Source of the DNA: Bryopsis sp. KO-2023 | Lineage: Eukaryota; Chlorophyta; Ulvophyceae; Bryopsidales; Bryopsidaceae | Assembly (NCBI GenBank): GCA_030272585.1 | Contig: BSYQ01000007.1 | Span: 4,282,001-4,346,000, forward strand | Reading direction: 5' to 3' | DNA: 64,000 nucleotides | Shown here: in pieces, positions 1 through 64,000 of the stretch | Position numbering within the stretch: the stretch's first letter is position 1 | How the letters are laid out: each line of letters opens with the position of its first letter | Translations under genes and position numbers: made by a program | Notes under the pieces: model-generated | The model's input: only the letters and a program-made list of their open reading frames with translations | What the model was told of the DNA's origin: nothing | Database searches by the model: none

Positions 1-97
1 TGTTGGGTTTTTTTTGTGTTTTTTTCCTGGTTTGAATTTGTAACTGGAGATCACTCAAAAAAAGCACGAAAAAACTATTTTTTTTTTGGAAATATAG

Positions 98-1861
98 AAA
101 ATACGGACAGCGAAGATGAAAGCTATGTCGAAAGCGAAGAGGAGAATGGAAGCGAAGAAGAAGCTGAGCATAGCGAGTCGGTGAGAAATCCCATGCTCAA
201 CTTTTTTTTTCTTTTGTTCAGTTTTTTCCGAAAAAGAAGATAAAAAACAAACCATCTCCCGACCTGAGTCAATAATTTCTCTCATGGGGAGAATCCTACG
301 TTCATCTGTTGGGCTTGCCAGAAAAAAAGGAGCTTCTGGCAATATGTCTGCTGAAACAAAAGAAAATCTGAATTCAGGGTGAGGAAGATGGTGGCGAGGA
401 TGATGGTGACAAGGAAGCAGGAAAAGATCCTGAGGTATTTTTTGCTCCATACTGTTTTTCTTTTTTATTTCAAATATATTGTACATCGATGCTGAAATCT
501 CTGCAGTCCGTCCAAGTGATACGAACCCGCATTAAACTATTTCAAGTTTCTCTCTCTCTCTCTCTCTCTCTTTTCTTTTCTTTTTTTTGGGGGGAGGGTA
601 TTAAACTGGCATCTAGTAGGAAAAACCAAAAATGTAGGCAGCACCGGGATTGAAAAAATTCCATGTGGTTTTTTGGTTTTCGATGGTGGATTGATCTTGA
701 AAAAAGATTTCATTGTTCAGCAGGATGTCAATGATGGCGACAATGGAGATGAGTCAGAAGCTGAAAAAGTGGACTTGTCCATGTTGGTGGTGAGATGTTT
801 TTCGATCGGCTTTGCAAAACTCTTTTTTTCCCGATCACCGTTTCCCCCTTTGGTTTATAGACGTCTATTATCTTGGACAAGGGACTCCAATGCTGCAATT
901 CAGTCATGCATCCTGTCTGCTCTTTTCTTGTTTTCAAACCCTTTTCTGGGATTTCTACAAAGAGTGTCACTGCGTCGTTTTCCCGGATGTCGTGGGACCC
1001 CTGGGAAGCATTTGTTTCGTGCAATTTGCGAAACAATTTAAATTTAAATTTCTTTATGCCGTCAATTTTTTCCAATCCCATTTCATGTTATCTTTCAGGA
1101 GGGACCGCCTGTAGACGACAGCGACAGAGATGTCGACTACAATGATGTAGGTCCCTTTTTTTTCCGGTTCAAATCCTCTTTCATCATAATGGCCCATGTC
1201 GAACTGAAGCTAAACTCATTCACCTCCTCATCCAGAGAAGGGAAAAAAGAAAAAAACCGCACACTCGGGAAAGAAAAACATGCCTTATTTATTGATCGAA
1301 ATGAGCTGCTGGCAGGATGTGGATGCCCCATCCAGCGAAGATGTGGATGATGAGGATAACGCTGATCTGGACAACGACGATTCAGAAACGGACCGTGGGA
1401 TTGAGGAGCCCTCCGGTGTTGGACCTTCTAATGTCGGTGAGCACAGCTGCTTCTTGAATGAATTGTCCTCCTGGATGAAATCGCCCGACACATTTTCCTT
1501 CGCTGAATTTTTCAAGCTTCACGTCTACCTAGGTATTTTGTGAAGATGAAAAAGGGCTTTACTTTTTATGTCGAGCAATCAGGAAGTGTTCGCTTTTTTG
1601 TGTGTGTGTGTGTGGGGGGGGGGGTTGCTCAAATCAAATAATGATTACGCACGAAGGAGCTACTTTTGGGGGGGTTGGGTTCACGTCCTCTTGCCATGGG
1701 GGACTGACTTCGATTTCTTGAAATATGGGGATGGTTTGGCTGAGGCGTCTACCGCTTCAAATGGATCTTTTTCCCCATGGAAAGTGATATGTTTTTTTGG
1801 TTTTTCTCAAGGTAAGAAGAAACGCAAGCGAGAGGGGGACGACGAAGAACAAGTGTTGTAG
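98..1861 (+). CDS. Acidic nuclear protein, C-terminal six exons (5' part outside window)
   Basis: Exons 98-180, 378-434, 721-789, 1099-1146, 1316-1436 and 1812-1861 join in phase, with GT donors and AG acceptors at each junction; the last junction splits a glycine codon (G/GT). The product is extremely rich in Glu and Asp in every exon (for example SEDESYVESEEENGSEEE, then GEEDGGEDDGDKEAGKDPE, then NADLDNDDSETDRG). It ends in a basic cluster GKKKRKREGDDEEQVL that looks like a nuclear localisation signal. Long acidic tails with a basic end are seen in histone chaperones, FACT subunits and nucleolar proteins, but no catalytic domain lies in the window, so the family cannot be named. The exon starting at 98 needs two bases of a codon from an upstream exon, so the gene begins before base 1. 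Exon structure is well supported; function is inference. Confidence 0.75.
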
Positions 1862-2767
1862 CCATATTGTGTGTTATTTGTACAATTTCGTTAGAAAGGT
1901 GCACCGTTCACCCCCCTGGAGTGGAAAATACATCGACACATATCGAATTCCCAGATTTGACGGATTGGTTTTATGTTCATAACAAAAAGCTAGTGGGGTG
2001 TGTTTTTTTTCCCTTTCGACAAGAAAAACCAACAAGAGATGCGCTCAGTTCTTCGGAAGTTCGTTTGGATTTGTTTAGACGGAACATAGGGGACCCTGTT
2101 TCTTTTGACGTTGCATTCGAAAAACAAAAATACATGGTTGAATGTATATAGATTGCTGACAGCACTTTGTAGATTTGAGTTTGGGCTTCAACAGGAAAAG
2201 AAGATGTAGTAGAGGTTCATTTTTTAAGAAATTCGATAGCGAGCATTGAAGGTAGCATTATCTGCCCAATCGGGAAGAGTGCCCGAAGAAAATTGCGAAA
2301 ATTTGAGTCCTCCATAAATCAAATTAAATCAAAGCAGGCTGCTCACATTGTGAAGAATTAAATTCTCCATGACGTGGGATTTTGACCACAAACTCACACC
2401 ATCCACAGCTGGCAAGCTTAACAATTGTTTTCTACTTTCCATCTTGTCCAAAATTTATGTTGATTGTGGGCGGCATCTTCGCCTGTTACTTTAGTTTGTA
2501 TGTTTGGGTTGGGATGAGGACTGGAGGAAAATCGAAAGAATCAAAGTCTCCGCAACTGTGTCGTGTGTGTCGTGTGTGGGATTCTGACCTCCAAACTTTG
2601 ACCATCCAAATTTGTGTTGATAGTGTGGTAGGCACCGTGCAAAATACTCTTTCAAGTTTGCTGTGGATTCGCGAGATTGTGACCTCCTTGTTTAAACAAA
2701 CAAACAACATTTACCTCCTTGTTTCAAGGATAGTTATAATGAAAACAATTGGACACATGTGTCGTCC
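1862..2767. other. Spacer with degenerate direct repeats
   Basis: This follows the stop codon of the acidic protein and presumably holds its 3' UTR. An open frame at 1867-2151 has no recognisable motif. Two related blocks at about 2370-2480 and 2575-2645 share phrases such as TTTGACCATCCA and TGTTGAT(A/T)GTG, suggesting an old duplication. No gene is called. Confidence 0.5.
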
Positions 2768-2852
2768 CCGACGATAGCTCAGTTGGCAGAGCGGAGGACT
2801 GTAATTGATGTCAGATATCCTTAGGTCGCCGGTTCGATTCCGGCTCGTCGGA
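2768..2852 (+). tRNA. tRNA-Tyr (anticodon GTA) with a 12-base intron
   Basis: The cloverleaf closes completely: acceptor stem CCGACGA (2768-2774) pairs with TCGTCGG (2845-2851), followed by discriminator A. D-stem GCTC/GAGC is present. Anticodon stem GAGGA pairs with TCCTT, allowing one G-T pair. T-arm is GCCGG-TTCGATT-CCGGC. The anticodon GTA is at 2801-2803. A 12-base intron at about 2805-2816 follows position 37, the canonical place for nuclear pre-tRNA introns and usual in eukaryotic tRNA-Tyr. The variable loop has five bases and the mature RNA 73. The internal B box GGTTCGATTCC is consensus, consistent with RNA polymerase III transcription. Confidence 0.95.
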
Positions 2853-4884
2853 CGATTTTGTGCAGACACAATTCTTTACGTTGTGTGTGCACGGAACCCC
2901 TGCCCAAGTCAACAGAATTGGTAGAACTTGAACGACCCGCCGTTGTCGCTCTCAAAACGTTTCCGTGCAGACTACCACACACCCTGACCAAGTCCTCGAT
3001 ATAGCATGTGTCCCCGATCACCACGAGTTCAATTGACCAAAACGGCTTGCTGGGGTGCAAACAAGGCCTCCGCCGATCACGTGAGGGATCCAGAAGAAAG
3101 TTGTCGCAGACAGGAGGTCCCGTTCGACGAAACCTTGTGACGTGAAACGAGGGATTGAACGCGGGGGGGAGGGTTGGGAGAGTTGTTTTTTCTTGTCGCT
3201 CCTCAAGAAGCGTTGCACAGACGCCGACTCGTCGAAATGATGTTGCGTCCCTTCCAATATTCTCGCAGCTCATCCTGTCGATCCATGATCCTTGATACTA
3301 AAGTGTGTCATTCGCCATGATTCAAAACACAGTCATCAATTTCTGTCTTTTTGTCGTCCCAACTTGGGTTTCGCAACTTTTTTGGCCGTGGGCATAGTCA
3401 AATCCTGCATATCAATTGAGCATCTGTCACCGATGGTCCCAATGTCAATTGGATTAACCCTAAACCCTTGTCGTACTTGCCATTCGCACCCGATGACAGG
3501 TTGTTCCGGAGATTCTCCTGACAAAAGAACGCGGAGACGGCGGGGCCTCGGTGAAGTCGCAGCGGCGGTAGTCTGGAAATCAAGTGAGAGTGGCTCGACC
3601 ACGCACCAGACGATCCGAGCGGCGGGCACACAGATAGCTGACTTTTGAACTTTCGTCCACCTCGTGGGTTGCCGGCTGCATTTCGTCAGGCGTCCACCTC
3701 GTGGATCGTCGGCAGAGGTTGCAGAGGTTGCAGCAAAAAAACAAAAAAAACAAAAAAACAAAAAAAAACAGAAAAAACAAAAAAAACAAAAAAAACAAAA
3801 AACAACAAACAAAAGCAAAAAACAACAAACAAGAAGAGGTTGTTTGCAGAGGTGGTGGTGCAAAGCGGCACATGTTTCGCACAGAACACATCATGATTTT
3901 GCAAGGGGATTAAACGAAAGATTTCGTTTGAAAATTGTTTTTTTTCTTTTCTTTTGCTCCTGTTTTCAACAACATAAGAGTTGATGGCAGTTCAGTGATC
4001 GAAAAAGAAAAAAAAAACTTCCAGATGGTATTTGATGTGTGCGAGAATCATGGTGAATTTGTTGGGAAGAGGGGGGAATAAAACCTATCCTCCCCAAAAC
4101 AACACCACAAACACACAAAAACAGCACACCATGTACCCCAGAAACAGCTGATTCGTGAAGTTTAAAATAAATAGCAATTGACAACCCGAAGGAACACAAA
4201 AAAAGAAAAAAGAAAAAACCAAGGTGGTCTTACAAGAAAGTCAGCTCCCCAGTCCGATCCAAAACTATTCAACAGGTCTTCTCACTGACATATCCTAACC
4301 CATTTCCAAAACAATCTCGAACACTGACCCACCCCCCCCAAAAAAAAGAAAGAAAAAGGGCAAAAAAAAATCGCTTTTCAGCCCCATCAATAACCAAAGA
4401 AAATTTAAAACAAAAACAATCCTTGACATGCCAATTCCCATAAATAGAATCGAGGGAAAAAAGCTTCCGATCGCTGCCGAAATGTTCGTGCAGAAAATTA
4501 AATATCGATAATATTTTGTTGATCAAGCAACTTCGCTGCACGGATCCAACCGTTCCTTCCATTAAGCCCTTCATTTTTTTTTCTCATTATCCAATACCAC
4601 CAATAAAACCTGTTTGCTATTCATCTTTTCAAGACGCGTCTTTTCTGTTTTAAGAGATTTTTTTTTTCACTGTGAATTCTTAACAAAAGTAAAACGGTGC
4701 TCGAAACAGCCCAAATCCTGACAAGTTTTCGCACCTAGAAGCACTGATTTCCTCCCAACCCTAAATTTTATATATCCATTTCTGGATAACTATCGAAATA
4801 TATCTTCCTCCCCCCCCCCAAATTTTTTTCCCTCCCATTCTATAACGAGAGGCAAAAAAAAAAAATACAAAAAAACAGGCACTG
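2853..4884. other. Gene-poor spacer with A-rich simple repeat
   Basis: No gene is supported. A CAAAAAA-type tract lies at about 3735-3835. Several C(n)A(n) junctions occur (4326, 4808). GC-richer patches at 2870-3270 and 3480-3720 have open frames on the minus strand without known motifs; the one at 2821-3273 simply reads into the antisense of the tRNA. Confidence 0.5.
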
Positions 4885-7800
4885 CTACCGCGCGCAGGTT
4901 GTGCTTTCATTAGATGTTACAAGGTCGATGGGGTCTTTCGCTTGTTTGGCTTGTGCGACGCACCAGGGTTTACAAGCCTGTTCAAAAAAAAAAAACAAAA
5001 CTATCTTTTAAGCCCTCATTAAGAAAAATTAAAAAAAACACACTCAAAAGGTTGCACTTGATTTGAACCTCGCCATAGGATTCTAAAAATAAACACGTTG
5101 AGTATTTTGTTCTGGACATGGACATCAGAACGAATCCCCTCCAGAAAACCCCTGTCGTAAATAGAAGTCAGCCAAAAAACAGACAAACCTTTGAAATAGA
5201 AAAAAATTAGGATGAAGTGAGGCAACCAATGGGGTGGGCAATTCACTGCTTTTTTCTTTTTTTTTTTTTAGTGTATATGTATTCTATTTTTTTATTTTTT
5301 TCGCATCAAGGCTGAAAGCTCATGCAGCCCGCCCACTATGCAAACGAGCGATATGGCTCCACCGCTATACAATAAAAAACCACGATGCTCATATTTGAGT
5401 TCCTAGGGCTCACATACATCCATTCATTTTACCTGAGGTTTTTTTACTGTCCTGGATGCAGCCAGGGCAGCCTCTTTTCCAGGATTCAAAGAACCATTAG
5501 CCACTGCGAACATAAATGCCGTAGCAAACGTATCTCCGGCACCATTTGTATCTTCAACAGAATCCACCTTCACACCAACAAAACAAAAAAGTTTATAAAA
5601 ACAAAAAAATCGCAAAATGTCTAAACACAAGCCATCACATCCTGACGCATCCAAATACAAATTGGGTTTTCGCCACAATTACTCAAAATAATTCTTGTTT
5701 GTTCGATATGTGTTTTATGCATTATGCAACCATTTCCATCCAAATTATTTTACTCCATTAGAAAATTGCCGATAGGCAATTCAATCTGGGTGAATAAAGG
5801 TTTTGGAAAACTTACAAAGGGGAGGGAGTCTGTCTTAAAGGCGACAGCCTATCAGCATATCCAATGTCAAACCAAAACTAAAATAAATCAATAAATCAGA
5901 ATAATGAGATCATGGTTTTCGCTGTGGAAAATATGAGGGTCACCTTTGCGGCTGGGATCGTCCGGACCCCTTCCCGTGTGTATTCATCGGCCCCATGTTC
6001 TCCTCTGGTTACGACCAATCGGTCGCTGCCATTCACAACACGATTCAAATCGGCCTTTGGCCAGGGGTCAGTCTCCACATCCGAAAGAAATACAGACACC
6101 CCAGCGCCCAAGCCATCCTGCACAGTAGAGGGAACGAGGGAAAAATAAACGAAAGATAAATAAGTAATAATAAAGTAAAACATGTGTATGTGTAGGTATT
6201 GAATGTGGTCGCCTCCAATACACATTTGATTTTTCTTTGATCTTTTGAATTTGATTTGTGTTTTTATTATTATTAATTTTTTTTTTTGGGGGGGGAGGGG
6301 GGCCGAAAAGGAAAAAAAAAAAGTTTCGCATGGTGTTTGAGGGACAAGAAAAAAAATGCGAGCATCCGGAGCAAAAAAACAAAAAATGCTTGCCAGAGAA
6401 CGGCAAATGTAATACATCCACCAAAAAGTGCAATATTGTACAGTAGTGTGATGCAATACAATGTCCTTAATTATAAGCATCATTTGGCGAGTTTGAGGTT
6501 TCCTACCAAAAGCTTTTGGTGTGGGGCTTTCAGAGGAACGACTTTTTTGCTTCTGTCTCGATCCCTTTGAAACCCTTGTGCCATTAAACCAATGTCTTGT
6601 TTAAAAAATATCCTCACAAATCCTGGAAACCACCACCACACAGTTAATCAATTCCCTTCGAGCAGAAACAACAAAGCAAAAAACTGTAAAAAGTAGCCTC
6701 AAATTCAAAACACAACCTCTTTCCCCCCCAAAAAATAAAAATAAAAATAAAATCTTACAAACTAAAAGCGAAAAAGTGCACTGTTCGCATTTCAATGTCA
6801 CCCCCAAAATAGGCAGAAACAGCAAGAACAGCGATGAAGGTCAGTTTGTCCTTACGTCTTTTTAACATCATTTGTTTGTTTTGGTGCTTAGGGGGAGCTC
6901 ACCCAACATTCTGGCAAATGCGTGCCCATCCAAATCGCTTGGCAGCAATGGACCCAACAAAACTATTCGAGACAGCATGCACCACAACGGCACATGATGG
7001 AGCCCCAATGTCACATTTGGCATGGATGGAACGTGCAAAACTCGATGATGCCCTGGTTTAAAAAATCCAACACTCTTTCTCTTACCCCCCCCCAAAAAAA
7101 AAATTGAAAAAAACAAAAAACAAAAAAAAGCACACAAGAAACGGGGCTGGAAAATATACATAAATAAATATCTTAAATTTAAACTCAAATTTGGGTTTTC
7201 ACAGATCGATTTTGTTGAGGAATGAAAAAGTGAAAGATACTGTTGAGAAGTTGGAAATTTGCTTTGTGGAGCGGGTTGATTTTAATTTTATCATAGATTG
7301 CTGGTATGCATTCCAGCTCTATATCGTCCACATAAAGCCAACCACTTACCCCACCATGTGTAGGAATGCTGAAATGTTAATGTGGCTTCATCCTCCACCA
7401 ATTTAAGACGATGCCGTTCAAATATAGACAAATCGGCATCAGGTCCAGCCGCTGAAACCGAAAAGCAAAATATTAGGGGAAAAAAACAAACAGGAAATAA
7501 CTGGGGGTGGGGATGTTGTTGAACAAGGAGAATAAAGACAAAAAAAAGGAAAGAAAGCTATATCGAATGAAGCACTTTAAAAACCAAAAATTGTTTGGCT
7601 TTGCTCTCCAACCTGTAACGACACAGGCAGATTTTCCATATTGCTCCGCTACGGCTGCAGCATAGGAGACCGCTCCTCCCTGCATGTTGGAAAAATTGAA
7701 GATCGCAAAAAAATACACAGCAAAATTTCACCATGTACAACACATCCACAACTGTCATTCTCAGCGCTTATTTTTTTTTCTCAATTCTGTTTGGACAGCC

Positions 7801-8279
7801 TGCCTTAGTCACCAGGTTTTTTGTTATGTTTTGTTTTTGTTTTTTTCAGAGAGATATGAAGCCTAAGGAAAAACAGTATCATGTGAACATTTCATGTTCA
7901 ACTTCATGTTGAGCTGAACAAGAAGAGAAACGAAAATAGGAACAAAAAAGCTCACCAAGGTTCGGTTTCCGTTCACGACGTCTATAGTGACGTTTCCCAC
8001 CAAGAGAACCTCTGGCCTACGTTTTGCACGAGTTCACAAAAACAATAAGCCCAAGATACACGACTTCGCACTGCTACTGCTGCAGTCCAATCAATCCTCC
8101 ACGAAACCACCACTCATCAAGAAACCAAAAAAATGAGTGGTGGGCAAGAAAAAAGTGTTCATAGAAAAAGAGACCATAAAAAAGCATCTCGCTCACCGTA
8201 ACTTGTCGACCACCACCACCGCCACTCCGAGCAAAAAAACAACCGCCCCAGGTAGCCAAGCCACCCTGGAGATCAGCAT
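4885..8279 (-). CDS. PfkB-family carbohydrate kinase, nine exons
   Basis: Exons in transcript order: 8279-8197, 8016-7956, 7679-7613, 7451-7350, 7052-6903, 6595-6507, 6117-5944, 5567-5433 and 4977-4885. All junctions keep phase, giving 317 residues, normal for ribokinase-like enzymes. Motifs: beta-strand VLLVGNVTIDVV near residue 31; GGAVSYAAAVA at about 49-59, the substrate-side glycine motif; a segment ending YTWWGHHRVLHV; LLGPLLPSDLD; IGLMAQGFQR; SDVETDPW; LVVTRGEHGA; and the PfkB signature DTNGAGDTF at about 248-256, in which the last Asp (about 254) is the expected catalytic base. The tail PQACKPWC follows. The family phosphorylates a sugar, nucleoside or inositol hydroxyl with ATP; the exact substrate cannot be read. 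The proposed start (8279) gives a hydrophobic N-terminus (GAVVFLLGVAVVVV), possibly a membrane anchor or targeting segment; a start in an upstream exon is possible. Confidence 0.88.
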
Positions 8280-8600
8280 CCCGCACCGCCCACCCGCAGA
8301 AAATTTACAACAAGCCGAGGTGAGTCCCCGTGGCACGCGCGGGGAAGAAGAAAACGGCAGGGTGTCGAGCGAAATACAATCGCGCTGGAATCTACAAGAG
8401 CGAATAATATTAACCGTGGTGCACTCGTTGGGTGCTTCTCGTTTTATTACACTTGCACACGAGGACGCAGGTGAGGATTGGAAGTTGCTCGTAACGTGGT
8501 GTCAGTACACCACTCCTGACATGCACCACACCATTTTGAAACTGCGAACCACCAAAAAAAACACAAAAAGGAAAAGAATTTAATCCACCTCGTTACCGTG
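8280..8600. other. Upstream flank of the PfkB gene
   Basis: Moderately GC-rich DNA. A plus-strand frame at 8137-8583 overlaps exon 1 of the kinase in antisense and has no motif. This flank should hold the kinase promoter, but no TATA-like or other element is clear enough to call. Confidence 0.4.
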
Positions 8601-8639
8601 CATGGAATTCCCCGTGACTACATGCGCTCACCACTTCCA

Positions 8640-8890
8640 CTTCCGCCGGAGTGGCCGAGAAACACAGATGTCCTCCCAAAGAAGCTAACCTCGGATGAAC
8701 TGACTTGACCTGTTGCCACAGTCTGCCAGTATATGGTTCCAATAATACACCAATCTCATTAACCACAACAAATAATAATCCGTTAAACCATCAATTGACC
8801 TTCAACAGCGTTGGCGGCTGCTCGGGAGCCAAATTGCTGTTTTCTACGGTTTGGGTTGCCAAGCCGACACCACCAATACTATATTTTTAT
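8640..8890. repeat. Dispersed repeat, inverted copy of 28160-28380
   Basis: Read in reverse complement, this block matches 28160-28380 over about 200 bases with scattered substitutions and small indels. Shared stretches include GACGCTGTTGAAGGTCAATT, the block around ATTGGTGTATTATT, ACCATATACTGGCAGA and GTCAAGTCAGTTCATCCGAGG. The downstream copy is weakly open but neither copy has an intact long frame. It is probably a decayed mobile element or a duplicated segment, since both copies lie next to the same hairpin array in the same relative order. Confidence 0.75.
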
Positions 8891-8959
8891 TTTTTATTTT
8901 TATTTTTTCTGAGAGTACGAAATATATCAAATTAAGGAAGCAATACCAAGAAAAGTTGC

Positions 8960-9375
8960 TGTTTTGGGTATGGAGACTAGGTAACGAATTTCCATTATAT
9001 CAGCTGTTTTAGGTTTAATATGACTTAAGTGGAAAAAAAAGAGTGGGTACCGACACTAGGCAACGAATTCCAGGTCGGTATCAGCTGTTTGCTTTTTGAC
9101 TTACAGGAAAAGGAAAATAAAAAGAGTGGGTATCAAAATTCTCAAACGATTTTTCAAGTTTGATATCAGCTATTTTTTTAGATTGACTGTTGACTTATAG
9201 ATCAGGTTTAAATAGAGAAAAATAGAAAATAGAAAAAAAGAGTGTGGGTATTAAATTTTGGAACAGTTACTCGGTTTAATATCAGCTGTCTTTTAGGTCA
9301 AAATATTTAGACGAAAAGAGTGGGTCTTGGAATCCTGTCGAATGCTTATTTTTTAATTCCAATATGAACTGTTTT
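8960..9375 (+). repeat. Array of five hairpin repeats with covarying stems
   Basis: Five units lie at about 8966, 9045, 9127, 9245 and 9321. Each reads GAGTGGGT (or similar), a 5-7 base stem arm, about 20 bases of loop, the complementary arm, then ATCAGCTGTTT. The arms differ between units but remain complementary: ATGGA/TCCAT, TACCGAC/GTCGGTA, TATCAAA/TTTGATA, TATTAAA/TTTAATA and TTGGAAT/ATTCCAA. Units 1 and 2 also share the loop core CTAGG(C/T)AACGAATT. A-rich DNA separates the units. Three further units lie inverted at 26328-26580. Confidence 0.8.
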
Positions 9376-11940
9376 CTTTCAACCTGTTTTGATCATTTTA
9401 AGTTGTGAATTTGAATCAGAGCTCAGTTGCAAATCTGGAGTAACATACCATAATGAACTGTTGAAATAGATAAAATTAAACGCATGTGCTGAAAGAACCT
9501 TGATCGACCAGTTCTTGTTAATGTTTTATCGGTTTTTAAATTGACAAAAAAGATTGCTGTCACCAAACTGTGGAAAAGAAACCAAATCATGGCCCATTTC
9601 TTTTTCCTTTCATTTCAGGACTCTCGCTCTCTATTCAGGAATAGCTGCTCCACAATTTTTGAATGTAAAATCAAAATTAGAGACAGAGCCTGTCCATATA
9701 TTGATTGAGGTGAATTCTGGAGTTGTTTTCAGCTGCTTTACATGACACAGTTCAACAAAAGCCAACAAAGGACTGAGGAAACCAATTTTTACATCATCTG
9801 TAAAATATATACACATTGAGACTTGATCATTCAATTCTACCACATCCGGTTTTCTGTTCCCTTTCTCTCCAGTCCGATAATTTGCCCGATCGACATAAAT
9901 CCCAAGAACAAAAAATGTTTGGAAAAATATGGATCAAAATCCCAGACCATTTTATATCTTCAATTTGTTGTTCCCGCCCAGTTCCCAAATTTCACAACCC
10001 TTTTTTTTTCAGAGGACCCTCCCCTTCCCCCCAAAAAAATAAACAAAATCTCTAGTTCATGGCCGAGTTTTCTGTGCTCCAAAGCAAAAAAAACCAAAAC
10101 AAACATAGCACCCCTGTTGTGAATCATAGAAAAAAACAGCCCTGGAGAAAACGATCGAATTGTGAAAACTTTTTTTTTCCCTTTTTCACCCTGTTTTCCA
10201 GAAGGGGGGGCCCAAAAAAAGAATGGGCGAAAAATGTACAACTCCAGTCAAGTCCGAACCATCTGATTTTTTTTTTCCGAGAAAAGCAGCAAATCTTTGA
10301 CAACCCTTTCTCCTTCCCTGTCAAATCCACCCATTGTTTCTTTCTTCAACCCCCCCCCCTCCCAAAATATTCCTTTATCGAAAAGAAACAAATCGACTGA
10401 AAAATTCCTTCCGCTGAGTAAAAAGAAAAGAGAAGCAAAATCTCACCATTTTTCCCCCCTCAAATATTCAAAAAAAAATTAACCCCACCAGATATTCCTT
10501 TTTGTCTCCTTTCTTTTGATATCCTTCCATCAGTCCAGACTGAATTGTATTCAAAACATCGCCATCAGTAGTTTCTTTTCATTTTTTCCCGTCAATCTGA
10601 ATCTCCGTCCCCCTCCAGGTAGATTCTTTTTTCCCTTATCCTTTTCCCTTCATCTTCAGTGTCAACTTTTCCTTCAATTTTTCCCACCCCTTGTTCAATT
10701 TCACATCAAAACCTCTCAGGAGCACCCCCCCCCCAAAAAAAAAAAACAAAAAAAAAACACTCCTTTCAAGGCTACCTTTTCTATAATCCGAAAACAAAGG
10801 GAAAAAAAAAGTCGACAGACTTTTATGTGTGTCTAGAAATATAACACACAGAGAAATCGATGGAAAAACTCCTTTTTGTATTTTTATTTTCCCACCGGCT
10901 GTTATCCACAGGACCCTTTCCAGTCAGTGCAATAACACCGTCCATTCGAAACACCACCATCAGTTTTTTTTTCCATTGCCTGACCCAGCGGACCAATCCC
11001 TTCCAAATGATATATCAACAGTTTCTTTTTTTCTCTTCCAAAATTCACACCAGGAAACTCCGATGAAAAAAATCCAAAAATTTCCATTCAGGGTCCCCTA
11101 TCAGTTTTGATGATGAGAAGGGCAAAAAGAAATTTTTGTCGATAAATTTTCATCAGCCCCTCTCATAATAACCAGAAAATAACTGTAGACTCCAAGGAAA
11201 AAACACTTGATTGGATTATCAAACCCTGTTTGTTTTTTTTCTTTTCACTATCCCCTCCGATCGGTCCAACATGACCTCCATTCAAACATAAAACACCACC
11301 CTCTTCATCCTTTATATATATATATATATATATACATACCAACTCCACCACACGATTTCTTTGGACTCTTTCACCAAAGGTCACCCCCTCCCCCCCCCAA
11401 AAAAACAAAAAGATCAAAACCTCTTTTCGAGGCTGAACAATAATTTCCTCTTTTCGTTTTCCTCCTCCATTGCTATCCCAGTAACTGTCGTGACTTTGTA
11501 AGTAAAACCGAAAAGGATGCAAAGCACCACACTTATAAAAACAGAGAGAAATGACCGGATTGCCTTCGATGTGTTTCAATCGTCAAAGAAAAAAGGCCCA
11601 CCAATCCGTCAATAATTCCCTTCATATAACACCATTTTTTTCCATATAAATATATATATGAACCCCCCGCTTTTTTCCCCAATACCCCAGTTCTTTCTTT
11701 TGCTCTTTGCTTCTTTTTTCTTTTTTTTTTTGCCACACTCCATTCCCATATTTGAAAAAAAAATAAAAAAAATCCCCTTTCCATCGAGAGTGAAAGGAGA
11801 TTGCCAAATTTTATGCAAGCAAATAAAACAAATAAAACAGCAGAAAAACATAAGATAATAAGGCGAAGCCTTAAGTATCTGTGTAAATAAAAGTACTCAA
11901 AAAATCGGTCGATTTACCTCACTGGACGGATATTTTTCTC
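9376..11940. other. Pyrimidine-rich gene-poor region
   Basis: The plus strand is dominated by T and C, with long runs such as TTTTTTTT and CCCCCCAAAAAAA and a (TA)n tract at 11312-11334. Short phrases ending in CATCAG or CCAG recur but do not form open exons. No gene is supported. Confidence 0.5.
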
Positions 11941-11974
11941 TCAGTGTCCCTTGCATGCAATTCTTGAATGTCTT

Positions 11975-12625
11975 TTCATATCATCTGATATGTATATTTC
12001 TTTTCCCCATCAAATTACCCGCCACCCCTTTTTTTTTTTACTTTTTCTTCGAAAATTTCTCTTTGAAATCTGTCTGGATCGATCAATTTTGTCTGTTGTA
12101 CATCTGATGTACATTTTTTTTCTTTTTCTATTCTCACATTCCGCCACTCTTTTTTTTGCTTTGCTGATATTTTTTTCCTTCTCTTTTTTTTTTCATAATG
12201 CGTAATATTCCCCTTCGAAATTTCTCTGACAGAAGAAATTTGCTCTCCAGTTTTTCCTCTGATGTTCGACCCCTTCCCCCCCCCCCCCCCCAACACACCC
12301 ACACACAACAAAAACAATTTCTTTTTTTTTGCCTTTTTTGTCTTTTTTGGCTAATCTACTCGATACGTGAAGTGTTTTTCACATCACATGTAACCTCTAT
12401 TTTTATGATCGCCCGCCACTCTTTTTTTTTCCTTTTTGCTTTTTGAACCCATTTTCTGGGATTTCCAGCAATATATTTTTCTTCTTTTCATTCACCCGCC
12501 ACTCTTTTTTGGATTTTCTACCCTTTTTTTTTCAAGTTTTTGGAAAGATCTTTTAGTCAAGAGCTCTTCCGCATCATCTGATGCACACACACACATACAA
12601 ATATTTTTTCCAAATTCCCCGCCAC
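11975..12625 (+). repeat. Second array: short hairpin followed by CCGCCACTC
   Basis: A palindrome is followed 25-45 bases later by CCCGCCAC(T/C)C and a T-tract. Units: CATATCATCTGATATG (11977) then 12018; TGTACATCTGATGTACA (12097) then 12141; GTGAAGTGTTTTTCAC (12367) then 12411; CTGGGATTTCCAG (12456) then 12494; GCATCATCTGATGC (12571) then 12618. A further palindrome, AAATTTCT...AGAAATTT at about 12221, lacks the CCGCC box. The hairpin sequence changes while the downstream box is constant. CACTCTTT also ends the units at 26.3 kb. Confidence 0.65.
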
Positions 12626-12815
12626 TCTTTTTTTTCCTTCCCAGATTTTTTCCCCCCCACTTCCCGCCACTCTTTCTTTCCTTTCCAGATTTTTTTTCCC
12701 CAAAATTTCCCCGCCACTCTTTCTTTCCTTTCCAGATTTTTTTTCCCAAAATTTCCCCGCCACTCTTTCTTTCCTTTCCAGATTTTTTTCCCCAAAATTT
12801 CCCGCCACTCTTTTT
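12610..12815 (+). repeat. Tandem repeat, about 48-50 base unit
   Basis: Four to five consecutive units of CCGCCACTCTTTCTTTCC, then TTTCCAGATTTTTTTTCCCC and AAAATTTCC, start near 12619, 12664, 12711 and 12759, with a final partial unit at about 12805. The unit begins with the CCGCCACTC box of the adjacent hairpin array, so the array appears to have expanded here by tandem duplication. Confidence 0.85.
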
Positions 12816-13820
12816 TTGCATTCATGTTTCTCGCTTCTTTTTGCTTGCCTTTTTTTTCGAAATTTAGAATATATTTCTTTTTTTTTTGGCTTTTTCTGAT
12901 TTTTTTTTTCTGAGCGACATTCTTCAATATAGAGCTTTGGATTTTTTTAAGGTTCTCCATCTCCGATTTCATCTTTTCAATTTTTTTTTCTGTCGCTCCC
13001 TTTAGATAACTGTATCTTCGAACACCACCACACACACACAGAAAATAAGATCTCTAAATCCTGGAAAAACGCTAAACATATTTTCACACACAGCAAATAC
13101 ATCTACTTTTGAAAACAACGAAATGAGCTAGATGGTGCAATGCAGCAACCACCTTCGAGAAAATCAGAGAATGGAATATTACAGGGGTAATAAAAAAAGA
13201 AGAAAAAAAAATCAATTAAAGCAAATGTGTCCCATCGGTGCAATAGATCATAGAACTATTCAGAAGCAACAGGAAAAAATTTCAAACTCATCTATTGACC
13301 AAACCACAAATTTCTGGCACGCTCAATTATTAGTGTGTGAAAACTACCAACAGATCCAGAAGAGAAAGCAACCATCTGTGCCCATCAAGGTCAATGTTTC
13401 TATTGACAAGCTCATATATGATAAGAATTAATAATAATAATATCACAAATAATATCATACAAACATCGACAAGCTTACATTTATATATGTATACATAAAT
13501 ATGACATATTATAATTGCACCATTGCATCAGAATTCGAACACACACACACACCTGCATATGACCTCGCAGGGAACTCCGCCTTCTGAGAGGTCCATTTTC
13601 CATTATATTCTCTTTTTTTCCAATTTTTTTTTCTCCCGATATTTTTTTTCCTCCTATTGGCTCCATCCGCTCGCTAGTACCCGACAAATTAAAGATCGAC
13701 GATCCAGAGCTTCCTTCAGGCAACGACTTTCCTCACAATGATCCACAGCATGTCTTGTTCTTTGGGTTTTTTTTTTCTCCAGATCCTTGCTCCAGTAGTT
13801 GCCGTCGGCCAGCTGCTGGA
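12816..13820. other. AT-rich spacer
   Basis: T-rich at first, then AT-rich with a (CA)n tract near 13023 and ATA-rich DNA at 13420-13510. A plus-strand frame at 13132-13431 has no motif or splice context. No gene called. Confidence 0.4.
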
Positions 13821-16151
13821 TCAATCGGATTCTGCGTAGGAGACTTTGGCCGAAGCCCGCCTGGAAGGCTGTCTCCTGGTAGGCTCCCTTTTGGGGGCAG
13901 CAGGCTTCTTTTCCTTTTTTGGCTTCTTTGGAGCCTTCCTCTTCTTTCGTGGCTCCCTCTTCCCAGCCTGGTTATGAAAGAAAAGCACCGACAAAGAAAA
14001 AAGGATTTATCGATCCAGGAGGTATTTCAGCCATTTGCCTCGCAGCTTTTTAGGGTATACGAAAGCACTTATGCACCTTGGTCCTCATTAGTCATACACT
14101 AACAACGGGACCTTCATTTTCATGCAGAGAAAAGCAGAAGGGAAAAAATCATTGACACACGCTTTTGCACAAAGATTGCCTGGTCTCCACTCATCGAAAA
14201 CAATGGCCTCCGCTCAAAACTAATGAAAAAAGAAAACACCAAAACGCACAGATAACTTCCAGTCTTATATCGTTTCCTTTGATCCAACCCATTCACAATG
14301 ATGCACAACAAACTCAGCACTGCATTACTGCCTTTCGAACAGGGGTGCTGACCCGAAAGCTTTTTCAACACACAAAGACAATGAATATATACATATATAT
14401 GACAGAAGTTGGGGGGGGGGGGGGGGGGCTTACCTCAGGGTCGGCGTCCTTCTCCTCGTCTTCTTTCTTGATTTTTCGGACCGCCTGCCTGAACCTGTTG
14501 AGGCTCCCACGGGTGTACCCAGGCTCCTTCAGGTGGTCAGTTCTCCAGTTGAAAACTGCCCGCCTTTTGGACACCCTGACGCCTGTATTCAAGAAAAACC
14601 AGCGCACCCACAATGGTCACTTCGGCAGCAATAACGATCAGTACTGCACAACAGTGCTGGATGTCAGCCTGCCCTCAGAAACCACCACCACTTGGTATAA
14701 GCGCCACAGTTATCACAATCAAACACTGTAAAACTCCTTTCTGGCCTGGGGTCTATATCATTGATTTTTGGAGTGATGAATTCACAAGCAAGCAATACAA
14801 ATGGGGGAAGAGGCACACAAGCAGCAGCAGACATCCACAAGCGAAATATCAAAGATCCAGGCCACTCACTGGACACCACGACGTCATTCGCGTCCATGTC
14901 CTCTCCAGCCAAGGACTCGACGCCAGTGGACTCCGAAGTGGCGCAGTCGTTGGCGTCCAAATCGAAGGCCGCCCACTGCGCCTCCGTTTGGAGGCGGACC
15001 TCCTCCCCGCGCTTCCTCTTCCTCGGGCTCAACTCTTCGGGTGAGGGGGGGGCACCCTTGAGTTTTTTGCCCTCGGATTGGAGAGCACTGCACATGTTTC
15101 CACACACACATCAGCATGTTGAATTCCACTCCTCGAAAGATTTCATGTCATTCAGCCCAGCATGGATCTAGGACCTCCTTGTCGAACAGAAAGCAACCCC
15201 TTCCAGAATGCACAAGAAGCCAAAAAGAGAGTCAAAGAGGAAAGGAAACCCCGTAGGCTCTTTCCTTACGGTTGTATTGACATCTGTCCCCCAAGCACCC
15301 AAAACCAGACAGTCATCTTACCCATCTTCGGCCCGCCTCTTCCTGGAGGGCCCTGCTGCCTGGGCTCCCTCCTCGTCGCTGCTGCCCTCCCCATCGACCT
15401 CCGATGGTTGGGGCTCCTGCTCCGAGCCGAAGCCTCCGGGGCCATCCTCCTCCCCAGCCTGGTCTTGTTGAACGTCCAGTCCAACCCCATGGGGCTGGCT
15501 GGACGTCCCTTCATCCTCCCGGATGGCGAACTTCACCTCCGTAGAGGTGTCGGTGGTGGTGGGGGCCCAGCGGGTCAGCCTGTCCCAGGCGCTCGTGGCT
15601 TCGTGGCGGATGCTGCCCACGAACCACTCGCACCATTGGGCCAGGTCTGCCTACAGGGGAGATGCACACAATCCACACACTGGAGTCAATCGCTAATAGA
15701 TTGCCAGTTTGATGTGTCATTGATTGATGGCAAGAGGAAGGGGGGAAAGACAGGAGGTCAGTCCCCAGACATGCGTTTCAGAATCCTTGCTTTCAACATG
15801 GATCCTCCCCTCCCCCCTCCTCAACCTATTTATAGAGCAAAAATATGTTGGGAGACATGCATCATAGCCTCCTGGGTTGCATGCATGCATTGCATGACAT
15901 GCAACCCCAAAATTGAGCCAAAGTCCAGATCAGCAAATCCCATAGGATGTCATATAGACACCATGCAAGCAAGCCACATAGCAGTTATTGCATATGGAGG
16001 GAGATACCCCAACACAGTTCGTACGAAAAGCCAAAAAAAAATGCCATCGAGCTGATCGAGTAAACAAAAACAATGCGTTTCGCACCCGGTGCGCCTTGTT
16101 GCCCTCCTCCGTCGTGGCCGAGCCACGGACTGGTGAGCCCTCAGAGGACAT
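13821..16151 (-). CDS. Basic/acidic probable nuclear protein, five exons
   Basis: Exons in transcript order: 16151-16086, 15650-15322, 15087-14870, 14582-14434 and 13967-13821. All phases close, giving 302 residues. The start is the first ATG (MSSEGSPVRGSATTEEG). Exon 2 carries DLAQWCEWFVGSIRHEATSA, then a Glu/Gly-rich acidic stretch ending in PSRKRRAED. Exon 3 has SPRKRKRGEEVRLQTEAQWA, a likely nuclear localisation signal. Exon 4 has KRRAVFNWRTDHLKEPGYTR. The last exon is strongly Lys/Arg/Pro-rich (KREPRKKRKAPKKPKKEKK) and ends SYAESD. The charge pattern and several basic clusters suggest a chromatin or nucleolar protein. I do not recognise a named domain. Codon use and splice sites are good, so the gene is likely real although its function is unknown. 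Plus-strand open frames across this interval, including one of 297 codons at 15162-16055, are antisense shadows. Confidence 0.78.
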
Positions 16152-18755
16152 CGTTTCTGGGCTGTGGGCTCTGTTCCTTCAAATCCAGATAGAGAAAAAA
16201 AAAGTACATCCGTCAGCGAGCGAGGAGCCTCTCCCAAGTTGGCGCCACGATTCAAACAAGCGAAAAGGACCTTTTTCTTCAGCGCGACGGGCTGATCTTT
16301 CGTTCAAGCCGTGTTCTCAAGGAAATCAGTATTGCTTTTTGCCCAGAAAAGATGCCAAAAAAGGAAAGATGCGTGGCCTCCGTCACAGAACCTCGCGCCG
16401 CCTTGTTATACGCACCTGTTTGCCTGTCGGTGCGAAATTCCTGGATTCCGAAGGCAAGAAAATGGGTGGCGAATAATGGGAGCGGTCGACATAAGAGTGG
16501 GAGGACAGTCAAATAATTCGGTTAAGCGAATGTGTCCATGTCGGGCTGAGAGACATCTGCCAGCAACACCCACCGAATCGGGGCGGACCTGACGCCTTTG
16601 AAAAAGAAAGAAGCAAAACAAAAATAAAAAAATCATTCCCTCTAGATTTTTGGCGAAAGATCTGCATGGGATTATTTGAAGTGGTGTCACATCACAGATT
16701 TTTTCTTTCTTTTTTGAGCATTAGGTCAAATGATGGTGAATTTGGTTGAGATTAGGAAAGGGGTAAAAGGAGGGCAATCTGGAGATGTTCCAGAAATGCG
16801 CACCACCCCTTTCAGCGGTCCCCCTGCTGGTCATTGCTCAGCAAAAGTATCATGAATGGTTTGGAAGAAGGGGGGGGGGGGGGGGGAGGGGGGAAACACT
16901 GGTGTTGAATATCCACACAGGATATATAAATCAGCCACCAATCAGCCAACCAATTACACAGTCATATACACAATAATAATAACAGCATGGCCATCAATCA
17001 CGAACCTCCACGTTTTCTTTTTTTTTTCCCCACTTCTCAATTTTCTTTGGTTGCTGTCGACACTCAGATTCATGCAGTCCACGGCCACACCCATCCAATC
17101 ATATTTTTTTTCAACCCCTTTCCCCCCTCTCATCAAACTTTATACTCCAAAATGGACTTTTCTTTTTTCTTTTTGTTTTTCGCCTCATCTAGTACTTTCA
17201 ACCCTTTTTTTTTTTTGGCCCCCACTATTTTTTTTTTCTTTTGCAGTTTTTGTAATTGCTTTTTTTTTAGTTTTTTCCCCCTTGATCGTTGCAATTTTCT
17301 TGGCCCCAATTCAGACACATGCTTCTCCTTCTTTCTTTCTCCCCCCCCTGTTTTTCTACCCTGTTCTTTACTTATCATCTTTTTTTTCTTTGCAAAAGTC
17401 ATATATACGTCCCCTGAACTACAGAAACAATATTTTTTGTTTACGGTTGTTTTTTTTTGTTCGACAAATTTCGAACTCAGGATAATAGCCCCCAAAAAAT
17501 CTTCACCCCACAAATCATCCACAATTTATGCCTTTTCTTCTTTTTTTGTTTAAGAAAACCTTTCCCCATTCACCCTACAACCAATACACGTCATTCTTTC
17601 CACATCAACAAACAAAGCAAAGCCCCAAAAAAGAAAAAATCCTGTTGCCAACTCTCTTTTGTTTTTGTTTTTTTTTGAAAAGCCTTCAATATTTTTCTCC
17701 CACCCCTTTCGATGCTCAGTCCCTTTTTCCCCCCACCTCCCCCCTCTGAAATCCCGTCCAAAATCTTTCCAAAAAAAGAAAAAGTTGAAAAAAAACAAAA
17801 AAACAAACAAACAAGCATTGGATAGAACTTGTAAATCAAATGTGAAAGAAACGGAAAACAGCTTTTTCCGCTTCTTTTCCAAAATGTCAAATTGCCCCAC
17901 TTTGCTCCTCGTATCATTTTTCTGGATTTTTTTTTGCGTGTTTTGTTTTTTCTCTTCCCCTTTTCTTTCATAGTTTCCTTCTTTTGTTTTTTTTTTCCCC
18001 CACCCGATAGAAAAAACCCCTCTTCTTTTCAGATTTAATATCCGGAAAAAAACAAAAAAAAACAGAGGTGGTTTCTCGATCATGCCAGGAATTAGAACAT
18101 GATACAGAAGCTATCAAAAAGTATGGATTAAAATTTTCCCCACCCCCCTCCATCCCTCCATCTCTTTCAACCCAAAATACCCCTCCCCCGAAACCTTCCA
18201 ATGTTTTCGTAACCTTGGGAGTCGTGCGTTAGCTTTCTTTTTTTTTTTGCATGATTGTTTTTCTTTTCTTGCCTTTCTTACAGGTGATATTATACATCAG
18301 CCCACTTGAATATTATCGTCCCCCCTCAGCAGACATCCTCTTTCCCCCAGAACACCCCCCCCCCTTTTCCCCCAAACAAAAACCTCTTCCCTCCCCAAAC
18401 GGTGAAAACCCTAACATCAAAAGCCCCCTTTTGTTAATTCGCCCCCCCCCCCCTCTTCGTTCGCTATTTCTGGCTATACCTTCTTTTTTCCCCTTTCTGT
18501 TTTCTCGAAAATATTTCCTTTTCACGTTCATCAAATCTTTTTTTTTTCGGCCGTAAAACCCTGAATCCCTTTTTTTTTCCTCACACTCTCTTTTCTTCCT
18601 CGTTGAGAGTTTTTTTTCCTCGCTGGTTTTTTTGTCTTTCCTTTTTTTTCCTCTTTTTCAAGAAAACCCTTTGGAAGCTTTTTATATGGGGGAAGGGGAT
18701 TTTCTTCTTCTTCTTCTTCTCAAACTTTGGTGGACTTTTTTGTTTGTTTTTTTTC
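16152..18755. other. Gene-poor spacer, mostly pyrimidine-rich
   Basis: From about 16.7 to 18.7 kb the plus strand is T/C-rich with a G-run at 16868-16887 and many poly-T and poly-C runs. Open frames are low-complexity. No gene is supported; 16152-16700 should include the promoter of the upstream neighbour. Confidence 0.45.
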
Positions 18756-20946
18756 TTAACTGGATTGGGGCATCGTGAGCTGGACCGCTGCAGGGTGAGG
18801 TCGCAAAATCGGAACGGCTGAAGTTCGTTTGCCTGGGGACAATTTCTTGGAAGGTGGATGGTAGCTACCGGCATCCTGATATTACAGCAAAAAAAAAAGT
18901 TCTCATTCTCAACATGTCCAGATTTCGATATTTCTAAACATATACACACACAAGTGCATGCATGCATGCATGCATGCATCCACATCTTGACTTTGTTTCG
19001 AAGCCCCTTTATTCAAACGTGATATGCTCGATTTGCACCAACCCTCCTTTTTTTCCCCTTTCTGTCAGAACCATTCACGACCGCACAAAAAAAATCAAAA
19101 AAATCAAATATCAAGGGGGGGGGCAGAAATCCCACCTGTTGTGCTTTCCGCTCCGGTTTGAACAAAAACGCGGCTCGAGTGACAGGACCTTTCGCACGAG
19201 GCGATTCGATCACCCTCATTTGCATCTGCATGTGATCATTCGGCATCCCGGGGCGATACCAAGGATTGGGAACGAACGGCCAAGACGTGGAAAAGTAGCC
19301 ATCGTGTCGATGCTCCGGCTCTTCAAAGGTGCACACATGTCCATTCATTCTTTCGGTGGTTTCCGGCACCTTAGGCTCCTCCCCCCCGACCCCCACCGAG
19401 TCAAAACCGTGTCCATGATCAAGAAATTGCATCTCAGAGACATTCGAACCGTTCAGCATCGGCGAGATGTCCTCCGGGAAAATCCCGCTGCTCGGATAAA
19501 ACACCCCGGCACTCGTGCTGATTCCACAAACGGGGGAATATTCGCTGCCCAAGCCCGTCCCAGCCAACAGAGCCTGATCTTGTTCCTTCAGCAAGCTGTA
19601 GCCCATCATCTGTTGGAAGGCCAGTTGGAAATTGCCTGCGTAGTGCTCCGGCAAACTGGATCTGAAATTGATCATTGGTGATTGACCGTAGTGCAGCACG
19701 GATGTGAGGTCGTTTCCTGTGATGCCATCGGAATACATGGCCATGCCATTCTGATAGACACCCCGGGTGATGTCCCTCCCGCCAGGCCCCACGATATCCC
19801 CCGAGATATCGTGATGCCCATTGGAACCACCGTTCTGTCGACGACAAGAGCTTGCCATGGAACCTGGAGGAGCCCAAAAAACGGATTCACGACGAAACAT
19901 GAAAAAGGAGATAATTCAAGGAACTCCATGTCAGCCTGACATCAAAATCCACCATAAAAATCCGACATCGAAATTAATAAAAATCGGATTTGTCTCACTC
20001 TTTTTCACACTTTTCTGGACCAAAAAGAGGGGGGAAGGGAACATCACTCTTCTTTCTCACGTCAACAATTCTCTTTAGCTTTGAAAAGGGGAACCGTAAA
20101 CAATCACTGCCCATGGGCTCGCCTGTATTATTTTGGCCTCGAGCTACGTTCAGGTTGACCGATGCATTATTACCACCGTTTTGGGGTGGCTCCATTGTGA
20201 CAGGGTTGAATCCTTTCCCCAAGGCCACACCGTTGCTCGAGAACAACAATCCCTCCGCTTTTCTCAGCGGACTGCCCAGCTGCTGTTGGATGTGGGAGGG
20301 AGCGCCCATCTGATTGTGATGGGCAATGGGGGTCAAGGGAGTGATGGGTCGACTGGACGGGGCCTTGTCGTGAGTGTACCTGCATTTGGCCCCGAAGGGA
20401 CATTGCCCGTTTCGCGAATACGCGTTGCATTCTCTGCTACCTATAAATTTGGCACCCCACCGCCACCACCACCAAACAAAACAGAAACGGGTGTGAACAA
20501 AAGTTGGAAATACATACATGCATGGATAATCAAATCGAGTTTCCTAAACCTGATTGCTTGTTTTGGATTTGCGGGGGGCGGGAAAGCATAGCCCAAGTAT
20601 AAGAAAAAGAACACTAGGAAGAAGGGTGGGTTGGGAGCTCATCCCATGGAATTGGGCATGAAAAGGCCTTACACAAAATTCATAAAAAACGATGTCGAGA
20701 GGGGAAATCGGCACACGCACCAGGACATTTTTGTTTCGGGTGACCAGTTCTGTATATCTATATATAGAGATTATACACTTTTAAATTCTGAGGTAGGGGG
20801 TTGCAATCCCTGATGGAGACGACATATCTTGAAACTTCGCAGGAGCAGGAGGGTACCTGGGCGAATGGGCAGACCTGTTTCAGTGTATCGAGCTGGTTCA
20901 GGTTGAGAGAAATGGCGTCCTCGATGATGGCCCGACTGCTGCCCAT
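18756..20946 (-). CDS. CCCH zinc-finger protein (5' exons uncertain)
   Basis: Well-supported exons are 20440-20061, about 19834-19136 and 18875-18756 (stop TAA). The first contains one zinc finger C-X8-C-X5-C-X3-H (CNAYSRNGQCPFGAKCRYTH), the arrangement typical of RNA-binding CCCH proteins. The rest is Gly/Asn/Gln/Pro-rich, with segments such as HIQQQLGSPL, LAFQQMMGYSLL and YFSTSWPFVPNPWYRPG. The C-terminus PILRPHPAAVQLTMPQSS follows a phase-0 junction after KPERKAQQ. Two acceptors are possible for the middle exon: 19834 keeps phase with the strong donor at 20061, while the better-looking acceptor upstream (CTCCAG, near 19876) does not. A likely first exon starts with ATG at 20946 (MGSSRAIIEDAISLNLNQ) and ends near CPFAQ, but its phase does not join directly to 20440, so another exon is probably missing. 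Expected role: mRNA binding or turnover. Confidence 0.72.
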
Positions 20947-23900
20947 GCTGTCTCGGCATATCTCCCTACCGTCCCTTTTTTTCTTTCCAGTCGTCTTCTT
21001 TCTCTTCTTCTCCTTTGTATTTTTTTTGTTTACTTCTCAAAGAGCACGAAGAATTCCTCGTCTTCCCAAGGTCCGTTTTTTTGTTTTTGGAACTACCCTC
21101 TTTCTCCCTCTCTCTCTTCTTCCTTTTTTTTTTTGCCCAATTCAGGTCGGGATTATCTGTGCCTTATCCCCTTTTTCCCTTTTTTTTATAATGGTGCACC
21201 GCTCCTTCTGTGCTTTCCTGGCCAGCCAACTGTGGGATTAAAAAAAACAAACAGAAAAAACGTCACCACCACACCCACCCAGGTTGCTTCTTCAGTTGTT
21301 TTCTGCAGAATTGCCTGACTCCTTTATTTTTAATTTTTGTAAGGGAAGGGGGTGGAGAGAGGGGGAAGTAAATATATTTCTGGTCAGGCCCCTCCCCCCC
21401 TCCATTGTTAACGTCCTGAAAAAAGATGGTCACTCTTTCCAGGCACTTGTCTGTTTAGGTAGCTTTACGACTTGGTCCCAATTCGAATAAAACCTCGTAC
21501 ATAGCAAGCTACATGGTATGGCTCGAAGATGCCACCGAGAGGACGTCAAGCGTTCGAACGGAAAAAAGCGCAAGCGTCGATGTACCAACGAGGTGGGGAG
21601 CTATTTTTAGTCGTCGCAACTGTTAACTCCCAGCAGAAGGTCAACTTACTTCCACAGCGCAGACAATGGAGAACAAACAACGTCCAGCTGACGCCTGGAC
21701 GACAATCTGTCTTCCGCGTTGAGAAAAAACCTGACGCTTTTAACCGTTGCCAGACTCACGAGACGGGGACATCTCCGACGCTAACGAAAGTGGGGTGAGG
21801 CCAAACGCACGCGGATAGACGATTCTAACGGTGTGTAGAACGGGATGCTGACCTCTCCTCCGCCAGCTCAGGTGCGCATCCCGACATCTTTGGTGTGGAA
21901 CGATGGGAGGGACGAACGCGTTTTCGCGAGATTTTAGGAAGAGACAAACCATGTTGCGTGTAGCAATGGGGCACTACGGAGCCCGTGGCGCAGCGGAAAG
22001 ATGCTTCTACGACCGACCGGCTCGAGAAAACACATGTCGCAGTTCGAGCGCTGGACACCCACCTTCAGCCTGACGAGCTTCACGCCCCAACAACCCTCCC
22101 GCGAACTGCCCTCCAAAAAAAAATGTGCTGCCCGAAAGGGGTATCCTCTAAAAGCGTCGTTGAAAACAGAATATCTTTTTATCACAAAGCCAAGAAATTG
22201 GCAGTGAGACGACCATCACAGGTAACTGGCACCCCGTTCAATCGTCGTACCTCCTGGCGTTTCAAATGGATCAACCACCAAATCCACGAAGCCTTCCCCA
22301 GTCTCATTTTCGTTTGCTTTTTGAAAAGAGAAGAAAAAAAACACTGGTTGGTTTGATAATGTCAGGTTGGTCCAAGAGACATGGACCAACCAGTGGTTTT
22401 TGGTTTTCCTATCACTCTTTTTCTCACACTTTTTTTTTCCAGCCTCAGCATGGAAAATATCAAAGAACGGACCTCCTTTCTTTTTTTTTGTCTAATCCAC
22501 CTCATTATCGCTCCACCATCAAAATCGAACACAGAATCGAATTAATACCGCTGTCGCGATCGGAAAAAATTCCACCGACCACCAAGAAGTCAACGCTCCT
22601 GCAAACGTCTCGAAACAGCTGAAGGGATTGCAACAGCGGGGGAAAAAAAACGCTAACGAAAAAGATGAGGGGCTTCCAGTGGGAAAAATACGAAGCGTGG
22701 CGCAACCACCCCATGCTCCAAGTTAAAATGAGGCACTTGTTTCCTGGGTTCAAATACGGAGTGGGTGCGTTCGCTGTATACGTCGCCATAGACCGTGCCA
22801 CCAGCGCAGGAAAACCCAAAGAGCACCACTGAGACTCGTGGTAAATCGACGGTGATATTTGCCTTTTTAAGAAATCTGAAATTTACAATGCAGCATGCAC
22901 AGATTGTACCAGCCGATTTGTCAGGAGGAAGTCACACACACAGAACAGTTGTATTGGTTGTATTGGATGGCCCTGCTGTTTTGAACTAGAAGGTCAACCA
23001 GCCACAAGCACTGGATTAGTTTTTGAAATTTTCATTTTCCTTGATTTCGCCCCCAGGTGTAGGCCAGAAACATGGTGTAGACCCCAGAATTAACGCCTTT
23101 GAAATGGTGGAAAAACTATTCCCAGTTCAGGATAGATTTTTAGTAAGTGTGCAAGTAGCCATGTAAGTGAGGTAGTCAAGGGAAAAAAACACTACTGGTT
23201 ACCATCGCAAGTCCTGTTTGCTGTTTTGTGGCCCCAAAAAATGGAGGAATTTATGTTTGGAATTTTGCGGTCACAGAGAGCAATGATGGGAATCCCATTC
23301 CTAGGCTGAATCCTGCTCAAAACTCTGTCAGACTGGGAAGGGAAATGGCAATTGAAAAACTGTTCCGTGAACGGAGGATCGCTTGTTTTTTCTTTGGTGG
23401 TTGCAGAGACGTTCGGGACGATCGGGACTCTAAGATCTACTGTATGGACGTATGTAATTTCCCAAGATTCGCCAGTAGGGTTCAGTCCAGTCCATATTGT
23501 GGGGTTGGCAGTGTCTATGCACGCATTAGAGTGGGTCTGCTAAATATGCAGTGTCTACCCCAGTGTGGATCACTTTAACTGTTTACTGTCAATCCATTGG
23601 AGCCCATGCTGGCACGTCCTCGATTCCATGCGCATTGGAATTGTTTTACATTTGGGGGCTCCGAAGACAACCATCTTTATGACAGAGAAACAGGATTCAT
23701 TGCTGACCAATCCATCCTACCAACTAACAGTCACTAATTCCACTCATCGAAAGATTGTGCCCATTGTTAGATATATACATGTCTTCTATTTTTAAAGAGA
23801 AGGAGCAACTCCTCTTGTGTTACCTTAAAATCAGGCGTGGCTGGTGATCCAGGAAAGACAACCACAAAAGAGGGCAATAGTAAAACAATACGAGGATTTG

Positions 23901-24100
23901 GCCGTTCGACAGCGCCCACACAGAGATATAACTGGAGGATGGAGGAGACATTGGCCCAGTTATGTCAGAAACCTTTGTCAAACTTGATTTTACAGGAGGT
24001 TCCCATAGGACAGTCTTATCTTGGAGGGTTCATCCCCGAGTACAATAGTCTTTTCAAAGCAGATCGAATACACAGAAACCCCTGCGAAAAAACAAAATGA
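20947..24100. other. Unresolved region with possible exons
   Basis: No complete gene could be assembled. Candidate coding islands on the plus strand are about 23409-23540 (TFGTIGTLRSTVWTYVIS, hydrophobic, after a TTGCAG acceptor) and 23837-24100. 21500-22260 is GC-richer than its surroundings, with no long frame. The islands could belong to a membrane-protein gene or be decayed sequence. Confidence 0.3.
21980..22060 (+). other. tRNA-like internal promoter pair, possible SINE or tRNA pseudogene
   Basis: TGGCGCAGCGG at about 21985 resembles a polymerase III A box, and GTTCGAGCGCTGG about 55 bases later resembles a degenerate B box. Stems of a complete cloverleaf do not form, so this is at best a tRNA-derived relic. 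Confidence 0.25.
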
Positions 24101-24214
24101 AATGTCTACACCTAGCCAAAAGACAAAATCTCAAGAAGCAGCCCAGCAAGAATTGAAAAATGGAAAAGCAAAACAAAAAATACCCATGCAAGGATAAGGG
24201 CATGATGCGTTGAG

Positions 24215-24690
24215 GACTTCCGAAAAAAAAGCAAAAGCCATCACCACCACCTCGGCAGCAGTGAATAAATACAAACCTCCAATGAGCCAGCTTGTTCGTC
24301 CAAAGAGTTTTGATCAATGACCACATTGATATTTGAGGCTGTGTGATTCTTTTTGAGAAAAATTCACCAGAAAAAGCCATATAGATCCTCTACATCACCA
24401 CTGCCATCACCACAATCTCGGCAGCAGCGAAAAAATACAAAATTCCAATGAACCAGCTGTCAGAAGAGTTTTGATCGATGGCCACATTGATATTTGAGGC
24501 CATGTGATTCTTTTTGAGAAAACTCCACCAAAAAAAGCTATACAGGCCCTCTACATCACCACTGCCATCACCACAATCTCGGCAGCAGCAAAAAAATACA
24601 AAATTCCAATGAACCAGCTGTCCGAAGAGTTTCGATCGATGGCCACATCCATGTTTGAGGACAGATGATTCTTTGCAAAAGCCTCCCGGC
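24215..24690 (-). repeat. Terminal coding segment of the membrane protein in three tandem copies
   Basis: Three head-to-tail copies of a 161-166 base unit. Copy 1 is the true C-terminus, ending VVMAVVM-stop at 24551. Copy 2 (24390-24550) is nearly the same and encodes SDSWFIGILYFFAAAEIVV ending in its own stop at 24390. Copy 3 (about 24225-24389) is more divergent and no longer keeps the same reading. Copies 2 and 3 lie after the stop of copy 1, so they are 3' UTR or alternative terminal exons. Confidence 0.85.
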
Positions 24691-25660
24691 GATGCAGATC
24701 CAGCAAATACACCGCCAAAATGGGAAGCAGAAATCCAGCAACCAGAACGATCGCAAGGGTCACCTCGAAACAACCCAAGATCCTGCATGGGGGAGGAATC
24801 AGCGACACAAAGGCAGGAAATCTATCCAGAACGGCCCCAAAGATGCCAAATGCTTCCTGATAATCCATCTCGCTGGATTCGCAGCATGCACAGAACCTTT
24901 TTGCCCATGAGAACAGTCCTGGCAAAGTCATGTGTTGCAAAAGAAGTTGACCCCTGAAGCATAAGCTCCAGTTTGTGGACAGCAGCAGAGCAAACCCAGC
25001 AGGCGATTTGAACAAGATGCACCCTAAGACATGTTGCCAAGCCTGGCTCACCGGACTCTCCAGAACAAGATGGGAGAGCAGCAGGGGATGGGTTGTCACT
25101 AATATTACCATTGCTGATCGAAGCTGCATGTACGTTTCCTTCCTGTGCCAAACCATGAAAGCCACAATGGCTGGCAAGAGGACACCCTGGGTGAGCATGA
25201 TCGCCCTCCCTGCCCACGAAACATTAGCCCAACGAATGCTGGTGAGCACGATTCCACTTACAAGACCCATAAGATGCGCTCGTTTTTCGTGGCGGTGGCG
25301 GCTGTCCGCAATCTCCGACTGGTACCTGAAATTTTCGGCATGTGGTTTGTACTGGAATTCGTGAGCAACATACCCCCCCCCCCTCGAAAAAAGCTCAATT
25401 CAGGACGTCATGTCGATTCCCTCAGCTTTCCAGAAACCATCGCACCTGCTTTCCAGCTTGGAGTCGTAAAAAGTAAGCGAGAAGCTCCACAGAGCGCCTG
25501 TGTCGGGGCAAAGAATTGCCTCGGCGCTGCATCCCGCTGGGGATACGCTGGGTCCTCCATTTTTCGTTTGATCGATGCTGGCGGCGGACATGTCCCGTTC
25601 GTTATTGGTGCCCTTGTCCAGCCACTGGGCACTGACGATCAGGTTCAGGGGGGGCGACAT
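24551..25660 (-). CDS. Multi-pass membrane protein, last two exons
   Basis: Exon 25660-25446 (215 bases) ends CTG GAA AGC AG/GTGCGA. Exon 25325-24551 starts after a TTTCAG acceptor; the junction rebuilds an Arg codon. The final exon encodes about 258 residues. It opens with a charged stretch YQSEIADSRHRHEKRAH, then several hydrophobic segments (LVSGIVLTSIRW, GVLLPAIVAFMVW, LLSHLVLESPVS, LGCFEVTLAIVLVAGFLLPI and FIGILYFFAAAEIVVMAVV), so about six membrane spans. The exon before it contains Cys residues and could face the lumen or cell exterior. I do not recognise the family. Upstream coding sequence (around 25660-25856) is open but I could not join it in phase. The C-terminal 45-50 residues are repeated downstream (24388-24550 and 24215-24387). 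Confidence 0.65.
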
Positions 25661-25856
25661 CTGTGGGCCTATGGAAAACCGAGAGTGTCACTTCGGCCAA
25701 CTGCAAGACATAGCTCCGGGTGGGGCAGCCGAACGCATGTCCTCTAGCCTGACCGCTACACCTCTCTCTCCGCAACTCATAGTCCACACGACCACAGGAG
25801 CTCTTGAATGCCCAGCATGATGTCCCCAATGGCCCCTTCTTCACAACCGCCATCAA

Positions 25857-26325
25857 TGTCTACCAGTTGATTGCATATCGATTATTCATCCCCGACCCAC
25901 GATATCGGTGCAGTGATTTGCAGATTGTACTGTGGTGGCAATGATGAACGTTGTCTGTTATTCACCTTGTTGCAAGGAACTGAGGCCGTTCTGACGACAC
26001 AGCAGTATAATGTTTTGCCTTTTATTGTGCAGTAAAATATGTATTGCGACTTCCATTTCGATTGGGCAGTGTTGGTGAGCTCATCTGTTGATTTGTGGGG
26101 GGTGATTCCTGCTCTGCATGTTCTGTAATGATTGGTGTAATGGTTGATGAACATATTGGTGTTGGTATTGATTTTTTTAGATCACAGACTGTGATTCACA
26201 GTATAGTTTTCTATGTTTCCTTCAACAATTAATAATGATATGTGAATCCATCACTTCAAAATCCACTGCAAAGTTTGCAGTGCAAACGAACTTCGATTTT
26301 CATTTCATCTAAATATTACAAGCTA
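25857..26325. other. AT-rich spacer
   Basis: No gene or clear element. A minus-strand frame at 25882-26154 has no motif. It leads into the inverted hairpin array at 26.33 kb. Confidence 0.4.
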
Positions 26326-26327
26326 AA

Positions 26328-26582
26328 AGACAGCTGATATCAAACCGATAATTGTTCCAAAACTTGATACCCACTCTCTTTCTCTAATTTTTCTGCATTA
26401 TAACCCTAATCTAAAAGTCAAGAGTCAAAAGTCAATCTAAAAAACAGCTGATATCGGACTGGAATTCGTTGCCTAGCCCGATACCCACTCTTTCTTCTTT
26501 TTTCTCTAAGTCATCTAGAAAACAGCTGATACCGACCTGGAATTTGTTGCCTAGTGTCGGTACCCACTCTTTTTTTTCCCAC
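26328..26582 (-). repeat. Inverted array of three covarying-stem hairpins
   Basis: Written on the plus strand, each unit is ACAGCTGA, stem arm, about 20 bases, complementary arm, then CCCACTCTTT. Stems are TATCAA/TTGATA (about 26337), TATCGG/CCGATA (about 26452) and TACCGAC/GTCGGTA (about 26532). Units 2 and 3 share the loop core CTGGAATT(C/T)GTTGCCTAG, the reverse complement of the loop core at 8.98 and 9.06 kb. The orientation is opposite to the 9-kb array. Confidence 0.8.
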
Positions 26583-28159
26583 TAAAGTCATAGAGTAGTC
26601 AGCATTTTTTTCCTGTTTTCCTCCCTTTTTCTTCCTTAATTTAAAAATCTGTGGTGCTCACAGAAAAAATAAAAATGAAAAATGAAAAATAAGAAATAAG
26701 AATTAAAAATAAAAATAAAAAATCTATTCTGTTGCCAGAAAAAAAAAATCAAAAATAACTAAAAATCGAAAATAAAAATCGAGCCTGGATTTTGGTCTAA
26801 ACAATCAATGCACATTCCATATTGGTTTTTTGGCTGTATGCTGCATCAGCATCTCCATCCTGTGTCTGACTGGCCAGCAAGTGCTTTCCACTCTCAATAT
26901 TTTTCATCAATCCCTCCATCTGAAAACCCCTCCCAATTGCATCCATCCCAGCAAACCACACTACCCAGCCGTTGTTGCTTATCCATATCCCTGGGAAAAT
27001 GGGGACTCTCGAGTGCTTTCTGGAAACGCGACATGTAAAAATGGCTTCTTGGCTGGGCATTCCTCCACGCTGCAAGCTGATCATGTTCAATTTTTTTCCA
27101 AATCGGCAGATTCTTCTCATCAGAACAGGAGATTTTGGAAACTCGCTGCATCAACTGGACCAACGTTCACTCATGTTTCTCCCAAGCTCATCTCCACAAA
27201 AGGGAAGCTTGCATCAAGGGTTCAATTGGCCACCTTGTCCGGAGTATTAGATTTGAAAGAAAAACCCTTGCTGAAGGAAGATGCTTTCTTATGTAATTAC
27301 AAGCGGAAGTGATATAGGCCATCACTGATCAGCATCAATGGACTCATCAACAAAAGCGGAAGCTGCCAGTTTTGCAGATCTGCCTAAGGAAAACGGACCA
27401 AGCGATGAAAAGTGTAAGTTTCCTCCCAACCAGAAAAATATTGCCCTTGATCGAAAAGAGGTTGGAAGCTGTAAAAAAAAATTAATTGGAAAAGAAGAGT
27501 GCTTCATTTCATGGCTTTTGATACAAAGTTGAGGCCCCAAAGGGCCGGGTGCCTTTGTAGGGATCACGAGGTTGTTGAGGGAGAATAAGAGGGTTAGGTT
27601 TGTGGTTTAGGGACGGTACTTATAGGGTCTGTCCGGGACGAGATCGAGGGATCTCGTCCCCGTCCCAGTCGATCAAACCGAGTCAACTGGGATGGACAAG
27701 ATCTCGTCCGACCAAATGGTACGGAAGTAATCCAGTCACGGACAACCACTACGAACATAAAATGTTCGTATCAGCTTTGGAAAAAATGGACGAACCCAAG
27801 CTGCAGCTCGAGTGATTTTCAACTGAGTTACCATGGTCGGAAAAGAAGCTCACAGGCGGTGGTGACGTTTAAAAACGCCTCCACTACACCCTTAACGCTC
27901 CGGGGCAGTTTCCTTATGTTTCGTTGTCCTCTTGCATCCAATTCCGGATTCAACATTTTTTGAAGTGGGAAGATCGGGCCACAACGGAACTGTTGAGTAT
28001 AAAAAAGAAGTTAGAACAACGCTCCAAGTCACAGGTTCACGAAATAACTTGAACGAAAAAGAAAGAACTTGTTGGGGCCTCTTACTTCAGATGGGATCGT
28101 GCGTTCGGTGCCCATGCTTGAGGGCGACGTGGTTGTTCTCCATCAAGGCGGGGCCGCCT
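26583..28159. other. Spacer between hairpin array and dispersed repeat, with local hairpins
   Basis: AAAAT-rich DNA at 26640-26790 is followed by sequence with short open frames on both strands (plus 26830-27312, 160 codons, no known motif). A perfect hairpin GGGACGAGATC-GAGG-GATCTCGTCCC lies at about 27636-27661, and another, ACGAACA-TAAAA-TGTTCGT, at about 27751-27769. No gene is called. Confidence 0.4.
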
Positions 28160-28380
28160 GGAAGCTGGTCGATAGTATTGGTAGTGTCGCCTCGACAACC
28201 AAAAACGTAGAAAACAGGGACTTCGTTCCGCAGCAGCCGCCGACGCTGTTGAAGGTCAATTGATGGTTGAACGGATTATTTGTTGTGGACCACAACTTGT
28301 GGTTGATGGGATTGGTGTATTATTAGGACCATATACTGGCAGAGTGTGGCAATAGGTCAAGTCAGTTCATCCGAGGTTTG
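28160..28380. repeat. Dispersed repeat, inverted partner of 8640-8890
   Basis: See the partner copy. This copy is readable in one frame as a short peptide segment (VERIICCGPQLVVDGIGVLL, then GPYTGRVWQ), interrupted by stops just outside. It may be the remnant of an element's coding region. Confidence 0.75.
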
Positions 28381-28876
28381 CTTCCCCCCCCCCCCTACAT
28401 TCCCTGCCAAATTCTCCTTTCTTTACCCATGGGCGTTAAACCAGCAAAAAAAAAGCAAGACTGTATTCACAAACGCCACTTTGGTTATGGGACACAGACA
28501 CACACAGAAAAAAACCACCCAAACAGATTAACGACCTGAAAATCAGCAAGGATTTCCATCAGCTTGAATTATGCTTGCCCCGTGTTGCACTATTTTAGGA
28601 TATCGTTTCTTGTGGATTTTTGCAGGTGCCAAGAATTCGCAGTCACTGCACATGGCTGTTGCACCGCCCTTCAGAAAAGTCACATTGCATGTCCAACGTC
28701 ACATGCCAAAACAAACGATCCCCACGGTGTTTTCAATATTATAGCCTACTTCCATCTGACAAAAACCACCAGAGACTATCATCCTACAAATCCCCCCCCC
28801 CCTCCTTTCTCTTTCTGAGCTCCTGCAATACCCCTCCACCCCCACCCCCAAAAAGGTCATTCGCTATATCATCTAA

Positions 28877-31671
28877 CTATCGCCGTCTGTCATGGCCATC
28901 CTGTGATGCGTTGCTGGAGTCGCTGGGAAACCCGGATCCTAGCCTTGCTGCTATTGCTTGAGCAGCTGCGAAAGCTGCACTGAATTCAGGTGTCTTAGTC
29001 ACCACAGGGGGGTCCATCACAGCCCTGTACAAATCCAAACAAAACCTTTGCTCCGATCGAATGCCACTATACACCGGAGGGCTCCATGATTCCATTCAAC
29101 ATTTTTCCCCAAATCAACACTGGTTACGCTTCTTTTTAATGGTGGAATTACTCAATTATTCAATTCAATTATTCAATTCATTTTTTTCTTCGCTCCTGAA
29201 ACGTAACACTACGATCAGAAAGATTATGTACACATTAGATTGAATTCTGCTGTTTGTTGCTGACCTGCGCTGGGGCAAGAGTGGCTGAGGTGTACTAACG
29301 ATGGGCTTTTCCGTTACGGGTGTCGGTGGTGGAGGAACCGGCCTGGACGAGAGCACCTTCGGAGCAACCACAATCGGAGCCGCCGATAAATCCCCCCCAG
29401 TGACGCCCGACTTCACAAACTGGCTGCGAAACATGCCTTGATGGTACGATTTCAGAGCGTCGTCGTGCTGCATCTGCTTTTTCATAGCTCCAGGGGGGTT
29501 GGGGTTGCTAGCTGGGGGGGTGATGGTCGGGCCAGCGGGAGGTGGAGGCATGTGGTGGCTCTGGGAGGAGTCTGATGCTGGAGCAAACATCATCGAGGGG
29601 GGTTGGTATTGTGGCGGGGTCCTGCTGGCGGTGGTGGTGGTGGGGTTTGACTGGGAAGTGGAAAAACCCAGACCGGCCCCTCCCACTTGAGGTCGCCTCT
29701 TTTCGGATTTTACGCCCTTGCCTCTTTTGTTGTTCTTGTTGAATCGACCATCCTGCACATCAAAAAGCAGGGACAGTGTGTCGAAATGACGCAAATAATC
29801 GGTAAATTATGCTCTTTTTTTACGGTATGGCAATTGCTGAAGCGACACTTCATGGTTGCGTATACCAGTTTCAGAACAAGCTAGTTGCGATTAACGCTCA
29901 CCTTCATAGCCAAATCGTGCAATTCTCGTGGGACCTCTTGCCCGGCTGCAGTCAGCGATTGAACCAAGCTGCCAGCGAATCTGACCTCCTGGGGAGCCAC
30001 CAACGTATAAGCCGTTCCATCTTTATCCCCAGCCCTGCCTGTCCGCCCAATCCTGTGAACGTGGCCATCAATATCTTTCGCAGCATCGAAATTCACCACC
30101 GTCTTGATGCTCCGAATGTCCAAACCTCTGGACGCAACATCCGTGGCCACCAGCACGTGCGTTGACCCCTCCCTGAACTTCTTCAAGATCTCCATTCTGG
30201 AGTGCTGGTCCAGGTCCCCATGGATCGCATCCACCCGGTAGCCTTTTGCCTTCAGCTTTTCGAGAACCTCCTCCACTCTCGCCTTTTTGTTCGCGAAAAT
30301 CAGCACGTCCCCCTCGTCGACGAACCTCTGCAATCTCTGCATCAGCCAATGGTACTTGAGGGTGTCGTTGGCAAGGATGGCGACGGATTGCCGGATGTCT
30401 TCGTTGGCAGCCCCGATCGCACCGACCGTGATTCGAACTGGGGAGGTCAAGGCGTCCCTGGCCAGTCGCTCCACTCGGTGAGGCATCGTCGCGGAGAACA
30501 GCATGGTTTGACGATCCGGACGAATTTGCCCCATGATCGATCGAATCTGACAACATTCAGCAACTCTTCATCTCAGAAAATGAAACAACAAGCCCCCTCA
30601 CCCCCCCCCCCCCCCAAAAAAAAAAAGAAAAGAAAAAAAACTCCAAAACTTCCCAAACACACAGTTTCGGAAACTGTGTATTGTAGCTGCATGGGAATCG
30701 TGGATCCACAAAATGCCAACAGAAATAACTTGCAGAACTGCGGAAATGACAGGCAAAAAACTGAAAAAACATCCAGCATCTCAAGGTTGCTGAGTGATTT
30801 GCCCCATGGCATTCCTGTGGACCCCAAAAACGAACACGCACATTATCCAGCATTTTTTCTGTGGTTTTTTAGAAACCACTAACCTGAGGTTCGAACCCCA
30901 TGTCGAACATACGGTCGGCCTCGTCGAAAACCAAGTAAGTGGCCCTCCTCATATTGCATGCTTTCATTTTGATCAAATCGATTATTCTGCCGGGCGTCCC
31001 CACCATGACTTCCGCCCCCAGTTTCAGTTCTTTCAACTGATCATATTTTCTCAATCCACCAAAACATGCTGTTATTTTCAGACCTACGGACAAAGCAATC
31101 ACACAAAAACAAAAAAACGCTCCTTTATTTCCTGCAGAAACCCTCACTCAAGACGCCAAGCTAAACAACAGAAAATAAGGAAAAGGGAAAATTTGCAAAC
31201 CATCCTACTCTGGCTGCCAAAAGAAACCCAAAAGCAGAAAAACAAAAAAATAATCTCCATCCAGCATTGTACATTTTATTTTATTCGTTTGAAACCTTGT
31301 TTTTCAACATTCAACACATTCCTCCCCCTCAGATCCTCACCGTATGGTTTTCCGAAAATTCTGGCCTGCTTGTGGATTTGCTCCGCCAATTCTCGAGTGG
31401 GTGCAGCGATCACAGCCACAGGCCCCTCCCCTTTAGACAGTTCAGGCTGGGCCATAATGTGAACAATCATCGGCAAAACAAAAGCTGCTGTTTTTCCAGA
31501 GCCAGTTTTGGCCACACCCTGCGGAAAACACACACACAGTCAATAAAATTCACATGCTGCATGTCAGCAGTTCAAGAAAAAGCGATATTTCATGGCTGTG
31601 ATGGACCGGGTTTAGATATCATCGGTAATGAAATGCAGAAAGTGGCTTTCCTCCGGTGTGGGAAAAAAATA

Positions 31672-31714
<43 letters not shown>

Positions 31715-34700
31715 AGGTGAAAATAAGGTTGAGTTTTCCACTTACCAAGATGTCACGTCCAGACAGGGCTGCAGGCAAACCTCCAAGTTGAATGGGGGTT
31801 GGCTTTGCGAACCTGTTTTTTTTTTTTTTTTTTGGTTATTTTTTGGGGGGGAAGGGGCAAAAAGAAAAGCAAAATCGTCATGTCAGTAAGAAAAATGAGC
31901 AGAATGTCCAAAAAACATAGCAGCAAACCTGAATCTTTTCGTGGAAAATAAAAGGAAAAAAAGCAGAGCTCTGTGTTATTTATTCCGTGCGGTATCTACA
32001 CGAACCCTTGCTTCTTGATGACTGACATAAGAGCAGGACCAAATCCACATTGGTTGAATTGCTGCACCGGCCGAGGGGCATCGTATCCAGAAATCTTCAA
32101 TTGATGACTTTTTAAGAAATCCGCTAACTGTTGAAAAAAAAAAACACCACCACCTTGAGGAAAAAAAATACAAACATAACGACACAAAAAAGCAGAGAAT
32201 ATGCTCCACAAAATTCCACCACACGAGTTGGTCCTTCCACCACTCAACACAGTTTCTTCAATCACAGGTGGCAATCATACTCCACAGATTCTTTCAACCA
32301 ACAAAAACAAGCCACCACTACAAAAGGATTTTGCCGCTGCGGAAAGGAATATACCAAAAAAAAATTCTGAGTAAGAAAAATAAATAAATATTACATTTGC
32401 GAACCTGTTCGTCGGTCATTTTTGCAACCTCCCTGTGGACATCGTAGAAATCCTTGGCGAACTCCGGGTATTCGATTTCTGAATGGTCCAGAGCTGGAAG
32501 AGGCTCGATAGCTCTCTTTTTCTAAAAAAATGCCATCCAACTTTTCAAAATTGTATTTTCAGAAAAAAAAATATATACATATATATATTCTTATAAAATT
32601 GAAGAGCAGTTCTCTCCCCCCCCCCAAAAAAAACAGTAATAATAATAAAAAAATAAAAAATACTGAAAAGCAACCCCTTAAGAAACTGTGATCAGTTTAA
32701 AAAAACACAAACTTATCGAGAAACAACATATACACCGTACACAAATTTTGTCCAATAAACAGTGAGCATTTTTTCCATATTGGATGGTCCACATCGGCCT
32801 TTCAGCCTGCATGCAATACATTTCCAAAAAAGAAAAAAAAAATAGTTCTGAGGTTTAAGACATACATTACCATACCACAATGGGGTTATCATCAGAATCG
32901 TATTCCATGTCAACTCCTCCATCGGCAGCTTTGGCGGTTGCATAAACATCGTCGTCCGAATTATACCCAGCCCCCATCGCAACAGCCACATTCACAGCCC
33001 CCGTCCTTCTCGCCTGAACATTTCCAACACAAAAACCACCCCATAAAAAAAAACGCACACACACACATCCTCTCAGCACATTCTCGACCGTTTCGTGTTT
33101 TTTCTTCTGTTCTGCGTAATGTCCCTCTTGTTTGATTTCAGGAGCAAGGCATCAAATCATGTTTTGCAAGTACGAATTGATGCTACCTCCAGGAAATCGG
33201 CGACGGGGTCTGCGACTTCGTCGCAGCCCATCCCTTCCTCAGGCCGACTTGCGTTCGGAATGTCGGCCTCCACTTGCTGGTCAATTTCTGCCATGAATGC
33301 ATCCAGCGGGTCCACCTGGATCAACAGATATTCTTCTTTTTGGGATAATCGGTTGGGTCGACAACACTAATATTCCGAGAAGTAGTTCACTTCATTTATT
33401 TACTCGCCTATTTATTAATTAATTCATTTAATTTTTCTTTACACATTTAAAAAAAAAAAATTATGTATATATCTTTGTATGTATTTAAAGTAAAAAAGAA
33501 ATGAAAATAACAAATAAAACAAAAAGAAATGCACTTACACAAAAAACGGGTCTCATGTCCTACCTCGGCTTGGGCTTGGGCCTGTTCTTGTGCAGGAGGC
33601 GGCATTTTTGCAAGCCCAGTGTTAAACTCGCATTCCACCGCCAAGGCCAACTGCAAAACAATAATAATTAAAAAAAAACACTTACAAAACACATCGTGAA
33701 TTCTTTTCTTGCGCAACCCATCCCACTTCCAAAAAAACACCATCGAAAAAACTCTTTCAAAAAAAACACACAAAAAACTTTTTATCTACACCTATGTATA
33801 CATATTCCTGATTTTTTCTTTGAATATATTCGTTGGGGTCAGATGGGTGTTTCAGTCTGTCACTGGGATGCTCGTTCAAAACTGCTGTGGGTTCACACCA
33901 GATAGGCCAAACCAGCAAATCCCAGGGAAATGGGGCACTCTCTACGAATATATGCACCTACGTTTTCCAGTCATATTAGTGGTTAATTGTGATGGTAACC
34001 CACCAATGTGGATCTATCCAAGCTTTCGTCGAAATCCTCCCCTCTTTGCGTAAGAAAACCCTGAATCAGTCACCCAATCAGTCACTTTTAATTTAACCAA
34101 GGTCCCCCCCCAAAAAAAAGTCGAACAATTAAGAAATGGAAATAAAAAGACACAAACACACACAAAAGAAAATTAAAATACATATATATATATATATATA
34201 ATTACACTATGTAGATATTTTATGGCCAGGCATGTGTGACTTTAGTGCTTTGGGAAAAGTATGTGTATGCTTGCAGACAGAAATATCCAAATTGGATCAA
34301 TTGATGGAAAATAAAAATAAAATAAGGATAATTCTTTGTCAATCTATTTCACCTTCAATTGTTCATCAGTCCATTGGCAAAAATTAGTGCTCCCAACCTA
34401 GCATTCACAAGCAGTTTCAATATATTTTGAAAATAAATTCCCAAAACATCGCATTTATATCCTCGGTGACAAACCAACCAACCAACAGAAGTCCAGTTTT
34501 TCTACTTCAAACTTCAAAACAGACTGACTAACTCAAAAACCTGAAAAGAAAAATCCCTTCCCAAAAAATTGAGTTTCACCACAATATGCGGAGTAAGAAA
34601 AACCAGACTTGGTTACGTGTCCAATCTGTTCAAAAACGTTTTACAAAACGTGGAATTTCAACTCACGCGTCTGGAGACTCCTTCGCCGACGCCTCTCTTC

Positions 34701-34759
34701 TTTACCGATACGGACTGCTCCTTTTCTGTCCCTGGAAAATGTCGCTTCAGCCCAGACAT
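28877..34759 (-). CDS. DEAD-box RNA helicase, DDX42-like, twelve exons
   Basis: Exons in transcript order: 34759-34667, 33650-33564, 33315-33187, 33013-32876, 32521-32405, 32127-32006, 31812-31746, 31518-31341, 31083-30884, 30546-29902, 29752-29265 and 29024-28877. Every phase closes, giving 803 residues. Helicase motifs: Q motif KPTPIQ (about 232); motif I AKTGSGKT (254-261); Ia [20 protein letters not shown] (364-367); SAT (395-397); [22 protein letters not shown] (from about 541). N-terminal [18 protein letters not shown], and [15 protein letters not shown], the FDMGFEPQ run, and the later GGAGLGF are hallmarks of the DDX42/RH24 group, whose members act in the nucleus around the spliceosomal U2 snRNP. 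The C-terminus is Pro/Ser/Thr/Gln-rich. Two donors (after 32405 and 32006) are GTTCG rather than GTRAG. The first exon is a strong ATG exon with a GTGAGT donor; an extra small exon near 34000-34050 cannot be excluded. Confidence 0.93.
31670..31716. repeat. (AAAT)n microsatellite in a helicase intron
   Basis: About eleven AAAT units lie within the intron between the motif I exon and the Q-motif exon of the DDX42-like gene. Confidence 0.95.
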
Positions 34760-34965
34760 CTTGTGTCGCTCTATCTGTCTGCTTGGCCAAAGTGCAGGGT
34801 ATCCCTCGCAGCGAGCCTTTCCCCAACTGTCAAGACAACTGATCACTGAACATGACTGATTCTATGACATGCTGATGATGATCTTCGCTCAAGGACGGAC
34901 GACCTTCCAAGGTCGTCAAATTGGCTGCATCTCGAAGGGATGCTTCTTTAAAATGACATCTATTT

Positions 34966-35319
34966 TTACTTGAAGATACAACAAACAAAAACGAATATGA
35001 GAACGAAAAGTCTCGAAAAACGAACCCCCTTGCGCCTGCGCCGCCTTAATACTCCCTGGAGCAGTGGACCCTTAGCTCCGAGAACCACCACTCCACAGAA
35101 CCACCTGAGGAATCGAATCAGGGGGCTCCCTTACCGATTCCTCCTCCAGCACTCCATGTCCCTGTGCCAGTGGAAGTCGTGGAGGGTCACGACGCGATCC
35201 TGTGGACCTCCTCCCACGACCTCCTCCTTCTCCTCCTCCACTTGCAGCTCCCCGCAAAGGATCATCGCTTGCAGCCGGCACAGCGCTCCCATGCACACTG
35301 AGATAGATATCACATTCAT
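34966..35319 (-). CDS. Small hypothetical protein, two exons
   Basis: Exon 35319-35135 begins with ATG (MNVISISVCMGALCRLQA), passes a Glu-rich stretch and VVTLHDFHWHRDMECWRRN, and ends at a GTAAGG donor. Exon 35104-34966 follows a CCTCAG acceptor, keeps phase (CG/G), and encodes WFCGVVVLGAKGPLLQGVLR, a basic run, and a hydrophobic tail FVLIFVFVCCIFK. Total 107 residues. No family recognised. The gap to the helicase start is about 200 bases on the same strand. An alternative is that these are exons of a longer gene reaching 35342-35635, where the minus strand is also open. Confidence 0.4.
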
Positions 35320-35635
35320 AGCTCCACGCCGTCAAAATTGATCACAAAGACAGTGGTATTCCTTTCAGTATATTCAGTGCAATCGGCACATGATGGCGGA
35401 TACGAACAGTAGTGCGTATGTCCTCCGAATTTGGTGAAGGCGCGCGCGCAGCCGTACCTTGCAGACGATGGTGCTCCCCTGGAGCGAGTCTGGAAACAAA
35501 CAGAATGTGAACCACCCACTCTTCCACCCCAGAAAAACGTGCCCCCGATAACACAGATTCTGAGGTCCCCTTTGCCACTTCGGAAAGGGTTCTTTCTTCC
35601 GTTCGTTGCAGGAGTGTAAAAAACGACGGATTCAC

Positions 35636-37413
35636 TTGTCGTTGAACAAACGAGAGAGAGAGAGGGTTACTGTAATGGCCGTGGTCAAGATAATTGGGAG
35701 TTGTAACTGTAGCACCCCAATGGCGTAAAAGGCATACATGGTGATTTATACTTTTCTTAACAAAACAAAAAAATCCAATTGTTTTGTTTGATGTTTTATT
35801 CGACGGAAGGGGAGGTTGTTATCATTTCAGTTTCTTTGCCGACCTCTGACATTTGTTTGTGGTTATGAAGGGCAGCATGTTTGTTTGTTTTTGCTTGAAT
35901 CATACTTTCACGCAGGACTGATCAATCGTGAAGAAGCAAAAAATGAATCCACATATTTCTGTTAAACTAGAAACGTAGTTTATTTTTCTTTGTGTCACCA
36001 TCACTTGATCCAGATTTTTCTTCACTCTCCGAATAATTTTTCCAGCGAACAAGCAATTCTTACATCCAATCTCTTTTCCTTCTTTTTTAAATATTGCTTA
36101 ATTGAAAATAAAGACTATTTCCCATAAACTCTTCCCAAAAACCAATTGTCCTGAATCCCCTTACAATCTCCAAAAGTGTTGATGTCTGCAATCTTGAAGT
36201 AATGTGTCATTTTTCTCCTTCTCGAATTTTTAATCTGAATTTTTAATCTGACTTTTTTAAAATTTATCAATTAGTTTATCTATTTATTTATTTATTTATT
36301 TATTTAATTAATTTCAATTAAACTGCCAACGCGAATCTTCTTATTTTTTTATTTTTTCCATTTTTTTGAGAAGTTTCACACATCTGTTTGAATCCTCTGA
36401 TGGATGCTAGAAAAAACACTGGAATATTACATATATATATATATTAAATTGTAAATTGTTGAAAAATTAAAAAAATGGTCACCACCCAAGATTAGCAGAA
36501 AGAAAGGCAACAGATTTAGCCAAGCTTCACCTGGCAGCTTCACCTTTTTTTTTCATCATATGTTCACAACGCTTATAACCTAATTAGGTCCTGTTTTGGA
36601 AGGACTTTGATGCAATTTTTTTTAGCAATTCAATTGCAAGTGAACAGAAAAGGATGAACGGTAAAAATCATACCTCACACATATTAAAAGAGAACAATGT
36701 CATTTCAGGAGCTTCTCATGAAAGAAAAAAGATTGAGAAGAAAAGAAATGGTAGAGGGAAGATAAAGAAACTGAAGCTTACACAACTCTTTTGGGGAAAC
36801 CTTGACAAAAAGACCCCGACACATGAAGCTTGGGGTTTTGTAACTGAGAAAAAAGAACCTTGATTAATTTGGGGAATCGGTGATGAAGGATGAAAATGTA
36901 TGCCCAAACACTGTGGTATTTTTGTTGCTGATGCCTTGCACTGATCACCCTCTTTATTAAAAAAAATCTTTTCTTTCTTTCTTGATGACAATAATATACC
37001 ACTACCACATCAGTCCCAGTCGTTTCCTTCTGGACGGCGGCGCTTTCCAATCTCGAGTTTAAGCAATTGATCGGTAGCGCGCAAAGCAGAAACACCAATG
37101 CCAGCTCGTCGAACAATAAAGCGACCTCGGTTTTAAGACTTCAGGGCAAGACCTCGTCGACCACAAGAAACCTCATCACGAGGTACAGGACTTCCAAAGC
37201 AAAAACACAAACTTGAAAGAAACGGACACTTTTTCCCGAGGTAGTCCCCTCGTGAACTTGTTTCCAAGTTCACGTCACCCTCAAATCAGCTCACAGCACC
37301 CATCACAGGCGCCGCTGTAGAAGAACGAATTGCAAACCTCGTTCGACAATAGCAAATTGGCCTGGTGCAACTTTGAAAAGTTAAGGCTACGTTTAAGGTG
37401 CGCCAGTGATCCG
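35636..37413. other. AT-rich intergenic region
   Basis: Contains (TTTA)n at 36273-36305 and (TA)n at about 36429-36445, and short purine-rich frames without motifs. From about 37270 the sequence resembles the region upstream of the second mannanase gene (45590-45720 inverted), so it is part of the duplicated unit and should contain its promoter. Confidence 0.5.
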
Positions 37414-40183
37414 ATGGGTCGGAACGCCCGCTGTGTCGCTGCTCTGGTGGGGCTTTGCCTTCTAGCGAACTCCGGGGTCAGGGTATCGCACGCGGGGATG
37501 ATACGTCGGAGCGGGACGCGTTTCATTGATGAAGGCTGCAAAGAGTTTATGTTCAGCGGTTGGAACAGGTAGATCGCAAGTGCGCACTTACGCATTGGAA
37601 TGCATCCACCCGAATTCGGGTGGATGTATTTCCTCACGGCGATCCAAACCCCTACAACAGCGTTTTGTTCTCACTTTCTTTGATGTCGTTTTTCAGCTGG
37701 ACCCTACTGGAGTCTGCCACAGGGATGGGGCCCAGTCTCGATGAGATTTATGGCACGATGCAAGCTGCTGGCTTGACGGTGGGGCGTTTCTTTGGTCACG
37801 GTGGTGGCAAGGGATTTGTTCTGCAAAACGGTCCAGGTGCTGTAGTCCGAAATGCCAGAGCTCTTGATCCTTTACAAAAATTAGCCCAACTCCAAACGCA
37901 TTCGTTGATGCTTGGTGCAGGTTCTTACAACGGCAACGCGTTGGTGGCGTTGGACAAGATTCTGGATGAGGCATCCAAACGAAACATAAGACTCATTGTT
38001 GCGTTCTCGAACAACTGGCAAATTCCAGATGGCAAGGCAGGGGTGAGGATAATTCCCAATCGATTTGGCTTTTCCTGTTCAATCTGAATTGATTTCAAAC
38101 TTCAATCCCTCATATCTTCTGAGTCGAAGATGCTTTTTATGCGCACCATCAATTCGTTGTTATACATCCTTCTGTTCCCTCCTGTTTGGCGTTAGAAAAC
38201 TCACTGTGGTGCAATAAAATTGTTTGTCGATGTAATGAGATTTTTTGGGCTGCGGTGTTGAACCTGCGCAGTTTGCCGGCTGGGCTGGAAAGGATCCTGG
38301 TGCTTTCTTCACGGATGCGACGGTCAAGCGATTCTTCAAAGATCATATTAAGTTCATCACCAATCGGGTGAATTCAGTGAACGGCAAACTGTACAAGGAA
38401 GACGACGCGATATTGGCGTGGAACCTTATCAACGAGCCTCGCTGCGATTGTGATGTTTGGAAGCCTGTCGAGTCCCAGTGCACACCCGACTGCGCCGATC
38501 AAGTGCAGGTGCATACCTTGTTTCGACTTGTTCATTTGTTTGCTGTGGAATGGTGTGACGGTATCAGATATACATCGTCTTGATATGATGTCCAGGCGTG
38601 GATTGAAGAGATGTCGGAGTTTGTGAAATCTGAAGACCCCTATCACATGGTCACCGTTGGGGAGGAAGGTTTTTATTCGTTCAACAGTGGACGTGAGCAC
38701 ATCAATCCAGATGTTCTGCCTTGGGCCTCCCAGGAGGGAATGGACAAGGTAAAGCCAATCACGAAAACCCAGGCCAACACATTTTTTTGATTCAGCCGAC
38801 TCGGAGTCCTGCAGACTTACAATTGATTCTCGATCTGTTCAGTTCGTGCGCGAGACTGGCCTTACAGCAGAGGATTCACATTGGGCGAAACGATCGGGCC
38901 AAGACTTCATCAGAAACCACCAACCAGAAGCGATCGACTTTGCAGCAATTCACTTGTGGGTCGACAACTGGATGGTGCGTCGATTGGTTCATCCTTGATC
39001 TTTGTTTTCATTGCCAGATGCCCTTTTTCCTCTCCTTTCGACCATACATCCCAGGCGTCCTCTCATTTGCATCATATTGCTGTTTGCAATTCAGCGGTTA
39101 GTATTGCGATAGATCCACTCTTTCGTTCTTCGACAGGTGCCCCAACTGCAGTTTCAACGAAACTGGATCGCGGAGCACATCAATGATGCTAAAGGCCTTG
39201 GGAAGCCCTTGGTTGTCGAAGAATTCGGGAAAACTGCACCAGATACCCCACAAGGGCGCACAGCTGAGAGAAATCCATTCTTCCAAGACATTTACAATAC
39301 TTTTGCTCAGCAAAGAGCAGCAGGGGGACCGCTGAAAGGTGCGTTGCGCATTTTTGTAACGTCTTCCGATTGTCTTACTTTCTCCACTGCTGGAATTGTC
39401 TAGTGACGGTTCTCCTCGTTTTCAGGGATCGGGTTCTGGGAGTTTGGCATTGGTAAACGCACTGACATCAGCGTGAGCACTGGGGACTCTACCTGGACAG
39501 ATATCATTGTTCCAGGATCACAAAAGCTGCTCGCTGAATTGCAGTCGAAGGGCAAAGTTCAAAACTGCGTTCCTGGTGGGTATTTAAGGGCACGTGCACA
39601 TATCTTGCTCAGCACTTGATGTGTTAGGGATACGAACGCTAGCAACCTATGTCCTGTTTCGACTTTCTGTGCGATTTTTCAGGTGAGTTTCGCTCATTTG
39701 ACGCCGTCCTGAGCGGCAATGGGAATCAGTACATTACTGGGGGGGCGCACCTGGAAGCGGCGAACCCAGGATTGATTCTCCTTGCTGAAAGCTCAGTGAC
39801 CTTGAAGGATTGCTTAGATATCTGCGATGAGCTCGACGAGTGCAACGCAATCTCACACGGAAACCAGCAGGTAAGGTCGACATGCAACCTATAAACGTTG
39901 CGAGCTAGAACTGCATCTTTTTGTGACTGTTCGACTGGGTGAGGCTGGCGTTTCATACATGCGTTTCCTTGGTGAGAAGTGAAACTCAACACGCGCGCGC
40001 TATGCATCGAACAACTTCGTCCCCTAATCACGTTTTCAATCCTGGTCGTCTTTTGTTCTGCAGAGGGAATGCATCCTTTACTCTGATGGCGGCGACCAGG
40101 ACAGTTTGAAGTGGAGTGGTGGTGGATGGCAGACATACTGGAAGACCACCAGCGCTCCAACCAAGATATCTGTTGTTGGTTAG
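37414..40183 (+). CDS. Secreted GH5 endo-beta-1,4-mannanase with PAN-like tail, copy A
   Basis: Ten exons: 37414-37568, 37697-37836, 37921-38042, 38272-38508, 38596-38748, 38843-38974, 39137-39338, 39426-39575, 39683-39870 and 40064-40183. All phases close, giving 532 residues. The N-terminus MGRNARCVAALVGLCLLANS ending SHA is a classical signal peptide. GH5 features: FMFSGWN near 50; TVGRFFGHG; ILAWNLINEPRC with acid/base Glu at about 194; AAIHLWVDNW; KPLVVEEFG with the nucleophile Glu at about 342; GFWEFG. The order and the long loops match the GH5 subfamily 7 mannanases, which cut the backbone of beta-mannans outside the cell. The last two exons encode a Cys-rich module (LKDCLDICDELDECNAISHG, then RECILYSDGGDQDSLKWSGG) resembling a PAN/Apple domain, a likely carbohydrate or protein binding unit. 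It is paired with an inverted paralogue ending at 42619. Confidence 0.92.
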
Positions 40184-40677
40184 TCCATGGAATCAAGGCA
40201 GGGAAATTTGTGGGCTTTGGGGTGGTTCGCGAATGTCATGTCGTGATTGAAATCCATTTTTGTTTTTGTTTTGTTTTGGAAGGGTGTAGCCAATGCTACA
40301 CCTGTGGTTGTACTTTGATACAAGATAGGCATAGCCAAAAGGTTCAGTCAGATTTTTCTTTTTTGGGGGGAAATTTTTCTTTTTCCGATTGGTTCCATTC
40401 AATTTTTTCTTCTCCTATTTGTTCTGGGGAGAGCAGACTGAGTTGAAAGTTGTTTGGAGGGCAATTTAATAATGACGATAAGATGTGAGGCTTTCCTCCC
40501 CCATGTACAAACAAATTGTCTGCTGGATGGTGGGGAAATGATGTGAATCATTGCTAATGGCTTGAAATTCTGGAACACCCTGCTACATCGATCGGCACAA
40601 CCATCCCCCTCCCCCCCTCGGAAAAAAAAAACAAAAAAAACCAATTCCCCAATCCCCAAATCCCAATCTATTCTCAA
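40184..40677. other. Spacer between mannanase A and the alkyltransferase
   Basis: The two genes converge here. T-rich and C-rich runs are present and no coding signal is seen. Confidence 0.5.
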
Positions 40678-41067
40678 TCACTCATCCACCCCATCACCCT
40701 CATCCCCCAATAAAGAGGGGTCCACGATGAACTCCTGACCTCGAACCTTGAACCCTTGAAAAGCTACCCCTTCCTCCATCAAAATCTCCCTTTTTCTCTG
40801 CACTTTTTCGCAAGCCTCCCCCCACTCCCCTCCGAACCCCCCTATTTCCAATGTCGAGGCCACGACACGGTGACAAGGCACCACCGGTGCATAAGGGTTG
40901 TTTCGAAGAGCCTGTCCCACCGCCCTGGCTGACGATCCGATCACCCCGGCCAGCAACCCGTACGTAGCAACTTTACCTTTGGGGATTTTCTTGCAAACCG
41001 CGTACAGCCGCTCCTGGAATTCGGTCGGAGGCCCTTTCCTCTTTTCCCTTCTTCTGGTGAGTTTTAC
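40678..41067 (-). CDS. O6-methylguanine-DNA methyltransferase, 3' exon
   Basis: One exon of 129 residues plus stop starts after a CACACAG acceptor. It carries the whole DNA-binding domain of the MGMT/Ogt family: FQERLYAVCKKIPKGKVATY, then GVIGSSARAVGQALRNNPYA with the arginine finger, then VVPCHRVVAS with the active-site Cys at exon residue 65. The family removes alkyl groups from guanine O6 by transferring them to this Cys, one turnover per protein. Cys is present, so it is not an alkyltransferase-like (ATL) protein in which it is replaced. There is no in-frame ATG in the exon, so at least one upstream exon is required. A candidate ATG at 41144 is out of frame with it and was not joined. Confidence 0.85.
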   Translation of the reverse strand, partial: VKLTRRREKRKGPPTEFQERLYAVCKKIPKGKVATYGLLAGVIGSSARAVGQALRNNPYAPVVPCHRVVASTLEIGGFGGEWGEACEKVQRKREILMEEGVAFQGFKVRGQEFIVDPSLLGDEGDGVDE

Positions 41068-41598
41068 CTGTGTGCATGAAACTCAGATGCTCTCAACGCA
41101 GCCCCTTCAGTTTTTTTTTTGAAGAGGTTTTGGATTGGTTCCATGGCTGAGCTAGTATTGTTTGCCTTGGACCATGTCCAATAATATCTGGGTTTTAACT
41201 AAAATACCTTTTATTCTTTTTGTGAATTTACAATCACAAAACAAATATTCTTCAAAATTGAAACGATGGATAAATTTGGTCCTACTGCTTCCGTTCCTTT
41301 GTTTGTGCATAACATAAAACTGATCAACCAGTGTTCTTCCTTTTATCTTTGCAGGAATTTGGAACAGTCGAGAGGGTCAGGATCAAATCACTCAATTCAT
41401 TTTCTAACAATGATTCTTTTTTTTTAATCCATTTTTCCCCATCATCACCAACATCTGACCAAAAAATAAAAATAAAATAATTTTGAGGTTTTGCAAAACT
41501 GACGTATCCAAAAAGGGAGGGGGTGGAGGGGTTTAGGGAGGTAACATCGAGACTAAGAAACGCTCACCTTTTCATCGACCCCCTCGTTTCGTTCGGTT

Positions 41599-41772
41599 CT
41601 ACTTTGCCTCGTGCTTCTTCGCTTCTTCAGCAAGTTGCCTCGCGACCTCAGCGTCGAGCTGATGGGTTCCCCCCGCATTGATGCTGTACAAGTACGTCCC
41701 TGCGACAAAACCTCCCAAAATGGTGGCCACAGCCCAGTTAGGAAGAAGTTTTTTCGTCTGAGCGAGCGTCAT
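41599..41772 (-). CDS. 57-residue single-span membrane protein, COA3-like
   Basis: The frame runs from ATG at 41772 to TAG at 41599: a short charged start MTLAQTKKLL, one membrane span in PNWAVATILGGFVAGTYLYS, then a hydrophilic helix HQLDAEVARQLAEEAKKHE. Size, topology and the PNWA...GGFV.GTY pattern resemble mitochondrial cytochrome c oxidase assembly factor 3 (COA3/CCDC56), which sits in the inner membrane and helps early COX1 maturation. The match is from memory of the family pattern and is not certain; a plain small membrane protein is the alternative. Confidence 0.55.
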   Translation of the reverse strand: MTLAQTKKLLPNWAVATILGGFVAGTYLYSINAGGTHQLDAEVARQLAEEAKKHEAK

Positions 41773-42618
41773 CACTGGAGAGGTGGGCAGATTTCGCTCA
41801 ATTCTGCGAAGGTGCAGGGGTTTAGAAAGAGCGACAATGTGTTGTGCAAGGATGAGTCATTTCTGGACCGAACAGAATTAAATATCATCAAAACGTTGAT
41901 TTCGTTTGGGATGAAGGCCCGCAGTTGCATGTGCGGCTGAGTCTTTGGGTGGAAGTCGATTGGATTTGGTGCACCGGTCTAACTCGTGAACTCCCTTCAG
42001 TCCGAATGCCTTTAGTCCAAATCTGTATGTCAGACCGAGAAAAAAGGGGGGGGGGTTAGGATGCAGGGTTTAAATAAAAGGTAAACCGTCGATTTGGGTG
42101 GAGAGTCGGGTCAAAATCAATTTTTCATTCAGAAGTGTGTACCCCCCCCCCCAACGAAGGGAACTCATACCAGGTTAATAATCAGTCCTCCTGACAGATA
42201 CAAACTGTCGAGAATTTTTGGTTTTCTTGATGAGAAGTGTCACCAAAAGGCAATGCAAGAATCTGGAAAGAGTGGACATCCACTTCCTCTCCAAAAACGT
42301 TATAAACCGTAAAATTGCGCTCATAATTAATTTCTCGCCAAAACGATTGAATTTTGCTCCAAATTCTGATATGGGATGCTCCAAACAACTTTCAATCAGC
42401 TGAGGGAAAAAAGTTGAACGCAACAAAGCAGAAGAAAATCTTTCGCCAAACGAAAGTTGCATCTACCTTGTATCACTTTATAATTTCAGTGCATGGTGCA
42501 TTAGTGGCTGCACCCTTCCAAAACAAAACAAAACAAAACAATAAATCGATTCTAATCACAACATAACAATCAGAAAACCCCCCAAAGCCCACGAATGTCC
42601 CTGCCTCGATTTAACGGG
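41773..42618. other. Spacer with dispersed repeat
   Basis: 42115-42275 resembles 55490-55640: shared TTTTCATTCA, a C-run followed by AACGAAGGGA, CCTGACAGA, and TTCTTGATGAGA. No gene is supported; the region holds the 3' flank of mannanase B. Confidence 0.5.
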
Positions 42619-45589
42619 CTAACCAACAACAGATATCTTGGTTGGAGTGCTGATGGTCTTCCAGTATGTCTGCCATCCACCACCACTCCACTTCAAACTG
42701 TCCTGGTCTCCGCCTTCGGAGTAAAGAATGCATCCCCTCTGGGAGACAGACGACCAGGATTAGAAAAGTGATTCAAAGCAACTTGAAGGGAGCGAAACTG
42801 CATCCATATGGATAGCGAGTGTTGAGTTTCCTTGCCAAGGCTGGATAGAAACCACAACGCTCACCCGAACAGTCAGAAACGAACATCATGTGATATGATA
42901 TTTCTATCTCGCGACCTATTCATCTCACCTGCTGGTTTCCGTGTGAGATTGCGTTGCACTCGTCGAGCTCATCGCAGATATCTAAGCAATCCTTCAAGGT
43001 CACTGAGCTTTCTAGCGAGAGAATCGATCCTGGATTCGCTGCTCCCAGGCGAGCGCCCGCAGTAATGTACTGATTGTCATTGTCGCTCGTAACGGCGTCA
43101 AACGAGCGAACTTCACCTGAAAGATTACAGAAAAGTCGGAACAAGACATTGCCAGCGTCCGTACCCCCGACTATTTTCCTGTGCCCTCACCCTCACATAC
43201 CCACCAGGAACGCAGTTTTGAACTTTGTCCTTCGACTTCAACTCAGCGACTAGGTCTTGAGATTCTGGAACTATGATATCTGTCCAGGTAGAGTCCTCAG
43301 TACTCACGCTAATGTTGGTGCGTTTATCAATGGCGAACTCCCAGAGCCCGATCCCTGAAAACGTGTTTCACGCATGTCAGACACGTACACGAGGAGGACA
43401 ACCAGACGTGTTCCAGTTCACTGATGGGAAAACAAACCATCGACTGAGTATTTATGCAGACCCGCACACACCTTTCAACGGTCCCCCTGCTGCTCTTTGC
43501 TGAGCAAAAGTATCGTAAATGTCTTGAAAGAACGGATCCCTCTCAGCTACGCGCCCTAGCGGGCTATCTGTAGCGATTTTCCCGAATTCTTCAACAACCA
43601 AGGGCTTCCCAAGGCCAATAGTATCATTGATGTGTTCCGCGATCCAGTTTCGTTGGAACTCCAGTGTGGGCACCTGTCCGGGAAGGAAAGAGTGGAACCA
43701 CCACAAAAGAGCGGGACACCAACCGCCCAATGGCGAACAGCACAATATGATGCAAATGAGACGACGCCTGTGTTGCACGCTCGATGTCCACAGAAACAAA
43801 AATAGGAAATAGCAGATGTGGCAATAAAAATTATGAATATCAAGCATGCCATGGATCAGTGATCCACTCGACGTACCCCCCAGTTATCGACCCACAAGTG
43901 AATGGCTGCGAAGTCGATCGCTTCTGGTTCGTGGTTTCTGACGAAGTCTTGGCCCGATCGCTTCGCCCACTTTGCATCATCTGCTGTTAGGCCAGTAACG
44001 CTCACGAACTGAGCAGATCGAGAAGCCATACGTGAGTTTGCAGCCTGTCGAACTCTTATCTACCCTAGTACGATTCCTTTCCAACAGAATGGGGAAACGT
44101 AGATAAAAAGTGAACGAACCATCACATAGAGTGCTCCGTGCCAAGAGAAAGCATGCTGCACAATGAATTAATAGTGTCGGCTTGGGTTTTTGAGCTCGCC
44201 TTTACCATGTTGATGCCCGCCTGTGTGGCCCAAGGTATAGCGTCCGGATTGACGTGCTCACGTCCACTGTTGAACGAATAAAAACCTTCCTCCCCAACGG
44301 TGATCATGTGATAGGGGTCTTCAGATTTCACAAACTCCGACATCTCTTCAATCCACGCCTGGACATCATATCAAGCCGATGTATATTCGATACCGTAGCA
44401 CCATTTCACAGCAAATTTGCTTAAACAAATAGACAGTTGCCAGAACAAGGTATGCACCTGCACTTGATCCGCACAGTTGGGTGCGCACTGGGACTCAACA
44501 GGGTTGAAAATATCGCAATCGCAGCGAGGCTCGTTGATAAGGTTCCACGCCAATATCGTATCGTCTTCCTTGTACTTCTTGCCGTTCAGTGAATTCACTC
44601 GATTGGTGATGAACCTGATATGATCTTTGAATAATTGCTTGACCGTCGCGTCCGTGAAGAAGGAACTGGGCTTCTTCCCAGCCCAGCCAGCGAACTGCGC
44701 AGCCAATCAACACCACAGCCCATACTTCACGTTACATCGACAAACAAGAATATTTTGCACCCCACTGGCAGCGCATTTCGTTCCGGACTGTCGCCCCAAG
44801 AGGGGGACACAGAAGGGTATATCAGCAACGAAGTGGTGGTGCAAACAAAACGCAGCTTCTAATTAGAGGTTACATGCAACAAGAAATCAAGAATCGCTGG
44901 GAAATCCTTCGCACCCCTGCCTTGCCATCGATGATCTGCCAGTTATCCGTGAACGCAACTATAAGTCTTATGCTTCGTTTGGATGCCTCATCCAGAATTT
45001 TGTCCAACGCCGCCAACGCCTTGTCGCTGTAAGAACCTGCACCAAGCATCGAAGAACGCGTTCGGAATTGGGCTAATCAGAACAGTATGGCGAACCCACG
45101 AATTCTGTTTATCTATATATTTCCAGCACATCGATAAAGGTCGTTCTTTTGCCAGCTTTGAGCATCATCGTTTGCAGCACCTGGACTACCCTGCAGAACG
45201 AATCCCTGGCTACTGCCGTGACCAAAGAAACGCCCCACCGTCAACCCAGCAGTTTCCATCGTGTCATAAATCTCATCGAGACTGGACCCCATCCCTGTGG
45301 CAGACTCCAGTAGGGTCCAGCTGAAAAACGAAACGAAAACAATGAGAACGGAATCCACAAGGAATGCCGGAGTTTGCAAACACATCCAATTGGTTCGTTT
45401 GGAAAGAAATGTATCCACCCGCTGTATGATCTACCTATTCCAACCGCTGAACATAAACTCTCTGCAGCCTTCATCAATGAAACGCGTCCCACTCCGACGT
45501 ATCATCCCCGCGTGCGAGAACCAGATCCCGGAGCTTGCTAGAAGGCACAGCCCCACCAGACCAGCGACACAGCGAGCGTTCCTACCCAT
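42619..45589 (-). CDS. Secreted GH5 endo-beta-1,4-mannanase with PAN-like tail, copy B
   Basis: Ten exons in transcript order: 45589-45435, 45320-45181, 45036-44915, 44694-44458, 44358-44206, 44008-43877, 43673-43472, 43354-43205, 43116-42929 and 42738-42619. Their lengths (155, 140, 122, 237, 153, 132, 202, 150, 188, 120) equal those of copy A exactly, and all phases close to give 532 residues. The signal peptide, ILAWNLINEPRC, AIHLWVDNW, PLVVEEFG and the Cys-rich C-terminal module are all retained, and no frame is broken, so it is probably functional. Differences from copy A are scattered substitutions (for example QGSPG for QNGPG, and SYSDKALAALDKIL for SYNGNALVALDKIL). Introns have diverged more than exons but share short blocks, and about 120-190 bases upstream of the ATG are also similar. 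Confidence 0.92.
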
Positions 45590-46448
45590 CGGATGACTGG
45601 CGCACCCTTAAACGTAACCTTAACTTTTCAAAGCTGGACCAGGCCAACTTGCTGTCGTGGAACGAGAAGACTCAACCATCCCACACCTTGAGCCTGTGAT
45701 GGCTGACGTCACTTGAGGGTGACGTAGAAGTCGTTGAAACATCACAGACCCCTCACCCACAAGTTCTTGATGTGGCTGCTGTAACAGCCTGATCGATTGT
45801 TTGGGAGACAGATCTGAATCCAATGTAGACTGTGGGGGTGCTGATTTAGATTTGGCTTGTATTACTCTGGCATTATGGGGGGTGATGGCCTCTTTTTGCT
45901 GTAATTGGTTGATTGATTGATTGCCGAGTTATAACTAATTAACTCTCTTACTAATTAGTAAGAGAGTGACTGAATGCGCTCTTGGTGAACGTTGATGGTT
46001 TGGAAAGAAAACTGCAGTCATGATCATAAAAGGAGTGCTGATGAAATTTCCTAGGAAAAGCTTCTTTAGTATTCATAGGAATAATATTCCCTCAAGTGTG
46101 TCCACCCAACCAATTGGCTGCAAGCACTCAAGAGAGATGGCATGATTTCGAAATCAAATGAATTCATTTTGCCACCCAACAGGGATGCATCAAAACGAAA
46201 CTCAGAACAGAAGTGCGTCACAACGTTCAGAATATCACATCAACCAAACATCACCCCCAAATTCCCTATCCGAAAAATAAAAGCCACAACCTTTCGCAAA
46301 TGAAAATAGCTTTTAAAAAAGCAACTATCCCATACTTTCGACTTGGGTTCTTGTACTAAGATCAGTAGAAACGCCAACTCAGCTGGTTGGATTTTTTTCC
46401 CTGAAGGAAAACAAAAACTTCTCTTGGAAAAAGAAAAAAGAAAAAGTT
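45590..46448. other. Promoter side of mannanase B and AT-rich spacer
   Basis: 45590-45720 resembles the inverted upstream region of copy A, including CCATCACAGGC and GTCACCCTCAA. 45880-45930 (GATGGCCTCTTTTTGCTGTA followed by (TTGA)n) recurs at 54668. No gene is seen. Confidence 0.5.
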
Positions 46449-47367
46449 TTACAGCAATTTCCTGCCGATGCCGATGCTTTTGAGCGCACTCTTGGCAGCT
46501 TTCGATGCAGCTTTCCCGACATCCAAAATCTTGACCTTCAAATCAATATCGATGCAGAAAAGCAGGTCGCCTTCTTTGCTGATTCCTTGAAGTCGTAAAT
46601 CATAGGTTCCCTGAACAACAGAAGCCAATTAGTGCATTCCATATGGATCCAGCCACAGTTCCAAAATTCTCATTTCTTTATATGAAAGCAAGACATGCAC
46701 AACCAGCATGGTGAAAAATTACAGTCTAGTTCTGGACACTCGGAAAAGATCCCCTCCTCGGAGCAAGAAAGTGAGGTTTGCTGCTCCTCTTTGTAAAGAG
46801 CTGCATTTAGTTTTGCTGCAGTTAGCCCCACTGACAACCAGCGTTGTGTTTAAAGCCAAAACTGCTTCCTTCCTAATGTGCAATCTTCTTACCGGTGGAG
46901 TGAAAGCAGGGAGCTTCTGCTCCGAATCGATTTCCACGATTCCGACAGGGAGGGGGCAGTCCGCTCGTTTGCACAATTCCTCCTTGTCGTCCACGAGATC
47001 GACATCTTTGAATTCCACCAGGTAGCTCAGGTCCCCATTGACAATAGGAACGGCTGCGCACACCACCCCGTTAAGAAAACTGAGGAAAGTCGACAGGCAT
47101 GCTGCTTCTGATCGGTGCGTACAGAGGAAAAAAAAAAAAAAAATTATGAAAGCGGTGTGTGGGGATGAGGCTCAACTCACTGTTATTTCCCTTCAACAAG
47201 ATTTTGACCGCGTCGCCGGCTCTCGGGCTTTCCGGTTCGATCGACATTTCCAGCACCTCGAAGGATTGGACTTCGTTCTCCTTGCAAAACTTGTGCGGCA
47301 CAACGCCACCGAGAATCGATGCAGGGGCGAACAGCAAGATCACAACCACAACCGTAGAGAAAGTCAT
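46449..47367 (-). CDS. Secreted ML-domain (NPC2-like) lipid-binding protein
   Basis: Exons 47367-47181, 47053-46893 and 46610-46449 close in phase (A/CC gives Thr), giving 169 residues. The N-terminus MTFSTVVVVILLFAPASILG is a signal peptide. Family features: FCKENEVQSFEVLEMSIEPE, PRAGDAVKILLKG, GDLSYLVEFKDVDLV, a Cys pair around LCKRADCPLPVG, and GTYDLRLQGISKEGDLLFCI followed by DIDLKV. These match the ML/NPC2 fold, a beta sandwich that carries sterols or phospholipids in the endosomal lumen or outside the cell. The C-terminus has an added Lys/Ala-rich helix (KAASKAAKSALKSIG) not usual for the family. Confidence 0.88.
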
Positions 47368-49308
47368 CGTGATTTGTTTCGAGGTATTCTAGTGGCGGCG
47401 GTTGTTTTCGGAGGCTGGAATGCCCGGTTTTCCGAGTTGTGCCAGCGATCAACGGAATCGATTGCTGGGGAAGAAACAGGCGGGGAATAAAAGCGTGTGT
47501 GTGTTGAAATTCTGGGCGAGGGGTCTTCTCGAACAAGGTGGAAACAGTCACATCTTCGCACAGAACCAAACCCACCCTCACCACACCACACCAGCGCATC
47601 CGTTCACGCAATTTGCTGGACGCGTGGTTGAACGTTGAAGCAAACCAACAGGTCTCTCGACTCGCTGAACGCGCGCTTGGAAGCGGACTGATATTCGGCG
47701 AGGAGTTTTGAATTCATGGGGCCATGGTACCATGGTGGGACGCAAAGCTTTTGTCGAGAGAGGAGGTGCGACTGGTGGGGGCCAGCATGGGTCGAATTGC
47801 ATAGACCAACAACGGTTTGAACCTGAAGCACATATATGTGTTTCAAAAAAATATCTACAGCCGCCGACACCACTGTGCTGATCCAAGGAACGACCTCAGG
47901 CTGTTTTATTGCCGTTTGAATGGACAAAACCTATCGTCATACGCAGGCATCAACCGCCAAAGCGTCACAAAGTCGTCACACCACAGAGGACACGACAAGA
48001 AGCACAACGCAGAAAGAGCGACCGCTCGTTCGTTACACATCCCCTTCACAAAAGAATTCACGCACTCATCGTTGCGCAGCTTTTTTTCCCCTTGTATGGC
48101 CGGATCTGAAAAAGACTTTCCACAAGCTTTCGCCGTGGGCGGAATCGAACAATACCGTACGGCGCACTCCAAATTCAAATTCGAATCACACGCCACAGCA
48201 AAAAGTACTGTGGGGAAAAGCGGGACGACGACTTTCGTCCCAATGAAGGACGGAATCGTCTTTACTAATGGCGAAAGCCAGAAATGACTTGGCGGAGATG
48301 CAACAAGATGAGGACGCCGAGCCAAAAATTTCTCGTTGTGTCAGACTGGGAAGGAGGGGCGCGTGCGAAAACAGTCGTCCTGGCGTTTTTTTCGCTCTGG
48401 TGCGTGCGAAAGGCGGTATTGCCTGAACTGTGGTGTTCTTTCGACCGGTGTGCAAAAACCGATAACTGTCGTCGTGAGTGCGCAAAAAGTCGTACATGCT
48501 TGTGCATCTCCAGGCTCAGGTTGGTGTTTTTTTTTTGGAAGACAGAGTGTAAAAGAATATTCGAAAGGCTTCGGCCAGTTTTGCGCGAATCGGTCGTCAG
48601 ATTAGCTCAAGGATCGTCGTGAACGTACGCCAAAGTTTCTCGGAACTGTGATGCAACCTGTAGCTGGGATAGGGTCGTTTCGAAAGGTGGTCGGAAGTGG
48701 GCACCCCCTGGGAGTCCACGGGCTGTTTTAAGCCCAGCTGCGAATCGTCGCTGAAACCTCGCTTTCGTCAGCGCTCGGAGAACCGCTGTTGTTTTTGCGG
48801 AGACTAGGTGGATCTCGTGGGATCTGCAATCCCTGTTTTCGCGCTCAAATTTACACCTGTTCAGCGAAAGCGTTTCCATCGGATCAAGCGAACGGGGCTA
48901 CCCCTTGAGCATTCAGGAACACGCCCTTCATGATGCGGAACTGTTCCGCTGCTTGTTTGATAGTTGCACTTTGGAACTCTCTCTTGTAGTTTTGGGAACT
49001 GTCGAAATGAAAAAGGTGGCTGGAGGGCCAAAAAAACAACACACTCAAGTTTTCTGCCCTTCAGGAAAAAAATCACCACATTTTTGCTCATTGCTGGAAA
49101 AAAAAAAACAAATATGAGTCATAAACAGTGATCCTGTGATGTATAGTTGATTTCCTAGTGTTGAAGGAAGCGTCGAATTAGACACTTATTAGTGTCCAGG
49201 TCACACTTTGACACTTTTAAAGTGTGACCTGAATATTCAATCGATGTGATCAATCGACCTGAGGGTGGTCATTTTTGTGCTCATCTCTATCCATGTCGCC
49301 CTGTTGAA

Positions 49309-49340
<32 letters not shown>

Positions 49341-49607
49341 TCACTGAAGACCTATATTCATGGTCTTCCACAAAAAATAAAAGTAAATATGTCTATATAT
49401 ATTACATTTTTGAAACTTCGCTTCAGGAGGCCCTCACCTGATTCTTGTCCCACGACTTCAGTCTGCTATGTCAGACCCTGAACCAGAACAGGGTTTAAGG
49501 GTTTATGGCCGAAAGTTTAGGGCTGTGTGTCATGATTGGATGCTCCATTTTTGACAAGGATTTTAAAAAAAGAAATAAAAAATATTCTTTTCTATTTTGC
49601 TCCCCAG
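47368..49607. other. Region with hypothetical frames and a hairpin cluster
   Basis: Minus-strand frames at 47906-48325 and 48607-48879 start with ATG and are single-exon, without known motifs; I do not call them. Three adjacent hairpins lie at about 49173-49261. (TA)n lies at 49310-49340. MSDPEPEQ, with an ATG at 49469 after a CTTCAG acceptor, may be a 5' exon of the next gene. Confidence 0.4.
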
Positions 49608-50726
49608 GTTTTCGATGGAAGACACTTGTTGTCGACAAGAGCCGCATCCCAAGGGTGTTCCTGCTTTGTCTATTCTCACCACCCAGGCAGACGAAAGGTT
49701 GGTCTTTTTCTTATAGATATAAATAAAGGTTGGTCTTTTTTTTTAATACATAAATAGATAACGTGACGAAATGTTGGTTGGCTGCGAACACCAGCAACTG
49801 TTTTTGATCAGGGAATTGCTTTGGTTTTTTTTGGGTTATTTGGAGGGAGGGGGGGCGGATGAAAAATTGATGGTAGAAATTATGAAAGGATCAATAAAAG
49901 GTATCTATGCTGGTTTCTTTTTTCTGATTTGCATCCTTTTTTGGTGGCTTACTGTAAAGGGTTCCCTTCGATGGATGGAGTAAGCTGCAGGCCGGCATCG
50001 ACAAAGCCACCATACAGGTAAGCACCACTTTTTCAAACATTTACTATTTGTTCACTTCCTCTGCACGACGGTGCAAAGCCTTTTCTGAAAACATTAGCAC
50101 CACCATCAGTTCATACATCCTCTCTTCTGGATTCTTACATGTTGATGAAAAATTATCAACTCAATTCCTTCCCCTCTGAATTGAGTTGCCCTGTGGTTTT
50201 TACCTGAGTAATAAGCCACGACTGAATAGCAAACAAACACCCTGCTGCTTTTGCCATTTTTCAGATGTCCCATGCACTGAAAGGGGTGATCGACGATGCA
50301 TCCTATGGTTGGAATCCGCTGCTGGAGGACCAAGTGCATTGGTGCGTATGGAGCGCCCCCCAAGATTTGCACGTCGCCTATCTCCTCAACATCCTGGCCA
50401 ACACTCTCATGAGTTGGGGCATGTACAGCGAAGCAAAGGTAGCATACCACAAAGCGCTGTCCATCGGGCTGGAGGTGGCCGGCCCCGATCATCCCGACAC
50501 CATCAGCACGATGGTGTCTTTGAGCGGGGCGGTGTGGAAAGAGGGCCGGCTGGAAGAGGGGTTAGTCCTGTTGCAATCGGCCGGGGAGAGTTTCGCGAGG
50601 TGCAACGATGGGGGGCTTTCGTGCATGGCCACGAGATGCTTGCTGAAGGTGGCGGCAGCCTATGATGCTCTGGGATGGCACAAACAGGCGGAGTCGGTGT
50701 GGGATAGGGTCACCGACCTCATTTGA
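49608..50726 (+). CDS. TPR-repeat protein, C-terminal exons
   Basis: Exons 49608-49697, 49960-50017 and 50265-50726 keep phase (AG/G gives Arg, then phase 0). The last exon encodes 153 residues with helix pairs of the tetratricopeptide type: AYLLNILANTLMSWGMYSEA (followed by KVAYHKAL), then HPDTISTMVSLSGAVWKEGR (LEEGLVLLQSA), then MATRCLLKVAAAYDALGWHK (QAESVW). The spacing resembles kinesin-light-chain-type TPRs, which bind protein partners. The exon at 49608 requires two bases from an upstream exon unless translation starts at the internal ATG 49615 (MEDTCCRQEPHPKGVP). The specific partner is unknown. Confidence 0.72.
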
Positions 50727-53700
50727 ATTGATCAACGGATAGATTCCGGGGGGGGGGGGGGGAGTTGAAAGAGGAAGACAGAAAGAGAGGTGGGTGGGTT
50801 TTTGAGCGATGGTGGAGCCGAAAGGGAAAGGGTGTCTGGAGAAGGAGAGGAGGGAGGGGGGAGCTGAACATGCATGCGATTAGATCAATTCAAATTCGAT
50901 CCCAAAAAAGGAATTCAAATTTTACCCGCATGTGGTGCCAGGTCTACATTGGTCGCCCTTTCTCCTTCTCTTTTTTTTTTTTTGTTTTTATTCTGGGGAA
51001 AAATGCCTCCGGAGCTAGGATTCCGAGACGGAAAGAGCATGTTTTTTTTTCTTTCTCTTTGATCCTTTTCGTTTGGGTTGAGATATGTCGAGTTGAGAAG
51101 ATTTTGATTTTGTCAGGTTGAATTTGAGTTGGGGTTTCTTGTTTTTCCCCCAATTGTTTTACTTTTTTGGGGGGAGGGGAGATGGTTTGTGAATGTAGGT
51201 AGTTTTTTTGGTGGGGAAAAAAAGGGGTGAAAAAAAAAAATTGAGTGAGGTGTAAAGAACCCACTGAAAAGAACAGTGACATATCAAAGGGAAGGGGGGT
51301 GGGGGGGGGGAGAGGAAAAAGAGTGAGGGTGTGAGGAGAGTGTGGGAGAAGAGTGAGAGGTTTTCAAAGGGGAAAAAAAAAGACTCGATTGAGAAGATTA
51401 TTCCGAAAGCTGTCGAAAGAGAAATCAAGGTGATGGCATTTTGAGTGTACTTGTTTTTGTTTTCAAACTGTTTTTCGTTCGGAGGCTCCGAGGGGAATAT
51501 GTTGTTTTAGGGAAATATGCGTATGGTTTTTCTTTCTTTCTTTCTTCTTTCTTAGTGTGATAAAAAGTTGTTTTTCCGACGGGGATGGGTTGGTTTTTTT
51601 TTTTTCTCTTTTCAAATATAAGATAAAATCTAAGAAACACACTAGCGTTGCAGTTGTTTTCTCCCGAAACATGAAGGGTGGAGGGAAAAAGTGAAAAGAA
51701 AAGAAAAAAAAAGAGCAGAAGAGGGAAAAAAAACCAGGGGGATTTAAAAAAAAAAAAAACCTTTGAGAAAAGGAGGTTTCTTTTCGTGTTTTCGTTCTTT
51801 TTTTTTTTTTGTTTCTTTTCCAAAAATAGATTTCGTAAATCTTTCTCATATCTCTCTTTATCACTGCTAATTTCTTTGTCTTTTTTTTTGTTAGCAGTAC
51901 CGAAAATCGAACATTATCTAGGAAGGCTTTTTGGTGTGGTTGGCGAGAAAAATTGTAATGGAAAAAAAGGAAAGGGGGTGGGGGTGGGTGGGGGGGAAAT
52001 ATTTGATTGTAGAAGGGAAAGATGAAGGGAAAAAAAAGAAACTTTACTAGGAGGGATGTTTTGTGTTTTTTTTAATTTTCGAAAGGGAAGAGTGCGGGTG
52101 GAAGAAGGCATGAATTTGTTTGTCAAATTATATGCAAATGGGGTTAGGTGGCAGTCGAGAGTCCCCTTCAACGATATATTTGCTATTCTCGTTTTTTTGT
52201 TTTTTTTTTTGCCTTTTCTTTTTTCTCTTTTTCTCTCTTCATTTTTTTTTCAGGGGGGGGGGAGCGTTGCATTGAACGAGGGAATGGTTTTGGAGTGGTG
52301 GTTTTGGAAAAAAAGAAAATTTGTTGAGGGTTGAGTGATAAAATGGTGGAGGAAAATAGAAGAGGAAAAAGGCATATAATATTTTCACAACGAAAGAAAA
52401 AAAAAATACGGTTGGCCTGGGAATCAAAAGGGCTCGATTTTTTCCTGTTTTTGAAATCGTTTCTCGCTTGAGAAAGGGATAAACGAGCTCTTGACAGAAC
52501 ATGCATCGTTTTTTCTTTTTTGTTTTGTACTTTTTTTCTTCTTGGAGAGGGAAAACGTGGGGGAAAGAGAAGGTTTTATTTTCCTCGAAATTTTGGATGC
52601 CACAGATTCTGAATTGGTAGTTTTTTTTGAAAAAAACGAAAAAAAGCAAAAGACAAAAATGGCCAGGCATCAGAAATCAACGGGGAATTAATTATCAGGA
52701 ATTTAGCTAAATGTGGTTCGGTCAATTTTAGGACGGATAAGACAAATCGACACCGTTTTTTTTTCTCGGCTTGCCAGAGGCATACCAGCCGATCGAAAAA
52801 GTAAAAGGGAAATGAAAAGAAAAAGAAAGAGCTAGTAATGAACATTTTTCCTAATTCATGGCAGAATCGATACCCTGTTTTTCTTTGTCCCCTGAAAATT
52901 ATGGAGTGAAAAAAAGAAATGGGCGATTCTAGCACAAAAAAAAAGCACTAGGTCTGAATCATGTTCTCAAGTTAAGGCTGAATGGGGGAATAGCTGAAAA
53001 AAAAATGCAATGTCGATTAGTAACCACTTTGGGGGAGGGAATTAACAAAATGTGTGAAAAAGGAATGAAAAGGTATTTAAGAAAGGGGATTCGGGTGGGG
53101 AAAAAAAAAGAATTAAACAAAAAAGAATGATGCATTTTCTGAGATGGCAGGTCAACTCGTGTATCATCAAAGGAAAAAGAAAAAAGGGATCTGGGATTCG
53201 GAATTGTATTGACATTGTATATCATAGGGACAACCAAAAAAACAGTCGAAACGAGTAGCAGGTGTTGAGTAGGACTCTCGCTGTGGAGGTCTGTAGTGGG
53301 GAAGGGGGGGGGGGAATCTGGGGGGGAATGAATTCGGGAGGACAGCTTGTGCAATTTTTGAAATATTCGATTCAGAAAACCTATTGCCATTGTGTGGTGT
53401 CGGTTACATGCATGTGTTTTGAGTGCTTGAAGTTATTAGTCATTTTCCAGTTCTGCCAATGTTTCCTGGAGTGTGTTTTGACTGTGGTTCATCTTGCACA
53501 GCTGGTTAATTCACCAAGGATCATAAAGCGTCAAGGTTGACTTCTCATAAATTGCAGCTATTGAACATATCGCTTTTCCACGAACAGTCATCCAAGGTAT
53601 ATATATATATATGTTGTGTCAATCAATGAACAGAAACTGGTCCACGTTTCATCCTGTTTGTGTGAGAAAAGAGTGAGTGAGAGTGACCATCGTTGACAGA

Positions 53701-55857
53701 TATGTACAAACGAGGGACTCCACACCCCACTTGTAAAGGATTGAGAAGGTGGAGTCAGATGAGGGACGCAAGAGATAGGGAAAATGGTTAGGAAAGTACG
53801 GGAATCTGTATTGTAAAGTGGCAGTACTGAGGAAGAGGTACTGTGAGTAACAAGGCGGTACAGAACGGGAACAGATATTTATTGGTGGATGGAAATGGTT
53901 GCAATATCCTTGTAAGTCCCTTCTGGGCCAAGACTGTGTGTTCTCTGTGTGTTGTACCCATTCACGTATCGGTCAGAAAGTCTTGTTATTATACCACTGT
54001 TGAAATCAGTTCCTTTCCCAAACACACATAGACAGTCTCGTAGGGAAAAAAAAAGAAAAAAAAATTGTTCCCACAATTTCATGCTGTTGGGCTAGAGATT
54101 CTGGTAGACTAAGGGGGACAGCCAGTTCGGTGGATGTGGCAAGATGAGTCACGAATGTAACTGGTAGTCAGAGCTTAGTAAAAGGGATAGGGAAGGATAA
54201 GGTGGTGTCTGTGAGAGTGGAAACTGACTCTTGTAAAAAACTGACTCTTGGAAGCAACTTTGTGTCTCGAGAGTCTTACAATGCTTGGAAAGAAGTCATC
54301 GTATTCAAATCTCACTGTCAATTTCAAAAGACCTCAGAAGCATAGAGGTAGCCAACAACGGATGGCACTATTCCTCCTTGGCCTTCGGTTGTCCCCCCCC
54401 CCCCAAACAAAAAAAGGCTTCATCGATCCAGCATGCCTTGAGAATATAAAAAAGATACTTTGTTTCTTTTTCGAATCTGGCTTTCCTGTGTCCCCTTTCC
54501 AGACGATATCGTTTGATAGGGTAGTCTGATGAGGGAGTTCAGTCTATGAAGACGGCAGGTGGAGCGGGGGGTGGGTGGGGATGCTTTGGACAGTGATGCG
54601 ACATGGAGGGGGGGGGATGGGTTCGAGGATTCTGGATGTGGTTGATGTGAGTTCCCAGAATTGAGAAAAGTGATGGCCTCTTTTTGCTGTAATTGATTGA
54701 TTGATTGCCTTTGATTTTGGAAAAACAAAAATAGTCATTGTGGATCGGACAGCTACCCACTGATTCCAATGTTGCCAAAACCAAGAAAATCCACTGACTT
54801 ATCGCAAATGTAAAATTGCATTCCCATGATTGACATGAGAAAACTCTGGGATTTGCATTACTTAAATTCATTTAATTTACATGAATTGATCCAAGATTCC
54901 TTCACTCCTGTGGAACCCGAATCGCATCAATGTTTGTGTTCTTAATATATCAATCTATATATATATGTAATATATGTGGCTACATAGCCACAGCCAAAAA
55001 TGATCCAAGGCTTCTCATAGAACCCACCCAACCCGATTGCACAATTTCTGTAAGGCAACAAGAATATGGCAACAAAAGAATGGGTCGAATCGAAAAGTGA
55101 ATTCCTGCTCCCACATCCCCATTATGGCGATTAAAAAGAATCCATCGCTGTTTCCACACTCAAAGGATTTCAGTTTTGTATTGATTCGTGCATTATGAAG
55201 CACCATCAATCTGACCAGAAAAAAAACATATGAAAGAAAATCAAGTTTGGAAGATTGATATGTCTTTAAAGATCGAATTCAAATTTTTTCAAGTTTCGGA
55301 AAAAACCTGCACAATTGATTTGAAAGCTTATCAAATTTACCTGACGTGAGAAAAGACGACCTAAGAAAACAAGAAGAGAAAGATCTCTGTGGAACTAGAT
55401 TATTTTGATAATGTTTTAGGGAATAATAATAAGGCACAGGGGGAATCGAACCCCCTTTCTTTTGGCCCCATCCTGCTGTTTGCTCACTTAAGGTCAATTT
55501 TCATTCAAAACTGTGTAGCCCCCAAAACGAAGGGAGCCCATGCCTGGTCAGTCAGTCTTCCCTGACAGACACACCATTCTTGGCTTTTGCATTCTTGATG
55601 AGAGTGAGACGAGACGACACTGCAAGAAACTGAAACAAATAAATTCATGAAGAGTTCCAGTCAATTTATAAATTGTATAATTACTTCATTCGCGCCAACA
55701 ATGCCCAACTCCACATGTATCTCCACAACCAGTGTCACCACAACCTCACAACAATACATGCAAAAAAAAGTACACCTCCATTTTTTACAACCCTCGAGGA
55801 TTATGTGAGCTCACATCCATGTTCAACCATCATCAAGTTCACAAGTTGCAATCTTAT
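50727..55857. other. Gene-poor, purine-rich then AT-rich region
   Basis: 50.73-53.3 kb is G/A-rich on the plus strand with long G-runs and poly-A runs, the opposite bias from 9.4-13 kb. 53.3-55.8 kb is AT-rich with (TA)n tracts at 53600 and 54955. 54668-54710 repeats 45885-45930; 55490-55640 repeats 42115-42275. No gene is supported. Confidence 0.5.
55435..55500 (-). other. tRNA-like 3' half
   Basis: On the minus strand GGGGG-TTCGATT-CCCCC forms a perfect T-arm with consensus B box, followed by TGTGCC. No matching acceptor strand or D arm is found upstream, so this is a relic or part of a tRNA-derived repeat. Confidence 0.35.
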
Positions 55858-56112
55858 TCAGTCTTCATTACATTCATCAGCCGAACTTTCCACCACAACA
55901 GACTCACCGTTACGAGGAAAGGTTACGAGATATGAAGCAGCACGAGTTTGCGGCAGTGATGTGGGTTTAAGTGGAGCTGGAGAATGAATGGAGGCTCTGG
56001 AAGTGTCTTCGGGTTTTTCACCATCTTGTAGCTCGTTTTTCAACGAACGTAAGCGCACAGAGGCGACCCATCTTCTCTGTAAATCCCCTTTTTTGACAGT
56101 GGGGGGCGCATA
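55858..56112 (-). CDS. Probable terminal exon of an unknown protein
   Basis: An exon of 84 codons plus stop starts after the acceptor AATTCCAG and encodes YAPPTVKKGDLQRRWVASVR, continuing LRSLKNELQDGEKPEDTS and ending SSADECNED. Composition is coding-like, with no known domain. Directly upstream on this strand lie the GTGTAT array and the transposon cluster, so the preceding exon, if any, must be beyond it. Minus-strand open sequence at 63740-63890 is a candidate but has no clear donor. Confidence 0.4.
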   Translation of the reverse strand, partial: YAPPTVKKGDLQRRWVASVRLRSLKNELQDGEKPEDTSRASIHSPAPLKPTSLPQTRAASYLVTFPRNGESVVVESSADECNED

Positions 56113-56154
56113 CTGGAATTCGGGGACACTAGTAAAAAAACGGCCAATATACAC

Positions 56155-56437
56155 GGTTTCAAAATCGTGTATCCTTTCGAAATCGTGTATGTGCACTTCG
56201 AAACCGTGTATATTCGGGAAAAACCGTGTATCTCCTGAAAAAACCGTGTATCTTAAGAAAGTGTGTATGCAAGGTCGTCGGAAACCGTGTATCCGGATAG
56301 AAAATCGTGTATGTGCACTTCGAAACCGTGTATATTCGGGAAAAACCGTGTATCTCTTGAAAAAACCGTGTATCTTAAGAAAGTGTGTATGCAAGGTCGT
56401 CAGAAACCGTGTATCCGGATAGAAAATCGTGTATGCA
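56155..56437. repeat. Iteron-like array of AA(A)(C/T)CGTGTAT repeats
   Basis: About fourteen copies of a GTGTAT-centred motif, usually AAACCGTGTAT or AAATCGTGTAT, are spaced by 8-15 bases. A higher-order unit of 122 bases is repeated (for example GTGCAC at 56191 and 56313). Spacers contain short palindromes GTGCAC, TCCGGA and CTTAAG. Further GTGTAT motifs flank the insertions on the right (58580, 63548 and 63561), so the array was split by them. Confidence 0.8.
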
Positions 56438-56440
56438 GCA

Positions 56441-58571
56441 TGTTGATTGTACGCGATCGGATTAGTGGATCGCATATGGCGTTTCGCATACCTGACAGAA
56501 ACTAGGGGAACATATAAGGAAAGACCGTGATACTTCGGATAACTCTTCGTGTAAAAGCGATTGGTTCAATGCGTGTTTCCTAGACTTTCGTAAGAAGTCG
56601 GGTCGAACTGTCCCCGACTGAGTCTCAACCAAGGAACACCATCAACATGGTTTCGGAGCCGAAGTGACGCTTCCTGGGCGATCGTCCCTGTGACGAGCGT
56701 GAGCAACATGTCGACAACAACCCCAGGAGCGAGTCCAAGTCGAGCCTTTGCGCTTGAAGTTCGGTGCGCTATGCGAGTGTCACGTCGTTTGCTTTTGAAC
56801 GGTATTTGATGGGACGTATGGGAGTCCCTCGTTCAATTTGACGAGACGAGAGTCGCTCGGCTGAGGACGGAAGCAGTAAGACCTGGAGTAACAATGGACG
56901 TGAGCGCGCGCGCGTCACATCGGCAGTTTTCTACCACTGAAACGACACCTGACACCAAAAGAGTCGACCAGATATCACAGTCCCCGCCAGAGAAGAGCGT
57001 GGGACGTCAAGAGTGATGCGACTGGGCGGGTGGGCGTTGGGAGTTTGAAAACTGACCGACAGAGATGTTTTTTTGACGACCTGGAATCGACGTATCAACG
57101 TAGTCGTGGCCTGAGCGACGCAGGACAAAAAAGTCAGGTTTGGGGTCGAGAGTGGAGTGAAATTATGATGCGGTACAATGTGGGTTTATTTTTTCCATGC
57201 ATGGATTTATGGGGTCCTTGTTTTTGGAATGGTCCATCATTGTGTTTTGCGACCTTTTTGGTTTTTTCTGAAGTTATCACGTGGGAACCGTGAGCGTTGG
57301 GAGTTTTTTTGGATTTCGATTATTTTTTTCCTTTCGGGGCTTTCAGTTTTTTTTTTTCTTTCGGAGTTCTACAGTTCTAGGTGGGTGGGCCCATGTTGAT
57401 TGTACGCGATCGGATTAGTGGATCGCATATGGCGTTTCGCATACCTGACAGAAACCAGAGCTGGGCAGTAACCCGTTTGTAACGCACCGTACCGTAACGC
57501 ACAGGGTCGGTACAGTAACGTGTCCGGTCGGTGCACGCACCGACCGGACGTTACAACACGTTGCACACGTTACAACAACGACCCAGTCGGTACAACAACG
57601 TCCAAGTCCGGTACAACAACGATCCGACGTTACTGTAACGCCAAAGCGTTGTTGTAACGCAGTACGTTATCAGTAACGTCTACGCCGGCTGCTATAACGT
57701 CCGCACCGAGGCAAGACGTTACAACAACGATCGGATGCGTTACGTGTAACGATAACACGTTACAACAACGGCCAGGCCGGTACAACAACGTAATGGCGTT
57801 GCAGTAACGTCATGTGGATGACGTACAAAGTGACCCCCACAGGGTCCCCAGAACCCAAGGGAACCGAGTGGGATTCGAACACCGTACCGCACGATGCCGA
57901 GTCATCTACACTGAGCGCTAAGCCAAGTGGACCACGATGATTTTGTGGCTGTTGCGATGATATACCTTAATCTGTTTGTAATTCTGTGAAATTAGGGTAT
58001 ATGATTGCAACAACCACAAAATCATCGTGGTCCACTTGGCTTAGTGCTCAGTGTAGATGACTTGATATCGTGCGGTACGGTGTTCGAATCCCACCCGGTT
58101 CCTTTGGGTTCTGGGGACCCTGCGGGGGTCACTTTGTACGTCATCCACATGACGTTACTGCAACGCCATTACGTTGTTGTACCGAACGTCGTACTGTCTG
58201 TGTCGGTACAACAACGTCAGTGACACGTTGCAACAACGACCCGATGTTGGGTGCCGGTCGTTGGCGATAACGTATCGTACCGACCTAGTACCGATGTTGT
58301 ACCGTACCGTAAAAAACATTCGTACCGTACCGTACCGTACCGACCCCTTACGGTACGGTACGGTACGTAACGTGTCGTACCGTACCGTAGGGGGTCGTTA
58401 CGGTACTGCCCAGCTCTGACAGAAACTAGGGGAACATATAAGGAAAGACCGTGATACTTCGGATAACTCTTCGTGTAAAAACGATTGGTTCAATGCGTGT
58501 TTCCTAGACTTTCGTAAGAAGTCGGGTCGAACTGTCCCCGACTGAGTCTCAACCAAGGAACACCATCAACA
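56441..58571 (+). mobile_element. Small non-autonomous LTR retrotransposon (TRIM-like)
   Basis: Left LTR 56441-56647 and right LTR 57394-58571 both start TGTTGAT and end ATCAACA. The right one is 207 bases once the MITE and its extra target copy are removed, exactly the length of the left one. The element is flanked by the 5-base duplication CAGCA (56436-56440 and 58572-58576). The internal region of about 746 bases begins TGGTTTCGGAGCCGAAG (primer-binding site) and ends AGGTGGGTGGGCCCA (polypurine-like). It has no gag or pol, so it must be mobilised in trans. Confidence 0.92.
57456..58418. mobile_element. hAT-type MITE nested in the right LTR
   Basis: A 963-base element with terminal inverted repeats CAGAGCTGGGCAGTA at both ends, flanked by the 8-base duplication ACAGAAAC (57448-57455 and 58419-58426). 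Eight-base duplications and CAGAG...GGGCA ends are typical of the hAT superfamily. No transposase frame. The ends hold many subterminal copies of GTTACAACAACG or GTACAACAACG and, on the right, a CCGTA/TACGG ladder. The centre is a large imperfect palindrome (about 57775-57970 against 57990-58182), each arm containing GTTCGAATCCCACC, a tRNA-like B box. Confidence 0.92.
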
Positions 58572-58596
58572 CAGCATCGTGTATTCTTTGTCGTTC

Positions 58597-58853
58597 TGTA
58601 CAGTTGCACTCATGTTTTCCCAATCCTTGCGTGAAACGAGCTGTGGATCGTTTGAGTCTTTTACACTGTTAGATTGTTCCGAGTTTCCTTCCCGATAAAT
58701 ACCTTCCCCAGTTTCTGTCAAGCGCCGTTTCACATCCATTCCAGTAACCTAACTTCCTCACATCGATCTAACCCTTCCCTCCTTTCGATCGTCTAACTTC
58801 CTCACAACAATCTAATCCCGATAATCAGTCATCTAAACAGACCGTGTGGAACA
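58597..58853 (-). repeat. 3' LTR of the Gypsy-like element
   Basis: It carries the same internal ATG (about 58739) as the 5' LTR. From it the frame would leave the LTR into flanking DNA and stop after about 15 further codons. Confidence 0.95.
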
Positions 58854-59032
58854 TGGGCCCAACCTCGCCTGATTTCCACTGTGAGAGACTCCGAAAGAAA
58901 AAGAGATGACGGGTCATCGCTAAAAAAGAAAAGGCTGCAAAAAAATGGGTTGCGTGCAACACTGGGAGGGGACGTTCTGAGAACCCGAAAAAAATCAAAA
59001 AAGAAAAAATGTGTATCCCGAGCCCGGATGTC

Positions 59033-62000
59033 TTACATGTGGGGAGGCCAGTCGAAATCGTCATCCGCATGCCAAGGTTGACGTCCATGGCATTTCTGGA
59101 GGTGATCTTGATGGTAGATGCCTCGAGGGCGGCGGCCAGGGCCCGTGCGTGGTGTGAGTTCAGCTGTTCGCCAGAGGGAGCCCGTGAGTTGTTCGACGAG
59201 CCGGAGGGGGCCACGCCAGTGGGGCTGTAGCTTGTCTTCTCGCTTGGCGGCTTGGACGGCGTCATAGTGCCATACGAGGTCCCCTGCGTGGAGTTCCTTA
59301 GGGACGACTTTGCGTAGGCTGTTGCGGTAAGCGCGTTGCTTGTTTGCTCGTTCCCGGGCAGTCCATTGTGTGGCCGCAGAGCTGGTCCAAAGCTGCTGGG
59401 GGGAGGCGCCGGTGGTGCTGTGCGGCGTGGTGTTGATGGCACGGACTGCAGCATCAATATGGTGAGGCCAGGCGTGGGTGCTGTTGTGCAAAAGTTTTTT
59501 GATGCGGTCCTCGAGGGTGCGGTGGAAACGTTCCACCAACCCATTGGAGTTGTGTTTGTGTGGGGGAGTGTAAATGAGCTCCACGCCGTTGTCTTTGCTC
59601 CAGGTTCGCATGTCGTTCGAACTGTTGTAGCCGGCCCCATCGAGGATGAGGAGCACAGGGTGTCCGTGGTTTCCGGCCCAGCGGTCCAATGCGGCCGTGA
59701 TTGTGGCGGACGTCACGGTCCTGGAGGCCGTGGCTTGTCCGCGTCGAGTGCAGCTGTCCACGATGCAGGTGATGAACTTTTCGCCTGTGGTAGCGGGCGT
59801 GAGGGGCCCGATAACATCCAGATGCAGCACAGTGCCAGGGGAATCTCCGTAGGGCAGTTGGCCCCAGGGACGACGTGGGGTGAGGGGACGAAAAATGGCG
59901 CAGGTTGGGCAGGTGGCGACGACTTCAGAAATGACGTTTTTGGGAATAGTGTGACCGTCCTGTTTGGCTTGGAGGTGTGTCTTCTCTACACCCCAGTGCT
60001 CCTTGCGATGGGTGTTCCAAGCTTGCTGATGAGGTGTTAGGGTGGTCGTGGTGTTGACGGCTGGTGTTGGTTGTTTTTTGTCCGTTTGGTTCGGCCGACT
60101 GAGGAGGTCAGCAGCAACGTTAGTGGACCCCGGCAAAAATTCGAAGGTGGTGTGGGTTTCGTTACCGAGTATCCAGGCCCACAGGCGGCCCACCCTTTTG
60201 TCGTTTTTTCCAAGCCCGCCTGTTCGCATTTGTTCGGCGAGTGCTTGGTTGTCAGTGCGTAGGGTGGTCGGTGTGTTTCCTCGATACGCCGACGTTTTTT
60301 GGAGGGCCCATTTGACGGCCTTCAATTCGCCAAGGAACGAGGACGTCGGTTCTGTGAGCCGAGTACTGCCATAATCGATCAGGTGGGTTTGGTCCTTGTT
60401 GTCGTGGGCGAAGAGGATGTAACCTGCGTGTTCGCCTGACCAGTCTGTTTCGAGTGTGAAGGTGCGAGCTGTGAGGCCTGGTAGGGCTAGATCCGTTTGG
60501 TGGTTTACGGCGTAGGAGATGAAAGTGTGGAGAGCTTGCTGGACGTCGTGTTGCCATTGTGCGACATCGGGGGCAGCTGAATAGGCGGCCAGGAGTTTTC
60601 TCAGGGTGTCCAGGTGATGTTCGAGCTTGGGTATTGTTTTCCTGCAGTAAGAAAAAATACCAATGATCCTGGCGAGGTCAGTGGTGTCGTTGACAGGGCC
60701 GAGTTCATTGAGTTTGTCCGTGAGAAAGGGCTTGTGGGACCACTGGCCGTCGTGGAGGTGGTAACCGAGGAACTCCACTGTATCTGCGAGCCAGGTCACT
60801 TTTTGGTAGTTCACTTTTAAGCCGTAGTCCTGGAGAACCGAAAATAGTTCGTTTAGTTTCGTGTGTAGTTCGGCCGCAGTGGGGGCGCCCAGCAAGATAT
60901 CGTCTGCGTAGATTACGCAGTCCAAATGGCCGAGGATGCTGGTGATCCTGTCCGAGAACAGGGTTGGGCTCCAGCACCACCCTTGGGGGAGGCGGTTCCA
61001 CTTGTATCGCCGCCCCTGCCATGTAAAGGAGAATAGGGGCGACAGCTCAGGTGAGATGGCAAGTCCAAAAAAAGCGTCCTTGAGGTCTATTTTGGCATAG
61101 ACCTTCCACTCGGCCTTCACTTTCCAGATAGTGCGCCATGGGTCGGAAAAAACCATGCCCAGTTTTTTGAAGTAGCCATTGAGTCGTCGAAAGTCGTTAG
61201 TGAAACGATAGGTTCCGTCGTCTTTGGCGATGGGCAGTAATGGGTTGAAAAAGGCTGCTTCAGAGGAAGGTGATAGAGAAAGATACCCACGGTCGACGTA
61301 GAGCTCCAGTTGTTTCGTGACTGCGTTTCTGTCGACGACCTTGTCGACAGAATACTCCGTGCGTAACCCTGCGTCGCCTGGTTTGGTCCACTCCATTTCG
61401 TCCGGTCTGATTTGGAGAGCTTTCATTTTTTCGTTGATAGGGTGTGTGCTGAGGTCGCCGACGTCTGGAAAACGTGCCATGATGTCGTTAGCAATGTCCT
61501 GGCTTGTGAGGTTTGTTTTTTGTGGCAGGGTGACGGCGTGGACTTTGGGGCGGTCCAGGCGGTTGACGACATGGTGCTGTGCGCCGTGGATATTGATGAG
61601 GGGGGTGGTGGCTGTGAGTTGGTGGACGCGATCCGTCGAGTTCCAGACGTCGACGCGGAAATGGCCCGCCTTAGTCGTCAATGCGCCGGTGACGAGGCCT
61701 GGGCGGTGGAGTGCAGGCGTGATAGTGGCCTGGCCGGCGACGTCCATTCTATATGGTAAGTAGAGTCGAGTCCACTTTTGGGGCTCCAGGATATATGGTT
61801 TTCCTGCTTGCAGCTGAATGCAGGTTTTTTTACTGGAGAGGCCAGTTCCCTGGTGTACAGGCCAGAGCTGGGTAAGGTGGACAGTGCCTTGTTGAGGTGC
61901 AATGGTGGGGTTAGTAGATGTTACCACATGACATTGGATTGTGGCTCCTGTGGTGGTTTGACAGATTTCGCCAAGGTTGGCATTCACCGAGATGTTGAGC

Positions 62001-63421
62001 GCCTTGATCCCGTCGATGCCCAGAATTGGAGTGGTCGTCGCATTGGTGACGAGCCATGTGACGAGCTGCGTGTCATCCGATACTCCGATAGCGGTAGGCA
62101 GGAGAGCTTCCCCATTGACGACACTAGAGGAGCCGTTGAAGCCTTCAATGCGCTGGGGCGTTTGGAGGGTGGAGCTGTACGGAATCCCATACCGTTTGGC
62201 GATGGAGAGAGGGAGCAGGGACGCCTGAGATCCGGTATCGATCAGGCAGGATTTGAGTGGTTGTTTGTGAATAGTGATGGGGGTGTGGAGAAGAGATGGT
62301 GGTGTGGAAGCTGCTGCATACTGCGAATTGGTCTTTACAGTGTTAGTAATCTTCTGGTTTTGCTTTTTCTTCCTACAGTTTGCTTCCGAGTGGCCCTTCC
62401 ACCCACAGTAGCCACACGTTTGATCCCTGTCCGCCTGAAGCGCAGCCACCGTGTCCTGAAGCCCTTTGAGCTGTGCCTGGAATTCCGTCGTCGGGGGCGT
62501 TGAAACGACGGTGCACCACATCCAGCGCAAAATCCATTCGCCAGTGGTGGTCGCCAGTGTGACGACCGGCAGCTTCCCCAAAGTCCGAAGCGACCCCTTG
62601 ATCGTCTTGATGACACTCGAGAGCTTGAGGTAAACGAAAGCGAGGACGTTCACCAATAAGAACGCCAGGAACGCACCAAAAAGCTGCGACATCATATCCA
62701 GGCGGGACGAGAACCAATGGCGGGCTCGGTTGGGCATGGCGCCAAAAACGTCGAAAGGATCACTGAAGAAACTCCTCACGGCGGTGGACAGGGAAGCAGT
62801 GGCCTGGAAAAAAGCGCTGGTAAAGAGAGTGAGACAGGTATCCCATTTTGCGCATGTCTCTGTTTGTTTGCCTTTTCCTGTAGGTAGTCGGAAAAAAGAG
62901 AACCACCCCGCCGTTTTGACGAGAGGGTCCTTTGCGCGGGGGGTGTCCCAGTTGGGTGCCAGCTTGGGTGGAGGTTCGTCGGGTGGTGGTTGATCACCAC
63001 GTTCGCGAATGTACCAATAAGGTGGGTGTTCGCGTAGTCGTCGCTCATCGCGGAGTTGCTCTGAGAGGGACATAACTTTTGCTCTGAGCTTCACTTTTTC
63101 CTTTTCCAACGCTGCCAGTTCTTTATCTTGAGCGGTTGCGAAAATGCCTCCATCCACTGTGTGTATGCAGGTGGTCGAAAAGAAAATGGTGAGCCAAGCG
63201 AGCGAGAGAGGTGAGAGGTATACTCTTTTTGTCGTTCTGGTCGCGTTGCGCCCAGAAACGTCTTCGGCTCCGAAACCATGTACAGTTGCACTCATGTTTT
63301 CCCAATCCTTGCGTGAAACGAGCTGTGGATCGTTTGAGTCTTTTACACTGTTAGATTGTTCCGAGTTTCCTTCCCGATAAATACCTTCCCCAGTTTCTGT
63401 CAAGCGCCGTTTCACATCCAT
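59033..63421 (-). CDS. Gag-Pol polyprotein of the Gypsy-like element
   Basis: An uninterrupted 1462-residue frame. Order: an N-terminal segment of which the first 47 residues are encoded inside the 5' LTR; a hydrophobic stretch LAWLTIFFSTTCI (about 74-86); a coiled-coil-like region around 98-132; a second hydrophobic stretch FGAFLAFLLVNVLAFVYLKL (about 248-267); zinc knuckle C-X2-C-X4-H-X4-C (336-349); aspartic protease LIDTGSQASLLP (DTG about 395); reverse transcriptase with FTNDFRRLNGYF and YADD (about 836); RNase H LETDWSG (about 990); integrase zinc-binding region with CPTC, then catalytic core LDVIGP, LILDGAG and ERFHRT. All catalytic motifs are present, so it is plausibly active. Gag and Pol are fused without a frameshift. 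The two membrane-span-like segments in Gag are unusual. It ends DWPPHM about 180 bases before the 3' LTR. Confidence 0.95.
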   Translation of the reverse strand: MDVKRRLTETGEGIYREGNSEQSNSVKDSNDPQLVSRKDWENMSATVHGFGAEDVSGRNATRTTKRVYLSPLSLAWLTIFFSTTCIHTVDGGIFATAQDKELAALEKEKVKLRAKVMSLSEQLRDERRLREHPPYWYIRERGDQPPPDEPPPKLAPNWDTPRAKDPLVKTAGWFSFFRLPTGKGKQTETCAKWDTCLTLFTSAFFQATASLSTAVRSFFSDPFDVFGAMPNRARHWFSSRLDMMSQLFGAFLAFLLVNVLAFVYLKLSSVIKTIKGSLRTLGKLPVVTLATTTGEWILRWMWCTVVSTPPTTEFQAQLKGLQDTVAALQADRDQTCGYCGWKGHSEANCRKKKQNQKITNTVKTNSQYAAASTPPSLLHTPITIHKQPLKSCLIDTGSQASLLPLSIAKRYGIPYSSTLQTPQRIEGFNGSSSVVNGEALLPTAIGVSDDTQLVTWLVTNATTTPILGIDGIKALNISVNANLGEICQTTTGATIQCHVVTSTNPTIAPQQGTVHLTQLWPVHQGTGLSSKKTCIQLQAGKPYILEPQKWTRLYLPYRMDVAGQATITPALHRPGLVTGALTTKAGHFRVDVWNSTDRVHQLTATTPLINIHGAQHHVVNRLDRPKVHAVTLPQKTNLTSQDIANDIMARFPDVGDLSTHPINEKMKALQIRPDEMEWTKPGDAGLRTEYSVDKVVDRNAVTKQLELYVDRGYLSLSPSSEAAFFNPLLPIAKDDGTYRFTNDFRRLNGYFKKLGMVFSDPWRTIWKVKAEWKVYAKIDLKDAFFGLAISPELSPLFSFTWQGRRYKWNRLPQGWCWSPTLFSDRITSILGHLDCVIYADDILLGAPTAAELHTKLNELFSVLQDYGLKVNYQKVTWLADTVEFLGYHLHDGQWSHKPFLTDKLNELGPVNDTTDLARIIGIFSYCRKTIPKLEHHLDTLRKLLAAYSAAPDVAQWQHDVQQALHTFISYAVNHQTDLALPGLTARTFTLETDWSGEHAGYILFAHDNKDQTHLIDYGSTRLTEPTSSFLGELKAVKWALQKTSAYRGNTPTTLRTDNQALAEQMRTGGLGKNDKRVGRLWAWILGNETHTTFEFLPGSTNVAADLLSRPNQTDKKQPTPAVNTTTTLTPHQQAWNTHRKEHWGVEKTHLQAKQDGHTIPKNVISEVVATCPTCAIFRPLTPRRPWGQLPYGDSPGTVLHLDVIGPLTPATTGEKFITCIVDSCTRRGQATASRTVTSATITAALDRWAGNHGHPVLLILDGAGYNSSNDMRTWSKDNGVELIYTPPHKHNSNGLVERFHRTLEDRIKKLLHNSTHAWPHHIDAAVRAINTTPHSTTGASPQQLWTSSAATQWTARERANKQRAYRNSLRKVVPKELHAGDLVWHYDAVQAAKREDKLQPHWRGPLRLVEQLTGSLWRTAELTPRTGPGRRPRGIYHQDHLQKCHGRQPWHADDDFDWPPHM

Positions 63422-63535
63422 TCCAGTAACCTAACTTCCTCACATCGATCTAACCCTTCCCTCCTTTCGATCGTCTAACTTCCTCACAACAATCTAATCC
63501 CGATAATCAGTCATCTAAACAGACCGTGTGGAACA
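63279..63535 (-). repeat. 5' LTR of the Gypsy-like element, containing the gag start
   Basis: Identical by eye to the 3' LTR. The gag-pol ATG at 63421 lies 115 bases inside it, so transcription must start within the first part of the LTR for this start to be used. Confidence 0.95.
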
Positions 63536-64000
63536 GTTCTTAAAACTGTGTATGTGAAACTGTGTATGCAGAAGAGAAGGGTGAGTGCATGACAAATTTT
63601 GCTGTGGATTTACGATGTCTTGTTGAACATTTCACTTGTAAAAATTCGTTTCTTTTTGGTGTGCGGCGGCCGAGTTGAACGCGCAGGCTGTGCGCAGCAC
63701 GCATACAGATATACGTCCAGTTCTGAGACCGCCATGAACGAAGCGCTCTTGTTAATGCGGGGAGGCGAGCTGGGTCAGCCCGCCTGGAACATGGATTCTC
63801 TGAAGACCAACGTGCTTTTCGCGGAAGTCGGTGACGTGGGAGCCGTCTTTCAAGAGTCCAGTTTCCGACAGAACCGGAGGTGCAGCGCAGCGCGAAAACC
63901 CTTATGAATAGGCGGTATGCCATGCTCTATCAGAACGTTGTCGTGACCTGAGACTGGATCTACAGGGGGCTCAAACCCCCCTTCACTGCTGTACTCCTGT
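63536..64000. other. Right flank with unresolved open frames
   Basis: After two GTGTAT motifs, sequence at 63734-63905 is open on both strands (plus: MNEALLLMRGGELGQPAW and onward, 57 codons). GC-richer than the spacer and possibly an exon, but direction cannot be decided. A GGGGGTTTGAGCCCCC-like palindrome near 63965-63987 resembles a T-arm and continues toward the window edge. Confidence 0.3.

Follow-up and report, generated by a model that had tools for sequence, protein, structure and literature searches.

Tandem hairpin arrays with covarying stems in Bryopsis sp. KO-2023: a putative protein-bound, multi-hairpin non-coding RNA

Hairpin arrays in the window and across the genome

Bryopsis sp. 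KO-2023 is a siphonous green alga. The assembly analysed here holds 91,088,769 bases in 28 contigs, and the window, by which the whole stretch of 64,000 bases under study is meant (G000:C7:4282001-4346000), is probably nuclear DNA. In the parts of the two papers that were consulted, the genome is cited in PMC12509668 and the mitochondrial genome in PMC11852573. Pfam searches with ten frames of the window gave a CCCH zinc finger, a helicase (DDX42-like) and one match below the cut-off. An LTR retrotransposon lies at 58597-63535, with a minus-strand open frame of 1462 residues that has protease-, reverse transcriptase-, RNase H- and integrase-like matches; it is flanked by two 257-base repeats, and as these are identical they suggest a young insertion. 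The window also contains a large inverted repeat (37338-40292 and 42505-45666), whose arms of about 3 kb are 76-82% identical.

Two arrays of hairpin units lie in this window. Array A (8960-9377, plus strand), read directly from the letters and recovered by a repeat search, consists of five tandem units, and the original prediction had named all five together with their self-complementary stems. Three inverted units 17 kb away had been claimed as well, and these are array B (26325-26574, minus strand; Table 1). How constant is the frame around the stems, which had been described as fixed? Here the description stands in part. On the 5' side, GAGTGGGT is exact in three of the five units of array A, A1 having the degenerate frame TTTTGGGT and A4 the variant GTGTGGGT. 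On the 3' side, ATCAGCTGTTT is exact in units 1 and 2 and differs in the others, with a diverged frame, ATGAACTG, in A5, a unit whose loop also lacks AAC; A1 has about three additional bases in its 3' frame. With 10 occurrences in the window, the motif GAGTGGGT exceeds the 1.65 expected, and 0 of 100 shuffles reach that number. Unit B2 is ambiguous in position: its loop resembles that of A2 (position 2), yet its location is that of position 3 in the other arrays. As inverted paralogues 17 kb apart, arrays A and B could recombine and thereby invert the stretch between them.

Table 1. Hairpin units, arrays and associated flanks. Locations without a contig name are window positions; bit scores are those of model R1, described in the text.
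Feature	Location	Strand	Details
Unit A1	8960..9010	+	stem ATGGA (8970-8974) : TCCAT (8991-8995); weakest unit, 22.1 bits, E 0.0047, left out of the R1 alignment
Unit A2	9036..9093	+	stem TACCGAC (9048-9054) : GTCGGTA (9074-9080); AAC in loop; 72.2 bits, in the R1 alignment
Unit A3	9119..9178	+	stem TATCAAA : TTTGATA; 77 bits, in the R1 alignment
Spacer motif GATTGACT	9181..9188	+	lies between the third and fourth units; identical in arrays A-D
Unit A4	9237..9294	+	stem TATTAAA : TTTAATA; 60.8 bits, in the R1 alignment
Unit A5	9313..9377	+	stem TTGGAAT : ATTCCAA; 57 bits, in the R1 alignment
Unit B3	26325..26381	-	position 4; stem TATCAAG : TTTGATA
Unit B2	26439..26495	-	stem TATCGG : CCGATA; z = -5.11
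Unit B1	26517..26574	-	near-identical to A2 (97% over 59 bases)
Flank upstream of array B	26614..27349	-	71% homologous to the array C flank (L020 4021-4723)
Flank piece	28172..28384	-	84% shared with 8681-8882, on the upstream side of array A
Array C	C6:4401847-4402310		five units
Array D	C7:1422389-1422626	-	three units
Array E	C9:4675511-4675647 (L022 4812-4948)		one whole unit and fragments

How far does the family extend? DNA and pattern searches of the 91-Mb genome gave 17 units in five arrays, A to E, counts that are lower bounds, as members with a strongly altered frame would escape these searches. Both frames combined as one pattern matched seven places in the genome and the reversed control pattern none. 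A looser pattern (AGAGTGGGT, 20-48 bases, TATCA) matched 27 places, with a single match for its reversed control; 12 of the 27 lie in the arrays and 15 elsewhere, seven of the latter being copies of one other sequence. When pairing is counted over seven stem positions, one of which is fixed by the pattern itself, the 12 family places score 5-7 and the nine distinct other sequences 1-5.

Arrays A to D can be aligned collinearly, D1-D3 falling at positions 3-5, and the four are collinear paralogues in unlike surroundings. Array D itself is matched elsewhere and its flanks have no match. Array E resembles the wreck of recombination within hairpins, being made up of an isolated 3' half, a 5' half cut short and a chimeric unit with a broken stem; in E2, a recombinant, a u1-type 5' half is joined to a B2-type 3' half. 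The loop of C1 (L020 4848-4918) holds an extra, partly palindromic stretch, GACTAGCTAGTC, that is absent from the other units.

Arrays A, B and C sit within longer duplicated blocks. A search for genes shared beside the arrays found open frames alike between the regions only inside the arrays and the duplicated flanks, and the longest frame of the upstream flank of array B had no Pfam match; on these two grounds the blocks are taken, short of proof, as non-coding. A coding reading of the arrays themselves is unlikely, since the open stretches inside them are at most 65 residues long. The flanks were also considered as a transposon and this was rejected, as one LTR-like repeat accounts for 17 of the array B flank's 24 matches in the genome. 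This repeat (27516-27779, about 260 bases) has at least 17 further copies in the genome, with five pairs 7.7-8.9 kb apart, and the copy in the flank is probably a solo LTR. Downstream of array A, a stretch of about 70 bases (9762-9833) has further copies, 76-80% identical, at five places on contig C8 and one on C9.

A common fold and covarying stems

The units share a predicted stem-loop that can be written AAA-G-AGU-G-GGU-stem-loop(AAC)-stem-AUC-A-GCU-G-UUU, and its two 1x1 mismatches are kept in most of them. From the base upwards, the lower part consists of AAA, a G.G mismatch, AGU/GCU and a G.A mismatch; then follow a nine-pair helix, starting with G-C, G.U and U-A, and a loop of about 20 nt. 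The structure was written by hand, and RNAalifold returned the same one from an alignment of 13 of the 17 units. Four units (A1, C1, C4 and E2) were left out of this alignment and of the model built on it, R1, for indels or chimerism, and R1 recovers all four (E2 at 61.8, C1 at 40.1, C4 at 37.4 and A1 at 22.1 bits). Minimum folds computed with flanks differ from the family fold for A1, C5, D1 and D3, and in whole-array minimum folds not every unit appears as an isolated hairpin.

Are the arms of a unit paired with each other more than copies of one repeat would be anyway? In the 13 aligned units, 94.3% of 194 cells are paired, against 36-57% when the partners are slid by 1-3 columns. Seven of the 15 pairs are altered on both sides (shuffled mean 3.8, with 6 of 500 shuffles as high), and the covariation score is 0.374 against 0.207 in shuffles, none of 500 being as high, in a sample that is small (five arrays from one genome of one species). 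One of the five measures, the number of further pair types, shows no excess (15 against 13.6 shuffled, a value that 112 of 500 shuffles reach). When all 17 units are anchored on their frames alone, a unit's own 5' and 3' arms pair in 108 of 119 cells over seven positions; arms re-dealt among the units pair in 92.6 cells on average, and not one of 20,000 shuffles reaches 108. Because this shuffled mean is high, the copies must share much of the stem by descent. The poorest pairing is that of A1 (4/7 in this register, with its extra bases), C4 (5/7, loop deletion) and E2 (5/7, recombinant). By this count, as by the pairing at the loose-pattern places (5-7 of 7 positions in the family against 1-5 elsewhere), the family is mostly paired, and copies are not unpaired as often as paired, the outcome that the original prediction had named as telling against it.

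If so much of the stem is shared by descent, is the pairing simply a legacy? The arrays would then be a neutral relic, a low-copy repeat or transposon end (foldback- or MITE-like) that went through a few duplications with its pairing already in place. The longer duplicated blocks around A, B and C agree with this, as do the fragmentary state of E and the LTR-like repeat inserted in the flank of B, and hairpins and spacers are conserved about equally. Between arrays A and C, identity is 170/216 (79%) in the hairpins and 109/143 (76%) in the spacers, with 60/80 (75%) in the upstream and 193/309 (62%) in the downstream flank; with hairpins barely more conserved than spacers, rates alone show no hairpin-specific selection. 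However, only five loci were found in 91 Mb (a lower bound), array D keeps its unit order where no flank match was found, and the pairing has survived two-sided substitution. A neutral relic is in our view distinctly unlikely.

The evidence for two-sided substitution comes from units compared inside groups of equal array position, comparisons that are not independent of each other. With B2 grouped at position 2, all 13 two-sided changes retain a standard pair where 6.9 would be expected, an excess matched by 0.26% and 0.06% of shuffles in two counts, and a standard pair is retained in 14 of the 27 one-sided changes. Placing B2 at position 3 gives 15/15 against 8.8 expected (0.2% of shuffles), and removing it gives 9/9 against 5.4 (3% of shuffles). 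In this reduced set, the two-sided changes fall at four places, namely pairs 3 and 7 at position 2, pair 4 at position 3 and pair 4 at position 4, the last of these with three pair types. Reduced to one comparison per position, the result is 4/4 against 1.28 expected when A5/D3 is included (1%) and 4/4 against 1.0 for arrays A-C only (0.16%). Two-sided changes thus occur inside lineages, and therefore a few ancestral copies without compensatory change, the other outcome that had been named in advance as adverse, do not explain the stems.

What is conserved is not spread evenly over the unit. In 66 pairwise comparisons among 12 distinct units of the alignment, identity is 88% and 91% in the two frames and 83% in the loop AAC, against 50% and 67% in the stem arms and 47% in the remaining loop. 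The contrast between frame and stem is weaker among the eight position-grouped pairs (B2 as position 2), with 84% and 89% for the frames, 78% and 75% for the stem arms and 84% for the loop; AAC reaches only 75% in this set because A5 lacks it.

Compensatory changes could also be the work of mutation. In this explanation, quasi-palindromes undergo template switching, which copies one arm anew from its partner, and covariation arises without structural selection; the original prediction had put forward such rebuilding of arms as one of its two branches. The mechanism is a described one and, according to the parts consulted of PMC8794818, it can yield compensatory changes in a single step, so that the hairpins treated there and those of the arrays are alike in their compensatory stem changes; array E, moreover, shows recombination within hairpins (E2). 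Unlike those hairpins, as far as these parts of the paper describe them, the arrays have mostly isolated pair changes within lineages, wobbles that last and, in most units, 1x1 mismatches that switching would erase. The orientation of the loop is also retained, and the mismatched arms of E2 have stayed unrepaired. The same parts of that paper treat isolated changes as uninformative about template switching, and alone they do not exclude the mechanism. Template switching is possible for single events, but the evidence speaks against it as the general cause; we consider it very unlikely in that role, and the arms can be accounted for without it. The arrays offer a small test of stepwise against template-switch compensation.

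The strand and the kind of molecule

Which strand would carry the structure? Counted over 16 distinct units (without B1, whose arms are those of A2), the 7-bp stem has 14 G.U and 3 A.C cells, or 12 and 1 when A1 and E2 are dropped too. Swapped arms would give about 21 G.U and about 10 A.C, so part of the G.U bias is a matter of composition. The folding energy is lower on the GAGUGGGU strand in 17/17 units and on the GAGTGGGT strand in 5/5 array regions. Measured against shuffles, 13 of 17 units have their lower z-score on the GAGTGGGT strand, and A1, A5, C4 and D1 have it on the opposite one; the z-score reaches -2 for single units in 9/17 and is positive in D1 (+1.07) and C4 (+0.67). Taken together, the excess of G.U and the lower folding energy on one strand point to RNA of the GAGTGGGT strand. 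Such RNA is the probable form of the structure, and the strand test alone also fits single-stranded DNA of that strand. The other branch of the original prediction, a selected RNA or DNA structure, thus gains support and is narrowed towards RNA of one strand, with 14 G.U against 3 A.C cells and the lower energy in every unit.

It may be asked whether the DNA itself is the functional form, as a cruciform or as paired protein-binding sites in regulatory DNA. The 3' frame does contain the palindrome CAGCTG, and array D, with open frames read by eye, appears to lie between divergent ones, but array C by the same reading is apparently between convergent genes, and the strand bias of wobbles and folding energy speaks against such an element. 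We regard a DNA-level element as extremely improbable.

The arrays have the marks of structured RNA: compensatory changes beyond shuffled and slid controls, together with strand-specific wobbles and folding. Is it a known one? The original prediction knew of no described family with this layout, and for Rfam (release 15), as tested on the array A region, this holds. At gathering thresholds, the whole window matched tRNA only; with E <=5, array A gave a single match, to a CRISPR repeat model (E 3.8) on the other strand and mostly over spacer, which is taken as chance. In the literature on algal tandem hairpins, Bryopsis and siphonous algae, these units were not found described among the matches listed, in the parts of those sources consulted.

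Several particular kinds were tried and rejected. For a box C/D snoRNA, RTGATGA is present in 0/5 arrays and there is one CTGA, in B before the first hairpin; for a box H/ACA snoRNA, ACA occurs at 2 to 5 scattered places per array, with no fixed place after the hairpin. A Pol III internal promoter is not borne out by a B-box core that occurs only in C (twice) and D (once), nor by an A-box pattern found once, in C. The sole tRNA match of ARAGORN and Rfam in the window, at 2768-2853, lies outside the arrays, and a hammerhead reading of the arrays was likewise tried and dropped. As to a viral origin, the two-frame pattern occurs in at least 120 IMG/VR stretches, but the covariance model gave no match (E <=1) in 100 of them, so the pattern matches there are put down to chance.

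The main rival among RNA readings is a cluster of microRNA-like precursors, in which hairpins of about 60 nt would be cut by Dicer to a duplex of about 21 nt and loaded into Argonaute. The genome has Argonaute-type and Dicer-like domains: 28 Piwi-domain matches group into 12 places, and RNase III domains occur in pairs at two places, with one of these pairs inside a 1478-residue open frame, an arrangement like that of Dicer. The hairpins are clustered, and most units conserve GAGUGGG, a candidate 5p seed. In the parts consulted of PMC5511227, the criterion applied to Chlamydomonas microRNAs is no more than four mismatches. Thirteen of the 17 units offer a 21-nt arm within this limit, counted as unpaired bases, in or close to the family fold, and a fourteenth, D3, does so in another fold; on this count, 13-14 of the units would resemble the microRNA precursors of green algae (Chlamydomonas, Volvox). 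Unlike such precursors, the arms here change in sequence with pairing kept and the loop motif is conserved. The stem part of the arms varies even between position-grouped units (78% and 75% identical), and the mid-arm two-sided changes indicate that pairing matters more than the sequence of a guide. Moreover, the AAC loop and both strands of the lower helix are conserved, mismatches included, which is unexpected for a guide and passenger pair, and A1, C5 and D1 fail the arm test. We consider this reading unlikely but not negligible. A variant of it would make the arrays Dicer-substrate cassettes, with a fixed processing frame (the mismatched lower helix and the AAC loop) around a middle duplex that is free to diversify as long as it is paired, and thus a low-copy, array-shaped source from which a unicellular, multinucleate alga would obtain changing small RNAs; this idea is improbable and put forward as speculation.

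A putative protein-bound RNA

The kind best supported for the arrays is tandem structured RNA, a known kind, here with a putative partner. The reading that we consider best, at about even chances, is that of an undescribed multi-hairpin non-coding RNA whose fold is kept by selection and which is bound by a protein. The array would be part of a gene for non-coding RNA, or else of an intron or an exon that does not code, with the GAGTGGGT strand as the one read, and the transcript would bear three to five similar stem-loops in a row. In each predicted hairpin, the lower helix would be fixed in sequence, with its two 1x1 mismatches (G.G and G.A), while the upper helix would be free in sequence, pairing being its sole requirement, below a loop with the conserved AAC. 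It seems reasonable to suppose that a putative protein recognises each hairpin by its mismatched lower helix and its AAC loop, and that the upper helix supplies a fixed geometry. The repeated hairpins would then be several binding sites on one RNA, which may act as a multivalent scaffold or a sponge.

A layout of this sort has a parallel in the A-repeat region of Xist, a mammalian lncRNA, where, in the parts of PMC2796953 consulted, tandem short structured units with spacers are tied to protein recruitment. According to the same parts of that paper, pairing in Xist takes place between repeats and also between repeats and spacers, whereas the units described here pair within themselves and their stems covary per copy. 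The likeness is one of layout, not of kinship, and what the arrays contribute to it is the tandem units, their binding being putative.

What makes the family useful is that the paralogous arrays of one genome supply the comparison that covariation needs, so that the structure, the probable strand and the conserved contacts can be named ahead of experiments. Should the arrays prove to be transcribed, they would represent a new family of RNAs that probably belongs to siphonous green algae, and they would provide a defined bait with which to find the protein partner.

Some of the smaller contigs of the assembly have features of their own. In contig C26 (21,852 bases; L200), the first 4 kb consist of degenerate tandem repeats that give repeated peptides in several frames and on both strands. 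Contig C27 (356,152 bases) carries a small-subunit rRNA of bacterial type, as in organelles; the mitochondrion of B. hypnoides is given as 408,555 bp in the parts of PMC11852573 consulted. Contig C28 (91,672 bases) carries a green-type rbcL.
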